Shown in pieces: positions 1 through 64,000 of a stretch of 64,000 nt of DNA; position 1 is the first letter of the stretch; the number at the start of each line of letters is the position of its first letter. The DNA is from Acidisarcina polymorpha. GTDB lineage: Bacteria; Acidobacteriota; Terriglobia; Terriglobales; Acidobacteriaceae. A program made the position numbers and the translations under genes. The stretch spans positions 3,782,001 through 3,846,000 of the forward strand of contig NZ_CP030840.1 of assembly GCF_003330725.1 (NCBI RefSeq). Reading direction: 5' to 3'. The notes beneath the pieces were generated by a model, which saw only the letters and a list, made by a program, of their open reading frames with translations, was not told the DNA's origin and made no database searches.

Positions 1-53
1 ATCGTCGAACCCTTTTGGTACTGAATGACGAGAATAAAAGCTGGCGGCGATCT

Positions 54-167
54 TTATCGCGGGTGTTCGCTGCCATCGAGGGCTCGCCGATGATAGCCAA
101 GCCAGACCGCCCGGCAAAAGCGGTAGAAATAAAAGGCGACGATCAATAATCCCAGCAGCCGAAGCAT
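54..167 (-). CDS. Putative 37-residue single-pass membrane peptide
   Basis: A short frame runs from an ATG at 165-167 to a TAA at 54-56. It starts MLRLLGLLIVAFYFYRFC, so roughly the first 18 residues are hydrophobic and the remainder is polar and basic, as in a single-pass inner-membrane microprotein. It begins 6 nt after the stop of the VOC gene on the same strand and could be co-transcribed with it. No family is recognised and the ribosome-binding site is weak, so it may be spurious. Confidence 0.35.
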   Translation of the reverse strand: MLRLLGLLIVAFYFYRFCRAVWLGYHRRALDGSEHPR

Positions 168-173
168 TCCGGA

Positions 174-554
174 TTATGCGTCCGGCTCGGCTGCGGATGG
201 CTCCCAAAGCTCCACCCGGTTGCCTTCTGGATCGGTAAACCAGCCAAACTTCCCGAAGTCGTAGCTCTGTCGCTCGGGATCCACATTCACCCCCGAGGCG
301 AGTAGGGAACTGAGAATCGTGTCCAGGTCATCCACGCGAAAGTTCAGCATCGTTCGTTGGCCACTCGGCCCGAAATAGGGTGTTTCTTCCGGGAAAAACG
401 CCAGGACTGTATCGCCAGTCACCTCGGACTTAGGGAATGAGAAGGAGCCATGTTCCGCGCGCTGAATGCCGAGATGCTGCTCGTACCACGCATAGAGCGC
501 TTTCGGGTCTTTCGCTTTCAGGAACGCGCCACCTAATCCGGTCAATTTCCCCAT
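174..554 (-). CDS. VOC-superfamily (glyoxalase/bleomycin-resistance-like) protein
   Basis: This 126-residue protein has the two-module layout of the vicinal oxygen chelate superfamily. The first module carries DPKALYAWYEQHLGI near residues 15-30. The second ends with WFTDPEGNRVELWEP near residues 105-120, the usual strand that contributes a metal-binding Glu. Members bind a divalent metal and act as isomerases, dioxygenases or antibiotic-binding proteins; the substrate cannot be told from sequence. No signal peptide is visible, so it should be cytoplasmic. The length is normal for a single-domain VOC protein. Confidence 0.82.
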   Translation of the reverse strand: MGKLTGLGGAFLKAKDPKALYAWYEQHLGIQRAEHGSFSFPKSEVTGDTVLAFFPEETPYFGPSGQRTMLNFRVDDLDTILSSLLASGVNVDPERQSYDFGKFGWFTDPEGNRVELWEPSAAEPDA

Positions 555-599
555 CCTGTGCCTCCCAGTTGTTCAATCTGTCGGCCGTGTGGCCGAACC

Positions 600-806
600 T
601 TATTCCGGCTCGTGATTCAGAATATCGGCAAGCTTCTCCTTGTGCTTGGTTTTTCTCGAATCTTCACGCGGCTTTTCGACGATCGCCCGCTCTGCCTTGG
701 GCTGGCCAAGGCGCTCCCGGGCATTCGCCTTCACCGCTTTGGTGACCGAAAACTTTGCCGCCTTCTTCTTTGCCGCCACCGACGTTCCTCCCGCACCCAT
801 ATCCAT
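600..806 (-). CDS. Small lysine-rich hypothetical protein
   Basis: A frame of 68 codons starts at the ATG at 804-806 (MDMGAGG) and ends at 600-602. The frame is open further upstream, but that part overlaps the divergent zinc-ribbon gene, so the shorter start is preferred. The product is very rich in Lys, Arg and Ala (AAKKKAAKFSVTKAVKANA) and has no hydrophobic segment, so it is a small, probably disordered, basic cytoplasmic protein. Nucleic-acid binding is only a guess from composition. The frame also overlaps other open frames, so moderate doubt remains. Confidence 0.45.
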   Translation of the reverse strand: MDMGAGGTSVAAKKKAAKFSVTKAVKANARERLGQPKAERAIVEKPREDSRKTKHKEKLADILNHEPE

Positions 807-887
807 CGATGATACTTTTGCGCGGTCTAGTGATGGTTCAGTAACCTCCCGTAGTACGATAAGCAAGCGAGGAAAAGGGCCACCAGC

Positions 888-1160
888 ATGGAAGAACGCG
901 ATTTTTTCGACGAGAAGCCTGAACAGCGGACCCATACACTCACCTGTCCGCACTGCGGCAAGGCCGAAGAGTACCAGATCGGCTGGCTGGTTCGGCGCAA
1001 AAAAGCCGCGTTGCCCCGCAACGCCGATGATCGCGACCGCGCCCGCTTCGCCAAGGCCCAGTCTTACATGGTGCGCAAGGACGACTTGATGGCTTGCAAG
1101 AACATTCGCTGTCGCAAGCGTTTCGACGTTGCCGGAATTCAGACCGTCGCCTTTCTCTAA
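888..1160 (+). CDS. Small zinc-ribbon-like protein
   Basis: This 90-residue protein contains two cysteine pairs, CPHC at residues 20-23 and CKNIRC at 70-75, spaced as in a rubredoxin-like zinc ribbon. A basic region (RRKKAALPRNADDRDRARF) lies between them. It probably binds one zinc ion and is cytoplasmic; the partner (nucleic acid or protein) is unknown. It is transcribed divergently from the lysine-rich small gene and convergently with the cytochrome P460 gene. No named family is recognised. Confidence 0.6.
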   Translation: MEERDFFDEKPEQRTHTLTCPHCGKAEEYQIGWLVRRKKAALPRNADDRDRARFAKAQSYMVRKDDLMACKNIRCRKRFDVAGIQTVAFL

Positions 1161-1189
1161 TTCATAAGGGCTCTAACTAGAAACGGCTT

Positions 1190-1810
1190 CTACGGCGCGG
1201 CAGCCAGGTCTTTCAAATAGGCAGCGCTGAGCGTCTTCTTCGCCTGGGCCACCGGTAAAAGCGTTGGATAGAACTGCACAAACGTCGTCTGAACGGCTGC
1301 ATGCTGTTCATGGCAGGAGTAACAGACGGCCGCCGCTGGAATTTGCTCCGCAGGCTTCTCGTTATCGAATTCATAGAAGGCCCAGCCGCCGGGCGTTCTA
1401 GCCTCATCGCGGACATGCACCTCGAATCCCACCATTTGAGTACTCTCGAAGTTTCCGCCCTGGTTGATTGAAGCGCGGCTCTTCGCCCCTCGCTGTTCGA
1501 GCACCATCACCGTCTTGTCCGGCCAGGTGCCGGTAGAGAGAAATGACCGGTAGGCGGCTGGATTCACAAAGACATTATCGAATACCGATATCCCTTCCAT
1601 CTCCGGTTTCGGGGTATAGCTCATCCCGATTCCCGAACTGAGATACACCCATTCCCGATACTGGAACGGCAGCTGCAACCGTCCCTGCGCGTCATACGCG
1701 GGCTCAACGGCCGCATCCCGTCGGCTCGGGACGCTGCGCGTCAAGCCTGTGTTCTGGCCGATCGCAGCAGGAAGGAGTAACGACATCGCTATCAACGTGA
1801 AAGCTTTCAT
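1190..1810 (-). CDS. Secreted cytochrome P460-family protein
   Basis: The 206-residue product starts with a signal peptide (MKAFTLIAMSLLLPAAIG) and ends with a c-type heme site CYSCHEQ at residues 163-169 (C163, C166, H167). A beta-rich body with the C-terminal CxxCH is typical of cytochrome P460 and cytochrome c'-beta proteins, which oxidise hydroxylamine or bind NO in the periplasm. The start is supported by a strong Shine-Dalgarno, GGAGGTGA, about 6 nt upstream of the ATG. The lysine crosslinked to heme in true P460 cannot be assigned by eye, so enzymatic activity is uncertain. Confidence 0.78.
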   Translation of the reverse strand: MKAFTLIAMSLLLPAAIGQNTGLTRSVPSRRDAAVEPAYDAQGRLQLPFQYREWVYLSSGIGMSYTPKPEMEGISVFDNVFVNPAAYRSFLSTGTWPDKTVMVLEQRGAKSRASINQGGNFESTQMVGFEVHVRDEARTPGGWAFYEFDNEKPAEQIPAAAVCYSCHEQHAAVQTTFVQFYPTLLPVAQAKKTLSAAYLKDLAAAP

Positions 1811-2007
1811 CCGTTCACCTCCGCATTGCTACGGGGTGCTGGGACGGAAAGTTCCTGCTTTCATCTTTTCAACGAATTCATCCAACGCGGACTATCCGCA
1901 GCGGGATGCTGGATGGGACGCCGATTTCAGGGCTGCCACAGACAGCAAGGCCTCCCCAGAGAGGAACGGCCTTGCTGCGAAGACACCATTTGGGAGCGGT
2001 TTGCCGA

Positions 2008-2275
2008 TCAGTGACGGGAGAAGTCTACAACGATGGCAAGTAGCCATACCGCAGTGACGAGCCACCAGAGCCTTCTCTTGGACCCTCCACCGCGTAAGAG
2101 CAAGCCTCCCCATACAAGATCGGCCACGAAAAAAACTCCCAGCACCGGCAGAGCTAGAGCCCAGACGAAGGGCTCCCCGGCGACAGGAACCATCCGCTCC
2201 TGCGGTATTCGCCAGCCGCGAGATGCAAGTCATGAAGGTAAAGCCCGATGCCGACTACGTTGGCGGCCATGAACG
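2008..2275 (-). pseudogene. Remnant of a multi-pass membrane protein (possible immunity protein), frameshifted
   Basis: Two adjacent minus-strand frames together read as one hydrophobic protein. The upstream part carries FMAANVVGIGLYLHDLHLA and the downstream part GEPFVWALALPVLGVFFVAD, ending IVVDFSRH. They are separated by a one-base frameshift near 2194; GCGGATGG would become continuous as GCGGGATGG. The N-terminus is missing because the frame runs directly into an rpsA-derived segment at 2276. It lies at the end of the RHS-derived region, where immunity genes usually sit. An immunity role is inferred from position only. Confidence 0.5.
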
Positions 2276-2418
2276 CGAAGGCGCCGTAATCGGCGAGACT
2301 CCGAACGACGCCCTGCACGACATCGCCTTCGCGGACCTCGGAGTAGCGGCGTTCTTTCGTGACGCGCTCTTCAGCACGCGGCGATCGACCACCACGTCTT
2401 CTTCGGCGACCTCGAGCT
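2276..2418 (-). pseudogene. Displaced internal fragment of rpsA (inverted copy)
   Basis: The minus strand of this segment matches 11011-11163 of the intact rpsA gene in this window, base for base by eye, except for a 10-bp deletion (CGCCGAAGAG-type stretch) in the middle. Its translation includes EERVTKERRYSEVREGD and DVVQGVVRSLADYGAF, identical to S1-domain residues of rpsA. It is inverted relative to rpsA and flanked on both sides by unrelated RHS-region sequence. It cannot encode a working S1 domain. Confidence 0.9.
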
Positions 2419-2738
2419 CCTTGAACGTAGGCTCCTACCGCGACATTGGCTACCGGTGTGTATCCAGAGAAAAATTGTGTGACAGAACCTACCTGGAAAC
2501 GCTGGAAGTCGTAGTATCCGCGTTGCCCAACAGCGGCTCCCGCCCCTGACAGCCCATTGGTCGCTCCGTTTGCAGCTATATTGCTAACGCTAAATCCCGG
2601 CGGAGCGGGGAAGCTAGCCCCAGTGCTCGTGGTGCAATTCAGATGGTTTGCGGGAAGCGGCATTCGCTGGAAGTTACTTGGGGCAATACCAAATGCACAA
2701 GCGGCGAACCTCGTCGTACATGTAATCTCCTCCGTCAT
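2419..2738 (-). pseudogene. Remnant RHS C-terminal tail (YDFQR type)
   Basis: A frame starting about 2738 (MTEEITCTTRF) reads through RGYYDFQRFQVG and GYTPVANVAVGAYVQG before it runs into the rpsA fragment at 2418. From memory, YYDFQR...YT.ANVAVGAY tails occur at the C-terminus of acidobacterial RHS-repeat proteins; this is recollection, not a search. No RHS core precedes it, because the upstream sequence is the 3' end of a lipoprotein gene. It is therefore an orphan tail, cut at both ends and without its own obvious promoter. Confidence 0.5.
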
Positions 2739-2740
2739 AG

Positions 2741-3160
2741 CTATGGCTGTGAATCTGCTGTCCCAGGGGGAAAGCCTTGGCAAACGATTTTGGTAGAACC
2801 TACGTGATCCAGCTTCTTTGAGATGTCGATGGGTTTAAGACCACAGGAATCACAAACCACCAACAAAGTGTCAGCGCCCTGCCACCGAAGCTGCACTTTG
2901 CTGGCCCAGATAGCCACGAGAGCCGACGAATCGCCGATATGTCTCATATTGATTGCTTCATTAGCGTCTTGGCCGCTGGGAATGACGATCAAGAAAAATT
3001 CATCGGGCACTCTGGCTGCCTGATAATAACGATCAACCAAGATAGCCGAAGACTTCCTGTCAGGACTCTCCGCCTTCACAACCACGGTGTTTTTCATCGG
3101 AGCAGGCTTGCAGCCCAACAGACAGACTAGAAGGAACAGACAAATGCTGAGAACTCGCAT
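2741..3160 (-). CDS. Lipoprotein, probable immunity protein of the second toxin tail
   Basis: This 139-residue product has a lipoprotein signal, LFLLVCLLGC, with the lipid-modified Cys at residue 17. The ATG follows the TAG of the upstream toxin-tail frame with no gap (TAGATG), and a strong AAAGGAGG Shine-Dalgarno lies inside the end of that frame, so translation is probably coupled. The C-terminal CDSCGL...DISKK...CQGFP pattern resembles CRGCDI...HDGFP in the lipoprotein at 4250-4648, and the spacing to the toxin tail is the same. Two matched toxin-lipoprotein pairs suggest an envelope-anchored immunity role. No published family is recognised. Confidence 0.65.
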   Translation of the reverse strand: MRVLSICLFLLVCLLGCKPAPMKNTVVVKAESPDRKSSAILVDRYYQAARVPDEFFLIVIPSGQDANEAINMRHIGDSSALVAIWASKVQLRWQGADTLLVVCDSCGLKPIDISKKLDHVGSTKIVCQGFPPGTADSQP

Positions 3161-3582
3161 CTAGCAACCTCCTTTCTTGGCGATTGCTAGTCCTTGGCGA
3201 ATTTGCTGATTGTCAGATGGAATATCACCATGCGAAGCGGAAAAGAACGATGAGCCGTAAACGCCGCTCAGCTTTCCATAAAGGCCAGCTCCATATTGGC
3301 AGACCTGGCCTCCCAACCAAGTGTTTCCGCCAAATTGCGAACAGGTAGCGCCGAAGTTTATATTCCCAGCCGCGACGTTTTCCGGCGTCATCCCCATCGT
3401 CGTCTTTGGGTCCCACGGGCCACCCGTTTGGACTAAACCGATATAAGCACCCGCCGCGCCCCCAGCGGATGCTGCTCCTCCTGGCGACCCGGCATTGAGA
3501 AAGCCAGACCAAAACTGCCCCGCCAGACTCTTCGCAACCTGTATGTTTTGGCTAAGATTCAGCGGTCCAGCTTGGCAGTTTT
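3161..3582 (-). pseudogene. Frameshifted RHS toxin tail (Ntox44-like), second copy
   Basis: After the stop of the DUF2809::RHS frame at 3559, an overlapping frame continues with LNLSQNIQVAKSLAGQFW, then NINFGATCSQFGG and the terminal IRQGLAIAKKGGC. The (G)N-[FV]-[NH]-[YF]-GA pattern followed by Gly-rich sequence and a late Asp/Gln-rich helix resembles the polymorphic toxin type 44 family, judged by eye. One base appears to be missing in the homopolymer at 3579-3582 (AAAA on the coding strand); restoring it would join RHS core and toxin. As read, the toxin has no start and is probably silent, while its immunity gene downstream is intact. Confidence 0.6.
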
Positions 3583-4206
3583 ATTTGGGGCAGAACCGCT
3601 TCCGGAGCCGCCGTGGCCACTAGCTCCACCATCTCCGCCATCTCCGCCGCCATAGAAGCCACCACCCCCATTAACGCAAACGGTGTCATCGTCATTACAG
3701 TTCGGGTGACGTGGACCGTCGTCTTGCAGGCCGGTTGGATCAAAGAAGCTCAGCGGATTATTCAGCACATAGGCATATCGGTTAAGGCTTGGCGGATTGG
3801 TGATATCGTACGACGTGTCCGAGTACCGCCGCCGGATGCGCTGATCGACTAGGGCACCGGCGAGGATGGCGAGCCAGTACGCTACGATGTCCCAGCCGGA
3901 GAACACCCGGCCCAGCAGCAGAACGCGCGGGAGCGTCAGCCGGAAGGCGTCCAGCCCTGGCGAGTGGCAGAGCTTGACGAACTCCGCCGCCGTCGCCAGA
4001 ACTCCGGTGAGCAGGGCAACGGCGGGGAGACGCCACGAGGGAAGCAGGGTCGAGACGATCCAGTAGACCATCAACGCCCAGAGGGTCGATCCGCCGTACT
4101 TGACCAAGAACGACGGCAAGCCCGCATGGGCGAACCGGACCGCCAGACCAGCGGCGACGGTGCCGAGCATGAGCGCCAGAGAAAGCCCGAACGGGCGGGA
4201 ACGCAT
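3559..4206 (-). CDS. DUF2809-family membrane protein fused in frame to an RHS core end
   Basis: Residues 1-131 form a four- to five-helix membrane protein with LPSFLVKYGGSTLWALMVYW and AEFVKLCHSPGLDAFRLT, which fits the DUF2809 family of small integral membrane proteins with no assigned role. From residue 132 the protein switches to RHS core sequence (SYDITNPPSLNRYAYVLNN, FFDPTGLQDD) and a Gly/Asp-rich linker, ending at a stop caused by the frameshift described for the toxin tail. A normal DUF2809 protein would stop near residue 130. The switch point at about 3813 is the edge of a 236-bp duplicated block, so the fusion looks like a recombination product. Whether it is translated is unknown. 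Confidence 0.7.
   Translation of the reverse strand: MRSRPFGLSLALMLGTVAAGLAVRFAHAGLPSFLVKYGGSTLWALMVYWIVSTLLPSWRLPAVALLTGVLATAAEFVKLCHSPGLDAFRLTLPRVLLLGRVFSGWDIVAYWLAILAGALVDQRIRRRYSDTSYDITNPPSLNRYAYVLNNPLSFFDPTGLQDDGPRHPNCNDDDTVCVNGGGGFYGGGDGGDGGASGHGGSGSGSAPNKTAKLDR
3579..3814 (-). repeat. RHS-core direct repeat, copy A
   Basis: This 236-bp block is repeated without indels at 5089-5324, offset 1510 bp, with about seven base differences counted by eye. It encodes the last part of the RHS core (RYAYVLNNPLSFFDPTGL) and the Gly-rich linker before the variable toxin. Sequences on both sides differ between the two copies. Confidence 0.92.
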
Positions 4207-4249
4207 CGGCTATAGCCCAGCCTTGTCGCAGCGATGACCTGCGGTTGGT

Positions 4250-4648
4250 TCACTTTGCCGGAAAACCATCGTGGCTAACCGTGATGCCATGCCAACTCGA
4301 CTTGGAGGTGTTCATATATTCACTCCGGATGTCACAACCGCGGCAGCTTAGAATCAGGCCGTTGCTGTTCGACCATGACATTTTGAGCGCCTCGGCATTG
4401 TTCGTGTTAAGGACTTCTTCTCTGGAGCTCTCGAAGAACTGTCTGTCTTGCCTCGGTAGTTTGTAAATAATGACTCTGTACCTGGAACTACCAGAAAAGC
4501 GGACGCACTCGTCCCGCGCCAAAACTGCCTGATGAGCGTTATCGGGCGACGTGGCTGATCGTAAAACAACCATCTCGTTGCACTGACCGCAACCAGTCGT
4601 GACCATTAGGCACATCAACCAAGCTGTCATCACTGAGAAGTTCCGCAT
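4250..4648 (-). CDS. Lipoprotein, probable immunity protein of the first toxin tail
   Basis: This 132-residue product has a lipoprotein signal peptide (LMCLMVTTGC, lipidated Cys at residue 20). The gene starts immediately after the TAA of the RHS-toxin gene (TAAATG), with a GGAGG inside the toxin's last codons, so the two are probably translationally coupled. Its C-terminal half (LILSCRGCDI, ITVSHDGFPAK) aligns by eye with the lipoprotein at 2741-3160. Base composition is visibly lower in GC than in the flanking housekeeping genes. Immunity against the adjacent toxin is inferred from position and from the repeated pairing. Confidence 0.65.
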   Translation of the reverse strand: MRNFSVMTAWLMCLMVTTGCGQCNEMVVLRSATSPDNAHQAVLARDECVRFSGSSRYRVIIYKLPRQDRQFFESSREEVLNTNNAEALKMSWSNSNGLILSCRGCDIRSEYMNTSKSSWHGITVSHDGFPAK

Positions 4649-5800
4649 TTAGCCTCCCGGGGTCCAGCCTGTGCATCCGCTGCCATTCGCGATGTCAACG
4701 CCACCCATGACGTTCGGAGCGTCGATGGCCTGATCTCCGTACGGGTAATTCACTAGCGGTAGCCCCGGCCCTCCAAAGTTATGAGGGGAAGGTATGAGAG
4801 TCGCTGCACCTGCTGCAGAACCGCACCCATACTTTCCGAAACCAAACTGAGCACAGTTTGCACCATAGTTCACGTTGCCGAAGTTGGCTCCGGCTTGATC
4901 AGTTGGGCCAGACTTGTAGTCCCAAGCTGACTGGTCGTTAAGGCCTATGGTCGAGAAAGCTGCAAACGGGTTATACGATCCCGTGGGCCAGGAACGGCTC
5001 GCGAAATTGACAAGTGCCTGAACCGTACCGTTGTTCTTGATATCGTTTTTTGTTGTAGCAACGTTGTTGGCTATAGTTGCGCAGGTCTTTTTACTTGGGG
5101 CAGAACCGCTTCCGGAGCCGCCATGGCCACTAGCTCCACCATCTCCGCCATCGCCACCGCCATAGAAGCCACCACCCCCATTAACGCAAACGGTGTCATC
5201 GTCATTACAGTTCGGGTGACTTGGATCGTCGTCTTGCAGGCCGGTTGGATCAAAGAAGCTCAGCGGATTATTCAGCACATAGGCATATCGGTTAAGGCTT
5301 TGCGGATTGGTGATATCGTACGACCCTTCGTAAGGATCAGGCGAGAGCCAGCGTCCCTGGTAGAAGGAGTAGTTACGGAACTGAGCGTGTTCGGACATAG
5401 GTGCGCCGGCGTCGTTGCCGTCCTGCTCCATGTCGGCGAAGTGGAAGTTGTCTACATCGGCCTCGGTATTGAGGATACTGGCTACGTAGCCATCACCCCA
5501 GGGCAGGGACTTGTAGGTTGCAGACGTCGTGCCGTTATGGTCAGTCCGTATGCGCTCGGTGCCGATATAATCCTGGTTCTCGAAGTAGGTGGCGGTGTCG
5601 GAGGAACGAAAGGCGATCTGCTGCCCGTCCCAATACATGCGGCCATCGGTACCATTGTTCGTGGCTGCATTCCAGGTGGAGATGCGCCTTCCCGCATAGT
5701 CGTAGGAGTACTCGCTGGTCCCTGTCGGCTTCGCCACGCTCACCCGCCGGTTCAGTGCGTCGTAAACGTAGGACGCCGTCGCGCCGCCATCGACCGTCAA
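4649..5800 (-). CDS. 5'-truncated RHS-repeat protein with Ntox44-like C-terminal toxin
   Basis: The frame holds the last RHS/YD repeats (YVYDALNRRVSVAKPTG, YSYDYAGRRISTWNA), the core terminus (RWLSPDPYEGSYDIT, RYAYVLNNPLSFFDPTGL), a Gly-rich linker and a variable tail of about 140 residues with GNVNYGANCAQFGFG. The tail resembles polymorphic toxin type 44, by eye only. A full RHS protein has over a thousand residues before this point; here nothing precedes, because the frame begins at the RNase R stop. The only start is a TTG at 5798-5800 that overlaps that stop (TTGA), with AGGAGG just upstream but very close. It may be a silent cassette or expressed by coupling to rnr. Confidence 0.75.
   Translation of the reverse strand: MTVDGGATASYVYDALNRRVSVAKPTGTSEYSYDYAGRRISTWNAATNNGTDGRMYWDGQQIAFRSSDTATYFENQDYIGTERIRTDHNGTTSATYKSLPWGDGYVASILNTEADVDNFHFADMEQDGNDAGAPMSEHAQFRNYSFYQGRWLSPDPYEGSYDITNPQSLNRYAYVLNNPLSFFDPTGLQDDDPSHPNCNDDDTVCVNGGGGFYGGGDGGDGGASGHGGSGSGSAPSKKTCATIANNVATTKNDIKNNGTVQALVNFASRSWPTGSYNPFAAFSTIGLNDQSAWDYKSGPTDQAGANFGNVNYGANCAQFGFGKYGCGSAAGAATLIPSPHNFGGPGLPLVNYPYGDQAIDAPNVMGGVDIANGSGCTGWTPGG
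5089..5324 (-). repeat. RHS-core direct repeat, copy B
   Basis: This is the partner of the block at 3579-3814, in the same orientation and about 97 percent identical by eye. Here it lies inside the longer RHS core fragment, so it is more likely to be the ancestral context than copy A, which is joined to a DUF2809 gene. Confidence 0.92.
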
Positions 5801-8442
5801 CCCCTCCTGCCCTTCTTCCGCTTAGGCTTAAGCTTCTTGGCCTTGGGCGGCTTGTAGGCTGGCCTTCCGGAGGATTTAGCCTCCTTCGGCTTAGCTGCCT
5901 TCGCCTTCTTCGCTTGACCTCCCTTAGCTTGCCCCGCCTTCGCCGGACGCTTCCCCGCCGTCTCCTCCTCGATCAGCGCAAACTGCAGCCGTTTCTGGAT
6001 CGCATCGATCCGCTCTAGAATCACCCGCACCCTCTGCCCCATGAAGTACTTGCGATGATTGCGGCTGCCAATGATCTCGCGCGTGTTTTCGCGATAGGTG
6101 TAGTGGTCATCGCGGAGGCTGTCGATCGGCACCAGCCCCTCCACAAAGAGATTGTCGAGCTCGACGAAGAGCCCGTATTTCGTCGCGTTGAGGATCAGCG
6201 CGTCGAAGTCTTCGCCGACCCGGTCGCGCATGAACTTGATCTTCTTCCACTCGATCAGTTCGCGTTCGGCTTCCGCGGCCCGTCTCTCCGTCTGGCTCGT
6301 CTCCTGGGCGATGGCCGCCAGTTCAGATTCGGGAATGGGAATCAACGCCGGATCAGAGGGAGCAGCCGCCCTAGGCTTCGGACGGAAGGCCGCATGTTTG
6401 CCCGGAGCATGCGGTTCGCCGGGAGCGAGCGCTCCTTGAGGATTGACCCCCTCGGCCAGCAATGCCTTAACGATGCGGTGAACGACCAGGTCGGGATAGC
6501 GGCGAATCGGGGAAGTGAAATGCGTATAGCTCGGAGCAGCCAAGGCGAAATGGCCTTCGTTCTTCTCGCTATAGCGGGCCTGCTTGAGCGAACGCAGCAT
6601 GAGGTAGGCGAGGATGCGTTCTTCCGGCTTGCCGACAATCTTCGCGGTCAGCCGCTGATACATCTGCGGAGTTACCGGGATCTCCTGCGCAATCTCATGC
6701 TGCTGCGGCGTCCTGTGACCTTGATGGCCGCCGCGATGGTCCCTGCCTCGGCTTCCGCGCTGCTGCTCGCGGCGGTCGGACTTCATTTGCACGCGCTTCA
6801 CCGGCAGTGCGCCAATGCCCAGGGAGTAGCCGAAATGCGCGGCAGTATCTTCGACTTCAATGACCCGCTTCGCCTCGGGCATCTCGTGAATCCGGTAAAT
6901 CGAGGGCACGCCAAGCTGCTCGATCCAAGAAGCGACGCACTCATTCGCGGCCAGCATGAACTCTTCAATCAACCGGTTGGCCCAGTTGCGGACTGAGCGG
7001 ACCACATTGAGCATTGCCCCGGATGCGTCGAATTCAATCACCGGCTCGGGAAGATCGAAATCGATCGAGCCGCGCCGCTGACGCTTCTTGTTAAGCAGCA
7101 AAGCCAGCGCATACATACGTTCGAAGGCCGGAACCAGATCGTTGAACCGGGTGCGGGTGGATCCATGATCGTCTCGTCCCGGATCGATAATCGCCGCAAC
7201 CTGGGTATAGGTCATCCGCCGTGCCGAACGGATCACACCTTCGCAGATCTCATAGTCGAGGACCTCGCCATGAACATCGATCCGCATCAGGCAAGAGAGC
7301 ACGAGGCGATCTTCGCCCGGGCGCAGGCTGCAGATGTTGGTCGAGAGTTCTTGCGGAAGCATCGGGACTGCGCGGTCGGGAAAGTAAACGGAGTTGCCGC
7401 GCAGCCGGGCTTCAAGATCCAGGTCGGTGCCGGTGAGTACGTATTCGGCGACGTCCGCAATATGTACCTGAAGCTGATACGTGCCGTCCGCATTCTCCTC
7501 GACCAGAACCGCATCGTCGAAGTCTTTCGCGGTCTCTCCGTCAATGGTGACAATGGGCAGATCGCGAAAATCGCGTCGCTCGGCGACCGTTTCCGGATCG
7601 AGATGCGCCACCTCGCGGGCCTCCGCCAACACCTGCTCGGGAAAGACATGCGGCAAATGATGTTTCCGGATCATCATCTCGACATCGACGCCAAAGGCAT
7701 CCGGATCGCCAAGGATTTCGATCACCCGCCCACGGGCCGCACGATTAGGGCCTGGGAAGTCGGTGATCTCAATGTCCACCACCAGGCCCTCGAGCGGCGT
7801 TGGAGAGGTGTCATTAAAATCGATCGCTCCAGCGGCGGCAACAGCTTCGTCACCCAGGACACGATTGGCATTCGACTTCGGCAGCGTGGCGGAGATCTCC
7901 ATGCCGTCGGGAATCACGATCGGCTGGGTCATGCGATCATCGAAGGGCGTGACCGTGTTCTCCGGAAACCGCTGGTTGCGCGAGTAATGAAAGATGCCGA
8001 CCACGGTCGGGTTGCGGCGGGTGAGCACGCGCACGATGCGGCCCAGCTTCCGGCCATCCGCCCGGTTCGGCAACAGCTCGACCAGCACCTGATCGCCTTG
8101 CATGGCAGAGTTGATCTCATTCGGCGGAATGAAAATGTCTTCCTGGCCCGAGGCTTGTCGAGCATCGGGCCGGACAAATCCATAGCCGTCGCGATGCAGG
8201 TCAAGGCGGCCGGCCGCAAGATTGTCGCGCGTCGCGACTGACTTCGCCATCGCCCAATGGTCGCGGTCCAGTTTGACCAATTTGCCTGCTGCGGTCAGCC
8301 GTGCGAGGTGCTCGACCAGCAGTCGCCGCTCTCGTCCTCCAGGAAGCGAGAGTTCGCGCACCAACTGCTTGTAACCAGCGCGCTGGCCAGGGGAGCGTTC
8401 AATGCGGCGGAGCAAGTCACGGTCGGTCATCAATGAAGGCAT
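5797..8442 (-). CDS. rnr: Ribonuclease R (RNase II/RNB family 3'-5' exoribonuclease)
   Basis: The 881-residue protein carries N-terminal cold-shock/OB domains (GRLDLHRDGYGFVRPDA, EDIFIPPNEIN, residues about 75-160). The RNB catalytic domain follows, with the Asp cluster TIDGETAKDFDDAV near residue 300 and HFTSPIRRYPDLVVHR near 640. A C-terminal S1 domain (ATKYGLFVELDNLFVEGLVP) and a Lys-rich tail end the protein. It degrades structured RNA processively. It is longer than E. coli RNase R because of two loops: an Arg/Gly/His-rich stretch at about 545-575 and a Pro/Ala-rich one at about 675-710. The stop overlaps the TTG of the RHS fragment. Confidence 0.95.
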   Translation of the reverse strand: MPSLMTDRDLLRRIERSPGQRAGYKQLVRELSLPGGRERRLLVEHLARLTAAGKLVKLDRDHWAMAKSVATRDNLAAGRLDLHRDGYGFVRPDARQASGQEDIFIPPNEINSAMQGDQVLVELLPNRADGRKLGRIVRVLTRRNPTVVGIFHYSRNQRFPENTVTPFDDRMTQPIVIPDGMEISATLPKSNANRVLGDEAVAAAGAIDFNDTSPTPLEGLVVDIEITDFPGPNRAARGRVIEILGDPDAFGVDVEMMIRKHHLPHVFPEQVLAEAREVAHLDPETVAERRDFRDLPIVTIDGETAKDFDDAVLVEENADGTYQLQVHIADVAEYVLTGTDLDLEARLRGNSVYFPDRAVPMLPQELSTNICSLRPGEDRLVLSCLMRIDVHGEVLDYEICEGVIRSARRMTYTQVAAIIDPGRDDHGSTRTRFNDLVPAFERMYALALLLNKKRQRRGSIDFDLPEPVIEFDASGAMLNVVRSVRNWANRLIEEFMLAANECVASWIEQLGVPSIYRIHEMPEAKRVIEVEDTAAHFGYSLGIGALPVKRVQMKSDRREQQRGSRGRDHRGGHQGHRTPQQHEIAQEIPVTPQMYQRLTAKIVGKPEERILAYLMLRSLKQARYSEKNEGHFALAAPSYTHFTSPIRRYPDLVVHRIVKALLAEGVNPQGALAPGEPHAPGKHAAFRPKPRAAAPSDPALIPIPESELAAIAQETSQTERRAAEAERELIEWKKIKFMRDRVGEDFDALILNATKYGLFVELDNLFVEGLVPIDSLRDDHYTYRENTREIIGSRNHRKYFMGQRVRVILERIDAIQKRLQFALIEEETAGKRPAKAGQAKGGQAKKAKAAKPKEAKSSGRPAYKPPKAKKLKPKRKKGRRG

Positions 8443-8854
8443 TCCGTCGAGTAGAAAGGGAACGGTCGAGTGTAAGAGCTTCCCTATTCAGAGTAGAGCA
8501 AGTGATGAATGTGATTCCGACCTCGTTTCCCACATCGGAAAAGACTCGCCATCAGTGCAAAATGGGAAAGCAGATGTTTAAGATTTAGTGAGTAGTTTCA
8601 ATTAAAGTCAGCTTGGCGCATAGGATTCGAGCAGGGAACACCATTTCTAGCGGAAGAGCACCCATACGAAGCATTCATACCGGCATAGTAACGGCGATAT
8701 CGCACTTCGAGTCTATTCGCTTCTAGAACAATTCAGGACGGCATAGCACGACCGGGACGAACAGTCTTCAGCCTAAAAGCTCAACGATCAACGTCCAACG
8801 CAGAACGACCAGCAACGAACGACCAGCTTTAGCAGGAAAGGACCAAGAAATCCG
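8443..8854. other. Intergenic region between rnr and the bactofilin gene
   Basis: About 410 bp separate the divergent rnr and bactofilin genes. The part near 8560-8620 is AT-richer (AGATTTAGTGAGTAG...) and could hold promoters, but no convincing pair of boxes was seen. A short repeat of AACGACCAGC occurs twice near 8805-8830. No gene or RNA was recognised. Confidence 0.5.
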
Positions 8855-9412
8855 ATGTGGAAACCTAATCAACCCGCAAACGCCTCCTCCACCCCCAACA
8901 ACGAGCCGATCCGGCCCGTAACCTCGACGCCCCCGCCGTTCGAACCTACCCCCGCCGCTCGTCCGAGCGTCGCTGCCGCGAGCAGCCCTGCGTCCCAGGT
9001 CTCGACCGATCAGGCGACTATCGGCAAGAGTCTCGTCGTGAAGGGGGAAGTCACGGGTTCGGAGTCGCTCTATATCGATGGCAAAGTCGAAGGCGCCATC
9101 AATCTGCCGGGGAATCGCGTCACCGTTGGGCGCAACGGCCAGGTGTCAGCCAACATCTCCGCCCGCGAAGTTGTCGTGCTCGGCAAAGTCAAGGGCAACA
9201 TCAATGCCAGCGACCGAGTCGACATCCGTAGCGAAGGCGCCCTCACCGGCGACGTGATCGCTCAGCGGATCAGCATCGAAGACGGTGCTTTCTTTAAGGG
9301 CGGCATCGACATTCGCAAGCCTGGACAAGAAAAGCCCACCTTGGAAACTAAGACCACCAATTCGGTGGCTTCAACGAATTCCGTTGACGCTGCACGGGTC
9401 GTTGCGGTCTAG
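8855..9412 (+). CDS. Bactofilin family protein
   Basis: The 185-residue protein has a Pro/Ala-rich disordered N-terminus (1-50), then the bactofilin right-handed beta-helix (about 55-150), recognisable by repeated hydrophobic/Gly turns such as YIDGKVEGAINLPGNRV and VVVLGKVKGNINASDRV, and a short Thr-rich tail. Bactofilins polymerise spontaneously into membrane-associated filaments and help position cell-shape, stalk or polar proteins. An AGGAAAGGA Shine-Dalgarno precedes the ATG. No LytM-type partner peptidase is adjacent, so its specific task here is unknown. Confidence 0.9.
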   Translation: MWKPNQPANASSTPNNEPIRPVTSTPPPFEPTPAARPSVAAASSPASQVSTDQATIGKSLVVKGEVTGSESLYIDGKVEGAINLPGNRVTVGRNGQVSANISAREVVVLGKVKGNINASDRVDIRSEGALTGDVIAQRISIEDGAFFKGGIDIRKPGQEKPTLETKTTNSVASTNSVDAARVVAV

Positions 9413-9467
9413 CTAGTCAAGCAAGATCTAGACAGGCACCTTCGTTTTACGCCAGCGCGGCGCGACA

Positions 9468-10391
9468 TCAACTGCCTCGCCGCGCTCGCCACAGGGCGCC
9501 TTGTACCGGATCCGTCGCTGTCTCGGAGATCACAATTCCTGGATAGCGGGCTCCCAAAGCTTCGGCCAACGCCTGGCGAGCGAGCGCGACCTTGGTCAAA
9601 ATGCTGCCCGCTAATGCAACGGGCGGCACTACGAAGTCTTCTTGTCGACTGCCTTCCACCCTGCGTAAACGCTCAATCATCAACGTGGCTAGCTCGGCCA
9701 GGTGTCTGCCCCCGTCGCGCACTACTTCAGCTGCAACCGCATCCCCGCTGACCGCGCACTCCACGACCAACGGCGCTAACTGCGAAAAGTCCGGTGCCAG
9801 GTTCTGGCTTGCAAACTCAACCACTTCCTCAGGGGAGCTCAACTTCCAGTGCCTGCGAATGGAATCCAGCAGCTGCGTGGGGCGCTCTTCATCGATTGCC
9901 CGAAACGATCTCCTCAGTCCTTCCACGCCAAGAAAATGCCCTGAACCTTCATCAGAGAGGATCGGGCCGTAACCCCCCACCGTCCTGAAGACGCCATCGT
10001 TCCCTCGTCCCGCGATCTGCGATCCCGTGCCGGCTAGGATCAGCACTCCGCGTTGGCCGCGGAACGCCGCATCGAGGGCGATCTCCACATCGCCGACCAG
10101 CATCAGTTCACCCCCGATAAGCTCCGCGAAAGTGCTCCGGATCCACGCCGCGGCTGTTGGTACCGCCACTCCCCCCGCTCCGATGCAGCAGCGTGTCACC
10201 TTCCGCATCGATACCCCGGTCAGCGAAGTCAGCTCGTTGAGCGCACTATAGAGGTTTCGTCCCGTCGTCGCTGCATCCAGGCGAAGCACCTTGATGCTGC
10301 CCGTCCTGACTCGGCCAAGCTCCCGGTCTTCCTCCGCCAGCAAAAAGTCGGTCTTGGTCCCGCCTCCGTCAATGCCTAGGTAATATGCCAT
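9468..10391 (-). CDS. BadF/BadG/BcrA/BcrD-type ATPase, N-acetylglucosamine kinase-like
   Basis: Starting at the ATG at 10389-10391 (MAYYLGIDGGGTKTDFLLA) gives 307 residues, the normal size of this ASKHA-fold family; a longer open frame upstream is not needed. The phosphate-1 motif GIDGGGTKTD is at the N-terminus. The adenosine-side motif LILAGTGSQIAGRG and GGYGPILSDEGSGHFLG follow in the middle, as in eukaryotic-type GlcNAc kinases. Likely role: ATP-dependent phosphorylation of an amino sugar released during cell-wall or chitin turnover. It is convergent with bactofilin and divergent from rpsA. Confidence 0.85.
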   Translation of the reverse strand: MAYYLGIDGGGTKTDFLLAEEDRELGRVRTGSIKVLRLDAATTGRNLYSALNELTSLTGVSMRKVTRCCIGAGGVAVPTAAAWIRSTFAELIGGELMLVGDVEIALDAAFRGQRGVLILAGTGSQIAGRGNDGVFRTVGGYGPILSDEGSGHFLGVEGLRRSFRAIDEERPTQLLDSIRRHWKLSSPEEVVEFASQNLAPDFSQLAPLVVECAVSGDAVAAEVVRDGGRHLAELATLMIERLRRVEGSRQEDFVVPPVALAGSILTKVALARQALAEALGARYPGIVISETATDPVQGALWRARRGS

Positions 10392-10493
10392 GGTCGTCGG
10401 GCTCCGTCTTGCCCAGCCCATCCTATCGCAAACGATCCCGGCGGCTGGCTGCAGGACCAAGCTGCCTCGCTTTATGCCACAATCAAGAGCGAC

Positions 10494-12182
10494 ATGCCTG
10501 ATTCCAACGTTCCCGAACTCTCCGCCCCTGATTTGGCCGCGGTCGAACCCGTAGAATCCTTCAGCGACATCCTCTCGCAATTCGAAAAAAACCAGGTCCG
10601 CAAGTCCGACGACGGCAGCCGTCAAATCGACGCTACGCTTGTCGCTCTAACCGCGGAATCGGCCCTCTTCGATATCGGGTTCAAGACCGAAGGCATCCTG
10701 CCGCTGGCCGCGTTTGCCGGCAAAGAGATCAAGGTCGGCGATCATTTTCAGGTCTCGGTCAAAGGCCGCGACGCCGAAGGCTACTACGAGCTCTCACTGC
10801 TTAAAGTCGTCCAACCAAAAGATTGGTCGCTGCTCGAGCAAGCCTTCAACGACAAGGAAGCGGTGCTCGGCACTATCACCGCCGTCGTGAAAGGCGGCTT
10901 GACCGTCGACATCGGAACTCGCGCCTTCATGCCCGCTTCGCGAAGCGGCGCCCGCGATGCAGCAGAGATGGCCAAGCTGATCGGCCAACAGGTGCGCGTC
11001 CGCATCATTAAGCTCGAGGTCGCCGAAGAAGACGTGGTGGTCGATCGCCGCGTGCTCGCCGAAGAGGAAGAGCGCGTCACGAAAGAACGCCGCTACTCCG
11101 AGGTCCGCGAAGGCGATGTCGTGCAGGGCGTCGTTCGGAGTCTCGCCGATTACGGCGCCTTCGTCGACCTTGGCGGCGTCGATGGTCTTCTTCATGTCTC
11201 CGATATCGCCTGGAGCCGCGTCGCCAATCCGGCCGACGTGCTTGCCGTCGGGCAGACGGTTGAAGTCAAAGTCCTGAAGATCGACCCAGAAAAGAAACGC
11301 ATCTCTCTCGGGCTGAAACAGCTCCAGCCCCAGCCGTGGGACTCCGTTCCCGACAAGTACAAGACCGGCGAGCGGGTGCGCGGGCCGGTGACTCGGCTGA
11401 CTGAGTTTGGCGCCTTCGTCGAACTCGAGCCCGGCGTCGAAGGGCTGATCCATCTCTCGGAAATGTCCTGGGCGAAAAAGGTCCACAAGCCCGGCGATAT
11501 CTTCAAGCAAGGGGAGATCGTCGAGGCCGTCATCCTCGGCATCAAGCTTGAAGAGCGCCGCATCTCGCTCGGCTTCAAGCAGCTCCTGACCGATCCATGG
11601 GCTGAAGCAGCACAGAGATTGGGACCTGGCTCTGTTGTGGAGGGACCGGTGACCAGCTTCACCAAGTTTGGCGCCTTCATTCAGGTCGCTGAGGGCCTCG
11701 AAGGTATGGTCCACATCAGCGAGATCACTGCTGAAATGCGCCTGCATCATCCTCAGGAGGCATTAAAGGTCGGCGAAGTGGTCAAAGCACAGGTGCTTGA
11801 ACTTGATAAGGAGAAGCGTCAACTCAAGCTCAGCATCAAGCAGCTCACACCCATCAGCGTTGATGAGTATTTCGCCGAACACAAGTCGGGTGACATCGTG
11901 ACTGGACGCGTGATTGAAATAGCGGACGGTTTGGCGCGTGTGGAACTAGGCGAGGGCATTTACGGCGAAAGTACAGTTCCGCAGACCAGTCAATCAGCGC
12001 TGTCAGTAACCGCGGGTGCCAAGGCGGATTTGTCCTCCTTGACCTCCATGCTGCAGGCTCGCTGGAAGGGCAGTTCACCCGCAGCCACTCCTGTACCTAA
12101 GCTTGCCGAAGGCCACATTCGGAGTTTTCGCATCAAAACTCTCGACGCATCAACCCGGATCATTCAATTGACATTAAACTGA
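10494..12182 (+). CDS. rpsA: 30S ribosomal protein S1
   Basis: The 562-residue protein consists of about six S1 RNA-binding repeats. The central ones are clear: GDVVQGVVRSLADYGAFVDL, RVRGPVTRLTEFGAFVELEP and VVEGPVTSFTKFGAFIQVAE, each followed by a VHISE/LLHVSD-type strand. S1 binds mRNA leaders on the 30S subunit and is needed for translation of weak-SD messages. Its length matches family norms. An internal 153-bp segment (11011-11163) has an inverted, 10-bp-shorter copy in the RHS region at 2276-2418. Confidence 0.95.
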   Translation: MPDSNVPELSAPDLAAVEPVESFSDILSQFEKNQVRKSDDGSRQIDATLVALTAESALFDIGFKTEGILPLAAFAGKEIKVGDHFQVSVKGRDAEGYYELSLLKVVQPKDWSLLEQAFNDKEAVLGTITAVVKGGLTVDIGTRAFMPASRSGARDAAEMAKLIGQQVRVRIIKLEVAEEDVVVDRRVLAEEEERVTKERRYSEVREGDVVQGVVRSLADYGAFVDLGGVDGLLHVSDIAWSRVANPADVLAVGQTVEVKVLKIDPEKKRISLGLKQLQPQPWDSVPDKYKTGERVRGPVTRLTEFGAFVELEPGVEGLIHLSEMSWAKKVHKPGDIFKQGEIVEAVILGIKLEERRISLGFKQLLTDPWAEAAQRLGPGSVVEGPVTSFTKFGAFIQVAEGLEGMVHISEITAEMRLHHPQEALKVGEVVKAQVLELDKEKRQLKLSIKQLTPISVDEYFAEHKSGDIVTGRVIEIADGLARVELGEGIYGESTVPQTSQSALSVTAGAKADLSSLTSMLQARWKGSSPAATPVPKLAEGHIRSFRIKTLDASTRIIQLTLN

Positions 12183-12314
12183 AGCCACTGCACGAGACGA
12201 GTAGACGCGCTACTGCATTCTTCGCAAGTTCTACAAAAATCGGGAATGCTGTTCCGCTCAACGGAAACCTTTCGGCCTTCTTGGAGTCCTTGGGCATCTG
12301 TTCTTCGTCTACAA

Positions 12315-12347
12315 CATCTCATGGGAAAAACCCTTAATTGTGAGATG
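12315..12347. promoter_or_regulatory. Inverted repeat upstream of the RND operon
   Basis: CATCTCA at 12315-12321 is mirrored by TGAGATG at 12341-12347, ending 14 nt before the ATG of the membrane fusion protein. This could be an operator for an efflux regulator or an mRNA hairpin that affects initiation. No regulator gene is adjacent, so the function is open. Confidence 0.4.
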
Positions 12348-12361
12348 AGTATCCTGAGACG

Positions 12362-13630
12362 ATGCCTGAAGACGATTTGAACCACGAAAGCCCTGGTGCT
12401 CCGCCACCGAATCATCCGGTCACTCGCCCCGCTCCTCCGGAACATACAAGTCCCCCTCGACGCAAGTCCCGACAGGCAATCGCCTGGATCATCGTGCTGC
12501 TGCTCTTCGCATTGGCTTTCTATCTTGTTCTTCGCCATCACGGCGATACCGCGCAAAAGGCGGCTGCAGGGTCGCGACGCGGTGGATTCGGTCCGGTCAC
12601 CCTCACGGTGGCTACCGCGTCTAAGGGCAGCATTGGCGTGTACCTCGACGCCATCGGCACCGTTACTCCTGTCTACACCTCTTCGATTACCGCACAGGCC
12701 GCAGGCGTCGTCACTGCAGTTCACTATCATGAAGGCCAACTGGTTCACAAAGGCGACTCCCTGATCGACATCGATCCTCGTACCTATCAGGCGCAGGTGG
12801 TCGAAGCCCAGGGCGCACTCGATCGCGACACCAACCTGCTCGCTCAGGCGAAGATGGATCTTGCACGCTATCAAGCTGCGTGGGCCCGTAACGCAATCCC
12901 CAAACAGACGTTGGACGATCAAGAGAAACTTGTGCTGCAGGACGAGGGCACGGTTAAGAACGACGAGGGCACGCTGCAATTCAATCAAGTGCAGTTGAGC
13001 TATTGCCACATCGTGTCGCCGATTACTGGAAGAGTCGGCCTCCGGCTCCTCGACCCCGGCAACGTGGTCACCGCCGGAGGTACGACGGTGCTCGTAGTCA
13101 TTACCCAGGTCGATCCGACGACAGTGATCTTTACCATTCCTGAAGACAACCTTGGCCAGGTACAGAGCCAGATGCGGCACGGAAAGTCCTTGCTTGTCGA
13201 CGCACTGGATCGCAATCAGCAGACCAAGATTGCCTCTGGCAAATTGATGACGATCGACAACCAGATCGATACCACCACCGGTACGGTCAAACTTCGCGCG
13301 CTCTTCAATAACAAGACCGGAGCCCTCTTCGCCAATCAGTTCGTGAATACAAAGCTGCTCGTGAACACCATCGACGGCGTCACCCTCATTCCGACTGGAG
13401 CCATCCAGCATAACGGTCAAGTCTCTTTTGTCTATGCGATTGAGAACAACACCGCCAAGGTCAAAAACGTGAAACCCGGAGTCTCGGACCAAGGGATAAC
13501 CGCGGTGCAGGGAATTGACCCGGGTACCGTGGTCGCCACCAGCAGCTTTGAAAAGTTGCAGGATGGGGTCAAGACCGTGGTTTCCAAGGAGCCGATTCCG
13601 GCGAATACGACCGAGAGCAACACTCCGTGA
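12362..13630 (+). CDS. RND efflux membrane fusion protein (MdtA-like)
   Basis: The 422-residue protein has a Pro-rich cytoplasmic N-terminus, one membrane anchor ([18 protein letters not shown], residues 39-57), then the HlyD/MdtA periplasmic layout. That comprises a lipoyl half ([17 protein letters not shown]), an alpha-hairpin rich in Gln/Leu (140-200), the second lipoyl half ([15 protein letters not shown]) and a beta-barrel with a proximal domain. It bridges the inner-membrane pump and outer-membrane channel. Its stop overlaps the GTG of the next gene (GTGA), showing one operon of adaptor, two pumps and a channel, the MdtABC arrangement. Confidence 0.9.
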
Positions 13631-16600
13631 GTCCGTCCCGCCCATTCATCCTGCGGCCGGTCGCGACTTCGCTGCTGATGGCCGCCATCCTGCTTGTAGG
13701 CATCGTTGCTTATACGCAGCTGCCGGTCTCTGCCTTGCCCGAAGTAGACTACCCCACCATCCAGGTGCTCACGTTTTATCCCGGCGCGAGCCCCAATGTC
13801 ATGGCGACGACCGTCACCGCGCCGTTGGAGCGGCAGTTCGGCCAGCTTCAGGGCCTCAGTCAAATGACCTCGACAAGCGCGGGCGGAACCTCGGTCATCG
13901 TGCTGCAGTTCTCGCTCAGCTTGAACATCGATGTCGCTGAAGAAGAGGTCCAGTCGGCCATCAACGCGGCGCAGAGCTATTTGCCCTCGAATCTGCCTAC
14001 GCCGCCCGTCTACAGCAAGACCAATCCTGCCGATGCGCCCGTTTTGACTCTGGCCATCACTTCGCAGTCGATGCCGCTCTCGCAGGTGGAAGACCTGGTC
14101 GATACCCGTCTCGCGCCTAAGCTCTCACAGCTAAACGGCGTTGGCCTGGTGAGTATCAGCGGCGGCCAGAAGCCAGCAGTCCGGATTCAGGCGAACCCGG
14201 TGGCGCTCTCATCCTACGGGCTGGGATTGGAAGACCTGCGCACCGCGCTGACCCAAACCAGCGTCAATGCTGCCAAAGGCAACTTCGATGGTCCGCATCA
14301 GGATTATCAGATCAACGCAAACGATCAGCTGACGACCAGCGACGATTATCGCAACATCGTTGTTGCCTACCGTAACAACGCCCCGGTGATGCTGAAAGAC
14401 GTTGCCGTGGTGGTCGACGGCATCGAGAACAACAACCTCGCCGCCTGGGAGGATGAGACGCCCGCCGTCATCCTGAATATCCAGCGTCAGCCGGGCGCGA
14501 ATACCATCGCCGTGGTCAGGAGCATCAAGGCGCTGCTGCCTCAGCTTGAAACCACCTTGCCGGTCTCGATCAAGGTGACGCAGCTCACCGATTTGACCAC
14601 TGCCATTCAAGCGTCGGTCGACGATGTTGAATTCGAACTGATGCTCACCATCGCGCTGGTGGTGATGGTGATCTTCCTCTTTCTGCGCAATCTCTACGCC
14701 ACCATCATTCCCAGCGTCGCCGTGCCGCTCTCGCTGGTCGGCACCTTTGGCGCGATGTACGCGCTGGGGTATTCGCTCGACAATCTCTCGCTCATGGCGC
14801 TGACCATCTCGACCGGGTTCGTCGTCGATGACGCGATCGTGATGATCGAAAACATCGCCCGCTACCTCGAAGCCGGAGACAGTCCGATGGAAGCCGCGCT
14901 TAAGGGTGCGGAGCAGATCGGGTTCACCATCGTCTCGCTGACCGTCTCGCTGATCGCGGTGCTGATTCCGCTCCTGTTCATGGGCGACGTGGTGGGCCGG
15001 TTATTCCGGGAATTCGCCGTAACTCTTGCCGTCACCATCATCCTTTCGGCGGTGGTCTCGCTCACCTTGACGCCGATGATGGCGTCGCGCATTTTAAAGC
15101 ACACCCCGGAAGACCAGCAGGGGCGTTTCTATCAGGCCTCCGAGCGCGTCTTTGAGAACATGATCGCCTTCTACGGGCGGACATTGAAGGTCGTTCTTCG
15201 CTTTCAGCCTCTGACTCTCCTGGTCGCGGTCGCGACCCTGGCCCTCACCGTCTTCCTGTACATCATCATCCCCAAGGGTTTTTTCCCGGTGCAGGATACG
15301 GGCGTTATACAGGGTATTTCGCAGGCGCCGGAGACCATCTCCTTCAAGGCGATGGCCCAGAAGCAGCAGCAGCTGGCCCAGATCATCCTCCAGGACCCCG
15401 CCGTTGAGAGCCTCTCCTCCTTCATCGGAGCGGATGGCACCAACACGACGCTCAACAGCGGCCGGATGTCGATCAACCTGAAGCCGCTCGATCAACGACA
15501 TATCAGCGCTGCCGATGTCATTCGCCGTCTGCAGAAGAGCCTGCCGCAAGTGCAGGGCATCACCCTGTTCATGCAGCCGGTCCAAAACATCACCGTCGAT
15601 GACCGGGTCAGCCGAACACAATATCAATACACCCTTGAAGATCCGGACCAGGCCGAGTTAAATCTGTGGACCAGCCGCTTCGTCGACAAGCTCAAGCAGC
15701 TCCCGGAGATCACTGACGTCGCGACCGATCAACAAACCGGAGGCCTCACTACTTCGCTGGTCATTGATCGGGTTACCGCGTCGCGGCTTGGCATTGCGCC
15801 TACCACTATCGACAACACCCTCTATGACGCCTTCGGTCAGCGCCAGATCAACACGATGTACACCCAGCTGAACCAGTACCACGTCATCCTGGAGACCGAT
15901 CCGCATTTCCAGAGCGATCCAGATAAGCTGCACCAGATGTACATCCAGGCGAATGCCTCGTCAGGCGCAAGCGGCGCGGCCGCGTCTTCGTCATTTGCCT
16001 CCTCGGGATCGTCCTCCGCAGGGTCGAACGCCACCACTACCGCGCTTCCTTATACTCCCGCCCCTGGTACCCTGGCGCCTCCGGCGACCGCCCTCACGGC
16101 CGGCATTGGCACCACCACGACTACCTCGACACCTGCTACCACGGCAAACACTACCACCGGCTCGACCTATAACAACGCCGTCCCCTTGAGCGCCTTCACC
16201 CACTTTAAAAACGATACCCAGGCGCTCTCGATCACCCACCAGGGACAATTCCCGTCGGTGACCGTCTCTTTCAATCTTGCCCCGAACGGGGCGTTGGGCA
16301 ATGCTATAACGGCGGTTGAAAAGGTCCAGAAAGACCTGGATATGCCGGCCAGCATACAAGCCGACTTCCAGGGAACCGCCGCCTCCTTCCGCAATTCACT
16401 CTCAAACGAGGCGCTCCTCGTTCTGGCTGCGCTGGTGACCGTCTACATCGTGCTGGGCGTTCTTTACGAGAGCTTCATTCATCCGGTAACGATCCTCTCT
16501 ACGCTGCCTTCCGCCGGTGTCGGCGCATTGCTCTCTCTCATGCTCTTCGGTCAGGATTTAAGCGTCGTCGCGATCATCGGCATCATCCTGCTGATCGGTA

Positions 16601-16980
16601 TCGTGAAGAAGAACGGCATCATGATGGTCGACTTCGCCCTCGAAGCCGAGCGCGAACACGGCAAGAACTCCACCGACGCCATCTACGAAGCCTGTCTGCT
16701 GCGTTTTCGTCCGATCATGATGACGACCATGGCCGCGCTGCTCGGTGGCATTCCGCTGGCCTTCGGCAGCGGCATTGGCTCCGAACTTCGCCGTCCGCTG
16801 GGCATCGCCATGGTCGGCGGCCTGCTCCTCAGTCAAGTGCTCACGCTCTACACCACGCCCGTCATCTACATCTTCTTCGATAATCTCGGCAGCCGCTTTT
16901 CGCGCAAACCGAACAAGCCTAACACCGGCAATGAACCGCAGGCTGAATCCGGCGTCGGCCCCCAGCCAGAGGTGGGTTGA
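13627..16980 (+). CDS. RND efflux permease, MdtB-like, with a low-complexity insertion
   Basis: The 1117-residue protein starts at GTG 13627, 4 nt inside the previous gene. It has the RND fold: TM1 ([20 protein letters not shown]), large periplasmic loops, TM4 with the proton-relay pair ([19 protein letters not shown]) and a second half ending [19 protein letters not shown]. It is about 75 residues longer than its partner. The surplus is a Ser/Ala/Thr-rich stretch at about residues 776-850 ([18 protein letters not shown]...), at the periplasmic docking end. MdtB and MdtC form a 2:1 heterotrimer in E. coli, and the same pairing is inferred here. Confidence 0.9.
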
Positions 16981-19900
16981 TGAACATCTCCCGGCCGTTC
17001 ATTAACCGGCCCGTAGCCACCACATTGTTGACCGCGGCCATCGCCTTAGCCGGAGCGATTGCCTACCGGGTGCTCCCCGTCTCGGCGTTGCCGCAGGTGG
17101 ACTTTCCCACCATCTCCGTTGGAGCTTCACTCCCCGGTGCAAGCGCCGACATCGTCGCCTCTTCGATCGCGACACCTCTCGAGCGGCAGTTTGCTCACAT
17201 TGCCGGCGTCACCGAGATGACTTCCTCCAGTTCGCTCGGCAGCACGTCGGTCACACTGCAATTTGACTTGAGCCGGAATATTGACGGAGCGGCCCGGGAT
17301 GTGGAGGCGGCCATCAATGCCGCCCGCACCTATCTCCCGGCCAACCTGCCCGGCAACCCAACCTACCGCAAGGTCAACCCGGCTGACTCTCCCATTATGG
17401 TCATCGGCTTGACCTCCAACATCTACGAACCCTCCAAGCTCTACGACGTGGCTTCGACCATCGTCCAGCAAAAGCTTTCGCAGATTCAGGGTGTTGGCCA
17501 GGTGAGCGTTGGCGGCGGCGCGCTCCCGTCGGTGCGCGTCGAAGTCAACCCCAACAAGCTCTTCAGCAAGGGACTCACCATGCAGAGCCTGCAGTCCATG
17601 CTGAGCCTGCAAAACGCCGACATGCCGAAGGGGCAGATCTCCGATGGCGTCAAGACCGCCGACATCGTGGCGAATGACCAGATTTCCCATGCCGAGGAGT
17701 ACCGTCCGCTCATTGTCGGCTACCATCACGGCCAAGCGGTGCGCCTGGCGGATGTCGCCGACGTCGAAGATGCTACTTCCAATGTCCGCTCCGCGGGCTA
17801 CTTCGATGGCAAGCCCGGAACGCTGCTGATTGTCTTCCGCCAGCCAGGCGCCAATATTATCGACACTGTCGACAATATTCGGGCTGCGCTCCCGTCGATC
17901 AAGGCGTCTATCCCGCAAGGCATCGAGACCACGATTGCCATCGATCGGACCACGACGATCCGCGCCTCAGTCAATGATGTCGAGCGTACCCTTATCATCT
18001 CCATCGTCCTCGTGGTCTTCGTCGTCTTCATCTTCCTGCGCAATGGCCGCGCCACCTTTATCCCCGGCGTAGCCGTTCCGGTGTCGCTGATAGGCACCTT
18101 TGCGGTGATGTACCTGCTGGACTTCAGCCTCGACAATCTGTCGCTGATGGCGCTCACGATCTCAACTGGGTTCGTCGTCGATGACGCCATTGTCGTCATG
18201 GAGAATATCTCCCGCCACATCGAAGACGGCATAGCCCCGATGGCCGCCGCTCTTCAGGGCGCGAAGGAGATCGGCTTTACTGTTTTTTCGATCAGCATGT
18301 CGCTGATCGCGGTCTTCATTCCCATCCTTGCCATGGGTGGCATTGTCGGTCGTCTCTTCCGCGAATTCGCCATCACTCTGTCCACCGCCATCCTGGTTTC
18401 CATGGTGATCTCGCTCACCACCACGCCGATGATGTGCGCTTACATTCTGAAAGACCAGAAACACGCGAAACATGGCAGCGCCTACCGCGCCAGCGAGCGC
18501 TTCTTCGACTGGATCTTGTCCCTCTACAAGCGCTCGCTCAGCTGGGTGATTGAAAACCCCGGTCCCACCCTCACCGTGCTGCTGCTCACCATCGGCCTCA
18601 ACGTCGCGCTCATTGCCAAAATCCCGAAGGGTTTTTTCCCGCAGCAGGATACAGGCGTAGTGTTTGGCGGTGTGCAAGGCCCGCAGGACGCATCCTTTGC
18701 GGTGATGAATAACTCCGTCCTTCAGCTCGTGAACGTCATCAAGGCTGATCCGGCGACCAATCATATTGTCGCCTTCACCGGCGGCCAGGGAGCGACCAAT
18801 GGCGGCTTCATGTTCATGTCGCTCAAGCCGCTCGACCAGCGCGACGTGACCGCGGAAGGCTTCCTCAATCGCGTCCGGCCTAAGATGAACCGGCTTCCGG
18901 TAGCTTCGGCCTTTCTCCAGGCCGCTCAGGACATTCGCATCGGCGGACGCAACGCCAACGCTCTTTATCAATACACGATCCAGTCCGATACTACTCAGGA
19001 CCTCGCCAAGTGGGGGCCGATTCTACTCAATCAGATGAAACGGCTGCCCGGATTCCAGGACGTCAACTCGGACCAGCAAAATGGCGGATTGACCGAGAAC
19101 CTTACCTACGACCGCGTTACTGCAGGCCGTTTAGGCATTACCGCACAAGCGCTCGACAGCTCTCTCTACAGCGCCTTCGGCCAATCCCAGGTCTCGCTGA
19201 TCTACACCCAGCTCAACCAGTACTATGTGGTGCTGGAGGTCGCACCACCTTACTGGCAAGACCCATCGGCGCTCAACAACATCTATATGAACACTTCCTC
19301 TCACGGAGTGATACCGATCCGCGCCGTCACCACAGCTGAACCCACGACCACTCCGCTAACCGTGAATCACACCGGCCTCTTTCCCTCCGTGACCGTGGCC
19401 TTTAATCTAGCGCCGGGCATGTCGCTCAGCGACGCTACCAGGGAGATCGATGAGCTTAAGCAGAGGCTCGGCACTCCGAATACGGTCCGCGGCTTCTTCG
19501 CCGGCACCTTACAGGCGTTTCAAGACTCGCTCAGCACCGAACCCTACCTGATCCTGACCGCCGTGCTCGCGGTCTACATCGTCCTTGGCATTCTGTATGA
19601 AAGTCTGGTGCACCCGCTCACCATTCTCTCGACCCTGCCTTCCGCAAGCGTTGGCGCAATCTTCGCTCTCTTGCTGTTCAAGATCGACTTGAACGTAATC
19701 TCGATCATCGGCATCATCCTGCTGATCGGCATCGTCAAAAAGAATGCAATCATGATGATCGACTTCGCACTGGTGGCCGAACGTGAACACGGCAAAAACA
19801 CTGCGGACGCCATCTTCGAGGCCTGCATGCTGCGCTTTCGCCCCATTCTCATGACCACCATGGCGGCCCTCTTCGGGGCACTGCCGCTGGCCTTCGGCAC

Positions 19901-20099
19901 CGGCACCGGGTCGGAGTTGCGCCGTCCGCTCGGCATCACCATCGTCGGCGGCCTTATCGTCAGCCAGATGCTGACCCTTTACACCACGCCGGTCGTTTAC
20001 CTCTTCCTCGATGGACTGCGGCTGCGCGTCCAAGGCAAGCCGCGCGGCGAATTCCATCGGCCGCCCGACCTGCAGACTACTGGAAATGCGTCAAGCTAG
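16980..20099 (+). CDS. RND efflux permease, MdtC-like
   Basis: The ATG at 16980-16982 overlaps the previous stop by one base (TGATG), giving 1039 residues, a normal RND length. Motifs match the upstream paralogue: [19 protein letters not shown] in TM4 and IGIVKKNAIMMIDFALVAE in the second half. At the position of the partner's insertion this protein has only a short loop (NTSSHGVIPIRAVTTAEPTT). It is a proton-driven drug/bile/amphiphile exporter subunit in the inner membrane, expected to assemble with the neighbouring permease. Confidence 0.9.
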   Translation: MNISRPFINRPVATTLLTAAIALAGAIAYRVLPVSALPQVDFPTISVGASLPGASADIVASSIATPLERQFAHIAGVTEMTSSSSLGSTSVTLQFDLSRNIDGAARDVEAAINAARTYLPANLPGNPTYRKVNPADSPIMVIGLTSNIYEPSKLYDVASTIVQQKLSQIQGVGQVSVGGGALPSVRVEVNPNKLFSKGLTMQSLQSMLSLQNADMPKGQISDGVKTADIVANDQISHAEEYRPLIVGYHHGQAVRLADVADVEDATSNVRSAGYFDGKPGTLLIVFRQPGANIIDTVDNIRAALPSIKASIPQGIETTIAIDRTTTIRASVNDVERTLIISIVLVVFVVFIFLRNGRATFIPGVAVPVSLIGTFAVMYLLDFSLDNLSLMALTISTGFVVDDAIVVMENISRHIEDGIAPMAAALQGAKEIGFTVFSISMSLIAVFIPILAMGGIVGRLFREFAITLSTAILVSMVISLTTTPMMCAYILKDQKHAKHGSAYRASERFFDWILSLYKRSLSWVIENPGPTLTVLLLTIGLNVALIAKIPKGFFPQQDTGVVFGGVQGPQDASFAVMNNSVLQLVNVIKADPATNHIVAFTGGQGATNGGFMFMSLKPLDQRDVTAEGFLNRVRPKMNRLPVASAFLQAAQDIRIGGRNANALYQYTIQSDTTQDLAKWGPILLNQMKRLPGFQDVNSDQQNGGLTENLTYDRVTAGRLGITAQALDSSLYSAFGQSQVSLIYTQLNQYYVVLEVAPPYWQDPSALNNIYMNTSSHGVIPIRAVTTAEPTTTPLTVNHTGLFPSVTVAFNLAPGMSLSDATREIDELKQRLGTPNTVRGFFAGTLQAFQDSLSTEPYLILTAVLAVYIVLGILYESLVHPLTILSTLPSASVGAIFALLLFKIDLNVISIIGIILLIGIVKKNAIMMIDFALVAEREHGKNTADAIFEACMLRFRPILMTTMAALFGALPLAFGTGTGSELRRPLGITIVGGLIVSQMLTLYTTPVVYLFLDGLRLRVQGKPRGEFHRPPDLQTTGNASS

Positions 20100-20112
20100 A
20101 ACGGACAATGCC

Positions 20113-21723
20113 ATGCAGAAACACGCCATTGAATCTCGCGCCCTACCTCTTCTCCAATCGGTCCGCGCAGCCACGCCTCCCGCTCTGGCGCTGCTCTCTG
20201 CGACAGTTCTGTCGTTGCTCTCCGGATGCCTGCCGGGTCCGAAGTACCACCAGCCCGCCGCCCTCGCCACCCCGCCGCCGCCAGCCTACAAAGAGGCCGC
20301 TCCCCCACCTCCGTCACCCGCTGCTGTCGCCACTGGCGCCGCCCCTCCTCCCGCTGCGGACCTGAAAGAGTGGAGCCCCGCCAGTCCTCAAGACGCCATG
20401 CTTCGTGGCAAATGGTGGGAGATTTATAACGACCCTGAATTGAACGCCCTTGAAGAGCAGCTCAATATAGACAACCAGAACATCAAGCTGTTCTTCCAGA
20501 ACTTGATGGTCGCCCGCGCCCTGGTGCGCGAGGCTCGCTCGGAGTACTACCCGACCGTCACGGCCAGCCCGTCCTGGAGCCGTTCGCGCTCCTCTTCCAA
20601 CCTCGGCAACTCATCCGCCTCCTTCAACAGCGGTCAGCAAGCGAACCTCATCTCCTTGCCGCTTGGCGTCTCCTGGGAACCGGACCTCTTTGGACGCATC
20701 CGCAACACCGTTCATGAAGAGCAGTACGCCGCCCAGGTCAGCGCCGCCGACCTGGAAAACGAGCGTCTCTCCGAACAATCCAGTCTTGCTCAGTTCTTCT
20801 TTGAGATTCGCGGGCAAGATGCTCTACAAAAAGTGCTTAACGATACCGTCGAAGCCGACAAGAAGGCGCTGGCTTTGACCCAGGCTCTATACGAGACCGG
20901 AGTCGATAACCAGATCTCCGTTGTCGAGGCCCAATCGACGTTACAAAGTGCGCAAGCCGCCGCCACTAATGTCGGCCTGCTCCGCGCGCAGTATGAACAT
21001 GCCATTGCCACTCTGATCGGCCAATCCGCGTCGAATTTCTCGATCCCGGTCAAGCCGATGACGACCGCTCCGCCACCCATCCCGATCGGGATTCCGTCGC
21101 AGTTGCTCGAGCGCCGTCCAGACATAGCCGGCGCAGAACGCAGCATGGCCTCAGCGAACGCGGCGATCGGAGTCGCCTATTCGGCATTCTTCCCCACCGT
21201 CACCCTCGGCGCTAGCGGCGGCTTCGAAAGCGCTACCTGGAAGCACCTCTTCGACATCCCCAGCCGCGTCTGGTCGATCGGACCCTCGATCTCTCAGCCT
21301 ATCTTCAATGCCGGACTGACCGCCGGCCTCAGCCAGTTCGTCTCCACTTATAACGCTGATGTCGCGACCTACAGGCAGACCGTGCTCTCTGCCTTCCAGC
21401 AAGTCGAGGACTTCCTCGTCGCCGTCAAGGTCTACTCGCGTCAAATCCAACAGCAGCAGGAAGCGGTCGCCTCTGCGCAGAAGGCCCTCGACCTGGAGCT
21501 GGGACGCTATCAAACCGGCATCGACCCCTACATTGACGTGGTGACTCTGCAGACAACTTTGCTGGGCGATCAGCAGGCGCTCACCACGTTGCAGGTAGAG
21601 CAGATGGCCTCGTCCGTCACGCTCATCCAGGCCCTCGGCGGAGGCTGGGACCGCACCCAGTTAGCCACCCCCCAGCAAGTCACCCAAAGACCACCTAAAG
21701 CTGACGCAGCAATGGTCCACTAA
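20113..21723 (+). CDS. Outer-membrane efflux lipoprotein (NodT/OprM family)
   Basis: The frame is open upstream into the preceding permease, but the ATG at 20113-20115 gives a proper lipoprotein start: a hydrophobic stretch followed by the lipobox LLSGCLPGP. The mature protein begins with a Pro/Ala-rich segment (AALATPPPPAYKEAAPPPPS), then WWEIYNDPELNALEEQL and two repeated OEP domains with long coiled helices. It forms the trimeric outer-membrane channel for the pump encoded just upstream (13-nt gap), completing a tripartite system. Confidence 0.9.
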   Translation: MQKHAIESRALPLLQSVRAATPPALALLSATVLSLLSGCLPGPKYHQPAALATPPPPAYKEAAPPPPSPAAVATGAAPPPAADLKEWSPASPQDAMLRGKWWEIYNDPELNALEEQLNIDNQNIKLFFQNLMVARALVREARSEYYPTVTASPSWSRSRSSSNLGNSSASFNSGQQANLISLPLGVSWEPDLFGRIRNTVHEEQYAAQVSAADLENERLSEQSSLAQFFFEIRGQDALQKVLNDTVEADKKALALTQALYETGVDNQISVVEAQSTLQSAQAAATNVGLLRAQYEHAIATLIGQSASNFSIPVKPMTTAPPPIPIGIPSQLLERRPDIAGAERSMASANAAIGVAYSAFFPTVTLGASGGFESATWKHLFDIPSRVWSIGPSISQPIFNAGLTAGLSQFVSTYNADVATYRQTVLSAFQQVEDFLVAVKVYSRQIQQQQEAVASAQKALDLELGRYQTGIDPYIDVVTLQTTLLGDQQALTTLQVEQMASSVTLIQALGGGWDRTQLATPQQVTQRPPKADAAMVH

Positions 21724-21813
21724 GCCGCGAATTGAATGGATTACTAGGCCGAATGCGGGTGCTGCCGGTCAGGTCAGCCTCAGGCCCGGAAGGTGGCGCC
21801 TCAGGCTTCGGCC

Positions 21814-22197
21814 TCAGCTCTTATGAGCGACCTCGAACGAGTATTCGTCCGGATCGAATAGATCGGCGGCGTAGTATCCCGGATAGTATTCGACCCGCGC
21901 TCGCGGTGAGATATTGTCCTTCGCGCCGGCGGCGATCGCAGCCTTGTAGAACTCATCGACTTGTTCATTGCTTTGAGCCTTGAAGCCCCAGTGAATCGAC
22001 GCCGGAACGGGTTTCCCCTGCTTGAGCCAGAAGCACGCTCGCTTCCCGTCGCCAAATCCCCACAGGTCAGGATGACCCTCTTGTCCCCCTGTAGGGGAGG
22101 AAGAACTTGATATCCAGAGGCTTCAAGGCTGCCTCATAGAACGTCAACGAGCGCTCGACGTCGCCGACGTAAGAATGATGTGATCAAGCACAGCCAT
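21814..22197 (-). pseudogene. Broken VOC-family gene (two frameshifts)
   Basis: On the minus strand an ATG at 22195-22197 starts MAVLDHIIL, after which the frame must shift near 22168 to give ERSLTFYEAALKPLDI. It must shift again near 22090 to give HPDLWGFGDGKRACFWLKQG, and it ends with YAADLFDPDEYSFEVAHKS and a stop at 21814. The restored protein of about 125 residues is a typical VOC/glyoxalase-like protein. Both shifts lie in short repeats or homopolymers (a run of five G's at the second), so sequencing error is also possible. Confidence 0.7.
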
Positions 22198-22577
22198 CTC
22201 CTTCACTGAGAAGCGCGTTTGTATCTCCAAGATGCGTCAACTTGCACCTTGGATGGCGGTGGTTGTGGAGGTCTCAGAAATCGCGTCAGCAGGGAGTTAT
22301 CTCTAGCGTTCCGCTAAAGACCGGAAAATTCTTGGAAGTACGACTGACTTTGTCGTATATTGAATTTGCTGAGTTTAAAGAAGAATCAGCAAGCTTTCGA
22401 CCGGATTTAAGAACCAGATCCCCGCGGCATACTCTTGGCGGAGTCCGCGAGGATCTGGAAACCACAGCCGAATAGACTGCGGGCTTCCTTCACTATAGGG
22501 CGGCTGCCCGCAAAGTTTCAACTGTCATCGTGGCCAACGTGTCATTTCCTTAGGCCTGAAGACAAGACCTGTACTTT
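22198..22577. other. Intergenic region upstream of the multicopper oxidase
   Basis: About 380 bp lie between the VOC remnant and the oxidase. The region around 22330-22400 is AT-richer (TTTGTCGTATATTGAATTTGC) and is the most promoter-like stretch, but no clear boxes or copper-responsive palindrome were recognised. Confidence 0.45.
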
Positions 22578-22592
22578 GTGAGGCTCGCAGCA

Positions 22593-25181
22593 ATGAATCG
22601 TAAGACCCTGCACCCATCGGCAGGCGGTCGTACCCGTCTGCGTTTCGGAGCGCTCTACGCAGTTCTGACCTACTTGTTCATCCTGAATGCGGAAACTCTC
22701 CCGGCCAACGCTCAACGCGCCTATCCAGGCCGTGGTGCGATCTCCGCCCAAGATATCGCCCAGTACCGGGCCCAGCACTCGGCCAGAATGGCCGCGTCTG
22801 CCGATGCCGATCAGGTCTGCGCTCGCTCCGCAACTGGGGCCGTCGTTCCGGCGCCCTCTGAGTTGAAGAGTCAGAACGGAGTTCTTGAAGTCACCTTCAA
22901 GTTCCTCACCGCCACCGACGCTCAGGGACTGGTCCGCTACTGCTATGTGACCGACACCGGCCTCCAGTCGCCGACTCTTCGCGTCAATCCTGGCGATACG
23001 CTCATCATCCATTTCCAGAACGATCTGCCCGCCGCCGCTGCCTCCAGTGCGAAGGACAACATGGCCGGCATGAACATGACGCTCGCCGCCGATGCTTCCA
23101 GCGCCAACGCGGCCTGCAACGGCGTCATGTCTGCCTCCGCCAGTAACATCCACTTCCACGGAATGAACGTTCCCCCGGTCTGCGGGCAGGATGAAGTCGT
23201 GCATACCCTGGTTGCGCCCGGACAAAGCTTCGACTACAAAGTACAAATTCCCGCCAACGAACCGCCCGGCCTCTACTGGTATCATCCCCACCCGCATGGG
23301 ATTTCTGAAGGCCAGGTGCAAGGCGGCGCCACGGGCGCCTTGATCGTCGAAGGCCTGCAAAGTGTCGATCCCGCCTTGGCCGGCCTGACCGAACGCACCT
23401 TCGTTCTCCGCGACCAGCTGCTAACCGCCTCTGAAGCCAACGACGCCAACATCCCTGCATGGGACGTCTCGATCAACTACGTGCCTGTAACCTATCCCGC
23501 TTATACTCCCGCGGTGATTGCGACCAATCCTGGCCAGCAGGAGTTGTGGCGCGTCGCCAACACCGCCGCCGACACCATCATGAAGCTCGAATACCTCGTC
23601 AATGGGACCGCTCAGACCATGCAGGTGGTGGCCATCGATGGCTACCCCATCGCCGCCGGCAGCAGCGGTCAAGCCTCCGTGGGCGAAACGAGCATCTTGC
23701 TGCCGCCCGGCTCGCGCGCCGAGTTCGTTGTCACCACCCCCAACATCGGAGATCAGGCCCAGCTCGTCACCCAATATTGGAATACCGGTCCGGATGGCGA
23801 TTTCGATCCGACTCGAACGCTGGCCACCATCGTCAGTCAAAACGGCGCCGAGCCAGCTTCAGCGGCAGCAACCAAGTCGTCAGCCCAGACCAGCCCTCTC
23901 AAGATCACGCCACGGAAAGTGAAGCGCTTCGCCGCCCTCGCCCAAGCGACGCCCGTAGCGCAGCGCAACCTCTACTTCTCTGAAGTCCTTCAAAATCCTA
24001 CCGACCCCAACAGCCCCACGACCTTCTTCATCACCGAACAAGGGCAAGCCCCCGCCGCCTTCACCATGGACCAGGCCCCCAACATTGTCGTCCATGCCGG
24101 TACCGTCGAAGACTGGGTCATCGAGAACCACGCCACCGAAGACCACATCTTCCACATCCACCAGATTCACTTCCAGGTCCTCGAAGCCAATGGCGTCGCC
24201 ATCAACGACCCCGCCGTCCGCGATACCGTCGACCTGCCTTATTGGACCGGCACCGGCCCCTATCCCAGCGTGAAGCTCCGCATGGACTTCCGCGACACCA
24301 ACATCATCGGCACCTTCGTCTATCACTGCCATATCCTGCAGCACGAAGATTCCGGCATGATGGCCGAAATTCAAGTGCTCCCCGCTGGCTCGGCTTCGCT
24401 GACCACGGCTGCCGCCTCCGCCACCAGCCTGACTCCTAACGGGAACATCACCCTTACCGCCAATGTCGTCGACGCCGCCACCGGCAACCCCACCCCAACC
24501 GGGCTGGTGCAATTTCAATTGAATGGCGTCAACGTCGGCGCTCCCACCGCGCTCGCCGCTGGACAAGCCACCTTGACCACCACCCTTAATGGAGACGCAG
24601 GCGCCGGAAACCTCACGGCCTTCTACCAAGGGGATTCGACCTACACTGAATCTCAATCCGCCGCCATTCCCATCACCTTGTCCGCCTTCGCTCTATCTTC
24701 TTCCGGAACCACCGCCACAGTCGGCTCCGCGGCCATCGCTACCGTCGCCGTCAATGTCGCCAACAACTACACCAGTCCGATTGCTTTGACCTGCGCCATG
24801 CCCAGCACCCTCACCGAATCCGCCTGCTTCGTGAACCCAACTTCGGCTACCGGCACCGGTAAGGTCTCGCTCACCGTCAACACTACCCCGTCCCATCCGC
24901 TCAGCAGCCGCAACTCCGCTCCCGGCTGGTTCGCCGCCAGTGGAGGCCTCAGCCTCGCCGGCCTGCTCTTCTTGTTTCTGCCGAGACGCCGTTGGCGCGG
25001 TATCGCCCTGCTTGGTATTGCTTTTCTCGCCGCTACCTTCAGTGTCCTCGGCTGCGGAGGCGCAGCCAAGATCGATCCCGGGACCGCCAAAGGAAGCTAC
25101 ACCGTTGTGGTGACCGGGACCGCCGGCAGCGGGGCCGCCCAATACCAGACCGGCGTGGATGTGCCGATCAATATTCAATAG
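22593..25181 (+). CDS. Secreted multicopper oxidase with Ig-like repeats and a C-terminal membrane anchor
   Basis: The ATG at 22593 is preferred over an in-frame GTG at 22578; it is followed by a signal peptide ending ETLPANAQ. The cupredoxin domains carry the copper ligands: NIHFHGMNVPP and YWYHPHPHG in the first, and HIFHIHQIHFQV and YHCHILQHEDSGMM in the last, so T1 and T2/T3 sites look intact. After about residue 610 come Ig-like repeats (GLVQFQLNGVNVGAPTALAA), then a hydrophobic segment with a PRRRWRG stop and a second one ending LGCGG. It probably oxidises metals or phenolics outside the inner membrane. The 862-residue length is well above a plain laccase or CueO. Confidence 0.88.
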   Translation: MNRKTLHPSAGGRTRLRFGALYAVLTYLFILNAETLPANAQRAYPGRGAISAQDIAQYRAQHSARMAASADADQVCARSATGAVVPAPSELKSQNGVLEVTFKFLTATDAQGLVRYCYVTDTGLQSPTLRVNPGDTLIIHFQNDLPAAAASSAKDNMAGMNMTLAADASSANAACNGVMSASASNIHFHGMNVPPVCGQDEVVHTLVAPGQSFDYKVQIPANEPPGLYWYHPHPHGISEGQVQGGATGALIVEGLQSVDPALAGLTERTFVLRDQLLTASEANDANIPAWDVSINYVPVTYPAYTPAVIATNPGQQELWRVANTAADTIMKLEYLVNGTAQTMQVVAIDGYPIAAGSSGQASVGETSILLPPGSRAEFVVTTPNIGDQAQLVTQYWNTGPDGDFDPTRTLATIVSQNGAEPASAAATKSSAQTSPLKITPRKVKRFAALAQATPVAQRNLYFSEVLQNPTDPNSPTTFFITEQGQAPAAFTMDQAPNIVVHAGTVEDWVIENHATEDHIFHIHQIHFQVLEANGVAINDPAVRDTVDLPYWTGTGPYPSVKLRMDFRDTNIIGTFVYHCHILQHEDSGMMAEIQVLPAGSASLTTAAASATSLTPNGNITLTANVVDAATGNPTPTGLVQFQLNGVNVGAPTALAAGQATLTTTLNGDAGAGNLTAFYQGDSTYTESQSAAIPITLSAFALSSSGTTATVGSAAIATVAVNVANNYTSPIALTCAMPSTLTESACFVNPTSATGTGKVSLTVNTTPSHPLSSRNSAPGWFAASGGLSLAGLLFLFLPRRRWRGIALLGIAFLAATFSVLGCGGAAKIDPGTAKGSYTVVVTGTAGSGAAQYQTGVDVPINIQ

Positions 25182-25227
25182 GACCCGGCATCGCCATAAC
25201 TCAGCGCATAAGTCGGTAACTTCCCGG

Positions 25228-25283
25228 GACTAAGTACCCGAGACTAAGTACCCAGGGCTAAGTACCCGAGACTAAGAACCAGA
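25228..25283 (+). repeat. 14-bp tandem repeat, four units
   Basis: The unit GACTAAGTACCCGA occurs four times head to tail with few differences (the third unit begins GGC, the last has AAGAACC). It fills the gap between the oxidase stop and the receptor's Shine-Dalgarno. Possible roles: slipped-strand length variation, a binding array, or nothing. Confidence 0.85.
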
Positions 25284-25310
25284 TAGAAGCGATAAGATCA
25301 GGAGAAAGAA

Positions 25311-28300
25311 ATGTTGACCGTGGTAGCACGTTTTATCCGTAGCTCGAGCAGGTTCCTTTGCCTCGCCGGAATTTTATCCGCATCGCTGCTTCATGCCAGC
25401 GTCGGAGGCAGCATCTCTGGCACGGTCAAGGATCCTGCCGGAAGCCTCGTCCCCAACGCCGAGATCACGCTCGACGAGGTGAACACCGGGCTCGTCTACC
25501 ACGCCCGCAGCGACAACAAAGGTCACTATACCCTCCCTGTTCTCCCCATCGGCCACTACCGACTCGATGTCGAGGCCCCCGGCTTCCAAGGCTACCAGCG
25601 CCTCGAGATCGTCCTCGATACCAATGCGGCCCTCACCCTTGACGCCACCCTCCAGGTCGGCAACGTCGCCGAGTCCGTCAACGTGACCGACAACACTCTG
25701 CATGTCGAAACCACCAGCACCCAGATGGGCCAGGTCATCAGCGGCCGCCAGATGACCGCCGTCCCGCTCGACGGCCGCAGCTTCACCGATCTGCTCTCGC
25801 TGCAGCCCGGTGTCGCCCCCGCGACCTCGCTCACCTCGAGCACCGTGCAGGATGTCGGCGCCACCATCCTCAATCCCTCCGGAACCCTGAATCCAGGCAC
25901 GATCTCCGTCAACGGCCAGCGCGAGTTCGCCAATTTCTTCAGCGTCAACGGCAGCGACGCCGAAGAAGACGTTAACGCTGGAACGGCCATCATTCCCAAC
26001 CTTGACTCGATCGCGGAATTCCGTATCATCACCGGCAACTTTGATGCCGAATATGGAGAATTCAGCGGCGGCCAGATCAACGTCGTCACCAAATCCGGCG
26101 GCAATAACTTCCACGGCAGCGCCTTTGACTTCCTCCGCAACACCGATCTCGACGCCCGCAACTACTTCTCTCCCACCCGCGGCGTCTTCCGGCAGAACCA
26201 GTTCGGCGGCACCATCGGCGGCCCCATCCGCCGCGACAAAACCTTCTTCTTCGTGGACTACCAGGGCACCCGCCAGACCCAGGGCATCGATACCGGCAAC
26301 ATCAGCGTGCCGTCGAACCAGGACCGCTCCGGCAATCTGCAAGACGTCGCCAGCGGCCTGACCGGCAGCGTCGGCGGCCCCTACTTCGCCAGCCTCCTCA
26401 CCCAGAAGCTCGGCTATCCCGTCGTTGCCAGCGAACCCTACTACGTCCCCGGCTGCACCACCACCGCGGAGTGCGTCTTCCCCAACGCCACCATTCCTCT
26501 GAATGCCTGGTCGATTCCGGCCCAGCGAATGCTGCAATACATTCCTGCGCCCAACACCGCCGCCGGCACCTTCGCCACCTCCTCGTCCAATCAAACCGTC
26601 CGCGACGACAAGGCCGGCGTTCGCCTCGATGCCAACACCCGCCTCGGTCTGCTCTCCGCCTATTACTTCATTGACGACTTCAACCTCACCGATCCCTACC
26701 CGGTTGCCCAGAGCGGCGCCAGCGTTCCCGGCTTCAGCGCCATCACCACCGGCCGTGCCCAGCTGATCTCGCTCGGCGACACCAAAACACTCAGCGCCAC
26801 CGCCGTCAATGAACTCCACTTCAGCTATCTCCGCGACTTCACCAACCTCGGCCAGCCGCTCGGCGGCCGCGGCGTTAGCTTGACCTCGCAGGGCTTTGAA
26901 AATGCCGATGGAACACCTAGCATCGTGCCCCTCGATCCAAAGGGCGAGAGCGTCGAAAATCTGAACTTCAATGGCTTCTCAACCGGCGCCGCGGCCAATC
27001 AACTCATCCAGTCCAACAACACTTATCAGGCGTCCGACACCTTCTCGAAGGTGCTCGGCAACCACACGATGAAATACGGCGCTGAGTTTCACATCGATCA
27101 GGTGAACGCTCACCCCATCGCCCAATTCAACGGCAACTTCGTCTTTTCCGGGACTGAGACCGGCGTCGACTTTGCCGATTTCCTGATCGGCGTGCCCAGC
27201 CAATACAACCAGAGCCAACTCAATCCCTTTTATGCCCGGAACAAGTACATCGGCCTCTTCGCGCAGGATAGCTGGCACGTGCTGCCCACGCTAACTTTGA
27301 ACTACGGACTACGCTGGGACCGGATCGCGCCCTGGACGGAGAAGTACAACCAGATCTCGACCTTCGTTCCCGGCGCGCAGTCTGTCGTCTTTCCCGGAGC
27401 ACCGGCCGGCATCCTCTACCCCGGCGATCCTGGCGTCCCCAGCACCCTCGCGCCGATCGGAAATCGCAGCTTCTCGCCCCGCGTCGGCTTCGCCTGGTCC
27501 CCGCAGGCCGATACCGGCAGCCTCCTCGGCAAACTCCTCGGCGCGCCTGGAAGCACCAGCATTCGCGGCAGCTTCGGCAACTTCTACACCGCCATTGACG
27601 CTCTCTCGATCGGCGTCCTGGCCGCCAACGCGCCCTACGGCACGACCTACACCAGCCCCGCGCCGCCGCTCTTTGCGACGCCGTTTATCAATGCCGCCGA
27701 CGGGCAGAGCAACGGCCAGCCCTTCCCCTATACCTTCGCTCCTTTGAACTCGTCGCGCCGCAATCCCGACCCCAACATCAACTGGAGCACCTACGAACCG
27801 ATCAGCGGCATCCCCGGCTACGACATCCATAACCGCACCCCGTATACCGAAGAGTGGATGCTCTCTCTCGAGCGCCAAGCCGGACCGAATACCGTCTTCA
27901 GCGCCAGCTATGTCGGCACCTCGAGCCACCGCCAGCGTGTCCTGATCGAACCCAACTCCGGTAATCCTGCCCTTTGCCTCAGTCTCAGCCAGCCCGGCGA
28001 AGTCCAGCCCGGCACCCTCACCTGTGGCCCCAACGGCGAAGACACCGTCTATTTCCCCATCGGCGGCGGGCAAGTCAACGGCACGCGCGGCCCCCTCGGC
28101 CCAAACTTCGGCAGCAATGCCTTGCAATCGACCATCGGCCATGCCAATTACAACGCCCTCGAGGTCAGCGCCCGCCATACCAGCGGACGGCTCGAGTTCG
28201 CCGCCTCCTACACCTACGGCAAGTCGCTCGATCAGTCTTCGAACATCGCCGAAGAGGTCAACCCCTTTAACCCCGCGCTCAGCTATGCCCTTTCGTCCTT

Positions 28301-28859
28301 CGACGTGAAACATAACTTCGTCGTCAGTTATGAATATCAGTTACCCATCGACCAGCTCTTTAGCCCCGACCGCCTCACCCGCGGCTGGTCGCTCTCCGGC
28401 ATCACCCGTTTCTCGAGCGGTTTCCCCGTCACCATGGTGAATAATGGCGATAACTCCCTCATTGGCACCAACCCCAACGGCATCAACAACAGCAGCATCG
28501 ACGAGCCCGACTATAACGGCGGCCCGCTGCGCCTCAGCCACAACCCGCGCATCAACGGCCACAACTACTTCGCTGCCGGCGCTTTCACCATGAACGCTCT
28601 CGGGACGCCGGGCACCGCCAAGCGCCGCTTCTTCTACGGGCCAGGCACGGACAACTTCGATATGGCCGTCGCCAAAAACCTGCCACTCACCGAATCGAAG
28701 TCCGTTCTCTTCCGCGTCGAGGCCTTCAACCTTTTCAACCACACCCAATTCAGCGGCCCCAACTCGGTCGATGGCGATATCGGCAGCACCACCTTCGGGC
28801 AGGCCATCAGCGCCGCCCCCGCCCGCGTCCTCCAGGGAGCGGTGAAGTTCAGCTTCTAA
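25311..28859 (+). CDS. TonB-dependent receptor-like outer-membrane protein (Oar-like, carboxypeptidase-regulatory domain)
   Basis: The 1182-residue protein has a signal peptide, a carboxypeptidase-regulatory-like beta-sandwich at about 30-115 (SISGTVKDPAGSLVPNAEIT), a plug domain (SVNGQREFANFFSVNGSDAE, GQINVVTKSGGNNFHGSAFD) and a large beta-barrel ending in Phe (LQGAVKFSF). This is the Oar/CarboxypepD_reg receptor type greatly expanded in acidobacteria and thought to import oligosaccharides or peptides. AGGAGAAAG precedes the ATG. The nearby sugar porter and ROK kinase are on the other strand, so a shared pathway is plausible but unproven. Confidence 0.88.
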   Translation: MLTVVARFIRSSSRFLCLAGILSASLLHASVGGSISGTVKDPAGSLVPNAEITLDEVNTGLVYHARSDNKGHYTLPVLPIGHYRLDVEAPGFQGYQRLEIVLDTNAALTLDATLQVGNVAESVNVTDNTLHVETTSTQMGQVISGRQMTAVPLDGRSFTDLLSLQPGVAPATSLTSSTVQDVGATILNPSGTLNPGTISVNGQREFANFFSVNGSDAEEDVNAGTAIIPNLDSIAEFRIITGNFDAEYGEFSGGQINVVTKSGGNNFHGSAFDFLRNTDLDARNYFSPTRGVFRQNQFGGTIGGPIRRDKTFFFVDYQGTRQTQGIDTGNISVPSNQDRSGNLQDVASGLTGSVGGPYFASLLTQKLGYPVVASEPYYVPGCTTTAECVFPNATIPLNAWSIPAQRMLQYIPAPNTAAGTFATSSSNQTVRDDKAGVRLDANTRLGLLSAYYFIDDFNLTDPYPVAQSGASVPGFSAITTGRAQLISLGDTKTLSATAVNELHFSYLRDFTNLGQPLGGRGVSLTSQGFENADGTPSIVPLDPKGESVENLNFNGFSTGAAANQLIQSNNTYQASDTFSKVLGNHTMKYGAEFHIDQVNAHPIAQFNGNFVFSGTETGVDFADFLIGVPSQYNQSQLNPFYARNKYIGLFAQDSWHVLPTLTLNYGLRWDRIAPWTEKYNQISTFVPGAQSVVFPGAPAGILYPGDPGVPSTLAPIGNRSFSPRVGFAWSPQADTGSLLGKLLGAPGSTSIRGSFGNFYTAIDALSIGVLAANAPYGTTYTSPAPPLFATPFINAADGQSNGQPFPYTFAPLNSSRRNPDPNINWSTYEPISGIPGYDIHNRTPYTEEWMLSLERQAGPNTVFSASYVGTSSHRQRVLIEPNSGNPALCLSLSQPGEVQPGTLTCGPNGEDTVYFPIGGGQVNGTRGPLGPNFGSNALQSTIGHANYNALEVSARHTSGRLEFAASYTYGKSLDQSSNIAEEVNPFNPALSYALSSFDVKHNFVVSYEYQLPIDQLFSPDRLTRGWSLSGITRFSSGFPVTMVNNGDNSLIGTNPNGINNSSIDEPDYNGGPLRLSHNPRINGHNYFAAGAFTMNALGTPGTAKRRFFYGPGTDNFDMAVAKNLPLTESKSVLFRVEAFNLFNHTQFSGPNSVDGDIGSTTFGQAISAAPARVLQGAVKFSF

Positions 28860-28926
28860 CGGAGCGGCCGGCTTTAGCGGATGGGGATACTGGTTCGGAA
28901 GAGAAACCACCTGTGTCAGGTGTTTA

Positions 28927-28970
28927 TGGTCTTTCGCGCACGGAGGGAGGCATGCGCGTCAAAAAGACCA
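28927..28970. terminator. Hairpin between convergent genes, probable bidirectional terminator
   Basis: TGGTCTTT (28927-28934) pairs with AAAGACCA (28963-28970), and CGCGC (28935-28939) with GCGCG (28954-28958), with a 4-nt bulge. It sits between the receptor and porter genes, which converge. The T/A-rich outer stem would give a U-tract-like edge on either strand. Confidence 0.55.
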
Positions 28971-28986
28971 GATGGAGCACCAAACG

Positions 28987-30309
28987 TTACTCGATCCCCA
29001 GCTGGTGCTGTAACTGCTCCAACGTCACGCCCTTCGTCTCCGGATAGGCGAACAGCACCACAAAGAACTGCAACACCATCATTGCCGAGAAGAAGACAAA
29101 AGGATAAGCCCCGGATGACTTTGCCAGCAGCGGGAAGGTGTACGCGATCGCCGCGTTCATGATCCAGTGCGAACTACTGCCCAGGCTCTGTCCCTTCGAG
29201 CGCACCTTCGTTGGAAAGACTTCGCTGATGTACACCCAGATGACCGCGCCCTGCGAAAAGGCGAAGAAAGCGATGAACCCGACCAGCAGCCAAACCAGCA
29301 GCTCGTGATGCGAATTCGTGAAGAAGACCGCCGAGACGCCAGCCAGACAGATCGCCGTTCCCACTGAGCCGACGAGCAGCAGCGTCCGTCTACCCAGCCG
29401 ATCGATCACCGTCATCGCGATGAGCGTAGCGACCAGGTTCATCGCGCCAATCGCGACCGCCTGTAAGTCACCCGACATGCGGCTGAAACCGGCTGCCGCA
29501 AAGATGTCATTGAGGTAGTAAAGGATCGCATTGATGCCGGAGAGTTGATTGAACATGCCGATGCTCGCAGCCAGGAAGATCGGCTTGCGATACTTCCAGG
29601 AAAATAGCGGCTCGGACTTGTGCGCTCGTTCTAAGTGGATCGAATCCACGATCTCCTTGAGCTCGGCCTCGGAGTTCGGCGAGCCCATCAGCTCGAGCAC
29701 CAGCCTGGCCTCGTCCACCCGGTCTTGGGTCACCAGCCACCGCGAACTGCGCGGAATCCCGAACAGCATGATGAGGAAGAGCACCGCCGGCAGCGCGGCG
29801 ATTCCGAGCTGCCAACGCCACTGCGTCGCGCCCAGATGCAGCTGCGCAATGACGAAGTTCGAGAAGTAGGCCAGCAGAATGCCGATCACGATATTGACCT
29901 GGAACATGCCAACCAAGCGTCCGCGCCACTTCGCCGGCGCAAGCTCGGCAATGTACACCGGACCCAGCACCGACGATCCGCCGATCCCCAGGCCGCCAAT
30001 GAAGCGTGCCGCTAACAGCGCATACCAGCTCCAGGCAAAGCCCGATCCCAGAGCGGAGATGACATACAACACCGCCATCACCCGCAGCGTGTCGCGGCCG
30101 CCGAACTTTTGCCCGATCGCCCCCGCGGACATCGCCCCGATGACTGTGCCGACCAGCGCGATCGCCACCGTCAGGCCTAACTGCGACGGGGTCAACGAAT
30201 AGACCTCAGTCAACTGGTGGGTGGCCCCCGCAATTACCGCCGTGTCAAATCCAAATAACAGACCGCCCAGCGCTCCGACCGCAGTGCCTTTCAACAGGTA
30301 TCGATTCAT
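28987..30309 (-). CDS. MFS sugar:proton symporter (sugar porter family)
   Basis: The 440-residue protein has twelve predicted membrane helices and sugar-porter signatures: GGLLFGFDTAVIAGA in TM1, GRDTLRVMAVLYV for loop 2-3, RFIGGLGIGGSSVLGPVYIA, RSSRWLVTQDR after TM6 and QLSGINAILYYLNDIF in TM7. The C-terminal PETKG motif is also present. It should import a hexose or pentose across the inner membrane. It lies 23 nt downstream of the ROK kinase on the same strand, so uptake and phosphorylation genes form an operon. Confidence 0.9.
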   Translation of the reverse strand: MNRYLLKGTAVGALGGLLFGFDTAVIAGATHQLTEVYSLTPSQLGLTVAIALVGTVIGAMSAGAIGQKFGGRDTLRVMAVLYVISALGSGFAWSWYALLAARFIGGLGIGGSSVLGPVYIAELAPAKWRGRLVGMFQVNIVIGILLAYFSNFVIAQLHLGATQWRWQLGIAALPAVLFLIMLFGIPRSSRWLVTQDRVDEARLVLELMGSPNSEAELKEIVDSIHLERAHKSEPLFSWKYRKPIFLAASIGMFNQLSGINAILYYLNDIFAAAGFSRMSGDLQAVAIGAMNLVATLIAMTVIDRLGRRTLLLVGSVGTAICLAGVSAVFFTNSHHELLVWLLVGFIAFFAFSQGAVIWVYISEVFPTKVRSKGQSLGSSSHWIMNAAIAYTFPLLAKSSGAYPFVFFSAMMVLQFFVVLFAYPETKGVTLEQLQHQLGIE

Positions 30310-30332
30310 CTTCAGTATTCAGCCCCTTTACG

Positions 30333-31346
30333 CTACGACTGCATGAACGGCAACAAGCAAGCGCCAAGTATACCCGCATCCGAACCTAGCTCGGCGCGGA
30401 CGACATGGGTCTTGCGCGGAGATCGCGCTCGGGATTCCTCCTCGGTGGGGGCCGTCAGCCGGTAGACGTAACTGCGCATTCGCAGCTCCTCCATCATGCG
30501 CGGCGCGAACAGCTCCCACGCCGCCGACATGCCGCCGCCAATCACATAGAGCGGCAGGTTAAGGGTGTTCACCAGCGCGCCGAGGCCGATGCCCAGCACC
30601 GTTCCTACCCGGTCGAATACCTTGAGGGCGCGCGAATCGCCGGCAAGCGCGCTATCTGCGACGTGCCGCGCGGTCAGCATCGGCGACTCTGCCTCGATCT
30701 CGGCATCGTCCTGGTCTAGGGCGCGGGCCTGTTCCGCCATCCGTCGCACCCCGGTCGCCGAGGCGTAGAGCTCCAGGCACCCCCGGCTGCCGCAGGGGCA
30801 GACTTCGCCATCCGGATCGACCGTATTATGGCCTGCCTCACCCCCCATGCCGTTGTTCCCGTTCCAGATTTTTCCATCCAGAATGATCCCATTCCCCACC
30901 CCGGTCCCGAGCGTCAGCATGCAAAGCGACCGGACCCCATAGCTCTTTCCCGAACCCAACACAAACTCCGCCAAAGCGGCAAGATTCGCGTCGGATTCAA
31001 TCACCACCGGCGCTCCGACTCGCTGCTCAATCGCCTGTTTCAGATTGAACCGGTCAAAGCCGGGGAGGTTTGGCGGATTGCGCAGGATCCCCTCGGGCAG
31101 CTCAAGCGGTCCCGGGGTTCCCAGCCCAACGCCGGCGAGCTTTTCATTCCGTCCATACTTGTCCAACAAACCAACGATCGCTGCACTCATGTCGTCGGCC
31201 ACGGTGTGCGGACCGTCTCCCACCCGAGTAGGCAGGCTGACGATTTCTGTAAGTTGGCCGCCGTCCGTGGAATGCTGGTGATAGGCAGCTACGCGAAGGT
31301 TGGTGCCTCCAAGGTCGACACCGATGGAGTACCGATGCAGGGTCAA
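30333..31346 (-). CDS. ROK-family sugar kinase (glucokinase-like)
   Basis: The 337-residue protein has the ATP-binding motif SIGVDLGGTNLRVAAY at the N-terminus, the ROK signature region MGGEAGHNTVDPDGE and the zinc site CPCGSRGCLELYA. It is probably glucokinase, converting imported glucose to glucose-6-phosphate with ATP. The start is a TTG at 31344-31346 with GAGGAG eight bases upstream; no ATG is better placed. No helix-turn-helix precedes the kinase, so it is an enzyme and not a NagC-type repressor. The downstream gene is a sugar porter, and a LacI-like palindrome lies just upstream. Confidence 0.88.
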   Translation of the reverse strand: MTLHRYSIGVDLGGTNLRVAAYHQHSTDGGQLTEIVSLPTRVGDGPHTVADDMSAAIVGLLDKYGRNEKLAGVGLGTPGPLELPEGILRNPPNLPGFDRFNLKQAIEQRVGAPVVIESDANLAALAEFVLGSGKSYGVRSLCMLTLGTGVGNGIILDGKIWNGNNGMGGEAGHNTVDPDGEVCPCGSRGCLELYASATGVRRMAEQARALDQDDAEIEAESPMLTARHVADSALAGDSRALKVFDRVGTVLGIGLGALVNTLNLPLYVIGGGMSAAWELFAPRMMEELRMRSYVYRLTAPTEEESRARSPRKTHVVRAELGSDAGILGACLLPFMQS

Positions 31347-31363
31347 GACAGAAGCTCCTCAAG

Positions 31364-31397
31364 TGGAATCGTTTCCAACAACATAGACTCCTTTATA
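31364..31397 (-). promoter_or_regulatory. Candidate promoter with LacI-type operator for the ROK kinase-porter operon
   Basis: TGGAATCGTTTCCA at 31364-31377 is palindromic with a central CG, apart from the central A/T pair, and fits the TGGAAnCGnTTCCA pattern of many LacI-family operators. On the minus strand it lies 14-20 bases after a TATAAA box (31392-31397), so a bound repressor would cover the start of transcription. No -35 box stands out and no lacI-family gene is present in the window. Confidence 0.5.
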
Positions 31398-31727
31398 TCT
31401 GAATCCAGTCTCCGGATTGCCCAACATCTGCCCCTGAAAGCAACAGGAACTCTATCCACCCTACGACTTTGGTTGTATTTGCCCGGTTTTTTCTTGACAC
31501 CGCCCGAAGCCGGACTCAATGATACCTTTGCCGCGGAGATGTACCCGGAATTGGAAGGATGTCTCAAGGCAGGACGAACTCATCGCCGGCAAGCGTGTCC
31601 GGTACGGCGTCGACCTTGATAGGGATTGCCCTTGCCGCGAATTGTCGTGGTCCGGCGGTCTTCCGAATCTCTGCAATAACGAACGGCCCCAACTCCCCCA
31701 GGGCGGACTTGACCAGGATGGAAATCA
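31398..31727. other. Intergenic region upstream of the secreted hypothetical protein
   Basis: About 330 bp between the divergent ROK kinase promoter and the secreted protein. A TTGACA occurs at 31494-31499 on the plus strand without a well-spaced -10 box. No convincing gene was found; open frames here are short and lack family features. Confidence 0.45.
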
Positions 31728-33647
31728 ATGACAGCAAAGCTCGAAATTGTAAACCGATCGCTTCGTGCAGCCTTCATAGCAGCCTGTGTAGGCTTCCCCG
31801 CTCTCCTCGCCTCGGCACAAACCGCCATCACCGTTCTTCCTTCGGTCAACGTTAGATCTTCAAGCTCGGCGGCCAGCCCGTCCACACCTGTTACTTACGG
31901 ATCCGCACCACTCGTTTTGAGCTGCCCGGCTTCCATTACTGCTGTCGTCTCTTCGACCCCGAATGGTTTAGGCAAAGTGGTAGTCGACGACTACCTCGAC
32001 CTGACCGTAAGTGAGGGAACTTCCGCTCCAGAGGGGCCATTTGATATTTGCGGCGTTACCCATCCTGGAGCCCTTCCCACGGCATGCTTCACCCCGGCCT
32101 ATCAAAAGGAACGAGTCATTGGGAATGATCCGGACAGCAAAGCGGCTACTTGGGGTGTCGGTCCGCTCGATATCCACGGCCATCTGGCTCCGGGCATCAA
32201 TCACGTAACCTTAACGGCCAACGATATCGGGAGTGTACTTTCCTCTTCATCCATCTACCTCTTTACCAATTGCACCTCGGAGGGCGTAAGCGGGGGAGGG
32301 CAGATCAGCGGCAATCCGATCCCAGCGACCAATCCCCCAGCCTCCACGTTGACACAGAATTTTAACTTCAGCTTGTCGGACGACCACCTCATCAAGCAGG
32401 TGCTGGACTTCTCAGTCGCCGATCAGCAGAAGACAATCACTATTCCCGACGGCGCAATTCCGACTGTGACGGATCATGTGATCGATCCAACCGACTTCCC
32501 GGCACTTGTAGCAAATACTTCATTTGCCACATCCCAGTGCTTAGTCCACTTCGGCGAGTTATTGCCCAGCGGTCAAGCCGGTTGCAAGCTCTACACCGTG
32601 ACTTGTCAGATCGGCAGTGAATCGACCGGGACTGGCGCTCAATGTCCCTCGTCTACCATGAGAAACATTGTCATCGAAGATGCCTTCGACGGTCCGCAAT
32701 TTACCCTGCCGGATATTCATGCAGGCCGGGCCACTTTCCATCAGGGATTCGGTTACCTCATGGCCAACGAGGGATGGAGCGGCGGCCCTTGCACTTTCGA
32801 CCCCAACTCCGACCAGATCTACTCCTGCCCAGAAAATCTGTTGACTGCCTTTACCGGTCCAGGAGCCACGACCGCCCACTCCAACACCAATCACTACAAT
32901 TCCACTTTCATCAGCGTCGGACCGGTGCCCGAATATGCAACAGTCGTCAACTTCGACTTTCCTAAGGATCAGAGCTGGATCAATCGACGCACGGTGAACG
33001 CCACCTTCCTCGCCAGGCCGCCAATAGTTCCTGCACCGAACAATGGCTTCGTAGCCGCGCCGCTCTCGGGAATCACCTATGGCGTGTCTTTAGAAAGCGA
33101 ACTTCCTCCGACAACTTTTCCGATTCCTACCGACATCACGGTCGGAGTTCCGGGCGGTTGCCCGGAGCCTGGCACCCCGGCTGAGATTTTTCAGACGCCC
33201 CCTCAAACGATCACTGTGCCCAGCGATGGCGAATATTTCGTCCATTACTTCGCCACTGACTGCGCGGGAACGGAGGAGCTCTTCTTTTACCAGGACCAGA
33301 GTGCAAGCTGGCAAACGAAGTTCTACACGGCGCGGCTGGACGTTGACACAGTGGCTCCGGAAATCATCTCGGGTCCGGAGCTTTCCCCCGCGCCCACTCT
33401 GATCCATGGCGAGCTGGGTTATCACGTCGGTCAGCAAGTCACTGCCACCTACCAGTGCGCAGATGGTCTCTCCGGAGTAGCCAAATGTGGAACGAAATCC
33501 TACTCCAGTCCAACCAAAAACCCGCCTCCTGCACAAACGCTGGTGAGTACGTCGACCAAGGGTACCCACACCTTCAAGGTGCATGTGGTCGACGCTGCAC
33601 AAAACCAGGGAGCTTCTGCATCGGTTGACTACTCTGTCTTCCCGTAA
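31728..33647 (+). CDS. Secreted protein of unknown function with Ig-like C-terminus
   Basis: The 639-residue product begins with a Sec signal peptide (AAFIAACVGFPALLASAQT). It has no membrane segment after that, several cysteine pairs that could form disulfides, and a beta-rich, Pro/Thr/Ser-rich composition. The last hundred residues (YQCADGLSGVAKCGTKSYSS, THTFKVHVVDAAQNQGAS) resemble the Ig-like repeats seen in acidobacterial exported proteins, where a conserved Cys pair accompanies a DGLSG turn. I do not recognise a catalytic motif in the first 500 residues. An extracellular or cell-surface location is the only firm inference. It is followed by a strong hairpin. Confidence 0.75.
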   Translation: MTAKLEIVNRSLRAAFIAACVGFPALLASAQTAITVLPSVNVRSSSSAASPSTPVTYGSAPLVLSCPASITAVVSSTPNGLGKVVVDDYLDLTVSEGTSAPEGPFDICGVTHPGALPTACFTPAYQKERVIGNDPDSKAATWGVGPLDIHGHLAPGINHVTLTANDIGSVLSSSSIYLFTNCTSEGVSGGGQISGNPIPATNPPASTLTQNFNFSLSDDHLIKQVLDFSVADQQKTITIPDGAIPTVTDHVIDPTDFPALVANTSFATSQCLVHFGELLPSGQAGCKLYTVTCQIGSESTGTGAQCPSSTMRNIVIEDAFDGPQFTLPDIHAGRATFHQGFGYLMANEGWSGGPCTFDPNSDQIYSCPENLLTAFTGPGATTAHSNTNHYNSTFISVGPVPEYATVVNFDFPKDQSWINRRTVNATFLARPPIVPAPNNGFVAAPLSGITYGVSLESELPPTTFPIPTDITVGVPGGCPEPGTPAEIFQTPPQTITVPSDGEYFVHYFATDCAGTEELFFYQDQSASWQTKFYTARLDVDTVAPEIISGPELSPAPTLIHGELGYHVGQQVTATYQCADGLSGVAKCGTKSYSSPTKNPPPAQTLVSTSTKGTHTFKVHVVDAAQNQGASASVDYSVFP

Positions 33648-33659
33648 GAGGCACAGATA

Positions 33660-33704
33660 GTGAAGGCAAGTGCGGCTTCCGTTAGAAGCCGCACCGTCCT
33701 TCAC
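33660..33704. terminator. Strong stem-loop between convergent genes
   Basis: GTGCGGCTTC (33670-33679), loop CGTTA, GAAGCCGCAC (33685-33694) forms a perfect 10-bp stem. GTGAAGG (33660-33666) and CCTTCAC (33698-33704) extend it across a symmetric 3-nt internal loop. It lies between the stop codons of the secreted protein and the phytochrome gene. There is no long T-run, but the position and stability suit a bidirectional terminator. Confidence 0.65.
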
Positions 33705-33717
33705 CCAGACGCGTCTT

Positions 33718-36573
33718 CTAAACCAGCACCGCACTCAAGAGGCCGTCTCTCCACTCGGTCTCAAGCAGTTGTTCCACTGTTTCCGCCGGGATCGGCCTTG
33801 ACAGGAGATAGCCCTGAGCGGCATCGCAGCGATAGCTCCGAATGCATTCCAGTTGGCAGGCATCCTCGATTCCCTCTGCAACGACAACCAGGTTGAGGGT
33901 ATGTGCCATGCGTACGATCGCGCCAAACAACTGCGTTTTGCGTTCATCGGTGCCAACATCCTCCAAGAAAGTCCGATCCAGCTTGACGGTGGAGACTGCG
34001 AGCCGCGGAAGGTAAGATAGCGAAGAGTATCCTGTACCGAAATCGTCGATAGCGATCCTGACGCCGAGTGCTTGAATGGCATCAAGCTGAACTTCCGCGG
34101 AGCTCTGCATCAACATACTCTCCGTCACCTCTAGATGCAGTGCGCTGCTTGGGAGCCCGGCTCGACTTAGAGCATCCCGCACTTGCTCGGCAAAGTTGTT
34201 GGTCTCCATCTGCTGGGGCGAGACGTTGACCGCAACGAACAAGTTCGTGCTGTAGCGAGACCTCCAGTCGCCGATGTGCCGGAGTGACTCCTCTAGCACC
34301 CAAACACCGATGGCTCGAATATTTCCGGTGTATTCGGCCATGGGGATAAACTCAGCTGGAGAAATGTTACCGAGCTCTTGATGTTGCCAGCGTAGCAATG
34401 CCTCGAATCCGATCAGGCGCCCTTCGTCGAGAGAAATTTGAGCTTGAAAGTGGACCTTCATCTCTCCACGTTCAATGGCATGAAACAGGTCCTGTTCGAG
34501 CTGAACTCGACGTACAAGCTTTTCATGCTGAGGGATCTCGAAGACGACGAACTGGTTGCCCCCTTTTTGTTTTGCGGAGTACATCGCAGAATCGGCAGTA
34601 TGCAGGATATCGGCGATCGAGTTCATGCCCCGGCCGTTCGTGGGGGCGAGACCGACGCTGGCCGCGCAGCGAAATGGCCGTCCATCCAGGGAGAAAGGCT
34701 CGCGGAAGTCCTCGATGATCAGTTGCGCCAGTATGCTGGCCTCATCGAGTTCAAGGTCTTCGCAGCAGACAACGAACTCGTCGCCGCCCAATCGCGCCAC
34801 CAGGTGCTTTCCCTCGGCTCGTGCTACCAGCCGCTTGCCCACTTGAATGAGCAGGGCGTCCCCTGCGTCATGCCCGAAGGTATCGTTCAATAACTTGAAG
34901 CGATCAATGTCGATAAAGATCAAGGATGCGGGACTCTCGGACGGATGCTCCCTTCTCATCGAAAGCCGGTGCAGGAGAACGCGCCGATTGGGCAAATTCG
35001 TGAGAGTATCGACACACGTCGTTTGGGCCTCTGCGTCTGCCTGGCGCAAAAGTGCCACATGAAAGGTGTGCTGCAGCTCGAGGGCCGCGGCGATGTCCGT
35101 TCTCGTCCAAGGAGCGGCTTTGCCACGTTGAGTTTCGGTCCAGGCTGCAAATGAGGTACGCGGGCAGATTTGTCCGCTGGCTGGATCTACTTTTTTCGAC
35201 TCACCCGGATTGCCTCCCCATTCGATGGTTCGGAGGACCTCGGGACGAAACCAGACCACGCAATCGTCAGTCGAATCAGCAACCGAAATCATAAGCGCAC
35301 CGCTTGAAACAGGAGCGAATTCAGCAAAGTGGGATTTCAAAGTCGGAACCGCATCACAGCTGGTGATTCCATTCGACAAGCGCCCTCGGAGGAAATGCAT
35401 CAATGCAAGCGCATCTTGGAGTGGCGGAGTCACTCCGCCGAGGCGTGCATATCCGTGAAGTTGGACCAGGACCCCCGTCGCACGGAGAGGCGCAAGCAAT
35501 TCCTGGGTATAGTCCGGCAACAGATCGGCCATTGGTCTTCCGGAGGCGACCATCGAGGCCACCTTACCGAGTCGTCCGCGATTGTCGAGCTCCTCCGCAT
35601 TCCTGTCCTTGGTGTCGGTCACCCCGATCAACATCGAGATGATCTGCCCCAAAACGTCACATAGCGAGCGGACCTCTGGCTGTACCTGGAGTGGCTTGCG
35701 ATGATGACAGATAATGAGTCCCCAGAGCCGTTGCTGGTCGATCAGCGAAATGGCGAAGCTAGAGCCCACCCCCATATTTTTCATGTATTGAATGTGAACC
35801 GGCGAGACACTCCGCAGCGTGCATCGGGTCATGTCGAGCGGCCGCCCTTTGGTAAGAAGAGGATCGCCAAGTATCGGCGAAGTCAGGGAGTCCACGTCGG
35901 CTATCGATCGGGTTTGCTGGAGGAGATACAAAGCCCTCGCCTGCGATGGGATATCCGAAGCCGGAAAATGAAGATGAAGGAAACTTGCAACATGCGGTTC
36001 CTTGTCTTCAGCCACGACCTCTCCATGGTCATCGGGGTGAAAGCGATAGATCATGACGTGGTCGTGTCCGGTCAACGCACGAATGCCCCGGACTGTCTGA
36101 TTACAGAGCTCCTGTTGGGTTTTCGCCTCCCGAATTCCCTCTACTGCAACTTCCATCCGTTCGGTCAAGTTGTCCCAACCATCGGTCTGCCGCTCCTTTT
36201 CTATCTCCACACAGATCAGGTCATTGACGCGATGAGTGAACGCCAGGAGCTGCACTGCGCCCCCGCCCGGCAGATTGATGTTCAGCCGGTTGCCCGGCTT
36301 TCGCCCCTGCGCGTCATGGGACTTGAGGATCGCGGCGGCAGAGTCAGCCGTCAGAATCTCCGCTAAGGGCCGGCCTAAAACCGTTGCCGGCGCAATGCCC
36401 AAAAAGCTTTCGGCGTTCGCACTGACATAGGCTATGAGCAGGTCTCCACTGGTGACGGCGAGCAGCATCCCGTGGGACTGTATTGCTGATGGGATGTGAA
36501 TCGGTTCCTGATGGCAGTTCGTCACGTCTACCGGCATCTCGGGGAGATCGCAATGGTTATCGGTGCTGATCAT
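33718..36573 (-). CDS. Bacteriophytochrome with GGDEF and EAL domains
   Basis: The 951-residue protein begins with the phytochrome PAS domain, including DVTNCHQEPIHIPSAIQSHG; Cys20 is in the position of the biliverdin-binding cysteine of bacteriophytochromes. A GAF domain follows with FPASDIPSQARALYLLQQT and SVSPVHIQYMKNMGVGSS, then a PHY domain. The output half has GGDEF (LVARLGGDEFVVCCE) and EAL (FEALLRWQHQELG) domains, both with their signature residues, so it could make and degrade c-di-GMP under red/far-red control. It lies in the cytoplasm. Its ATG lies inside the end of the heme oxygenase gene, so both are in one operon. Confidence 0.92.
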   Translation of the reverse strand: MISTDNHCDLPEMPVDVTNCHQEPIHIPSAIQSHGMLLAVTSGDLLIAYVSANAESFLGIAPATVLGRPLAEILTADSAAAILKSHDAQGRKPGNRLNINLPGGGAVQLLAFTHRVNDLICVEIEKERQTDGWDNLTERMEVAVEGIREAKTQQELCNQTVRGIRALTGHDHVMIYRFHPDDHGEVVAEDKEPHVASFLHLHFPASDIPSQARALYLLQQTRSIADVDSLTSPILGDPLLTKGRPLDMTRCTLRSVSPVHIQYMKNMGVGSSFAISLIDQQRLWGLIICHHRKPLQVQPEVRSLCDVLGQIISMLIGVTDTKDRNAEELDNRGRLGKVASMVASGRPMADLLPDYTQELLAPLRATGVLVQLHGYARLGGVTPPLQDALALMHFLRGRLSNGITSCDAVPTLKSHFAEFAPVSSGALMISVADSTDDCVVWFRPEVLRTIEWGGNPGESKKVDPASGQICPRTSFAAWTETQRGKAAPWTRTDIAAALELQHTFHVALLRQADAEAQTTCVDTLTNLPNRRVLLHRLSMRREHPSESPASLIFIDIDRFKLLNDTFGHDAGDALLIQVGKRLVARAEGKHLVARLGGDEFVVCCEDLELDEASILAQLIIEDFREPFSLDGRPFRCAASVGLAPTNGRGMNSIADILHTADSAMYSAKQKGGNQFVVFEIPQHEKLVRRVQLEQDLFHAIERGEMKVHFQAQISLDEGRLIGFEALLRWQHQELGNISPAEFIPMAEYTGNIRAIGVWVLEESLRHIGDWRSRYSTNLFVAVNVSPQQMETNNFAEQVRDALSRAGLPSSALHLEVTESMLMQSSAEVQLDAIQALGVRIAIDDFGTGYSSLSYLPRLAVSTVKLDRTFLEDVGTDERKTQLFGAIVRMAHTLNLVVVAEGIEDACQLECIRSYRCDAAQGYLLSRPIPAETVEQLLETEWRDGLLSAVLV

Positions 36574-37267
36574 TTTTCATCCATTCCCCGATGGAGCGAA
36601 AAGTGGCGATCGCGCCTTCAATAACTTGCTGAGCTTCTCCTGGATGGGCAATTCCATAATCGTCGAGGCATTTCTTGAAGTATTTCCAGGAGTCCTCGGC
36701 ATTCGGGATGCGACAGGCAAAGAATGCCGTCGCTCCGGTAAGCTGTGCTCCAAGCACTTGTTCGAGACGACGAAGAATGAACCGGGCCCCCAGTGTGGCG
36801 CCCTCCAATACATACAGTGCCCCAAGAGAGTGAGCAAAGCTCGGCATGACCGGTAAAGCGCGAACGGGTGCATCTCTCATCATGATTGGAACGACACCCA
36901 AGGCGCATAGGTCCGACGCTAACCGCACGGTGCGCAGTCTTTCTTGTATGGACAGACCCGCATCCGACCAGCCGTCACATCCGAGTAATGCGGCCTCGAG
37001 TGGACGGTAAAGCCGGTAGAACCGAATGAGACACTCGCGATATTCATCCAGGGTATGAATGGAATCGGGGAGCCTCAAATCTCGCTCAACCTGTTCATGC
37101 AGAGAGGAAGTTTCGTTTCGCAGACGCAAAGATAGCGCCGAGCTCGCAGACTGGACGGTTTGCTGCTGGTGGTCCGGCGATTCAGCCGCTGTTTCCAAGG
37201 TAGACCGCTGATCTCCTCGGCCCATTTCAGGAGCATGATTCTTAAGCACCTGTGTTCCTGGCCACAT
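36557..37267 (-). CDS. Heme oxygenase (biliverdin-producing, bphO-like)
   Basis: The product has heme oxygenase features: LRLRNETSSLHEQVERDL, with a His in the position of the proximal heme ligand, and LGALYVLEGATLGARFI, the distal-helix Gly-rich region. It opens heme to biliverdin, the chromophore of the phytochrome whose gene overlaps its 3' end by 17 bp. The frame is open from a TTG at 37330; ATGs at 37267 and 37225 are alternatives and none has a good Shine-Dalgarno. The core needs only about 190 residues from residue 65 of the longest frame. The N-terminal 40-60 residues look non-conserved. Confidence 0.85.
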   Translation of the reverse strand: MWPGTQVLKNHAPEMGRGDQRSTLETAAESPDHQQQTVQSASSALSLRLRNETSSLHEQVERDLRLPDSIHTLDEYRECLIRFYRLYRPLEAALLGCDGWSDAGLSIQERLRTVRLASDLCALGVVPIMMRDAPVRALPVMPSFAHSLGALYVLEGATLGARFILRRLEQVLGAQLTGATAFFACRIPNAEDSWKYFKKCLDDYGIAHPGEAQQVIEGAIATFRSIGEWMKNDQHR

Positions 37268-37521
37268 GCTTGATACTTCGGACAATTTTGGAGAACCGTG
37301 AGAGCATTCTAAGAATCCCGCGCACACCAATGTGCACGGCGTTTAGGTGAGTTAGTAATGAGAGTGTTAGGAGGGATGATCCAGGTCTTGGAGGCAAGCC
37401 GTGGTTGCAATGGGGCTTAGCCGCGGAAAGTCTCCACAGAGACCGAACTCCGCATCAGCTATCCCGGTCTGGCGAATGGAACGCCCTTCGCAATGAGCAG
37501 CGCACCCGCAGCCACACCAGG

Positions 37522-38052
37522 CTATGAGTTGGTCTTTGTGGCGGCAACGCCTACCCAGCGATTGCAATCATCAAAGATTGCTTTCAAATCGCTCCGTCTC
37601 AAGATATTCTCGGCGCCTGGTTCGCTGCGAACTGCATTCAGAAGGGTCATTGCCTCGCGATACTCATTCCAAGCTTCCTGTGAATTCCCGCTGAGGCGGG
37701 AGGCGGTCGCCTGGAGATAATAAATTCTTGCCAGACGCAAACGCATTCCTGACCTCTCTGTGGGCGCTGTGACGTCTTGCAGCGTCTGCCTGGCGTGCGC
37801 GTAATCCTTCGCCTGGATCAGTGCCTCGGCGAGCGAAACGGAGCACTGCAACGCCAGGTTCCTGTCAGAAGCCTTGTCGGAGGCGATCAGTGCGCGCAGC
37901 CGGCTGACCGCATCGCTGCCATGGCCCTGCGCGATAGCCAGCCGCGCCAGATTGAGCGTGGCTTCGACTATCCCGTTCGGACTGCTCCCTCTGGATGCGG
38001 ATTTGAGAGCAGCGGCGAATTGTGGGCTGGCTCCGGCAAAGTCTCCACGATA
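37522..38052 (-). pseudogene. Displaced C-terminal TPR part of the Ser/Thr kinase gene
   Basis: From a frameshift near 38050 to a stop at 37522-37524 the minus strand encodes a continuation of the kinase's helical repeats: FAGASPQFAAALKSASRG, then CSVSLAEALIQAKDYAHARQ, and ending DDCNRWVGVAATKTNS. It has no start of its own. The coding strand reads CTATATCGTGG where CTATCGTGG would keep the frame, so a two-base AT duplication separates it from the upstream part. Confidence 0.8.
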
Positions 38053-41000
38053 TAGAGCGATGTTTTCCCCTGTGTGCCTTGGACACTTGCCAGAAGAGTC
38101 TCGTTTTTCAACTCCTTGGCCAAACTCTCAGCCTGATCCAGCAGCGGTCCTGCCTCATCGCCTCTTCCGGCTCGGCCGAGCGCCTCGGCAAGGTTGACCA
38201 GGGCCATGGCGGCATCAGTACTCTTGTCTCCCAGAGCCTCAAAACCTTTGACAGCAGACTGGATCGAATCGACTGCGGCGCCGAATCTTGCCTGATATCC
38301 AAAGATCAAACCCATCTGGCTCTGGGTCGAAGCGACGCCCAGAGCGTTACCGTTGCTGCGCCAGATGTCGAGCGCTCGTTTGAGAGAGGACAATGCCTGG
38401 TCGTATTGACCGGTCATCGTATAAGCGCTGCCAAGCCCCTGAAGCGGCTCGGCTATGCGCTGCGGAACCTCGATCTTCTCCCCCAGCTGGAGCGCCTGCT
38501 GGAAATAGGTAAAGGCGCTTTCGGTATCTCCCTTGGCCAGGTGGAGATCGCCGATATCGTTCAGGCAGAGTGCTTCGTTGTTCTGGTCGCCGGCATCGCG
38601 CTCTACCTGGAGCGCTTGGCGGAAGAGTTGTAGCGCCTGGTCATTCTGATCGCGGGCCTGATAAACACCCGCCATATCGATGAGAGCGTCACCAGCTTCT
38701 TTATTCGAGCCGATCTGTTGGAAGAGCGCGAGCGCCTTCTTATAATTCGCGAGCGCCTCATCGGACTTACCCATATCAAGCTGCATCTGGGCAGTTTCGT
38801 CCAGTCCCGCGGCAACCGCGCGCTTCTGTCCGATCTTCTCGCTGATGGCAATGGCTTCATCGAAATACCGCAGTGCTTCATCCCGCTTCTGCAGCAGCCG
38901 GTAGGTGATGCCCATCGAGAGCAGAATCATCGCGTGCTGCTCTTTATTGTCAGTCTGAATGGTCAGGTATTCAGCCTTGCTCAGAGGATCCAGGGCGGCC
39001 TGCGGCTGGCCACTCTGTCCCTCGACGATGCCCAACTGCCACAGAGCAATCACGTTCTTTGGATCGGCTTCAAGAATCTTCGTGAACTGCGCGCGCGCTT
39101 TCGGGTAATCTCCGGTGTCGGAATACAACGTGCCGAGCGCATACTGCACATCAACGTTGCTGGGCATCGATTGAGCGAGACTTTCGTAAATACCGATTGC
39201 CTTCTTGGAGTCGTCGAGGATCGTTGCGTGGGCGGCCGCGATGAGCGATGACTCTAATTGCGGCAGGTTTTCCGAACTTGCCAGCTCGACCGCTCGCCGC
39301 GAGGATTGTTGAGCGTCCGCCTCGTGGCCCAATGACGCCCGCGTCTGGCCGAGTGCCGAGTAGGCCAGCGCAAACTGAGGATCCGCCTCCACCGCGCTTT
39401 GGAAGGAGGAGCTCGCTTCAATATTCCGCCCGACCCGCATCAGTTCAAGTCCCTGATTAAAGTCGCGGAGAGCGTCAAGCGATTGGGAGGTGGGCTTGAA
39501 TGCCTGGTTCTGCAACTTATTAACTTCGCTTGAGGAAAAAGCGAGGCTCTTGCGAACCTCGTCGGCGAGTGCATCGATTGCCGCCGGGAGGGCCCGGTCG
39601 CTTGCAGCCGTCGCTTTCACTGCCACAGTCCGGGTGTGCTTGAAATCACGAACGCTTGCATCGATCTGGATCTGATCGCCTAATCGCACATACTGTCCTG
39701 AAACAGCTATATCCGTCCCGGTGAGATCCACCACGTGCCGCAGCATGTCGGCGTCGACGATTGTCCCCGGCTGCACCTGCAAATCAGACATCACCTGGTG
39801 AAGACGGCCGCTCGAGATGGTGTGGAGTTGCTCGGATTGGCCAATGTCCGTGCTAAGCGTGTCAGCCAAATAGGGGCCCAGCCAATCGAGCTTTGGATCT
39901 CCGGAAGCGTTATGCAGCGGCAGCACGGCCAGGGTAAAGGCCGGATTGACCGCCGCGCCCCGCGTTGATGTCTCCGGCTTCGCGGCTGGACGAAGGACAA
40001 AATAGCCGCCTATCGCCAGGGCCAGGAGAATTGCCACCACTCCGGAACCGATCAGCAACCACGCATTCTTCCCCAGCCCCTGCTTGGCATTCTCCTTGCG
40101 GGCCGGAGGCGCCTCGCTGATCGCGCGCCTGCCCTGCCACGCTTCTAGATCCGCGAGTAGTTGGGCCGAGGTCTGGTAGCGTTCGGCTAGATCGCGTTCC
40201 AAACAACGGGTCACGATAGCGCTTAGAGGGGCTGGAATCGTGTCATCCAGTTCGGAGACGGGGACCACGCGTTCTTGAGTCCGCTTGATCAGGCTGGCCA
40301 GAGCGCTGTCTGCCCGGAAAGGAATGGCGCCGCTCAATAGTTCATAAAAAATGACGCCGAGAGAAAAGATGTCGGAGCGCTGATCGAGCTCCTTCGCCAG
40401 CGCTTGCTCCGGAGACATGTACTCCATCGTGCCGACCAACGCTCCGGATTGAGTCATTCCATCGCTTCCCAAAGTCCTGGCCAGACCGAAATCCATGACC
40501 ACCACGCGCCCATTCACATCCCGCATGATGTTCTGCGGCTTCAAATCCCGGTGGATGACTCCCACTGCGTGCGCTGCTTCGAGGGCGCGACAGACCTGCT
40601 GCATGATCTCCACTGCTTCAACGGGAGAGAGCTTGGTTCTTTCCTGAATCAGAGAGCGCAGATCCTGGCCCTCGACAAACTCCATGGTGATGAACTTCAT
40701 TCCATCGGATTCGCCGAGATCGTAGATACGAACAACATTCTTGTGTGTTACCTGAGTAGCGAGGATGAGTTCCTGTTTAAATCGGTCGATGATGGACTGA
40801 TTTCCGGCGAGGTCCGGTCGGATCACTTTGACCGCCACAATACGGCTCAACTCCAAGTCTCTCGCCTGGTAGACCGCGCCCATTCCCCCAATTCCGAGAA
40901 TGTGGAGGATCTCATAGCGCTGGCCAAGGACCGTCCCGACTTCCAGGATGGGCACACCCGCGTAGACATTGAAGGGTCCGGAGGCCGGGCGGGGAGTCGC

Positions 41001-41243
41001 GGGAACGCCCAACATGGTAGGTGCATCGGAGGAGATTCTGCGGCCAGGAAGGTCTGAGATCTTGCGATCCGGTATGTCAATCAGGGTCGGGGAATCGAGA
41101 CCAGGTGTACTCCCGGAGGAGGAACTCTCGCCCGGCAGGGGAACGCGTATCCCTGCACCCTTGTTTCGCAGGTCGTCTTGCCGGTCTCGGCGCTTCTCAT
41201 CCATAAAGCGTTGATGCTCCGGGTCACGCTCGGCGACCCACAT
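37968..41243 (-). CDS. Membrane Ser/Thr protein kinase with TPR repeats, frameshifted near its 3' end
   Basis: After a Lys/Arg-rich N-terminus comes a Hanks-type kinase domain: LGIGGMGAVYQARDLELS with VAVKVIRPDL (ATP loop and Lys), HRDLKPQNIM (catalytic loop) and VMDFGLARTLG. One membrane helix follows (AWLLIGSGVVAILLALAIGG), then a TolB-like periplasmic region (FTLAVLPLHNASGDPKLDWL) and a long array of TPR repeats (ALANYKKALALFQQIGSNKE, DQALQLFRQALQVERDAG). The kinase is active-site complete. ATG 41243 is chosen; TTG 41315 and ATG 41204 are alternatives. The frame exits early at 37968 after a two-base insertion, losing about 175 residues of TPR. Confidence 0.85.
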   Translation of the reverse strand: MWVAERDPEHQRFMDEKRRDRQDDLRNKGAGIRVPLPGESSSSGSTPGLDSPTLIDIPDRKISDLPGRRISSDAPTMLGVPATPRPASGPFNVYAGVPILEVGTVLGQRYEILHILGIGGMGAVYQARDLELSRIVAVKVIRPDLAGNQSIIDRFKQELILATQVTHKNVVRIYDLGESDGMKFITMEFVEGQDLRSLIQERTKLSPVEAVEIMQQVCRALEAAHAVGVIHRDLKPQNIMRDVNGRVVVMDFGLARTLGSDGMTQSGALVGTMEYMSPEQALAKELDQRSDIFSLGVIFYELLSGAIPFRADSALASLIKRTQERVVPVSELDDTIPAPLSAIVTRCLERDLAERYQTSAQLLADLEAWQGRRAISEAPPARKENAKQGLGKNAWLLIGSGVVAILLALAIGGYFVLRPAAKPETSTRGAAVNPAFTLAVLPLHNASGDPKLDWLGPYLADTLSTDIGQSEQLHTISSGRLHQVMSDLQVQPGTIVDADMLRHVVDLTGTDIAVSGQYVRLGDQIQIDASVRDFKHTRTVAVKATAASDRALPAAIDALADEVRKSLAFSSSEVNKLQNQAFKPTSQSLDALRDFNQGLELMRVGRNIEASSSFQSAVEADPQFALAYSALGQTRASLGHEADAQQSSRRAVELASSENLPQLESSLIAAAHATILDDSKKAIGIYESLAQSMPSNVDVQYALGTLYSDTGDYPKARAQFTKILEADPKNVIALWQLGIVEGQSGQPQAALDPLSKAEYLTIQTDNKEQHAMILLSMGITYRLLQKRDEALRYFDEAIAISEKIGQKRAVAAGLDETAQMQLDMGKSDEALANYKKALALFQQIGSNKEAGDALIDMAGVYQARDQNDQALQLFRQALQVERDAGDQNNEALCLNDIGDLHLAKGDTESAFTYFQQALQLGEKIEVPQRIAEPLQGLGSAYTMTGQYDQALSSLKRALDIWRSNGNALGVASTQSQMGLIFGYQARFGAAVDSIQSAVKGFEALGDKSTDAAMALVNLAEALGRAGRGDEAGPLLDQAESLAKELKNETLLASVQGTQGKTSLYIVETLPEPAHNSPLLSNPHPEGAVRTG

Positions 41244-41315
41244 CGAACCGTTTGCGGAGTTCAGGCTCCAGTTGCCAATGAATACGCCTAGTTCACTGGA
41301 GTATATAACGTGCAA

Positions 41316-41618
41316 AGAGAAGTAAAAACGAGTTTAAGCAGGGACCGCCGATCGTCTTCCGTTGGCCCCAATCGACTCGTTTCAGACGTCAGGATGATCG
41401 GGGAAATTCCCCCTCGTTCCGGACATTTTTTATCGCCATCCTAGTCATGGTGACTCCGAGGGCGATACCGTTTCATGGGAGACAGGCGCTTCCTGGCGAT
41501 GGGGAGGATGTTAGAGCCCCTGGTTCGCTCTGGCGATGCTGGTTCGCTCTGGCGATTCTGGTGGGCTCTGGCGATGCTGGTTTCAGAAGTCCCGGGAGGA
41601 GTACTGGCTGGTCGCAGT
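41316..41618. other. Intergenic region between motB and the Ser/Thr kinase gene
   Basis: About 300 bp following the motB stop and upstream of the kinase, both on the minus strand. It contains the 19-bp tandem repeat listed separately and an A/T-rich stretch near 41298-41335 (minus-strand TTTACTTCTCT) that could be part of the kinase promoter. No gene was recognised. Confidence 0.5.
41520..41582 (+). repeat. 19-bp tandem repeat, just over three units
   Basis: The unit CTGGTTCGCTCTGGCGATG starts at 41520, is repeated at 41539 (last base T) and at 41558 (CTGGTGGGC...), and begins a fourth time at 41577. It lies 37 bp beyond the motB stop on the downstream side. Confidence 0.85.
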
Positions 41619-42455
41619 TTAATGCCCAGCGGTTGGCTTGCTGCCCGGCGTCTTCGCGGGCACGGTCGCCGAGCTTGGCGTGGGGTTCGTGTTCGGGCTC
41701 GGCACTGCGGCAGCACTCTGGGCGGGCAGGTCGGCAGGGGTGAGATATTGAACGATCAGCGAGACCCGCCGGTTGGACGGGTCAAAAGGGGCGGCGGGCA
41801 TACGTAATCGCTGGTTGGCAAAACCACGCACCTGTGAGACTTGATTCTCCCTCAGCCCTCCGGGATGTTGCATGAGCCTGCGGGCCACATTCGCCCGGTC
41901 TTCGGAGAGCTCCCAATTGGAATAAAGCTTCGCACCCGAGAACGGTTGAGAATCAGTGTGGCCTTCGATCGAGACGCGGTTGGGAACGGTGGAAAGCTTG
42001 TCGGCCAGCAGATTCAGCATGTCTTTGCCGTCCGGCTTGAGCGTTGTCCCTCCAAGATCAAAAAAAGTCCCGTCCTTGGATTCGAGCAGCTCGATCCGAA
42101 GTCCTTCCGGAGTGACAGTCATCTCGACTTGTTTGGAAAGGTCCTTTAAGTTGACCGTCTGATGGATCTGCCGCTCCAGCTGCTCCTTCAGTTTTTCTAT
42201 ATTTTCCTTGGTAAAGGGGAGTGCCTCGCCCGATCCCGACTTGTCGGATCCAACTTCGGTCGACTTGCCTAGCGGATCGTTGAAATAACCGGCAACAACT
42301 TTCTTGGTGTGCTCGCTAGTATTCAAGAGCCATAACACGATAAAGAGAGCCATCATCGCGGTGACGAAGTCGGCATAGGCGACCTTCCAGGCCCCGCCAT
42401 GGTGGCCGGCATGCCCTTTCCCGCGCTTAATGATGATAATGGTCGGCTTAGCCAT
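41619..42455 (-). CDS. motB: Flagellar motor stator protein MotB
   Basis: The 278-residue protein has the MotB N-terminus with one membrane helix, AYADFVTAMMALFIVLWLL; Asp29 is the proton-channel aspartate. A plug/linker region rich in charged residues follows, then an OmpA-like peptidoglycan-binding domain (RVSIEGHTDSQPFSG, SEDRANVARRLM). It anchors the stator to the cell wall. The Pro/Ser/Thr-rich C-terminal tail is unremarkable. It lies 152 bp downstream of motA on the same strand. Confidence 0.92.
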   Translation of the reverse strand: MAKPTIIIIKRGKGHAGHHGGAWKVAYADFVTAMMALFIVLWLLNTSEHTKKVVAGYFNDPLGKSTEVGSDKSGSGEALPFTKENIEKLKEQLERQIHQTVNLKDLSKQVEMTVTPEGLRIELLESKDGTFFDLGGTTLKPDGKDMLNLLADKLSTVPNRVSIEGHTDSQPFSGAKLYSNWELSEDRANVARRLMQHPGGLRENQVSQVRGFANQRLRMPAAPFDPSNRRVSLIVQYLTPADLPAQSAAAVPSPNTNPTPSSATVPAKTPGSKPTAGH

Positions 42456-42607
42456 ACCTTGGAGCGCTCCGAAGTTGCAGGTGTGAATGGATAGCGATTC
42501 GTTCGAAAAAAGACTAGTCCCGCGAGAACCGCCAAGCAGACGCGCATTTTTGTCGACAGGAGGTCCAGGGAGAGATGGTTAGTCCCCGGCAGCACTTCTT
42601 CTTCTAT

Positions 42608-43495
42608 CTAGGCGGCCTCTTTTTCGGTTGCGGCCGGCGCTGCCGACTCACCTCGGCAAGCTGCTTCCAATTCCTCGAACGTCGGCCGGACATGGAGCGG
42701 AATAGATCGGCGAGCAATCTCAACCACGGTCTGCGGTGCATTTCCTTTCATCGAGGCCAGCATCAGGACTCGTAGCATGTGCACGTAAGTGTGTTCTTCC
42801 TCGGTGGCCTTGGTCATATTCGAGCTCAGCGGACCAACGACTCCATAACACAACAGAATTCCTAGGAATGTGCCGACCAAGGCTGCTGCAACCTTTTTCC
42901 CCAACTCTTCCGGCGGACCACTCAAGGCGCCCATGGTAATGACCACGCCGAGCACCGCAGCGACAATCCCGAGACCCGGCAACGCATCCGCGACCGTCGA
43001 AAGCGCGGTGATCGGCGCAGAGGCGCCATGATGGCAGACATCCATATCCAGCTCCATCATCTGGTCCATGTCGAAGGGGTCAACTCCTCCGGTGACGATC
43101 ATGCGCATCGTGTCGCAGACAAAGTGGCAGACGTGATGATCCTTCAGGAACTCCGGATATTTCTTGAAGATCTCGCTCTCTTCCGGTTTCTCAATATCGC
43201 CTTCAATCGAGAGTAGACCGCCGCGGCGGACCTTGTTGAGCAGTTCGAACATCATGGTCAGCGAGGAGATGTAGCGGACCTTGCCGAACTTGGAGCTGCC
43301 GATTGTCCCCAGCAGGGCGCCAATGATCTGTTTGAGGATGTGCAACGGGTTGGCAGTCAGCAGCGTGCCCACTGCGGCGCCGACGATGATCAAGACCTCG
43401 GCCGGCTGCACCAGCACGGCCAAGTGTCCCTTCTCCATCATGAAGCCGCCTATGACGGCCCCGAACACTAACACGATACCGATTATGGCAAACAC
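42608..43495 (-). CDS. motA: Flagellar motor stator protein MotA
   Basis: Four membrane helices with VFAIIGIVLVFGAVIGGFMM at the start and the paired TM3-TM4 region ALPGLGIVAAVLGVVITMGA and LVGTFLGILLCYGVVGPLSS mark MotA. The cytoplasmic loop carries charged residues that contact FliG. GTG at 43495 is preferred over the TTG at 43534: it gives 295 residues, the usual length, begins exactly at the first helix and has GGGAG seven bases upstream. A sigma-28-like promoter lies about 106 bp upstream. It couples proton flow to rotation together with MotB. Confidence 0.92.
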   Translation of the reverse strand: MFAIIGIVLVFGAVIGGFMMEKGHLAVLVQPAEVLIIVGAAVGTLLTANPLHILKQIIGALLGTIGSSKFGKVRYISSLTMMFELLNKVRRGGLLSIEGDIEKPEESEIFKKYPEFLKDHHVCHFVCDTMRMIVTGGVDPFDMDQMMELDMDVCHHGASAPITALSTVADALPGLGIVAAVLGVVITMGALSGPPEELGKKVAAALVGTFLGILLCYGVVGPLSSNMTKATEEEHTYVHMLRVLMLASMKGNAPQTVVEIARRSIPLHVRPTFEELEAACRGESAAPAATEKEAA

Positions 43496-43600
43496 ATCAC
43501 GCTCCCAGAAATCCGCATCGGGACGGCGATCCAACCGTCGTTCGGAGGTGGCTTCTCTAACCCAGGGGTAAAGGGAGAAAAATCGACCGTCTCACCGGCT

Positions 43601-43628
43601 CTATCGGCACCGGGATGGTTGAACTTGA
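43601..43628 (-). promoter_or_regulatory. Candidate sigma-28 (FliA) promoter for motA
   Basis: On the minus strand TCAAGTTC (43621-43628), 12 bases and GCCGATAG (43601-43608) resemble the enteric FliA consensus TAAAGTTT-N11-GCCGATAA: six of eight and seven of eight matches, with a spacer one base longer. It is upstream of motA, which is where FliA promoters are expected. Confidence 0.45.
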
Positions 43629-43796
43629 CTGCTAGAGAAGAAGTACAGATGGTGTGGCTTCCGGAGATTGACGTAGGCCGCTACTTCGAGGAAATGACCG
43701 CCGGCTCAAGTGGTTCGCATCGGAGCAGCCAATTTCAGCCCTGCAGCGAAGGTCGCGGAGCTTTCACAACGTCTGCAGAGTGGGGAAAAGAGGTCT

Positions 43797-45242
43797 TTAG
43801 GAAGTTGATTTGCCGGTCGGAATGCGGACCACGAATTCGGTTTTGCCGGGAGTCGTGTTAAATCCAATTTCGCCGCCAAAGGAACTCACCACGATCCGCC
43901 TTGCAATGTCCAGCCCAAGCCCGGTACCGACACCCACTGGCTTGGTGGTAAAAAATGGGTCAAAGATATGCTTTTGAAATTCCTCGGGGATGCCCGACCC
44001 CTCATCGGCAATACCGACACACACGAAGCCATCCTCCGCCCAGGTACGAACGTAGATGGTTCCTCTGTCGGGGCTCGCGTCCACGGCGTTATCAATCAGG
44101 TTTGTCCACACCTGGGTTAAACCGGCGCCACGGCTTTCAATTTCCGGGAGATTAGCGGCGAATTTTTTATCGACCTTCAGGTCTTTCGGGCGCAGTTTGT
44201 GGGCCAGGATCGTAATTGTGCTCTGCAGGCCATCATGAACATCGATCACATGGACCTGGGTCGTATTTTCGTTATAGGAATATTTCTTAACCGCGGTAAC
44301 TAATTCTGACACCCGGGTAATGCTTTCTTCGATGGCCACCACGAGTTGCATGCTGGAAACGAGAGACGCAAGCCAATTCAGGGCGTCCGAGAGATCAGCG
44401 CCACGAAAGGCATGCTGAGTGCAGTCCAAATCCCGGTCGGTGATGCCAACCGAGGTGAGCGTTGGAGCCATCTTCCAACTGTTCTGCACTCCCGCCGCAT
44501 CCAGCCATTCGGCTAGACATTCCTCGGCGTCCGATTGATCGAGGGAACTCATCGCCTTCTGCTTTTCACAGGTGAGAGCGCGTTTCTGAAGGCTCTTCAT
44601 ACAATCGATCTGTTCCCCTTGCAGGGGCGATTCACAAAACCGCAGGCTGATTTGCTGAAGCTGTACCAGATTTTCTCGCAGCTGGGCCGCCGCTCGCCGG
44701 GCTGCCGTACCGGGATTGTTGAGCTCATGCATCAAGCCTGCCGCCAGGGTCCCTAGCGACATCAGCTTCTCACGGTGAAGCGCGAACGCCTGATAATCCT
44801 GCAGGCGGCGCTCCATATTCGCCACCACCGCCTGGCGGACGACGGGGCAGGTCGCCATCAGTCGCCAAAACCCCTCTTCATCCACCCGAATCAGGGTTGT
44901 ATCCAACACCACTTCTGAAAAGGTGACGGTAGCTGGACGCCCGGTGAGCAGTGGTACCTCTCCAAAGCTCTCCCCGGCAGTAAAGTGCAGGAGGAGTCCT
45001 CTCGAGCCGTCGTCCTCCTTCTTGAATCCGCGAATCTCACCGCGCAGCAGTCCGGAGAGACCGCGCACCTGTTCGCCCTCTTTGTAAAGCACTGACCCGG
45101 CGGGTGCATGAACCACCTCGACTTCACCGAGGCATCCGGCATCCTCTTCACGGAGTTGCGAGAATATGGCTATCTGGCGCAAGTCGGAATAGACTTCTCG
45201 CGCGTTTACCTTCACTGTCGTGACTAGCTGTTCATCGGGCAT
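43797..45242 (-). CDS. Soluble histidine kinase with N-terminal cyclic-nucleotide-binding domain
   Basis: Residues about 20-150 form a CRP-type cNMP-binding fold (PAGSVLYKEGEQVRGLSGLL, GESFGEVPLLTGRPATV). The phospho-acceptor helix follows with LAAGLMHELNNPGTAARRAA (His), a long helical region, then an HATPase domain with all boxes (QVWTNLIDNAVDAS, DEGSGIPEEFQ, TGLGLDIARR). No membrane helix is visible. It starts 15 nt after the stop of the REC-flavoprotein gene, so the two are an operon and probably kinase and target. Whether the domain binds cAMP, cGMP or another ligand cannot be said. Confidence 0.88.
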   Translation of the reverse strand: MPDEQLVTTVKVNAREVYSDLRQIAIFSQLREEDAGCLGEVEVVHAPAGSVLYKEGEQVRGLSGLLRGEIRGFKKEDDGSRGLLLHFTAGESFGEVPLLTGRPATVTFSEVVLDTTLIRVDEEGFWRLMATCPVVRQAVVANMERRLQDYQAFALHREKLMSLGTLAAGLMHELNNPGTAARRAAAQLRENLVQLQQISLRFCESPLQGEQIDCMKSLQKRALTCEKQKAMSSLDQSDAEECLAEWLDAAGVQNSWKMAPTLTSVGITDRDLDCTQHAFRGADLSDALNWLASLVSSMQLVVAIEESITRVSELVTAVKKYSYNENTTQVHVIDVHDGLQSTITILAHKLRPKDLKVDKKFAANLPEIESRGAGLTQVWTNLIDNAVDASPDRGTIYVRTWAEDGFVCVGIADEGSGIPEEFQKHIFDPFFTTKPVGVGTGLGLDIARRIVVSSFGGEIGFNTTPGKTEFVVRIPTGKSTS

Positions 45243-45257
45243 CGTGGTGAGCTGGCT

Positions 45258-46910
45258 TTAGAACCTGGCCAGATACTGGTGCATAAACTGCACCGAAATG
45301 GAACCCTCCCCTACTGCGGACGCTGCCCGCTTGATCGAACCATGACGGACATCTCCCGCGGCGAATACTCCAGGAATACTGGTCTCCAAAAGATAGGGCT
45401 GTCGGTCTTCCTTCCAACTCTTCGGCATCCTGCCCTCGATCATGAGATCGCGTCCACACAATATAAACCCGTTCGGATCGCGCATGACTCCCTCGGGCAA
45501 CCATCCAGTATTAGGCGCCGCTCCGATAAAAATGAACAGCGCGGAGGCCGGCCTGGTACTCTCTCCGTCCGCTGTAGAAACCCGAATCGCTGCCAATCTT
45601 TCCTCGCCGCATGCCTCAACTACATGCGATCTCGTCTCAACCACTATGTTGGATGTACCAGCAATCTGATCGATTAAGTATTTCGACATGCTCTTCTCGA
45701 GCGACTCTCCCCGCACCAGCATGGTTACTTTTCGGGCATATTTCGAGAAATACATCGCCGCCTGGCCGGCGGAATTGGCTCCGCCAACGATAAAAACCTC
45801 CTCGTCGCGGCAGGAGATCGCCTCAGTCATCGCCGCTCCGTAATAAATGCCGGCGCCGGTGAACCGGTCGAGCCCGGGAATCTCGAGCCGTCGATAGTTG
45901 ACTCCGACTGCTAGCAGCGCTGCGCGGCAAGAGACTTCCTTGCCGTCGGCGAGGGTCACAAAATGATATTGGTTGGCGCTGCGAATACCGGTCGCAGTCT
46001 GGGCGAGGAACTCGGTTCCAAAGCGGGATGCTTGAATGAACGCGCGTTTGGCCAACTCGGCTCCGCTCACTCCGGTCGGAAATCCCAGATAGTTTTCAAT
46101 CCGAGAGCTGCTGCCAGCCTGTCCTCCGGGAGCTTCCGGCTCGATTAGCAGGGCCCGCAAACCCTCCGACGTCGCGTAGACCGCCGCAGCCAACCCTGCC
46201 AACCCCGCCCCTACGATGACGACGTCGTAGAAATCCCTTTCCGCGGTGACATGCAGACCGATCTTCGAAGCAAGTTCAGTTTGCAATGGTTGAACTAGCG
46301 ACGTTCCATCCGCAAACAGGACTGCAGGAAGCTTGTGCTCATCAAGCTTGTATTTGACCAGCAGCTGCTGTGCCTCGTCGCTACGTTCCGGATCCAGCCA
46401 TTCATACGGAATCTGGTTGCGGGACAGAAAATCCCTCACCTGGTGATCTTTCAAAGACCAACGGGGACCGATCACGCGCAAACCTTCAAATGGTGGCTTG
46501 TAGCCCTCTCTCCACGAGCCCAGGAGATCGTCTAATACGGGGTAGAGCCGTTCTTCGGGCGGATCCCAAGGTTTGGTGAGATAGTAGTGGATTTTCGCGG
46601 AGTTGATCGCCCGGATGGCCGCCTCAGTGTCCGCATAGGCGGTCAACAGCGCCCGCTTGGCCTCGGGAAAGACAAGTTGTGCTTTCTCGAGCAGCTCGAC
46701 TCCAGTCATGCCCGGCATGCGCTGATCGGAGAGGAAGAGCGCTACCGAGTCGCCTCGCTCCACTAACTGTGCGCAGGTATCCAATGCTGCCTGCCCGGAT
46801 CCGGCGCGAAGAATGCGATAGCCAGCGCCGTATTGACGGCGCAGGTCTTGTACGACCGCCTCGAGCACGCTAATGTCGTCGTCGACCGCGAGGATTACCG
46901 GCTTGCCCAT
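45258..46910 (-). CDS. Response regulator fused to a thioredoxin-reductase-like flavoprotein
   Basis: From ATG 46910 (MGKPVILAVDDDISV) the protein has 550 residues. A receiver domain at 1-125 has Asp62 (LFLSDQRMPGMTG) and Lys in YYLTKPWD. A thioredoxin-fold domain at about 140-215 (VIGPRWSLKDHQVRDFLSRN, PAVLFADGTSLVQP) has no cysteine pair. A two-dinucleotide flavoprotein at about 225-550 has FAD site VIVGAGLAGLAAAVYA and NADPH-side VFIVGGANSAGQAAMYF. The CxxC disulfide of true thioredoxin reductases is absent from its expected place (GIYYGAAMTEAISCRDEE). It is presumably a phosphorylation-controlled NAD(P)H oxidoreductase of unknown substrate. Confidence 0.88.
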   Translation of the reverse strand: MGKPVILAVDDDISVLEAVVQDLRRQYGAGYRILRAGSGQAALDTCAQLVERGDSVALFLSDQRMPGMTGVELLEKAQLVFPEAKRALLTAYADTEAAIRAINSAKIHYYLTKPWDPPEERLYPVLDDLLGSWREGYKPPFEGLRVIGPRWSLKDHQVRDFLSRNQIPYEWLDPERSDEAQQLLVKYKLDEHKLPAVLFADGTSLVQPLQTELASKIGLHVTAERDFYDVVIVGAGLAGLAAAVYATSEGLRALLIEPEAPGGQAGSSSRIENYLGFPTGVSGAELAKRAFIQASRFGTEFLAQTATGIRSANQYHFVTLADGKEVSCRAALLAVGVNYRRLEIPGLDRFTGAGIYYGAAMTEAISCRDEEVFIVGGANSAGQAAMYFSKYARKVTMLVRGESLEKSMSKYLIDQIAGTSNIVVETRSHVVEACGEERLAAIRVSTADGESTRPASALFIFIGAAPNTGWLPEGVMRDPNGFILCGRDLMIEGRMPKSWKEDRQPYLLETSIPGVFAAGDVRHGSIKRAASAVGEGSISVQFMHQYLARF

Positions 46911-47459
46911 AAAAACCTGCTCCACCCTCTCATGATTTTCCCTCAGCGCACTTAAGCCCTGACGGGAATCTTGCCCGCCCATATCCAGAGCGTTTTTCCA
47001 GTCCTGCTCTACAAGTTTACGGCCAGGTGCAATATCTCAGGAACGAGAGCGTCGCGAGCCGTCCGCGGATCCGACGCTCAGCGGACCCAGGCTTATCAGG
47101 TGTGTACATCCGGATGAATCATATTGCACAAGCCGTTACGATTTTTCCCCGTATTTTGTTACTGCTGCGGTAGTGTATTTCTCAACGGTCCAAGTTGATA
47201 GGACGCATGAAAGCACGTCAGTCCACCACTGAATTCCTTCTTTTCCCAGCCGATTTGTTGAATTTCAAGAGCGGATCTGTCTGAATTGGAGACACCGGAA
47301 AAGAAGTCGATCGCAATCGTCGATACACGAGGAAGAGATGGGTGCCATAAGGCCGCCCGCGCAAGACACTCCTGTCGCGAGCGACCTTGGCGTTCGGCCA
47401 CGTTCCGCATGTGCCCGTCCAGATCGACATATACGCGAATTTAACGAGGCATCGTACCG
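46911..47459. other. Intergenic region between the divergent flavoprotein and LuxR-type regulator genes
   Basis: About 550 bp without a convincing gene. It contains a short inverted repeat, GTCCGC at 47061-47066 and GCGGAC at 47081-47086, and a T-rich stretch near 47140-47160 (GATTTTTCCCCGTATTTTG). Promoters for both flanking genes must lie here, but no clear boxes were identified. Confidence 0.5.
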
Positions 47460-48116
47460 ATGAATAAGATTATTCTGGCTGATAACCAGGCTATTTTTCG
47501 TGCTGGGACTGCTAAAGTCCTGGCCATGGAAGACGATTTGCGGATCATCGCCCAATGTCCCGACAGCCCCAGGCTTTACCACGCCGTGAACACGTTTCGC
47601 GGCTCTGTCGTGATTGTCGCCTGCTCGCTTCGAGCTGATCTAGCGAAGGTCGTCGAAGGAGCCCGGGCAGTGGCCAGCCGGGTGATTCTGATTGCGGAGA
47701 ACAATGAGACTCCTCCGGAGCAGATCACCGGGACGGTGCAAGGTCTGATGTATCGGGATGTAACCAGCGCAGCCCTGATCGATTGTGTGCGCCGGGTCAT
47801 TCGCGGGGAGCGGGTGATTCATGCTGCCCTTCCCAACACCGGCGACGCCATCGACGACCAGGTAGGTGCGCGCGTCCGGGACCGGCTCACGCCGAAAGAA
47901 ATGAAGATTGTCGCGCTCATCGTCCAAGGATGCAAGAACCGGGAGATCGGCATCCGTTTGGGGACCACGGAACAGGTGATTAAAAACTACCTGCGCAGCA
48001 TTTACGACAAGACCGGAGTTTCCGACCGGCTCGAGTTGGCGCTTTTCACCATCCATCACCGGATATTGGCCGAGGCCGCAGCCGCGGTAGGAAACCAGAT
48101 GGAGATCCACGTGTGA
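47460..48116 (+). CDS. LuxR/FixJ-type regulator with a degenerate receiver domain
   Basis: The 218-residue protein has a receiver-like N-terminal half (MNKIILADNQAIFRAGTAKV) and a clear LuxR helix-turn-helix at about 145-205 (LTPKEMKIVALIVQGCKNRE, GTTEQVIKNYLRSIYDKTGV). The strand that should end in the phospho-acceptor Asp reads SVVIVACSLRADL, so that Asp is replaced by Ala. It may be a stand-alone, phosphorylation-independent regulator. It is divergent from the REC-flavoprotein/kinase operon and could regulate it, which is a guess from position. Confidence 0.82.
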   Translation: MNKIILADNQAIFRAGTAKVLAMEDDLRIIAQCPDSPRLYHAVNTFRGSVVIVACSLRADLAKVVEGARAVASRVILIAENNETPPEQITGTVQGLMYRDVTSAALIDCVRRVIRGERVIHAALPNTGDAIDDQVGARVRDRLTPKEMKIVALIVQGCKNREIGIRLGTTEQVIKNYLRSIYDKTGVSDRLELALFTIHHRILAEAAAAVGNQMEIHV

Positions 48117-48151
48117 AACGATCGAGCGTTGGATCTCCTTCGAGGCAAGCT

Positions 48152-49750
48152 CTACACTGAAAGTCTCTCGGCCACCGATTTTGCCTGGGTGAAGAGAAGC
48201 AGGTAGTCGGGACCGCCAGCTTTCGAATCCGTACCGGACATGTTGAATCCGCCGAACGGATGGGCCCCCACCATTGCGCCGGTACACTTGCGGTTCAAGT
48301 AGAGATTGCCTACGTGGAAGTCGAGCCGGGCGCGGTCAAGTTCCACTCGGTCGTGAGTATAGATCGCGCCGGTCAAGCCATATTCAGTGTTATTGGCAAT
48401 TGAGAGCGCTTCTTCAAAGCCTTTTGCCTTGATCAGCGCCAGGACGGGTCCGAAGATCTCTTCCTGCGCAAGCCGCGCGGTAGGTGCGACATCGGCAAAG
48501 ACGGTGGGTGCAACGAAGTAGCCGCCTTCGGGAGATTCGATGGCCTGGCCGCCGGCGATCAGGCGCCCCTCCGACTTTCCAATTTCGATGTAGCTGAGAA
48601 TGCTTTGCATCGCCGCATGATTCACGACCGGTCCCATGTTCGGATTCAGAGTAGGATCTCCGATGGTCAGTGAGGCGACGCGTTCCCTGATTCGTTCGAT
48701 GAAGAGATCGTAGACCAGCTCGTCCACGATCGCCCGCGAACAAGCCGAACACTTCTGCCCGCTGAATCCGAAAGCCGACGCGATCACGCCATCAACGGCT
48801 GCATCGAGATCACAGTCGCCGCTGACGATGATCGAGTCCTTGCCGCCCATTTCGAGCACCGTCCGTTTGATCCAAATTTGGCCTGGCTGCGTTTTGGCGG
48901 CTTTTTCATGGATGTCTAGACCGACATCGCGGGATCCGGTGAACGCGATGAAACGCGTTTTAGGATGCTCCACGATGGCATTGCCAAAGGTCGCGCCGGA
49001 GCCGGGGCAGAAGTTCACCACCCCGGGAGGCATCCCAGCCTCTTCGAGCACTTCTACGAATTTGGCCGCGATGGTCGGAGAATCGCTCGAGGGCTTCAGC
49101 ACGACGGTGTTGCCGGTGACGATTGCTGCAGCAGTCATCCCCGCCATGATGGCGAAAGGGAAGTTCCATGGCGGAATCACTGCGCCAACCCCGAGGGGAA
49201 TATAAAGCAGCTCATCCCGTTCGCCCGGATATTGGATGGGGGTCGTGGCGGCAGCCAGACGAAGTGCTTCGCGAGCGTAGAACTCCAGAAAATCAATGGT
49301 CTCGGCAACGTCGGCATCGGCTTCGGCCCAGTTTTTGCCGACCTCGTAAACCAGCCACGCGCAGAACTCAAACTTCCGGTGCTGAATAATCTCTGCCGCT
49401 CGTAGCAACAGCGAACTCCGGGTTCCGGCGGGTACATATTTCCACGCGCTAAACGCCGTCAGTGCTGCTTGAATGGCGGCTTCGGCATGATCTTTGCCGG
49501 CCTTTTGATGAATGCCGACGATTTGCGCTGGCCGAGCCGGGTTGTGCGACTCGATTTTTCCTGGAGTATGCAGGCGTTCGCCGCCGATGATCAATGGATA
49601 TTCATGGCCGAGCAGATCCCCGACTTTGAGCAACGCGTCCTTCATCGCATGCTGCTTATCGCTGTGGGAGAAATCGGTGAACGGTTCGTTGCGGAAAACG
49701 CCCATCGGCGTTCGTGGAAGAATCACGGTGCCTATCGTCGCGGTAGCCAT
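48152..49750 (-). CDS. L-glutamate gamma-semialdehyde (P5C) dehydrogenase
   Basis: The 532-residue aldehyde dehydrogenase has the P5C-dehydrogenase type N-terminus (YPLIIGGERLHTPGKIESHN), cofactor-site sequence PPWNFPFAIMAGMTAAAIVT, the general base Glu in VLEMGGKDSI and the catalytic Cys in FGFSGQKCSACSRAIV. It oxidises glutamate semialdehyde to glutamate with NAD+, the last step of proline and arginine catabolism. Stand-alone size (not fused to a proline dehydrogenase as in PutA). It lies 55 bp downstream of tsaD on the same strand; that pairing seems incidental. Confidence 0.9.
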   Translation of the reverse strand: MATATIGTVILPRTPMGVFRNEPFTDFSHSDKQHAMKDALLKVGDLLGHEYPLIIGGERLHTPGKIESHNPARPAQIVGIHQKAGKDHAEAAIQAALTAFSAWKYVPAGTRSSLLLRAAEIIQHRKFEFCAWLVYEVGKNWAEADADVAETIDFLEFYAREALRLAAATTPIQYPGERDELLYIPLGVGAVIPPWNFPFAIMAGMTAAAIVTGNTVVLKPSSDSPTIAAKFVEVLEEAGMPPGVVNFCPGSGATFGNAIVEHPKTRFIAFTGSRDVGLDIHEKAAKTQPGQIWIKRTVLEMGGKDSIIVSGDCDLDAAVDGVIASAFGFSGQKCSACSRAIVDELVYDLFIERIRERVASLTIGDPTLNPNMGPVVNHAAMQSILSYIEIGKSEGRLIAGGQAIESPEGGYFVAPTVFADVAPTARLAQEEIFGPVLALIKAKGFEEALSIANNTEYGLTGAIYTHDRVELDRARLDFHVGNLYLNRKCTGAMVGAHPFGGFNMSGTDSKAGGPDYLLLFTQAKSVAERLSV

Positions 49751-49805
49751 AGCAGAACCAGTTTACGCTTAGCTCCGGAGCGGGCCAAGAAGCTGATGGG
49801 TGACG

Positions 49806-51014
49806 TTACTGCAATGGCAGCGATGGTTCGGCGTTCAGGCTGTTTAAGGCAAAATCCTTAGCCAGGAACCTTGGCCATGCGGCCGCGGCAATCATGGCGG
49901 CATTGTCGGTCGAGAGCGCCAGCGAAGGAAAAGCAATGGGGAGGCTGCGGGTGCTGGCTTCGGCCGCGAACCGGCTGCGAAGTTCGCGATTCGCCGCGAC
50001 TCCGCCAGTGACGATAAGACTCTGAATTCCCAGCGTTTCCGCTGCCCGTAAGGTCTTGCGGAGCAGATCTCCGACGACCGCGTACTGGAAACTCGCGATC
50101 AGGTTGAGGGTTTGCGAGTCACAGAGAGCCCGAGCGTCGTCCACTTTTGGAGTGGCAAAGGCAGCGAGGGCCAGACGGCGCGCTTCAATCGACGCTTTCA
50201 GATCGTGAGCTTCGATGTACCGGAGGACGGCGGTCTTGATGCCGCTGAACGAGAAGAGCATCTTCGGCGAGGCTGCCAAGTCTCCGGCACGCTGGGCGCG
50301 GTGCTTGGTCTTGATTTGAGCAAAGGCAAAGGGCACGGCCTTCGGATCTCCAAAAGGAGCGAGGACGTCGATCCAGGGGCCACCTGGATAAGGGAGACCG
50401 AGCAGCTTGGCGACCTTGTCGAAGGCCTCTCCGGCGGCGTCGTCAACTGTGCGGCCAACGTTGCGATACTGCCACACTCCGCCGGACGCCTCATCGCCGC
50501 AGTCAGCCAGGTAGAGATGAGTGTGGCCTCCAGAGACGACCAGGGCAAGGATCGGAGATGTGGGCGATTGCTGCTGGCTAGCGTGCTCGAGGAGCACGGC
50601 ATGGATATGTCCTTCCAGGTGGTTGACTGCTATCAGCGGCTTACCGAGCGCATAGGCCAGGGACTTAGCATAAGTGATGCCTACCAGCAGCGCTCCAGCC
50701 AGTCCGGGACCGTGAGTGACCGCGATCGCGTCCAGATCCCGGAAGCCGACGCCTGCGGCAGCGAGAGCGGCACGGACGACCGGCACAATGTTGCGGAGAT
50801 GCTCGCGGGAAGCTAGTTCGGGAACTACCCCGCCAAAGAGCGCGTGCGTGGCAATCTGCGAGGCGATAATGTTAGACAGGGTCTCCCGGCCGTAGCGGAC
50901 AACGGCGGCTGCGGTCTCATCGCACGAGCTTTCAATCCCGAGAACCAGCCCGGTGGAAGCTATGGATTCAGATCGGCGGCCGATAGACGATGAAGACTCC
51001 GGAGACGGATTCAC
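49806..51014 (-). CDS. tsaD: tRNA N6-adenosine threonylcarbamoyltransferase TsaD
   Basis: The protein has the Kae1/TsaD signature: GIESSCDETAAAVVRYG at the N-terminus, the metal-binding HLEGHIHAVLLEH, LALVVSGGHTHLYLAD and GGVAANRELRSRFA near the C-terminus. It transfers the threonylcarbamoyl group to A37 of ANN-decoding tRNAs with TsaB and TsaE, which are not in this window. The frame is open back to 51113, which would overlap the divergent nucleotidyltransferase gene; GTG 51014 avoids this and gives about 402 residues, still longer than E. coli TsaD because of two inserted loops. The start remains tentative. Confidence 0.92.
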   Translation of the reverse strand: MNPSPESSSSIGRRSESIASTGLVLGIESSCDETAAAVVRYGRETLSNIIASQIATHALFGGVVPELASREHLRNIVPVVRAALAAAGVGFRDLDAIAVTHGPGLAGALLVGITYAKSLAYALGKPLIAVNHLEGHIHAVLLEHASQQQSPTSPILALVVSGGHTHLYLADCGDEASGGVWQYRNVGRTVDDAAGEAFDKVAKLLGLPYPGGPWIDVLAPFGDPKAVPFAFAQIKTKHRAQRAGDLAASPKMLFSFSGIKTAVLRYIEAHDLKASIEARRLALAAFATPKVDDARALCDSQTLNLIASFQYAVVGDLLRKTLRAAETLGIQSLIVTGGVAANRELRSRFAAEASTRSLPIAFPSLALSTDNAAMIAAAAWPRFLAKDFALNSLNAEPSLPLQ

Positions 51015-51022
51015 ATCTCTAA

Positions 51023-51088
51023 TATTAGTAGAGCGAGTACTTCGTATTAGTAGAGCGAGTCCTTGTCCGTGTGAAGCGAGTCCTTGGA
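51023..51088 (+). repeat. 22-bp tandem repeat in the divergent tsaD/CCA-transferase promoter region
   Basis: TATTAGTAGAGCGAGTACTTCG (51023-51044) is followed by a near-identical unit (51045-51066) and a degenerate third (51067-51088, ...AAGCGAGTCCTTGGA). The array ends 13 bp before the ATG of the nucleotidyltransferase and starts 9 bp from the GTG proposed for tsaD. Confidence 0.82.
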
Positions 51089-51101
51089 CGCCGGAGAGAG
51101 C

Positions 51102-52472
51102 ATGGCAAGCCACCCCAATTCAGCGCGTCAGAGAGCGGCCGATGCTGTAGCGGCGAGGCTGCGAGCGGATGGCTATGCGGCCTACTTCGCGGGTGGATGT
51201 GTGCGCGATCTCCTGCTCGGCCGTCAACCCAAAGACTTTGATGTGGCGACCAACGCGGTGCCGGAGGTCGTCCTTGATCTTTTTCCGCAGACCTTCGCCG
51301 TTGGGGCTCACTTCGGCGTGGTGCTGGTTGCTGTTGAGATCGACGGCGAGGAGATTGTCACCGAGGTTGCGACATTCAGGAATGATGGCTCCTATTCAGA
51401 CGGACGCCACCCTGACGCGGTCCGCTTCTCCGAGAGTGCCGAAGAAGACGTGCAGCGGCGCGACTTCACCATCAACGGCATGTTGTTGGATCCCGAGGTT
51501 CTACGCACGAGCGGCGATGTCGACACAGCGGTTCTCGACTTCGTCGGCGGACGAGCAGATCTAGCCGCGGGTGTGGTGAGGGCCATTGGCGATCCGCGGC
51601 GGCGGTTTGCGGAAGATAAGCTGCGGATGCTTCGCGGAGTTCGTTTTGCTGCGCGGTTTGATTTTTCGATTGAGGAAGCAACGTTAAGGGCTATCCAATC
51701 CCTCGCCAGTGAGATCAAGCAAGTCAGCCGGGAACGAGTGCGCGATGAGTTGACTCGAATGCTGACCGAGGGGCACGCTCGCCGTGCCTTTGAATTGCTC
51801 GATCGAACCGGGTTGTTGCAGGAAGTGCTGCCCGAGGTTGCGAAGATGCATGGCGTCGAACAGCCGCCGCAGTTTCATCCTGAGGGAGATGTCTGGGTAC
51901 ATACGTTGCTGCTCCTTGAAAAGCTGCCACCGGATGCTTCGCCGGCTTTGGCATGGGGCACGCTGCTGCATGATGGAGGGAAGCCGGCGACCTTTCGACG
52001 TGCTCCAGACCGTATCCGCTTTGATGGTCACGTCGAGGTAGGCGTCCGGATCGCCGAGACGATCTGCCGGCGTCTAAGGTTCTCACTGGAAGAAACATCC
52101 CAGATACTTTCGCTGATCGAAAACCACATGCGTTTTGGCGATGTGCACAAGATGAAGGAGTCGACGCTTAAACGGTTCTTCCGTCTGCCGAAGTTTGAGG
52201 AGCACCTGGCCTTGCATCGCATGGATGTGCTCTCAAGCTTCGGCAATCTGGAGAATTACGAGTTCGCCAAGAGCCGCTATGAGGCGGTCCCGGAAGAAGA
52301 AGTGCGGCCCGCGCTACTGGTCACGGGTCGAGATTTGATCGCCGCAGGGTATCGTCCTGGCCCTCGGTTCAAGGAGATGCTTGCGGTTGCGGAAGACGCT
52401 CAGCTAGAGGGGCGCATTGCTTCTCGGGAGGAAGGCTTAGAGCTGATTCGGAATGCATTCGCTTCGAGTTGA
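51102..52472 (+). CDS. CCA tRNA nucleotidyltransferase / poly(A) polymerase family protein
   Basis: ATG 51102 has GGAGAG six bases upstream and is preferred over the in-frame TTG at 51084, giving 456 residues. The nucleotidyltransferase head shows GGCVRDLLLGRQPKDFDVAT, with the catalytic Asp pair, and the RNA-head motif RRDFTINGMLLDP. A C-terminal HD-type region (WGTLLHDGGKPATFR) follows, with a helical tail. Class II enzymes with this layout either add CCA to tRNA or polyadenylate RNA; the two cannot be separated reliably by eye. Confidence 0.9.
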   Translation: MASHPNSARQRAADAVAARLRADGYAAYFAGGCVRDLLLGRQPKDFDVATNAVPEVVLDLFPQTFAVGAHFGVVLVAVEIDGEEIVTEVATFRNDGSYSDGRHPDAVRFSESAEEDVQRRDFTINGMLLDPEVLRTSGDVDTAVLDFVGGRADLAAGVVRAIGDPRRRFAEDKLRMLRGVRFAARFDFSIEEATLRAIQSLASEIKQVSRERVRDELTRMLTEGHARRAFELLDRTGLLQEVLPEVAKMHGVEQPPQFHPEGDVWVHTLLLLEKLPPDASPALAWGTLLHDGGKPATFRRAPDRIRFDGHVEVGVRIAETICRRLRFSLEETSQILSLIENHMRFGDVHKMKESTLKRFFRLPKFEEHLALHRMDVLSSFGNLENYEFAKSRYEAVPEEEVRPALLVTGRDLIAAGYRPGPRFKEMLAVAEDAQLEGRIASREEGLELIRNAFASS

Positions 52473-52498
52473 AGTGGGGACGGACGGCTTCAGGCTCT

Positions 52499-53665
52499 TC
52501 AGAGGCAGCGGCCGGCAGCGGCTCCGCTGGCCCACGCCCACTGGAAGTTGAAGCCTCCGAGTTGACCGGTTACATCGACAACTTCGCCAATGAAGAAGAG
52601 CCCGGGGATGCGTTTGCTCTCCATAGTCTTGGCGGAGAGTTCAGCGGTATCGACTCCTCCGGCAGTGACCTCGGCTTTGTCATAGCCCTCGGTGCCATCG
52701 GGGTCGAAGGGCCAATGGTGAAGCCGGTTTTCAAGCTGCTGGATGGCGGCGTTCGTCCACCTGGAGGGAGTCGCGAGGTCGACCAGGCGATCGGCAAGCC
52801 GTGCGGGGAAGGTTTCCCGGAGCGTAGCTTTCGCCGCGTTCGCATCGCGGCGAGTGTTGGTGGCAAGGAGGCTGGTGAGGGCCGGCTTCTCTGGCGCCCA
52901 GTCGACGCTGATTGCCTCGCTTTCCTTCCAGTAGGAGGAAAGCTGAAGAATCGCAGGGCCGCTCAGACCGCGATGCGTGATGAGCAGCTTCTCGCGAAAT
53001 TGCTGCCTGCCGGTAGAGGCGATGACTTCCGCCGAAAGCCCGGCCAGATCGCACCAATCCTGTTGATCGCTTTGCTCGAGCAGGAATGGTACCAAGGCCG
53101 GCCGACACTCCTGAATTGCGATTCCAAATTGCTCGGCTATCTGGTAGCCGAGGGAGGTCGCTCCCATCTTGGGGATGGAAAGGCCACCTGTGGCAATCAC
53201 CAACGCCGGAGCCAGGAATCCAGAGGCTTTAGTGTTTACCAGGAAGACTTCCTCCTTCTCGACACGCTGTATGTGCTGGTTCAGGAAGATTGCAACGCCT
53301 GCTTCGGCGCACTCGGCGAGCAGCATGGCGAGGATCTCTTTTGCCGAGCCATCACAGAAGAGCTGACCTAGAGTTTTTTCATGGTAGGGAATGTTATGCT
53401 TCTCAACCAGCGCGAGAAAGTCTTGTGGTGTGAACCGGGCAAGCGCAGAGCGGGCGAAGTGGGGATTGGCGGAAAGAAAATTTTCCGGACGGCAATGAAG
53501 GTTGGTAAAGTTGCAGCGTCCTCCGCCCGAGATCAAGATTTTCTTGCCCGGGCGATCGCCGTGATCGAGGACGGCAACTCGCCGGCCGCGCTTGCCGGCT
53601 TCGATGGCGCACATCAGTCCAGCGGCGCCAGCGCCGAGAATCACGAGGTCAAATGAGGCTTTCAC
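52499..53665 (-). CDS. BaiN/HI0933-type flavoprotein (NAD(P)/FAD-dependent oxidoreductase)
   Basis: The 388-residue protein begins with the FAD dinucleotide motif LVILGAGAAGLMCAIEAGKR, then SGGGRCNFTNLHC, the hallmark of the HI0933/BaiN family. It ends with GEVVDVTGQLGGFNFQWAWA, the conserved C-terminal FAD contact. Enzymes of the family carry FAD covalently or tightly bound; most are uncharacterised reductases, and some act on bile acids in gut bacteria. Cytoplasmic. It converges with the nucleotidyltransferase gene. Confidence 0.88.
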   Translation of the reverse strand: MKASFDLVILGAGAAGLMCAIEAGKRGRRVAVLDHGDRPGKKILISGGGRCNFTNLHCRPENFLSANPHFARSALARFTPQDFLALVEKHNIPYHEKTLGQLFCDGSAKEILAMLLAECAEAGVAIFLNQHIQRVEKEEVFLVNTKASGFLAPALVIATGGLSIPKMGATSLGYQIAEQFGIAIQECRPALVPFLLEQSDQQDWCDLAGLSAEVIASTGRQQFREKLLITHRGLSGPAILQLSSYWKESEAISVDWAPEKPALTSLLATNTRRDANAAKATLRETFPARLADRLVDLATPSRWTNAAIQQLENRLHHWPFDPDGTEGYDKAEVTAGGVDTAELSAKTMESKRIPGLFFIGEVVDVTGQLGGFNFQWAWASGAAAGRCL

Positions 53666-53748
53666 CTCTTCTCATCTTACTTCCGCTTCGCCGCTCCGGC
53701 CGTCGCCAAAACCTCCATGCCACCGAGTGTTGGACGGGAACGAACGGG

Positions 53749-55257
53749 TTAACGGATGTCAATTACAGCCAGACCACTCGCGGGAACGGTCACCGTCAAG
53801 CTACCCTGATCGAGCTTTTCAGTGCCTGGACGACCGACCTCGGCTGCCCGGCGAAGCTCCTCAATCTGCTGCCGGGTAGGATATTGGGGGCTTCCCATTT
53901 GCTTGTAGGCGGCCAACGTGTCTCCGTGTCTGGAATCCACTCGACTGATAGCGGCGACAGCTTGGGGCGAGAGTCCGCGAAAGTCAAGATGAAAACTTTT
54001 GTCGGGAGCGGTTTTGCCAGGCTCAACCAGATTCCATAGGGCAATGGTGAGGGACCCGTCTTTGTGGCGGGTAATGAGAAGGTCGGAGTTGGTCGAGGCG
54101 AGGCGTTCGTCGCCCAGATGATGCAAGAGTTCAAACGCGTCAAAGGCGGGCTTCGGGATGCCGCCGGCGGCGATCAGGCCATATCCACCGTAGAAGGGCT
54201 GTTTGACTGGACCCTGCTCTTCAAAGACATCGGAAAAGGTCCAGTAAGACATCACGTTGACCATGCCGTCACATTGGCGGATCGTATCGGCGAGCCACGG
54301 CCCCATGTAGATCGAGTCGGTGATTGGCGACTCGTTGGCGTAGGTCGCGTTGTATTCGCTCCAGATCAGCGGAATCGTTGGCATCGCCGAGGCCTGAATC
54401 TGGTCGTGCACCTTTTTTACGGCGGCACAGACCATCTGGTGGGGCGCGATGGGGCGCTTGTCCCCGAAGACATCCTGTGAGACGTCGTTCCCATACACGT
54501 GGGTGGAGACGAAGTCGAGCGGAACTTTGTCTGCGGTGGCGTGGGCGATGATCGCATCGACCCAGGCGGCCTGCGCGGTCGCCGGGCCGCCAACCCGGAT
54601 CTTCTGATTGACGGCCTTCAGCGCTCGCGCGGTGTGGTCGTAGAGTTCAAAATAGGTCTGCTGGGCGGGACGGCCGGTCCAGAAATCGATGTTCGGCTCA
54701 TTCCAAACCTCGAAATACCAGGTTGCGACTTCGTCGACCCCATAGCGATCGATGAGGTGCTGGGCGAAGGCGGTGATCAGCCCATCCCATTTGGAGTAAT
54801 CCTTTGGAGGCGAGACCACCTGCTTATACCAGAAGGGATGGAGGTCCTGGCGGAGCGCCAGCTTCTTGGGCATAAAGCTGATCTCGACAAAGGGCTTGAC
54901 CCCGTTTGCCAGCAGGCCGTCATAAATCTGGTCGACATAGGAGAAGTCATAGACCGGCTTGCCGTGAGCGTCTTCATCGTAAACGCCTAGTTCGTCATGC
55001 AGGATGGCGTGGAAGCGGACGTATTGGAAGCCGGTGATTTTCTTGACTTCACGGAGGTCGCGGCGGTAGCTGTCGCGCATGGTAAGTTCGGCCCGGCCGG
55101 AGCCGAACATCTGCTCCCAAAAATGCGGAAACGGAGTGGCTGGGGATTGCGCATCGATGGCAATCGTCTCCGTAGCCGATTGCGCGGGAGCGGCAGTTAA
55201 GCCGGCAAACGAGCCGAGCAGAACCAGGATCAGTTCGAGACATCTGGGTCGCATCAA
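53749..55257 (-). CDS. Secreted glycoside hydrolase family 39 (beta-xylosidase-like)
   Basis: A signal peptide ends near APAQS, followed by a (beta/alpha)8 barrel. The acid/base Glu lies in WYFEVWNEPNIDFWTG and the nucleophile Glu in IPLIWSEYNATY, as in GH39 beta-xylosidases; a beta-rich C-terminal domain completes the 502 residues. It probably removes xylose from plant xylan or similar glycans outside the inner membrane, in keeping with a plant-polymer-degrading acidobacterium. The gene is divergent from cheA and shares a 200-bp upstream region with it. Confidence 0.85.
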   Translation of the reverse strand: MMRPRCLELILVLLGSFAGLTAAPAQSATETIAIDAQSPATPFPHFWEQMFGSGRAELTMRDSYRRDLREVKKITGFQYVRFHAILHDELGVYDEDAHGKPVYDFSYVDQIYDGLLANGVKPFVEISFMPKKLALRQDLHPFWYKQVVSPPKDYSKWDGLITAFAQHLIDRYGVDEVATWYFEVWNEPNIDFWTGRPAQQTYFELYDHTARALKAVNQKIRVGGPATAQAAWVDAIIAHATADKVPLDFVSTHVYGNDVSQDVFGDKRPIAPHQMVCAAVKKVHDQIQASAMPTIPLIWSEYNATYANESPITDSIYMGPWLADTIRQCDGMVNVMSYWTFSDVFEEQGPVKQPFYGGYGLIAAGGIPKPAFDAFELLHHLGDERLASTNSDLLITRHKDGSLTIALWNLVEPGKTAPDKSFHLDFRGLSPQAVAAISRVDSRHGDTLAAYKQMGSPQYPTRQQIEELRRAAEVGRPGTEKLDQGSLTVTVPASGLAVIDIR

Positions 55258-55302
55258 TTCTTTCCTCCAGAAAGGATCGTTCTATTTCTATCGGATTGAC
55301 GT

Positions 55303-55329
55303 TAACCCCGCCAGCATTCCTGCCGATAC
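55303..55329 (+). promoter_or_regulatory. Candidate sigma-28 (FliA) promoter for the chemotaxis cluster
   Basis: TAAC at 55303-55306, 15 bases, then GCCGATAC at 55322-55329 matches the common flagellar-class core TAAA-N15-GCCGATAA at three of four and seven of eight positions with exact spacing. It lies about 134 bp upstream of the cheA ATG, reading toward it. Confidence 0.5.
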
Positions 55330-55462
55330 CAGTCACAGTGGGGATGAGAGTGGTTTGTCTGTAGCTTGGATGCGGGGTCCCGGTATCTTTTCGGAACCCC
55401 GGTACCAGGGCCGATCCGGCTACGGAAATTCCGCGAGTTTCCCAAGATTTGAGGGGCCGCGC

Positions 55463-58291
55463 ATGGAGTTTGCTGAAGAAGTCCGAGAGTTCCTGATCGA
55501 GAGCAATGAGAATCTCGGGGTACTCGATCGCGAGATTGTCGAGCTTGAGAAAAGCCCAGCCGACGAAAAGCTGATTGCGAGCGTCTTTCGTACGATTCAC
55601 ACCATCAAGGGCACCTGCGGATTTTTCGGCTTCGAGATCCTGGGCTCGATCACGCATGTGGCGGAAAACATCCTGGGCCAGGTGCGCGAGAAACAACGGA
55701 ATCTGACTCCCGATTTGGTCTCGCTGGTGCTCGAAACCGTCGACGTCGTCAAGCTGGTGCTGTCGAACATTGAGGAACAGGGCGAAGAAGGAGTCGATGT
55801 CTACCAGAGCCTGCGGCAGCGGCTCGACGACGCCTATAACTTCCGTTCAGGATCGGTGCCCTCTGCTGCTTCGGGCCTGGCTGTATCGGGAACTGCTTTA
55901 CCGGTTGCGGCGCCATCGACGTCCAGCGAGGGAATCGACTCTCCCTCAATGGATTTGCCGGCCGATTCTTCGCCATCGAGCGCCCCAGCCGATCTGAGTG
56001 ATTGTATCCATACCCTCGAGGAACGTCCCCTGCCAGCTCTCGCTGCCGAGGAGGTCGAGGAGGACCACACCGAGCCTGTGACTTCGCCAGGCGCAAAACA
56101 AGCAAGCCCTGATTCCGAGCCCCGGGTCCCGAAAGAGAGCAATGGAGCGGCCGGTACTTCGAACGGCGGATCCGTGGCGGATTCGACCATCCGCGTCGAC
56201 GTAACCTTGCTCGACAAGCTGATGAACCTGGTGGGAGAGCTGGTATTGGCCAGGAACCAGATCCTTCAAGGGACGGCGACCCAGAGTGGCGCCAGCAGCG
56301 GAGCGGCGCAACGGCTCAACCTGATCACGAGCGAGCTCCAAGAGGGTGTCATGCGCACCCGGATGCAGCCGATCGGAGTGGTATGGAACAAGCTGCCGAG
56401 AGTGGTGCGTGACTTGGCCTCCGAGGTTGGCAAGCAGATCGAGATCCAGATGGAAGGAGCGGAGACCGAACTCGACAAGACCATTATCGAAGCGATTAAA
56501 GACCCTCTGACCCACATCGTGCGAAACTCCTGTGACCACGGGATTGAATCTCCCGACGTTCGGGTCAAGAAAGGGAAGAAAAAGGCGGGCACGATCCTGC
56601 TGCGCGCTTATCACGAAGGTGGACACGTCAACATCGAGATCTCTGACGACGGTGCTGGCATCGACCCGGAGCGGGTGAAGCGCAAGGCGGTCGATAAAGG
56701 GCTCATCCGCGCCGAGCAGGCTGCGATCATGAGCGAATGGGAGGCGCTTCGACTGGTCTTTCTGCCCGGATTCTCGACGGCAGAGAAGATCACCAGCATC
56801 TCCGGCCGCGGCGTCGGCATGGATGTGGTGAAGACCAACATCGAGAAGATCGGGGGGGCCGTCGATCTTTTCAATCGTCCGAAAGCAGGGAGCACGGTCA
56901 AGATCAAGATTCCGCTCACCCTCGCCATTATCCCTGGTTTGATTGTGAACTTGAACAGCAGCCGGTCGAGCGGCGGCGTAGCGACCATGCGCCAGGACCG
57001 GTTCGTCATTCCGCAGGCCAATCTGCTCGAACTGGTGCGCCTGGAAGGCGCCGAGGATCGCAAACAAATAGAAAGCATCCACGGCACAGAGGTCTACCGG
57101 CGTCGCGGCAAGCTGCTGCCGCTGACCTATTTAAGCCGGGTCCTGGGGCTGACTCCGGCCCACAAAGAGGATGACCTGCTCAACATCGTCATTCTGCAGG
57201 CGGAGGATACAGCCTTCGGGCTGGTCGTCGACGGGGTCAGCGACACCCAGGAGATTGTGGTCAAGGCGCTGGGAAAACAGCTGAAATCGCTGAGTTGTTA
57301 TGTCGGTGCGACGATCATGGGGGACGGCAAGATTGCCCTCATCCTCGATGTCCCGGGCTTAGGGCGTCTAGCCAATATTCTCTCGCAATCGCTCGAGCGC
57401 GGCAGGACGGAAGCCAAGTCGCTCGATACGGTTGAGGACCTTCGCCAGACGCTCTTGCTGTTCAGCGCTGGCCGCTATCCGCGGCTGGTGGTGCCGCTTT
57501 CGATGGTTGCCCGGCTGGAGGAGTTTGCGAGTTCGAAGATCGAATACGCGGCCGGTTTGCCTGTGCTTCACTATCGCGACGCGATCCTGCCGCTGGTTTC
57601 AGTCGGTGCAATGCTCGACCGCGGCGGCGCGGATGCGGCGATGGAGCGGGACTCCCTGCAGGTGATCGTCTTCAGCGAGGGCAACCGGCATGTCGGTCTC
57701 GTAGTCGATGAAATCCAGGACATCGTCGAAGAAGCCGTGACCGTCAAGCGCGCCAGCACCTCGTTCGGCTTGTTGGGCTCTGGTGTGGTGGGGGGAAAAA
57801 TTACCGACTTCATTGATTTGGGGGCACTGCTCCAAGCCGCGATCGGGAGTCATCCGGATGCCTTCTCTTCACAGCTTCCGCTCAGCACGTCATTGCTGGT
57901 CGTGGACGCCTCGAAGATCGCCCGCGGGGTGCTTCGCGGCTACCTCGAGATGAGCGGCCATCATGTGCTCGAGGCAAGCAGTGTAGAAACGGCCCTTGAG
58001 ATTGTCGCCCGGAATCCGGTGCGGGTGGTGATCACCGCGTCCAGTCTGGGGCGATCGAGCGCCGGCGATCTGCTCGACGCGATGCGGAACCGTGAGGCGC
58101 TCGTGTCGGTTCCGGTGCTTGGACTCGTCGATGAGAGCGGAGACTTGCCCGAAGAGACGATCCAGGGACGACGGTTTGATGGCGTAGTCCGAGCCTCCGA
58201 CCGCGACGGATTGTTGCGGACGATTGAAGCGTTAGCTGGAGAAAAGACAGCGGGGAAGAAGGAGTTCGAAATGGCGGGGAGTTCCAGATGA
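55463..58291 (+). CDS. cheA: Chemotaxis histidine kinase CheA with two CheW-like domains and a receiver-like tail
   Basis: ATG 55463 starts the Hpt domain (MEFAEEVREFLIESNENLGV); His46 in RTIHTIKGTCGFFG is the phosphorylation site. A Ser/Pro-rich linker is followed by the dimerisation domain (VTLLDKLMNLVGELVLARNQ), the ATPase domain (DPLTHIVRNSCDHGIE, GRGVGMDVVKTNI) and a CheW-type domain. A second CheW-like domain follows (YPRLVVPLSMVARLEEFASS ... HVGLVVDEIQDIVEE), and then a receiver-like end with VVDASKIARGVLRGYLEMSG. In that end the acceptor Asp is replaced (VVITASSLG). The 942 residues exceed plain CheA. It overlaps cheW by ATGA. Confidence 0.92.
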   Translation: MEFAEEVREFLIESNENLGVLDREIVELEKSPADEKLIASVFRTIHTIKGTCGFFGFEILGSITHVAENILGQVREKQRNLTPDLVSLVLETVDVVKLVLSNIEEQGEEGVDVYQSLRQRLDDAYNFRSGSVPSAASGLAVSGTALPVAAPSTSSEGIDSPSMDLPADSSPSSAPADLSDCIHTLEERPLPALAAEEVEEDHTEPVTSPGAKQASPDSEPRVPKESNGAAGTSNGGSVADSTIRVDVTLLDKLMNLVGELVLARNQILQGTATQSGASSGAAQRLNLITSELQEGVMRTRMQPIGVVWNKLPRVVRDLASEVGKQIEIQMEGAETELDKTIIEAIKDPLTHIVRNSCDHGIESPDVRVKKGKKKAGTILLRAYHEGGHVNIEISDDGAGIDPERVKRKAVDKGLIRAEQAAIMSEWEALRLVFLPGFSTAEKITSISGRGVGMDVVKTNIEKIGGAVDLFNRPKAGSTVKIKIPLTLAIIPGLIVNLNSSRSSGGVATMRQDRFVIPQANLLELVRLEGAEDRKQIESIHGTEVYRRRGKLLPLTYLSRVLGLTPAHKEDDLLNIVILQAEDTAFGLVVDGVSDTQEIVVKALGKQLKSLSCYVGATIMGDGKIALILDVPGLGRLANILSQSLERGRTEAKSLDTVEDLRQTLLLFSAGRYPRLVVPLSMVARLEEFASSKIEYAAGLPVLHYRDAILPLVSVGAMLDRGGADAAMERDSLQVIVFSEGNRHVGLVVDEIQDIVEEAVTVKRASTSFGLLGSGVVGGKITDFIDLGALLQAAIGSHPDAFSSQLPLSTSLLVVDASKIARGVLRGYLEMSGHHVLEASSVETALEIVARNPVRVVITASSLGRSSAGDLLDAMRNREALVSVPVLGLVDESGDLPEETIQGRRFDGVVRASDRDGLLRTIEALAGEKTAGKKEFEMAGSSR

Positions 58292-58755
58292 CCATTAGCA
58301 GTGCGGCAGCAGGACAGCTCGGGGAGACACGGCAGTATTCAACGTTCCGGGTGGCGGATATGTTTATGGGGATCGAGCTAACGCGAGTGCAGGAGTTGCT
58401 CCGTTTCCAGGAGATGACGAGCGTTCCTTTGGCGCCGCGGGCGATCGAAGGCCTCATCAACCTGCGCGGGCAGATTGTTACGGCGCTCGATGTGCGGCGG
58501 ATTCTTGGGCTTCCGGCCTTTGAATCCGAAGACGCTCTGCCGATGAACATCGTGATTCAGTCGGAAGGCGGCCCGGTCAGCCTGCTGGTGGATGAAATCT
58601 GCGACGTGCTCGACGTTCCCCTCGAAGCAGCAAAGCCGCTGCCGGAAAACATGCCGGCAGCTCAGCGGGAGCTGCTGGATGGCGTCTACCAGCTGACCAC
58701 CGGATTGTTGCTGATCCTCAACACCCAGCGGGTGCTGGAAAGCGCGGCGCACTAA
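58288..58755 (+). CDS. cheW: Chemotaxis coupling protein CheW
   Basis: The 155-residue protein is a single CheW/SH3-like domain: YSTFRVADMFMGIELTRVQE, IEGLINLRGQIVTALDVRRI and VSLLVDEICDVLDVP are the usual blocks. It links receptors to CheA in the array. The ATG overlaps the cheA stop (ATGA), indicating translational coupling. Length and domain are normal. Confidence 0.92.
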   Translation: MTISSAAAGQLGETRQYSTFRVADMFMGIELTRVQELLRFQEMTSVPLAPRAIEGLINLRGQIVTALDVRRILGLPAFESEDALPMNIVIQSEGGPVSLLVDEICDVLDVPLEAAKPLPENMPAAQRELLDGVYQLTTGLLLILNTQRVLESAAH

Positions 58756-58960
58756 GCGGGGCGGTTGAAGCTATGGCTCAATCCTCCGAGGGCCGGATGA
58801 TCTGCCGGATGCGCCGTAGGGCTTGTTTCACCGCCGTCGGGGCGCAGCCGATTTTTGGAGACTGACGGGTGCCGGATACCTCCGCGCGGGTTGAGCCGCC
58901 GGGCGGATAAGGCAAGCAACGCTATACAAAACAAATCACGAACGAGGGAAGTTAGACAAC

Positions 58961-60652
58961 ATGGCAAGTTCACATAGCAGTCACGGCAGTTCGATCGCAA
59001 ACGTTCTTGTCTCGACACGCGGCAAGGGCACCCCAGTCACCGTTCCGGCTACCAACGGCCGACGCTCCTCGGCAATGGACACGGCCGCCACCGATGCCGC
59101 GCTCGAGTTCCAGCAGCAGCTTGCCGCCATCGGCAAGTCACAGGCGGTCATCGAGTTCCAGATGGATGGGACAATCCTCACCGCCAACGACAATTTCTTG
59201 AAGGTCCTTGGCTACAGCCTTGACGAAATCAAAGGAAGGCACCACCGGATGTTCGTTGATGTGGCCGAACAGAATTCGCCGGCATACGCGGAATTCTGGG
59301 CAAGACTCAACCGTGGCGAGTACCAGGCAGCGGAATACAAGCGCATCGCCAAGGGCGGCCGCGAAGTTTGGATTCAGGCATCTTACAATCCGATCCTCGA
59401 CTCGGCCGGGAAGCCCTTCAAGGTGGTGAAGTTCGCCACCGACGTCACCGCGCAGAAGCTGATCAACATCGACCTCTCCGGGCAGATAGCGGCGATCAGC
59501 AAGTCGCAGGCGGTGATTGAGTTTCAGATGGATGGCACAATCCTCACCGCCAACGAAAACTTCCTCCATGTGCTCGGATACTCACTTGAGGAAGTCAAGG
59601 GCCGGCACCATCGCATGTTTGTCGATCCGGCAGAGCAAAACAGCCCGGCCTATGCCGACTTCTGGGTGAGGCTGAATCGCGGGGAGTACCAGTCCGCCGA
59701 GTACAAGCGGATTGGCAAGGGCGGCAAAGAGGTTTTCATCCAGGCTTCCTACAACCCCATCCTTGATCTGAACGGCAAGCCGTTCAAGGTGGTCAAGTTC
59801 GCCACCGATGTCACCGAACAGGTCAAGATGCGCCGCGGCATGGCGGAACTGCTGGACACCATCGGCGGGACAGCCATCGCCATCGCCGCCTCGGCTGAAG
59901 AGTTGACCACCGTCAGTCAGCAGTTGACGACGAACGCGGGAGACACGGCGCAGCAGGCCAACGCGGCCTCGGCGACGAGTGAGCAGGTCTCGGCCAACGT
60001 GAATGTGGTGGCGGCCAGCTCAGAGGAGATGATGGCATCCATCCGCGAGATCTCGAAGAGTGCGACGGAAGCGGCGCGCGTCGCCAAGGCCGCAGTGACG
60101 ATCGCCGAGACGACCAACCAGACGATTCATCAACTGGGTACATCGAGTTCTGAGATCGGCAAGGTGATCAAGGTCATCACCTCGATCGCGCAACAGACTA
60201 ACTTGCTGGCACTCAACGCCACCATTGAGGCGGCCCGCGCCGGCGAAGCTGGCAAGGGCTTCGCAGTCGTGGCGAACGAGGTGAAGGAACTGGCCAAGGA
60301 GACCGCGCGAGCCACCGAAGAGATTGGGCAGAAGATCGAGGCGATCCAGACTGATACTCAGGCCGCGGTCAAAGCCATCGGTGAAGTCAGCCAAATCATC
60401 AACCAGGTGAACGATATCTCGAACGTCATCGCCTCTGCGGTCGAAGAGCAGACGGCGACGACTACCGAGATCGGGCGCAATGTGACTGAGGCGGCAATGG
60501 GGACAAACGAGATCGCCGGGAGCATCTCGGGCGTCGCCAAGTCAGCGCAGCTGACCATGGCAGGAGCATCGGACACGCAAACCGCAGCGCGTTCCTTGAG
60601 TGAAATGGCAGCGAGTCTCCAACTGCTGTCGAGCCGCGCGAAAGAGTCCTGA
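58961..60652 (+). CDS. Soluble methyl-accepting chemotaxis protein with duplicated PAS domains
   Basis: The 563-residue protein has a short Ser/Thr-rich N-terminus, then two almost identical PAS domains (first at about 60-165, second at about 180-285) sharing [25 protein letters not shown] and ASYNPIL, and the MCP signalling domain. The hairpin tip reads [20 protein letters not shown]. No membrane helix is present, so it is a cytoplasmic receptor like Aer-type or energy-taxis sensors; a bound cofactor (heme or FAD) is possible but not shown by motifs. It has no C-terminal NWETF-like pentapeptide. It sits between cheW and cheY. Confidence 0.9.
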
Positions 60653-60942
60653 GGCTTCTTGAATGGAGCGCCCGCCGATCACCGTGCCGGGCGCTCTCGA
60701 GGTCGTCGCTTCGAGCAACGATATTGAACCTTCCGTCTCATCCGTTCGCCTGAGGAGTTCAAGCCGGAGCGCTCTCCCGAAACTCCGGGCAACTGCGCTG
60801 TGTTCCTCAGCGGTTTCGACGGGCTCAACTCTGCTGGCTGCAATGTCCGAACGAGAAGAACTCCTGGAGTTCCGTTCCCGGAGTTCGACTTGAGTTCCGC
60901 GGGGATCCGAATGCCGCACCAGAAAGGAGCGTCGAGACCGTT
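60653..60942. other. Gap between mcp and cheY
   Basis: About 290 bp holding the GC-rich hairpin and no convincing gene. A 76-codon open frame (60663-60893) lacks a recognisable family and a good Shine-Dalgarno and is not called. A separate promoter for cheY-cheB-cheR-cheX could lie here, but no boxes stand out. Confidence 0.5.
60666..60696 (+). terminator. Stable hairpin after the receptor gene
   Basis: GAGCGCCCG (60666-60674) and CGGGCGCTC (60688-60696) form a perfect 9-bp GC-rich stem 14 bp after the receptor stop. No T-run follows, so it may stabilise the upstream mRNA or attenuate read-through into cheY rather than terminate fully. Confidence 0.5.
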
Positions 60943-61320
60943 ATGCCAAATAAAGTGCTGATAGTCGATGACTCGCGCGCGATGCGATGCATCTTGGCCA
61001 AAATTATTGCGGGGCTGGGCTTCGAGGTCTTGCAGGCAGGCGACGGTCTTCAGGCCCTCGCCATCCTGGGGCACGAGCACTCGCAGGTGAGGCTGGTGTT
61101 GTCGGATTGGAATATGCCCACTATGGATGGCCTGGCTTTCGTGAAGGCAGTGCGAGCCGACCAGCGGTTTGCTGCGCTGCCGATCGTTATGGTGACCACG
61201 GAGACCCATATCGAGCAAATGATTGTTGCCCTGAGCGCAGGGGCCAACGAGTACATCATGAAGCCGTTTACGACCGAGATGGTTGAAGACAAGCTCCGCA
61301 TGCTTCAAGTGGTGAGGTAG
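60943..61320 (+). CDS. cheY: CheY-type single-domain response regulator
   Basis: The 125-residue receiver domain has the acidic pair in LIVDDSRAMR, the phospho-acceptor Asp55 in LVLSDWNMPTMDG, a Thr in MVTTETH and Lys107 in YIMKPFTTEM. It is a stand-alone receiver that would bind the flagellar switch when phosphorylated by CheA. It is 6 nt upstream of cheB. Confidence 0.92.
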   Translation: MPNKVLIVDDSRAMRCILAKIIAGLGFEVLQAGDGLQALAILGHEHSQVRLVLSDWNMPTMDGLAFVKAVRADQRFAALPIVMVTTETHIEQMIVALSAGANEYIMKPFTTEMVEDKLRMLQVVR

Positions 61321-61326
61321 GCTCCT

Positions 61327-62466
61327 ATGAGTAACCAGATCCCATTTGAGACGCCCGGCAGCCGGCCTGGCGTGCGCGGGCCGGGTCGTCCAAAGATCCG
61401 CATCCTGGTGGTCGACGATTCGGTGGTGATCCGCCGCTTTCTCGCCCACGCGCTCAACGAAGAACCGGGCTTTGAGGTCGTCGGCTTCGCGGTGAATGGC
61501 GCCCAGGCGCTGACCAAAGCTGCCGAGCTAAAGCCGGATGTCATCACGCTCGACATCGAGATGCCGGAGATGGATGGACTGGAGACAGTCCGCCGCTTAC
61601 GCCAGCAGGCCTCTAAAGCCTGCGTGATCATGTGCAGCACGCTTACTTCGCGGGGGGCTTCAGCGACCATCGACGCGTTGGTGATGGGCGCGAATGACTA
61701 TGTCACCAAGCCCTGTCATAACGGGCCGATGGAAGCGGCGCTCAAAACCTTAACCGATGAGCTGGTGCCAAAGATCAGGCAGTTTTTCGACCCCCATCTT
61801 GCAGTGCCGCGCCTCCCTGCTGCCGCCGCATCCAGCCCGCGGAAGACCGCCGCTCCGCTCGCAGCGGGTCCGCACTTTGTCAAGGCCCCGTTGCCGAAGA
61901 TCGTCGCGATTGGCGTGTCGACCGGCGGCCCAACTGCGCTCATGGAGATCATGCGGCAATTCCCCGCTTCGTTCCCCTTGCCGGTGGTCATCGTCCAGCA
62001 CATGCCGCCGTTGTTTACGAAGTTGCTGGCCGATCGGCTGAATGATCAGTGCTCGCTTGAAGTGATGGAGGCCTCGGCGGGCTTGCCGGTGAAGGCGGGA
62101 CGCGTGGTGATCGCACCAGGTGACTTTCACATGCGACTGCGCCGCTCCACATCGAAGGAGGTGTCCGTGGTGCTCGATCAGGGGCCACAGGAGAATTCCT
62201 GCCGCCCGGCCGTCGATGTGCTCTTTCGTTCCGTCGGCGAGCTCTATGACGGAGCGGCGATCGGCGTGATCTTGACGGGGATGGGACAGGACGGTCTTCA
62301 CGGAGTCGAGCAACTGAAAAGCAAAGGTGCCTATATAGTCGCCCAGGACCGCAGTTCGAGCGTGGTCTGGGGCATGCCCGGAGCGGTCGTCGAGGCAGGA
62401 TTGGCGGATGCGGTTCTGGGACTTCGCGAGGTCGTCCCCGAGATTTTCAGGCAGGTGGCCCGATGA
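61327..62466 (+). CDS. cheB: Chemotaxis protein-glutamate methylesterase CheB
   Basis: The 379-residue protein has a receiver domain (ILVVDDSVVIRRFLAHAL; Asp76 in VITLDIEMPEMDG) and a C-terminal methylesterase with the Ser-His-Asp triad blocks IGVSTGGPTALMEIM, VVIVQHMPPLFTK and LTGMGQDGLHG. It demethylates and deamidates receptors and is activated by CheA. A Pro/Ala-rich linker joins the domains. Its stop overlaps cheR by ATGA. Confidence 0.93.
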   Translation: MSNQIPFETPGSRPGVRGPGRPKIRILVVDDSVVIRRFLAHALNEEPGFEVVGFAVNGAQALTKAAELKPDVITLDIEMPEMDGLETVRRLRQQASKACVIMCSTLTSRGASATIDALVMGANDYVTKPCHNGPMEAALKTLTDELVPKIRQFFDPHLAVPRLPAAAASSPRKTAAPLAAGPHFVKAPLPKIVAIGVSTGGPTALMEIMRQFPASFPLPVVIVQHMPPLFTKLLADRLNDQCSLEVMEASAGLPVKAGRVVIAPGDFHMRLRRSTSKEVSVVLDQGPQENSCRPAVDVLFRSVGELYDGAAIGVILTGMGQDGLHGVEQLKSKGAYIVAQDRSSSVVWGMPGAVVEAGLADAVLGLREVVPEIFRQVAR

Positions 62467-63341
62467 GTGTGACTAGCGTAAAAAGTTCGGCGGTAGGACC
62501 GCCGGTTCCCCAATCCGTCTCAGCCGTCAAGAACATTGCGATCTCCTCGGAAAACTATAAGTATCTGCAGCAGGAGATTTACCGCGAATCGGGCATTGTG
62601 CTCGATGAGGATAAGCACTATCTGCTGGAATCGCGGCTGATGCCGGTTGCGAGGGCGGCCCAGATGTCGTCCCTCGATGAGCTTTGCACCCGGCTGCGGG
62701 CCAAGACGAGCCCCGGTCTGGCCCGTTCAGTCATCGAAGCCTTGACCACCAACGAGACGCTCTTCTTTCGCGACATGGCTCCTTTTGAAGCGTTGCGGCT
62801 GCACATGCTGCCGGAGCTTTTGGCCAAGAAGCCGCAGAAGCTCGCGATCTGGTCGGCTGCCGCCTCTTCAGGCCAAGAAGCTTACAGCATTGCCATGTTG
62901 ATCAAGGAGTACGGGATAGGCGGCTGCCCGGTCGATATCCTGGGCACCGATCTCTCCGAACAGATCCTCGAGCGCGCCCGAGAGGCGAAGTATGTGCAGT
63001 TTGAAGTCAACCGGGGATTGCCGGCGGCGTACCTGGTCAAATACTTCAAAAGGGAAGGCCTCGATTGGCAGTTGAAAGCGGATTTGCGCGCGATGGTGAA
63101 ATTCAAGCGCTTCGATCTTCGCCAGTCAATGCTGGGGCTGGGCAAGTTCGACATTGTTTTCTGTCGCAATGTGCTCATCTACTTCGACGTCGACACCAAG
63201 GTCAAGATCCTGACGCAGATTTTGAGCGTGTTGAACCCAGGCGGGTTTCTGCTCCTGGGGGGCGCGGAAACAACACTGAACTTGCACGACAAGTTTGAGC
63301 GTATCGCGGTCGGTTCGACGGTCGTGTACCGGAAGGGTTAG
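62463..63341 (+). CDS. cheR: Chemotaxis protein methyltransferase CheR
   Basis: The 292-residue protein has the CheR N-terminal helical domain (YKYLQQEIYRESGIVLDEDK) and an S-adenosylmethionine-binding domain with LAIWSAAASSGQEAYSIAML, VDILGTDLSEQILERAR and DIVFCRNVLIYFDV. It methylates receptor glutamates and opposes CheB. The ATG lies in the ATGA overlap with cheB. The length is normal. Confidence 0.93.
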   Translation: MSVTSVKSSAVGPPVPQSVSAVKNIAISSENYKYLQQEIYRESGIVLDEDKHYLLESRLMPVARAAQMSSLDELCTRLRAKTSPGLARSVIEALTTNETLFFRDMAPFEALRLHMLPELLAKKPQKLAIWSAAASSGQEAYSIAMLIKEYGIGGCPVDILGTDLSEQILERAREAKYVQFEVNRGLPAAYLVKYFKREGLDWQLKADLRAMVKFKRFDLRQSMLGLGKFDIVFCRNVLIYFDVDTKVKILTQILSVLNPGGFLLLGGAETTLNLHDKFERIAVGSTVVYRKG

Positions 63342-63351
63342 GGCATCCACG

Positions 63352-63819
63352 ATGATGGCAGATATGCAGATCGATGAGCACATTGCCGAGCAAGTGCGAA
63401 TCACAAGTGAAGTCTTTGGCGTGATGGCGGATATCGTGATTGAGCCGATCTCGACCTCCTGGCCGCCCAGCGAGGAGTTAGTGACCGCGGCCATCTACTT
63501 CACCGCGCCCTGGAAAGGAGCGATGATGATCGAGTGTGTGCTGCCGCTGGCCTTTGGATTCACCTCCAGGCTGATGTCGGTGCCGCTGCCGGGGTCAGTC
63601 AATGCCGATGTGTGCGATTCTCTCGGCGAGCTGGTGAACATGATTGCCGGCAACTTCAAGGCGCTTCTGCCGGCGGAGACGGGGATTTCCATCCCTTCTG
63701 TGGTACGAGGAAGGGATTACATTCTGCAGCTGCGCGGAAGCACTACTTTGAGCCAAGTGGTCTTTGGGTCGGAACTTGGAAACTGCTGTGTGACGCTGGT
63801 CGGAGTCAAATTGAAGTAG
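63352..63819 (+). CDS. CheX-like CheY-P phosphatase
   Basis: From ATG 63352 (MMADMQIDEHIAEQV) the protein has 155 residues of the CheC/CheX/FliY phosphatase fold. The helix SLGELVNMIAGNFKALL carries the ExxN motif (Glu-Leu-Val-Asn) that attacks CheY-P in this family. Only one such motif is seen, as in CheX (a dimer), unlike the two of CheC. It would terminate CheY signalling in place of CheZ. It follows cheR by 10 nt. Confidence 0.8.
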   Translation: MMADMQIDEHIAEQVRITSEVFGVMADIVIEPISTSWPPSEELVTAAIYFTAPWKGAMMIECVLPLAFGFTSRLMSVPLPGSVNADVCDSLGELVNMIAGNFKALLPAETGISIPSVVRGRDYILQLRGSTTLSQVVFGSELGNCCVTLVGVKLK

Positions 63820-63836
63820 GACAGACTCTACTCGCA

Positions 63837-64000
63837 CTATGATTTCCCGATCACCCTCGCCAATGTTTCCCCAATTTCCGCCGGCGACTGCACTACATGG
63901 ATGCCGGCATCGGTCAGCGCTCTCATCTTGTCTGCCGCGGTGCCCTGGCCGCCCGAGATAATGGCGCCCGCGTGGCCCATGCGGCGGCCGGGAGGCGCAG
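63837..64000 (-). CDS. sucD: Succinate-CoA ligase alpha subunit, C-terminal part (cut by window edge)
   Basis: The last 53 codons of a minus-strand gene read [20 protein letters not shown] and continue to an end VIGKS before TAG at 63837-63839. [10 protein letters not shown] carries the active-site histidine phosphorylated during catalysis in the TCA-cycle enzyme. The rest lies beyond position 64000. It converges with cheX. Confidence 0.9.

What the first reader, a model, noticed from the sequence alone, without database searches (positions are those of the whole stretch)
2276..2418. An inverted fragment of rpsA embedded in the RHS graveyard
A 143-bp stretch matches 11011-11163 of rpsA with no base changes seen apart from one 10-bp deletion, but sits 8.7 kb away in the opposite orientation, flanked on both sides by RHS and membrane-protein sequence. 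High identity means a recent event. There is no IS element nearby, so template switching or double-strand-break repair with ectopic filler DNA is a likely mechanism. It also marks this region as a place that captures DNA.
Basis: seen in the sequence. Interest (0 to 1): 0.75.

Follow-up and report, generated by a model that had tools for sequence, protein, structure and literature searches.

The report
Backwards rpsA copy patching an Rhs locus
In a soil Acidobacterium, about 195 bases of a decaying Rhs toxin-like locus were overwritten by a backwards 143-base copy of a ribosomal-protein gene lying 8.6 kb away, a rare and well-preserved scar of sloppy DNA repair but of a generally known kind and probably without function.

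Summary
In detail: 2276-2372 and 2373-2418 match the reverse complement of rpsA (11067-11163, 11011-11056) at 143/143 bases, with one 10-bp gap. The window is from the Acidisarcina polymorpha SBC82 chromosome. Two of its plasmids carry the same orphan Rhs-tip/membrane-protein segment without the rpsA piece, and three other acidobacterial genomes share the native sequence. So this was not a plain insertion: about 195 bp of native DNA (end of the tip ORF, start of the membrane-protein ORF) were replaced by 143 bp of rpsA. One junction shares 3 bp (CGA), the other none. rpsA has no other copy in the genome, and no comparable fragment turned up in 1.2 Mb of sampled chromosome. The donor's closeness (chance about 0.002 for a random donor) and the skipped 10 bp favour local template switching during break or fork repair. 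Capture of a stray fragment by Ku-LigD end joining (ku and an adjacent ATP-dependent ligase gene are present) is the main rival, then SPDIR-like substitution. Reads were not available, so an assembly artefact is unlikely but not excluded. The scar most likely has no function. New example of a known kind of event; modest interest.

The parts
2276..2372 (-). first piece of rpsA copy, 97 bp, identical to 11067-11163 of the donor
   Evidence: 97/97 inverted match
2373..2418 (-). second piece of rpsA copy, 46 bp, identical to 11011-11056 of the donor; 10 bp (11057-11066) skipped between 2372 and 2373
   Evidence: 46/46 inverted match
2276..2278 (.). left junction; CGA shared by rpsA and the native locus (3-bp microhomology)
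2418..2419 (.). right junction; no shared bases between rpsA and the native sequence
2008..2275 (-). remnant of a ~110-aa small membrane-protein gene (orphan immunity-like), start codon and first 20 codons lost to the replacement, also frameshifted
   Evidence: homologous to plasmids C5/C4 and L019, L026, L027
2419..2689 (-). orphan Rhs C-terminal tip remnant; its last ~42 codons lost to the replacement
   Evidence: 94-95% identical to C5:8016-8286 and C4:1625-1895; outgroup L019
2741..3160 (-). lipoprotein-like ORF (139 aa), immunity-like, next to tip 2
   Evidence: ORF list; no Pfam match
3161..3397 (-). Rhs tip 2 remnant
   Evidence: resembles the tip of the plasmid Rhs protein; short DNA match at 3171-3227
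3579..3814 (-). repeated piece of Rhs core end, 97% identical to 5089-5324
3825..4206 (-). DUF2809 gene fused to the Rhs core piece
   Evidence: PF10990, E 1e-16
4250..4648 (-). lipoprotein-like ORF (132 aa), immunity-like, next to tip 1
   Evidence: ORF list; no Pfam match
4649..5794 (-). truncated Rhs core end plus tip 1; core begins directly behind the rnr stop codon
   Evidence: 93% to plasmid rhs over 704 bp; PF05593
10494..12182 (+). rpsA, donor gene, intact (562 aa, S1 domains)
   Evidence: PF00575, E 2.5e-74
11011..11163 (+). donor stretch inside rpsA

Best explanation
A templated replacement scar. While a break or stalled fork in the orphan Rhs tip/membrane-protein segment was being repaired, DNA synthesis left the native template (3 bp CGA shared), copied about 150 nt of the opposite strand of rpsA 8.6 kb away, skipped 10 bp on the way, and rejoined the native locus 195 bp from where it had left. 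Shown: identity, orientation, replacement, polarity, junctions, donor distance, single donor. Inferred: that it was copied by template switching rather than ligated in, the direction of copying, and that it is a neutral scar in a decaying locus.
For: 143/143 identical bases with one 10-bp skip. Native segment of 195/193 bp kept on plasmids C5 and C4 and, at 75-81% DNA identity, in G102 (L019), PMLC01000027 (L026) and PMWW01000109 (L027), so the chromosomal state is derived. Donor within 9 kb: about 0.002 for a random donor in 7.6 Mb. The 10-bp loss would frameshift rpsA, so it arose in the copy, as expected of low-processivity copying. Microhomology of 2-5 bp, inversions and multiple switches are the hallmarks of MMBIR, and similar complex junctions are known in E. 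coli (PMC2621351). The donor gene stays intact.
Against: Only one junction has microhomology, and 3 bp or more is expected by chance in about 5% of junctions; the right junction and the 10-bp skip have none. The skip could be a later deletion. There is only one event, so proximity rests on a single draw.
Confidence: 0.52

Rival explanations
1. Ku-LigD end joining trapped a stray rpsA DNA fragment in a double-strand break after 195 bp had been lost; the 10-bp gap is a second join or a later deletion.
For: ku with a downstream ATP-dependent ligase gene is present; one blunt and one 3-bp junction fit end joining.
Against: A free fragment should come from anywhere; a donor 8.6 kb away is unlikely (about 0.002) unless several local breaks occurred. 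The 10-bp gap needs an extra step.
Confidence: 0.22
2. SPDIR-like substitution: a single-stranded rpsA fragment annealed at microhomologies to exposed template at the fork and was built in, replacing native DNA.
For: Same outcome, a native segment substituted by a short heterologous segment of intragenomic origin (title of Harms et al. 2016, cited in PMC7192050 and PMC7997844). Left junction shows 17/40 identity around it, P about 0.014.
Against: Right junction shows no excess similarity (P about 0.2). Donor proximity is unexplained. From memory, described SPDIR patches are mostly a few dozen bases; the primary paper could not be read here.
Confidence: 0.13
3. Assembly or polishing artefact.
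For: 454 plus MinION hybrid assembly; raw reads not available; C4 and C5 differ by small indels that look like sequencing errors.
Against: The locus has chromosome-specific differences from the plasmids on both flanks, the insert is far shorter than the mean 454 read of 549 nt, and a chimera would not be expected to carry a clean 10-bp non-homopolymer deletion.
Confidence: 0.06
4. cDNA capture: a piece of rpsA mRNA was reverse transcribed by one of the genome's reverse transcriptases and used as filler.
For: Eleven RVT_1 matches in the genome; rpsA mRNA is normally abundant (general knowledge).
Against: No reason for an mRNA-derived donor to lie 8.6 kb away; no RT in or near the window was listed.
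Confidence: 0.03
5. The fragment was recruited for a function, as part of the 209-aa open frame joining tip, S1 piece and membrane-protein start.
For: The frame is open through 2154-2783 on the minus strand, and the S1 piece is in frame with the membrane-protein start.
Against: No proper start, frameshifted membrane part, both flanking ORFs truncated; no conserved relatives of the chimera.
Confidence: 0.02

Closest known systems
MMBIR / FoSTeS templated insertions (Hastings et al. 2009, PMC2621351)
   Same: Short copied filler, inverted, local, microhomology at a junction, extra small deletion
   Different: One junction without microhomology; reported mainly as amplification junctions in E. 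coli and as human/yeast events, here a natural chromosomal scar in an acidobacterium
[quoted passage not shown] 2016, known here only through citing papers PMC7192050, PMC7997844)
   Same: Native segment substituted by a short heterologous segment from the same genome
   Different: Patch is 143 bp for 195 bp (longer than I recall for SPDIR), donor is local and inverted, one edge lacks microhomology
Ku-LigD end joining with fragment capture
   Same: Genes present; blunt or microhomology joins
   Different: Local donor and inner 10-bp skip not predicted
Orphan Rhs tip/immunity modules (Koskiniemi et al. 2014, PMC3967940)
   Same: Displaced tip fragments each followed by a small ORF, downstream of an Rhs core end
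   Different: Chromosomal core is truncated and the third module is broken by the rpsA patch; toxin and immunity functions untested

Membership tests
MMBIR/FoSTeS templated insertion | insert is a copy of a template that remains in place | tested here: met
   rpsA intact at 10494-12182, insert 143/143 identical
MMBIR/FoSTeS templated insertion | 2-5 bp microhomology at junctions | tested here: inconclusive
   3 bp at left, 0 bp at right and at the inner skip
MMBIR/FoSTeS templated insertion | complexity: inversion, several switches | tested here: met
   inverted, two outer junctions plus a 10-bp skip
MMBIR/FoSTeS templated insertion | replication-dependent copying | not testable with these tools
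   needs an experiment
SPDIR | native segment replaced by a short heterologous segment | tested here: met
   195/193 bp native on plasmids, 143 bp rpsA in window
SPDIR | microhomology at both edges | tested here: not met
   right edge 0 bp and no excess similarity nearby; the definition itself is from memory, primary paper not held
Ku-LigD end joining | ku and LigD-type genes in the genome | tested here: met
   Ku at C1:1908558-1909118, ligase-domain ORF adjacent; LigD polymerase domain not checked
Ku-LigD end joining | dependence on ku/ligD | not testable with these tools
   needs mutants
Orphan Rhs modules | displaced tip followed by small ORF downstream of an rhs core | tested here: met
   window 2008-5794 and plasmid C5 2771-8758
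Orphan Rhs modules | tip toxicity neutralised by the small protein | not tested
   no informative family match for tips or small ORFs
Transposition | transposase, terminal repeats or target duplication at the insert | tested here: not met
   no transposase among ORFs scanned, no repeats at the edges

The most novel reading that the evidence does not exclude
Some bacteria have a repair route that replaces patches of 100-200 bp with inverted copies from local donors, longer and more local than described SPDIR patches, leaving scars that are detectable when plasmid paralogues keep the old state.
Probability: 0.12. Interest if true: 0.5.

Novelty: new member of a known kind. Interest (0 to 1): 0.32.

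Why it matters
Natural scars of this kind in bacteria are seldom polarised. Here the same genome holds the before state on two plasmids and three outgroups confirm it, so breakpoints, lost and gained DNA, and donor are all known. It gives a concrete template for a genome-wide search for local templated replacements across bacteria with and without Ku-LigD.

Tried and rejected
Plain insertion: rejected, 195 bp of native sequence is missing. Plasmid version as the derived state: rejected, three outgroups share it. Further rpsA fragments elsewhere: none. A genome prone to such scars: not supported; in 1.204 Mb of chromosome only 4 repeat pairs of at least 50 bp and 93% identity, and this is the only one with a core gene. 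Known RNA in the region: none. tRNA insertion site: none in the window. Matches to PLSDB plasmids near the C5 locus: only short unrelated ones. Tip and small proteins in Pfam, PHROGs and PADLOC: no informative match. The primary SPDIR paper is not held.

Full report
Observation. Window 2276-2372 equals the reverse complement of 11067-11163 (97/97) and 2373-2418 that of 11011-11056 (46/46); 11057-11066 are missing from the copy. The donor lies in a 562-aa ORF at 10494-12182 with S1 domains (PF00575, E 2.5e-74), that is rpsA. Searching the whole genome with rpsA returns the gene and this fragment only.

Source. The window is C1:3782001-3846000 of a five-contig genome. Contig lengths 7,112,011, 196,405 and 121,048 are those published for the chromosome and two plasmids of Acidisarcina polymorpha SBC82, assembled from 454 and MinION reads (PMC6252331).

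Before and after. Plasmids C5 and C4 carry the same locus at about 93-95% identity: window 1945-2278 matches C5:8482-8820 and C4:1094-1431, and window 2419-2689 matches C5:8016-8286 and C4:1625-1895. Between these blocks the plasmids have 195 and 193 bp of other sequence where the window has the rpsA piece. That native stretch encodes the end of an orphan Rhs tip ORF and the start of a small membrane-protein ORF. The same arrangement is found in G102:C3 (L019: 255-aa tip ORF, 110-aa membrane ORF), in PMLC01000027 (L026), and, with only the end of the tip left, in PMWW01000109 (L027). The plasmid state is therefore ancestral and the chromosomal state derived: a replacement of about 195 bp by 143 bp. 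It removed about 42 codons of the tip and the start codon plus about 20 codons of the membrane-protein gene.

Junctions. At the left, CGA is shared by donor and native sequence; at the right nothing is shared. Three or more shared bases occur by chance in about 5% of junctions. Around the left junction 17 of 40 positions agree between donor and native DNA (P about 0.014 against random placements), at the right 13 of 40 (P about 0.2). The 10-bp skip has no flanking repeat that would explain simple slippage, and it would frameshift rpsA, so it arose in the copy.

Mechanism. The donor is 8.6 kb away; a random donor in 7.6 Mb would fall that close with a probability of about 0.002. This favours a local template over a random free fragment. 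Copying with an inversion, a skip and one microhomology fits microhomology-mediated template switching during break or fork repair (PMC2621351). Ku-LigD end joining is available: ku at C1:1908558 with an ATP-dependent ligase ORF directly downstream. SPDIR gives the same outcome (Harms et al. 2016, cited in PMC7192050 and PMC7997844; primary paper not held) but does not explain the local donor. Reverse transcriptases are plentiful, yet a cDNA donor gives no reason for proximity. These weights are inference.

Age. Flanks differ from C5 by 20 mismatches in 598 aligned bases; half of that predicts 2.4 substitutions in 143 bp, so zero has P about 0.09. 'Recent' is plausible, not shown.

Rarity. In 1.204 Mb of sampled chromosome there are four repeat pairs of at least 50 bp and 93% identity: two in a repeat region at 3593-3629 kb that looks like mobile-element debris (not annotated here), one Rhs core repeat, and this one. 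The event is not a habit of this genome as far as sampled. The plasmids, by contrast, hold many short shared fragments.

Setting. On the minus strand the locus reads: rnr, truncated Rhs core with tip 1, lipoprotein-like ORF, DUF2809 gene fused to a repeated core piece, tip 2, lipoprotein-like ORF, orphan tip 3, the rpsA patch, membrane-protein remnant. This resembles the orphan tip/immunity arrays described in enterobacteria (PMC3967940). Toxin and immunity roles are inferred from arrangement only. No transposase was seen among the ORFs scanned in the first 14 kb.

Verdict. A real and unusually well-documented repair scar, of a known general kind, probably without function. An assembly artefact is unlikely but cannot be excluded without reads.

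Noticed in passing
window 5794-5799: The truncated Rhs core begins within a few bases of the rnr stop codon (5797-5799); in L027 the tip/membrane cassette likewise begins about 24 bp behind the purF-like stop codon. These cassettes seem to land directly behind stop codons.
   Followed up: partly
window 3825-4206: A DUF2809 gene sits fused in frame to a duplicated Rhs core piece; no second copy in this genome was found by DNA search.
   Followed up: partly
L019:260-592, L026:4097-4546, L027:4110-4439: A ~110-aa membrane protein conserved behind Rhs-type tips in several acidobacteria, with no Pfam, PHROGs or PADLOC match above cut-off (L026 form: weak TspO_MBR, E 0.003); candidate immunity protein.
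   Followed up: partly
L015 (C5) and L016 (C4): The two plasmids share many short, mosaic, rearranged fragments with each other and with chromosomal Rhs loci at about 2904 kb and 5114 kb.
   Followed up: no
C4 versus C5 copies of the Rhs locus (L016 1094-3443, L015 6467-8820): They differ largely by one- or two-base indels, often in runs, which may be sequencing errors of the hybrid assembly rather than true frameshifts.
   Followed up: no
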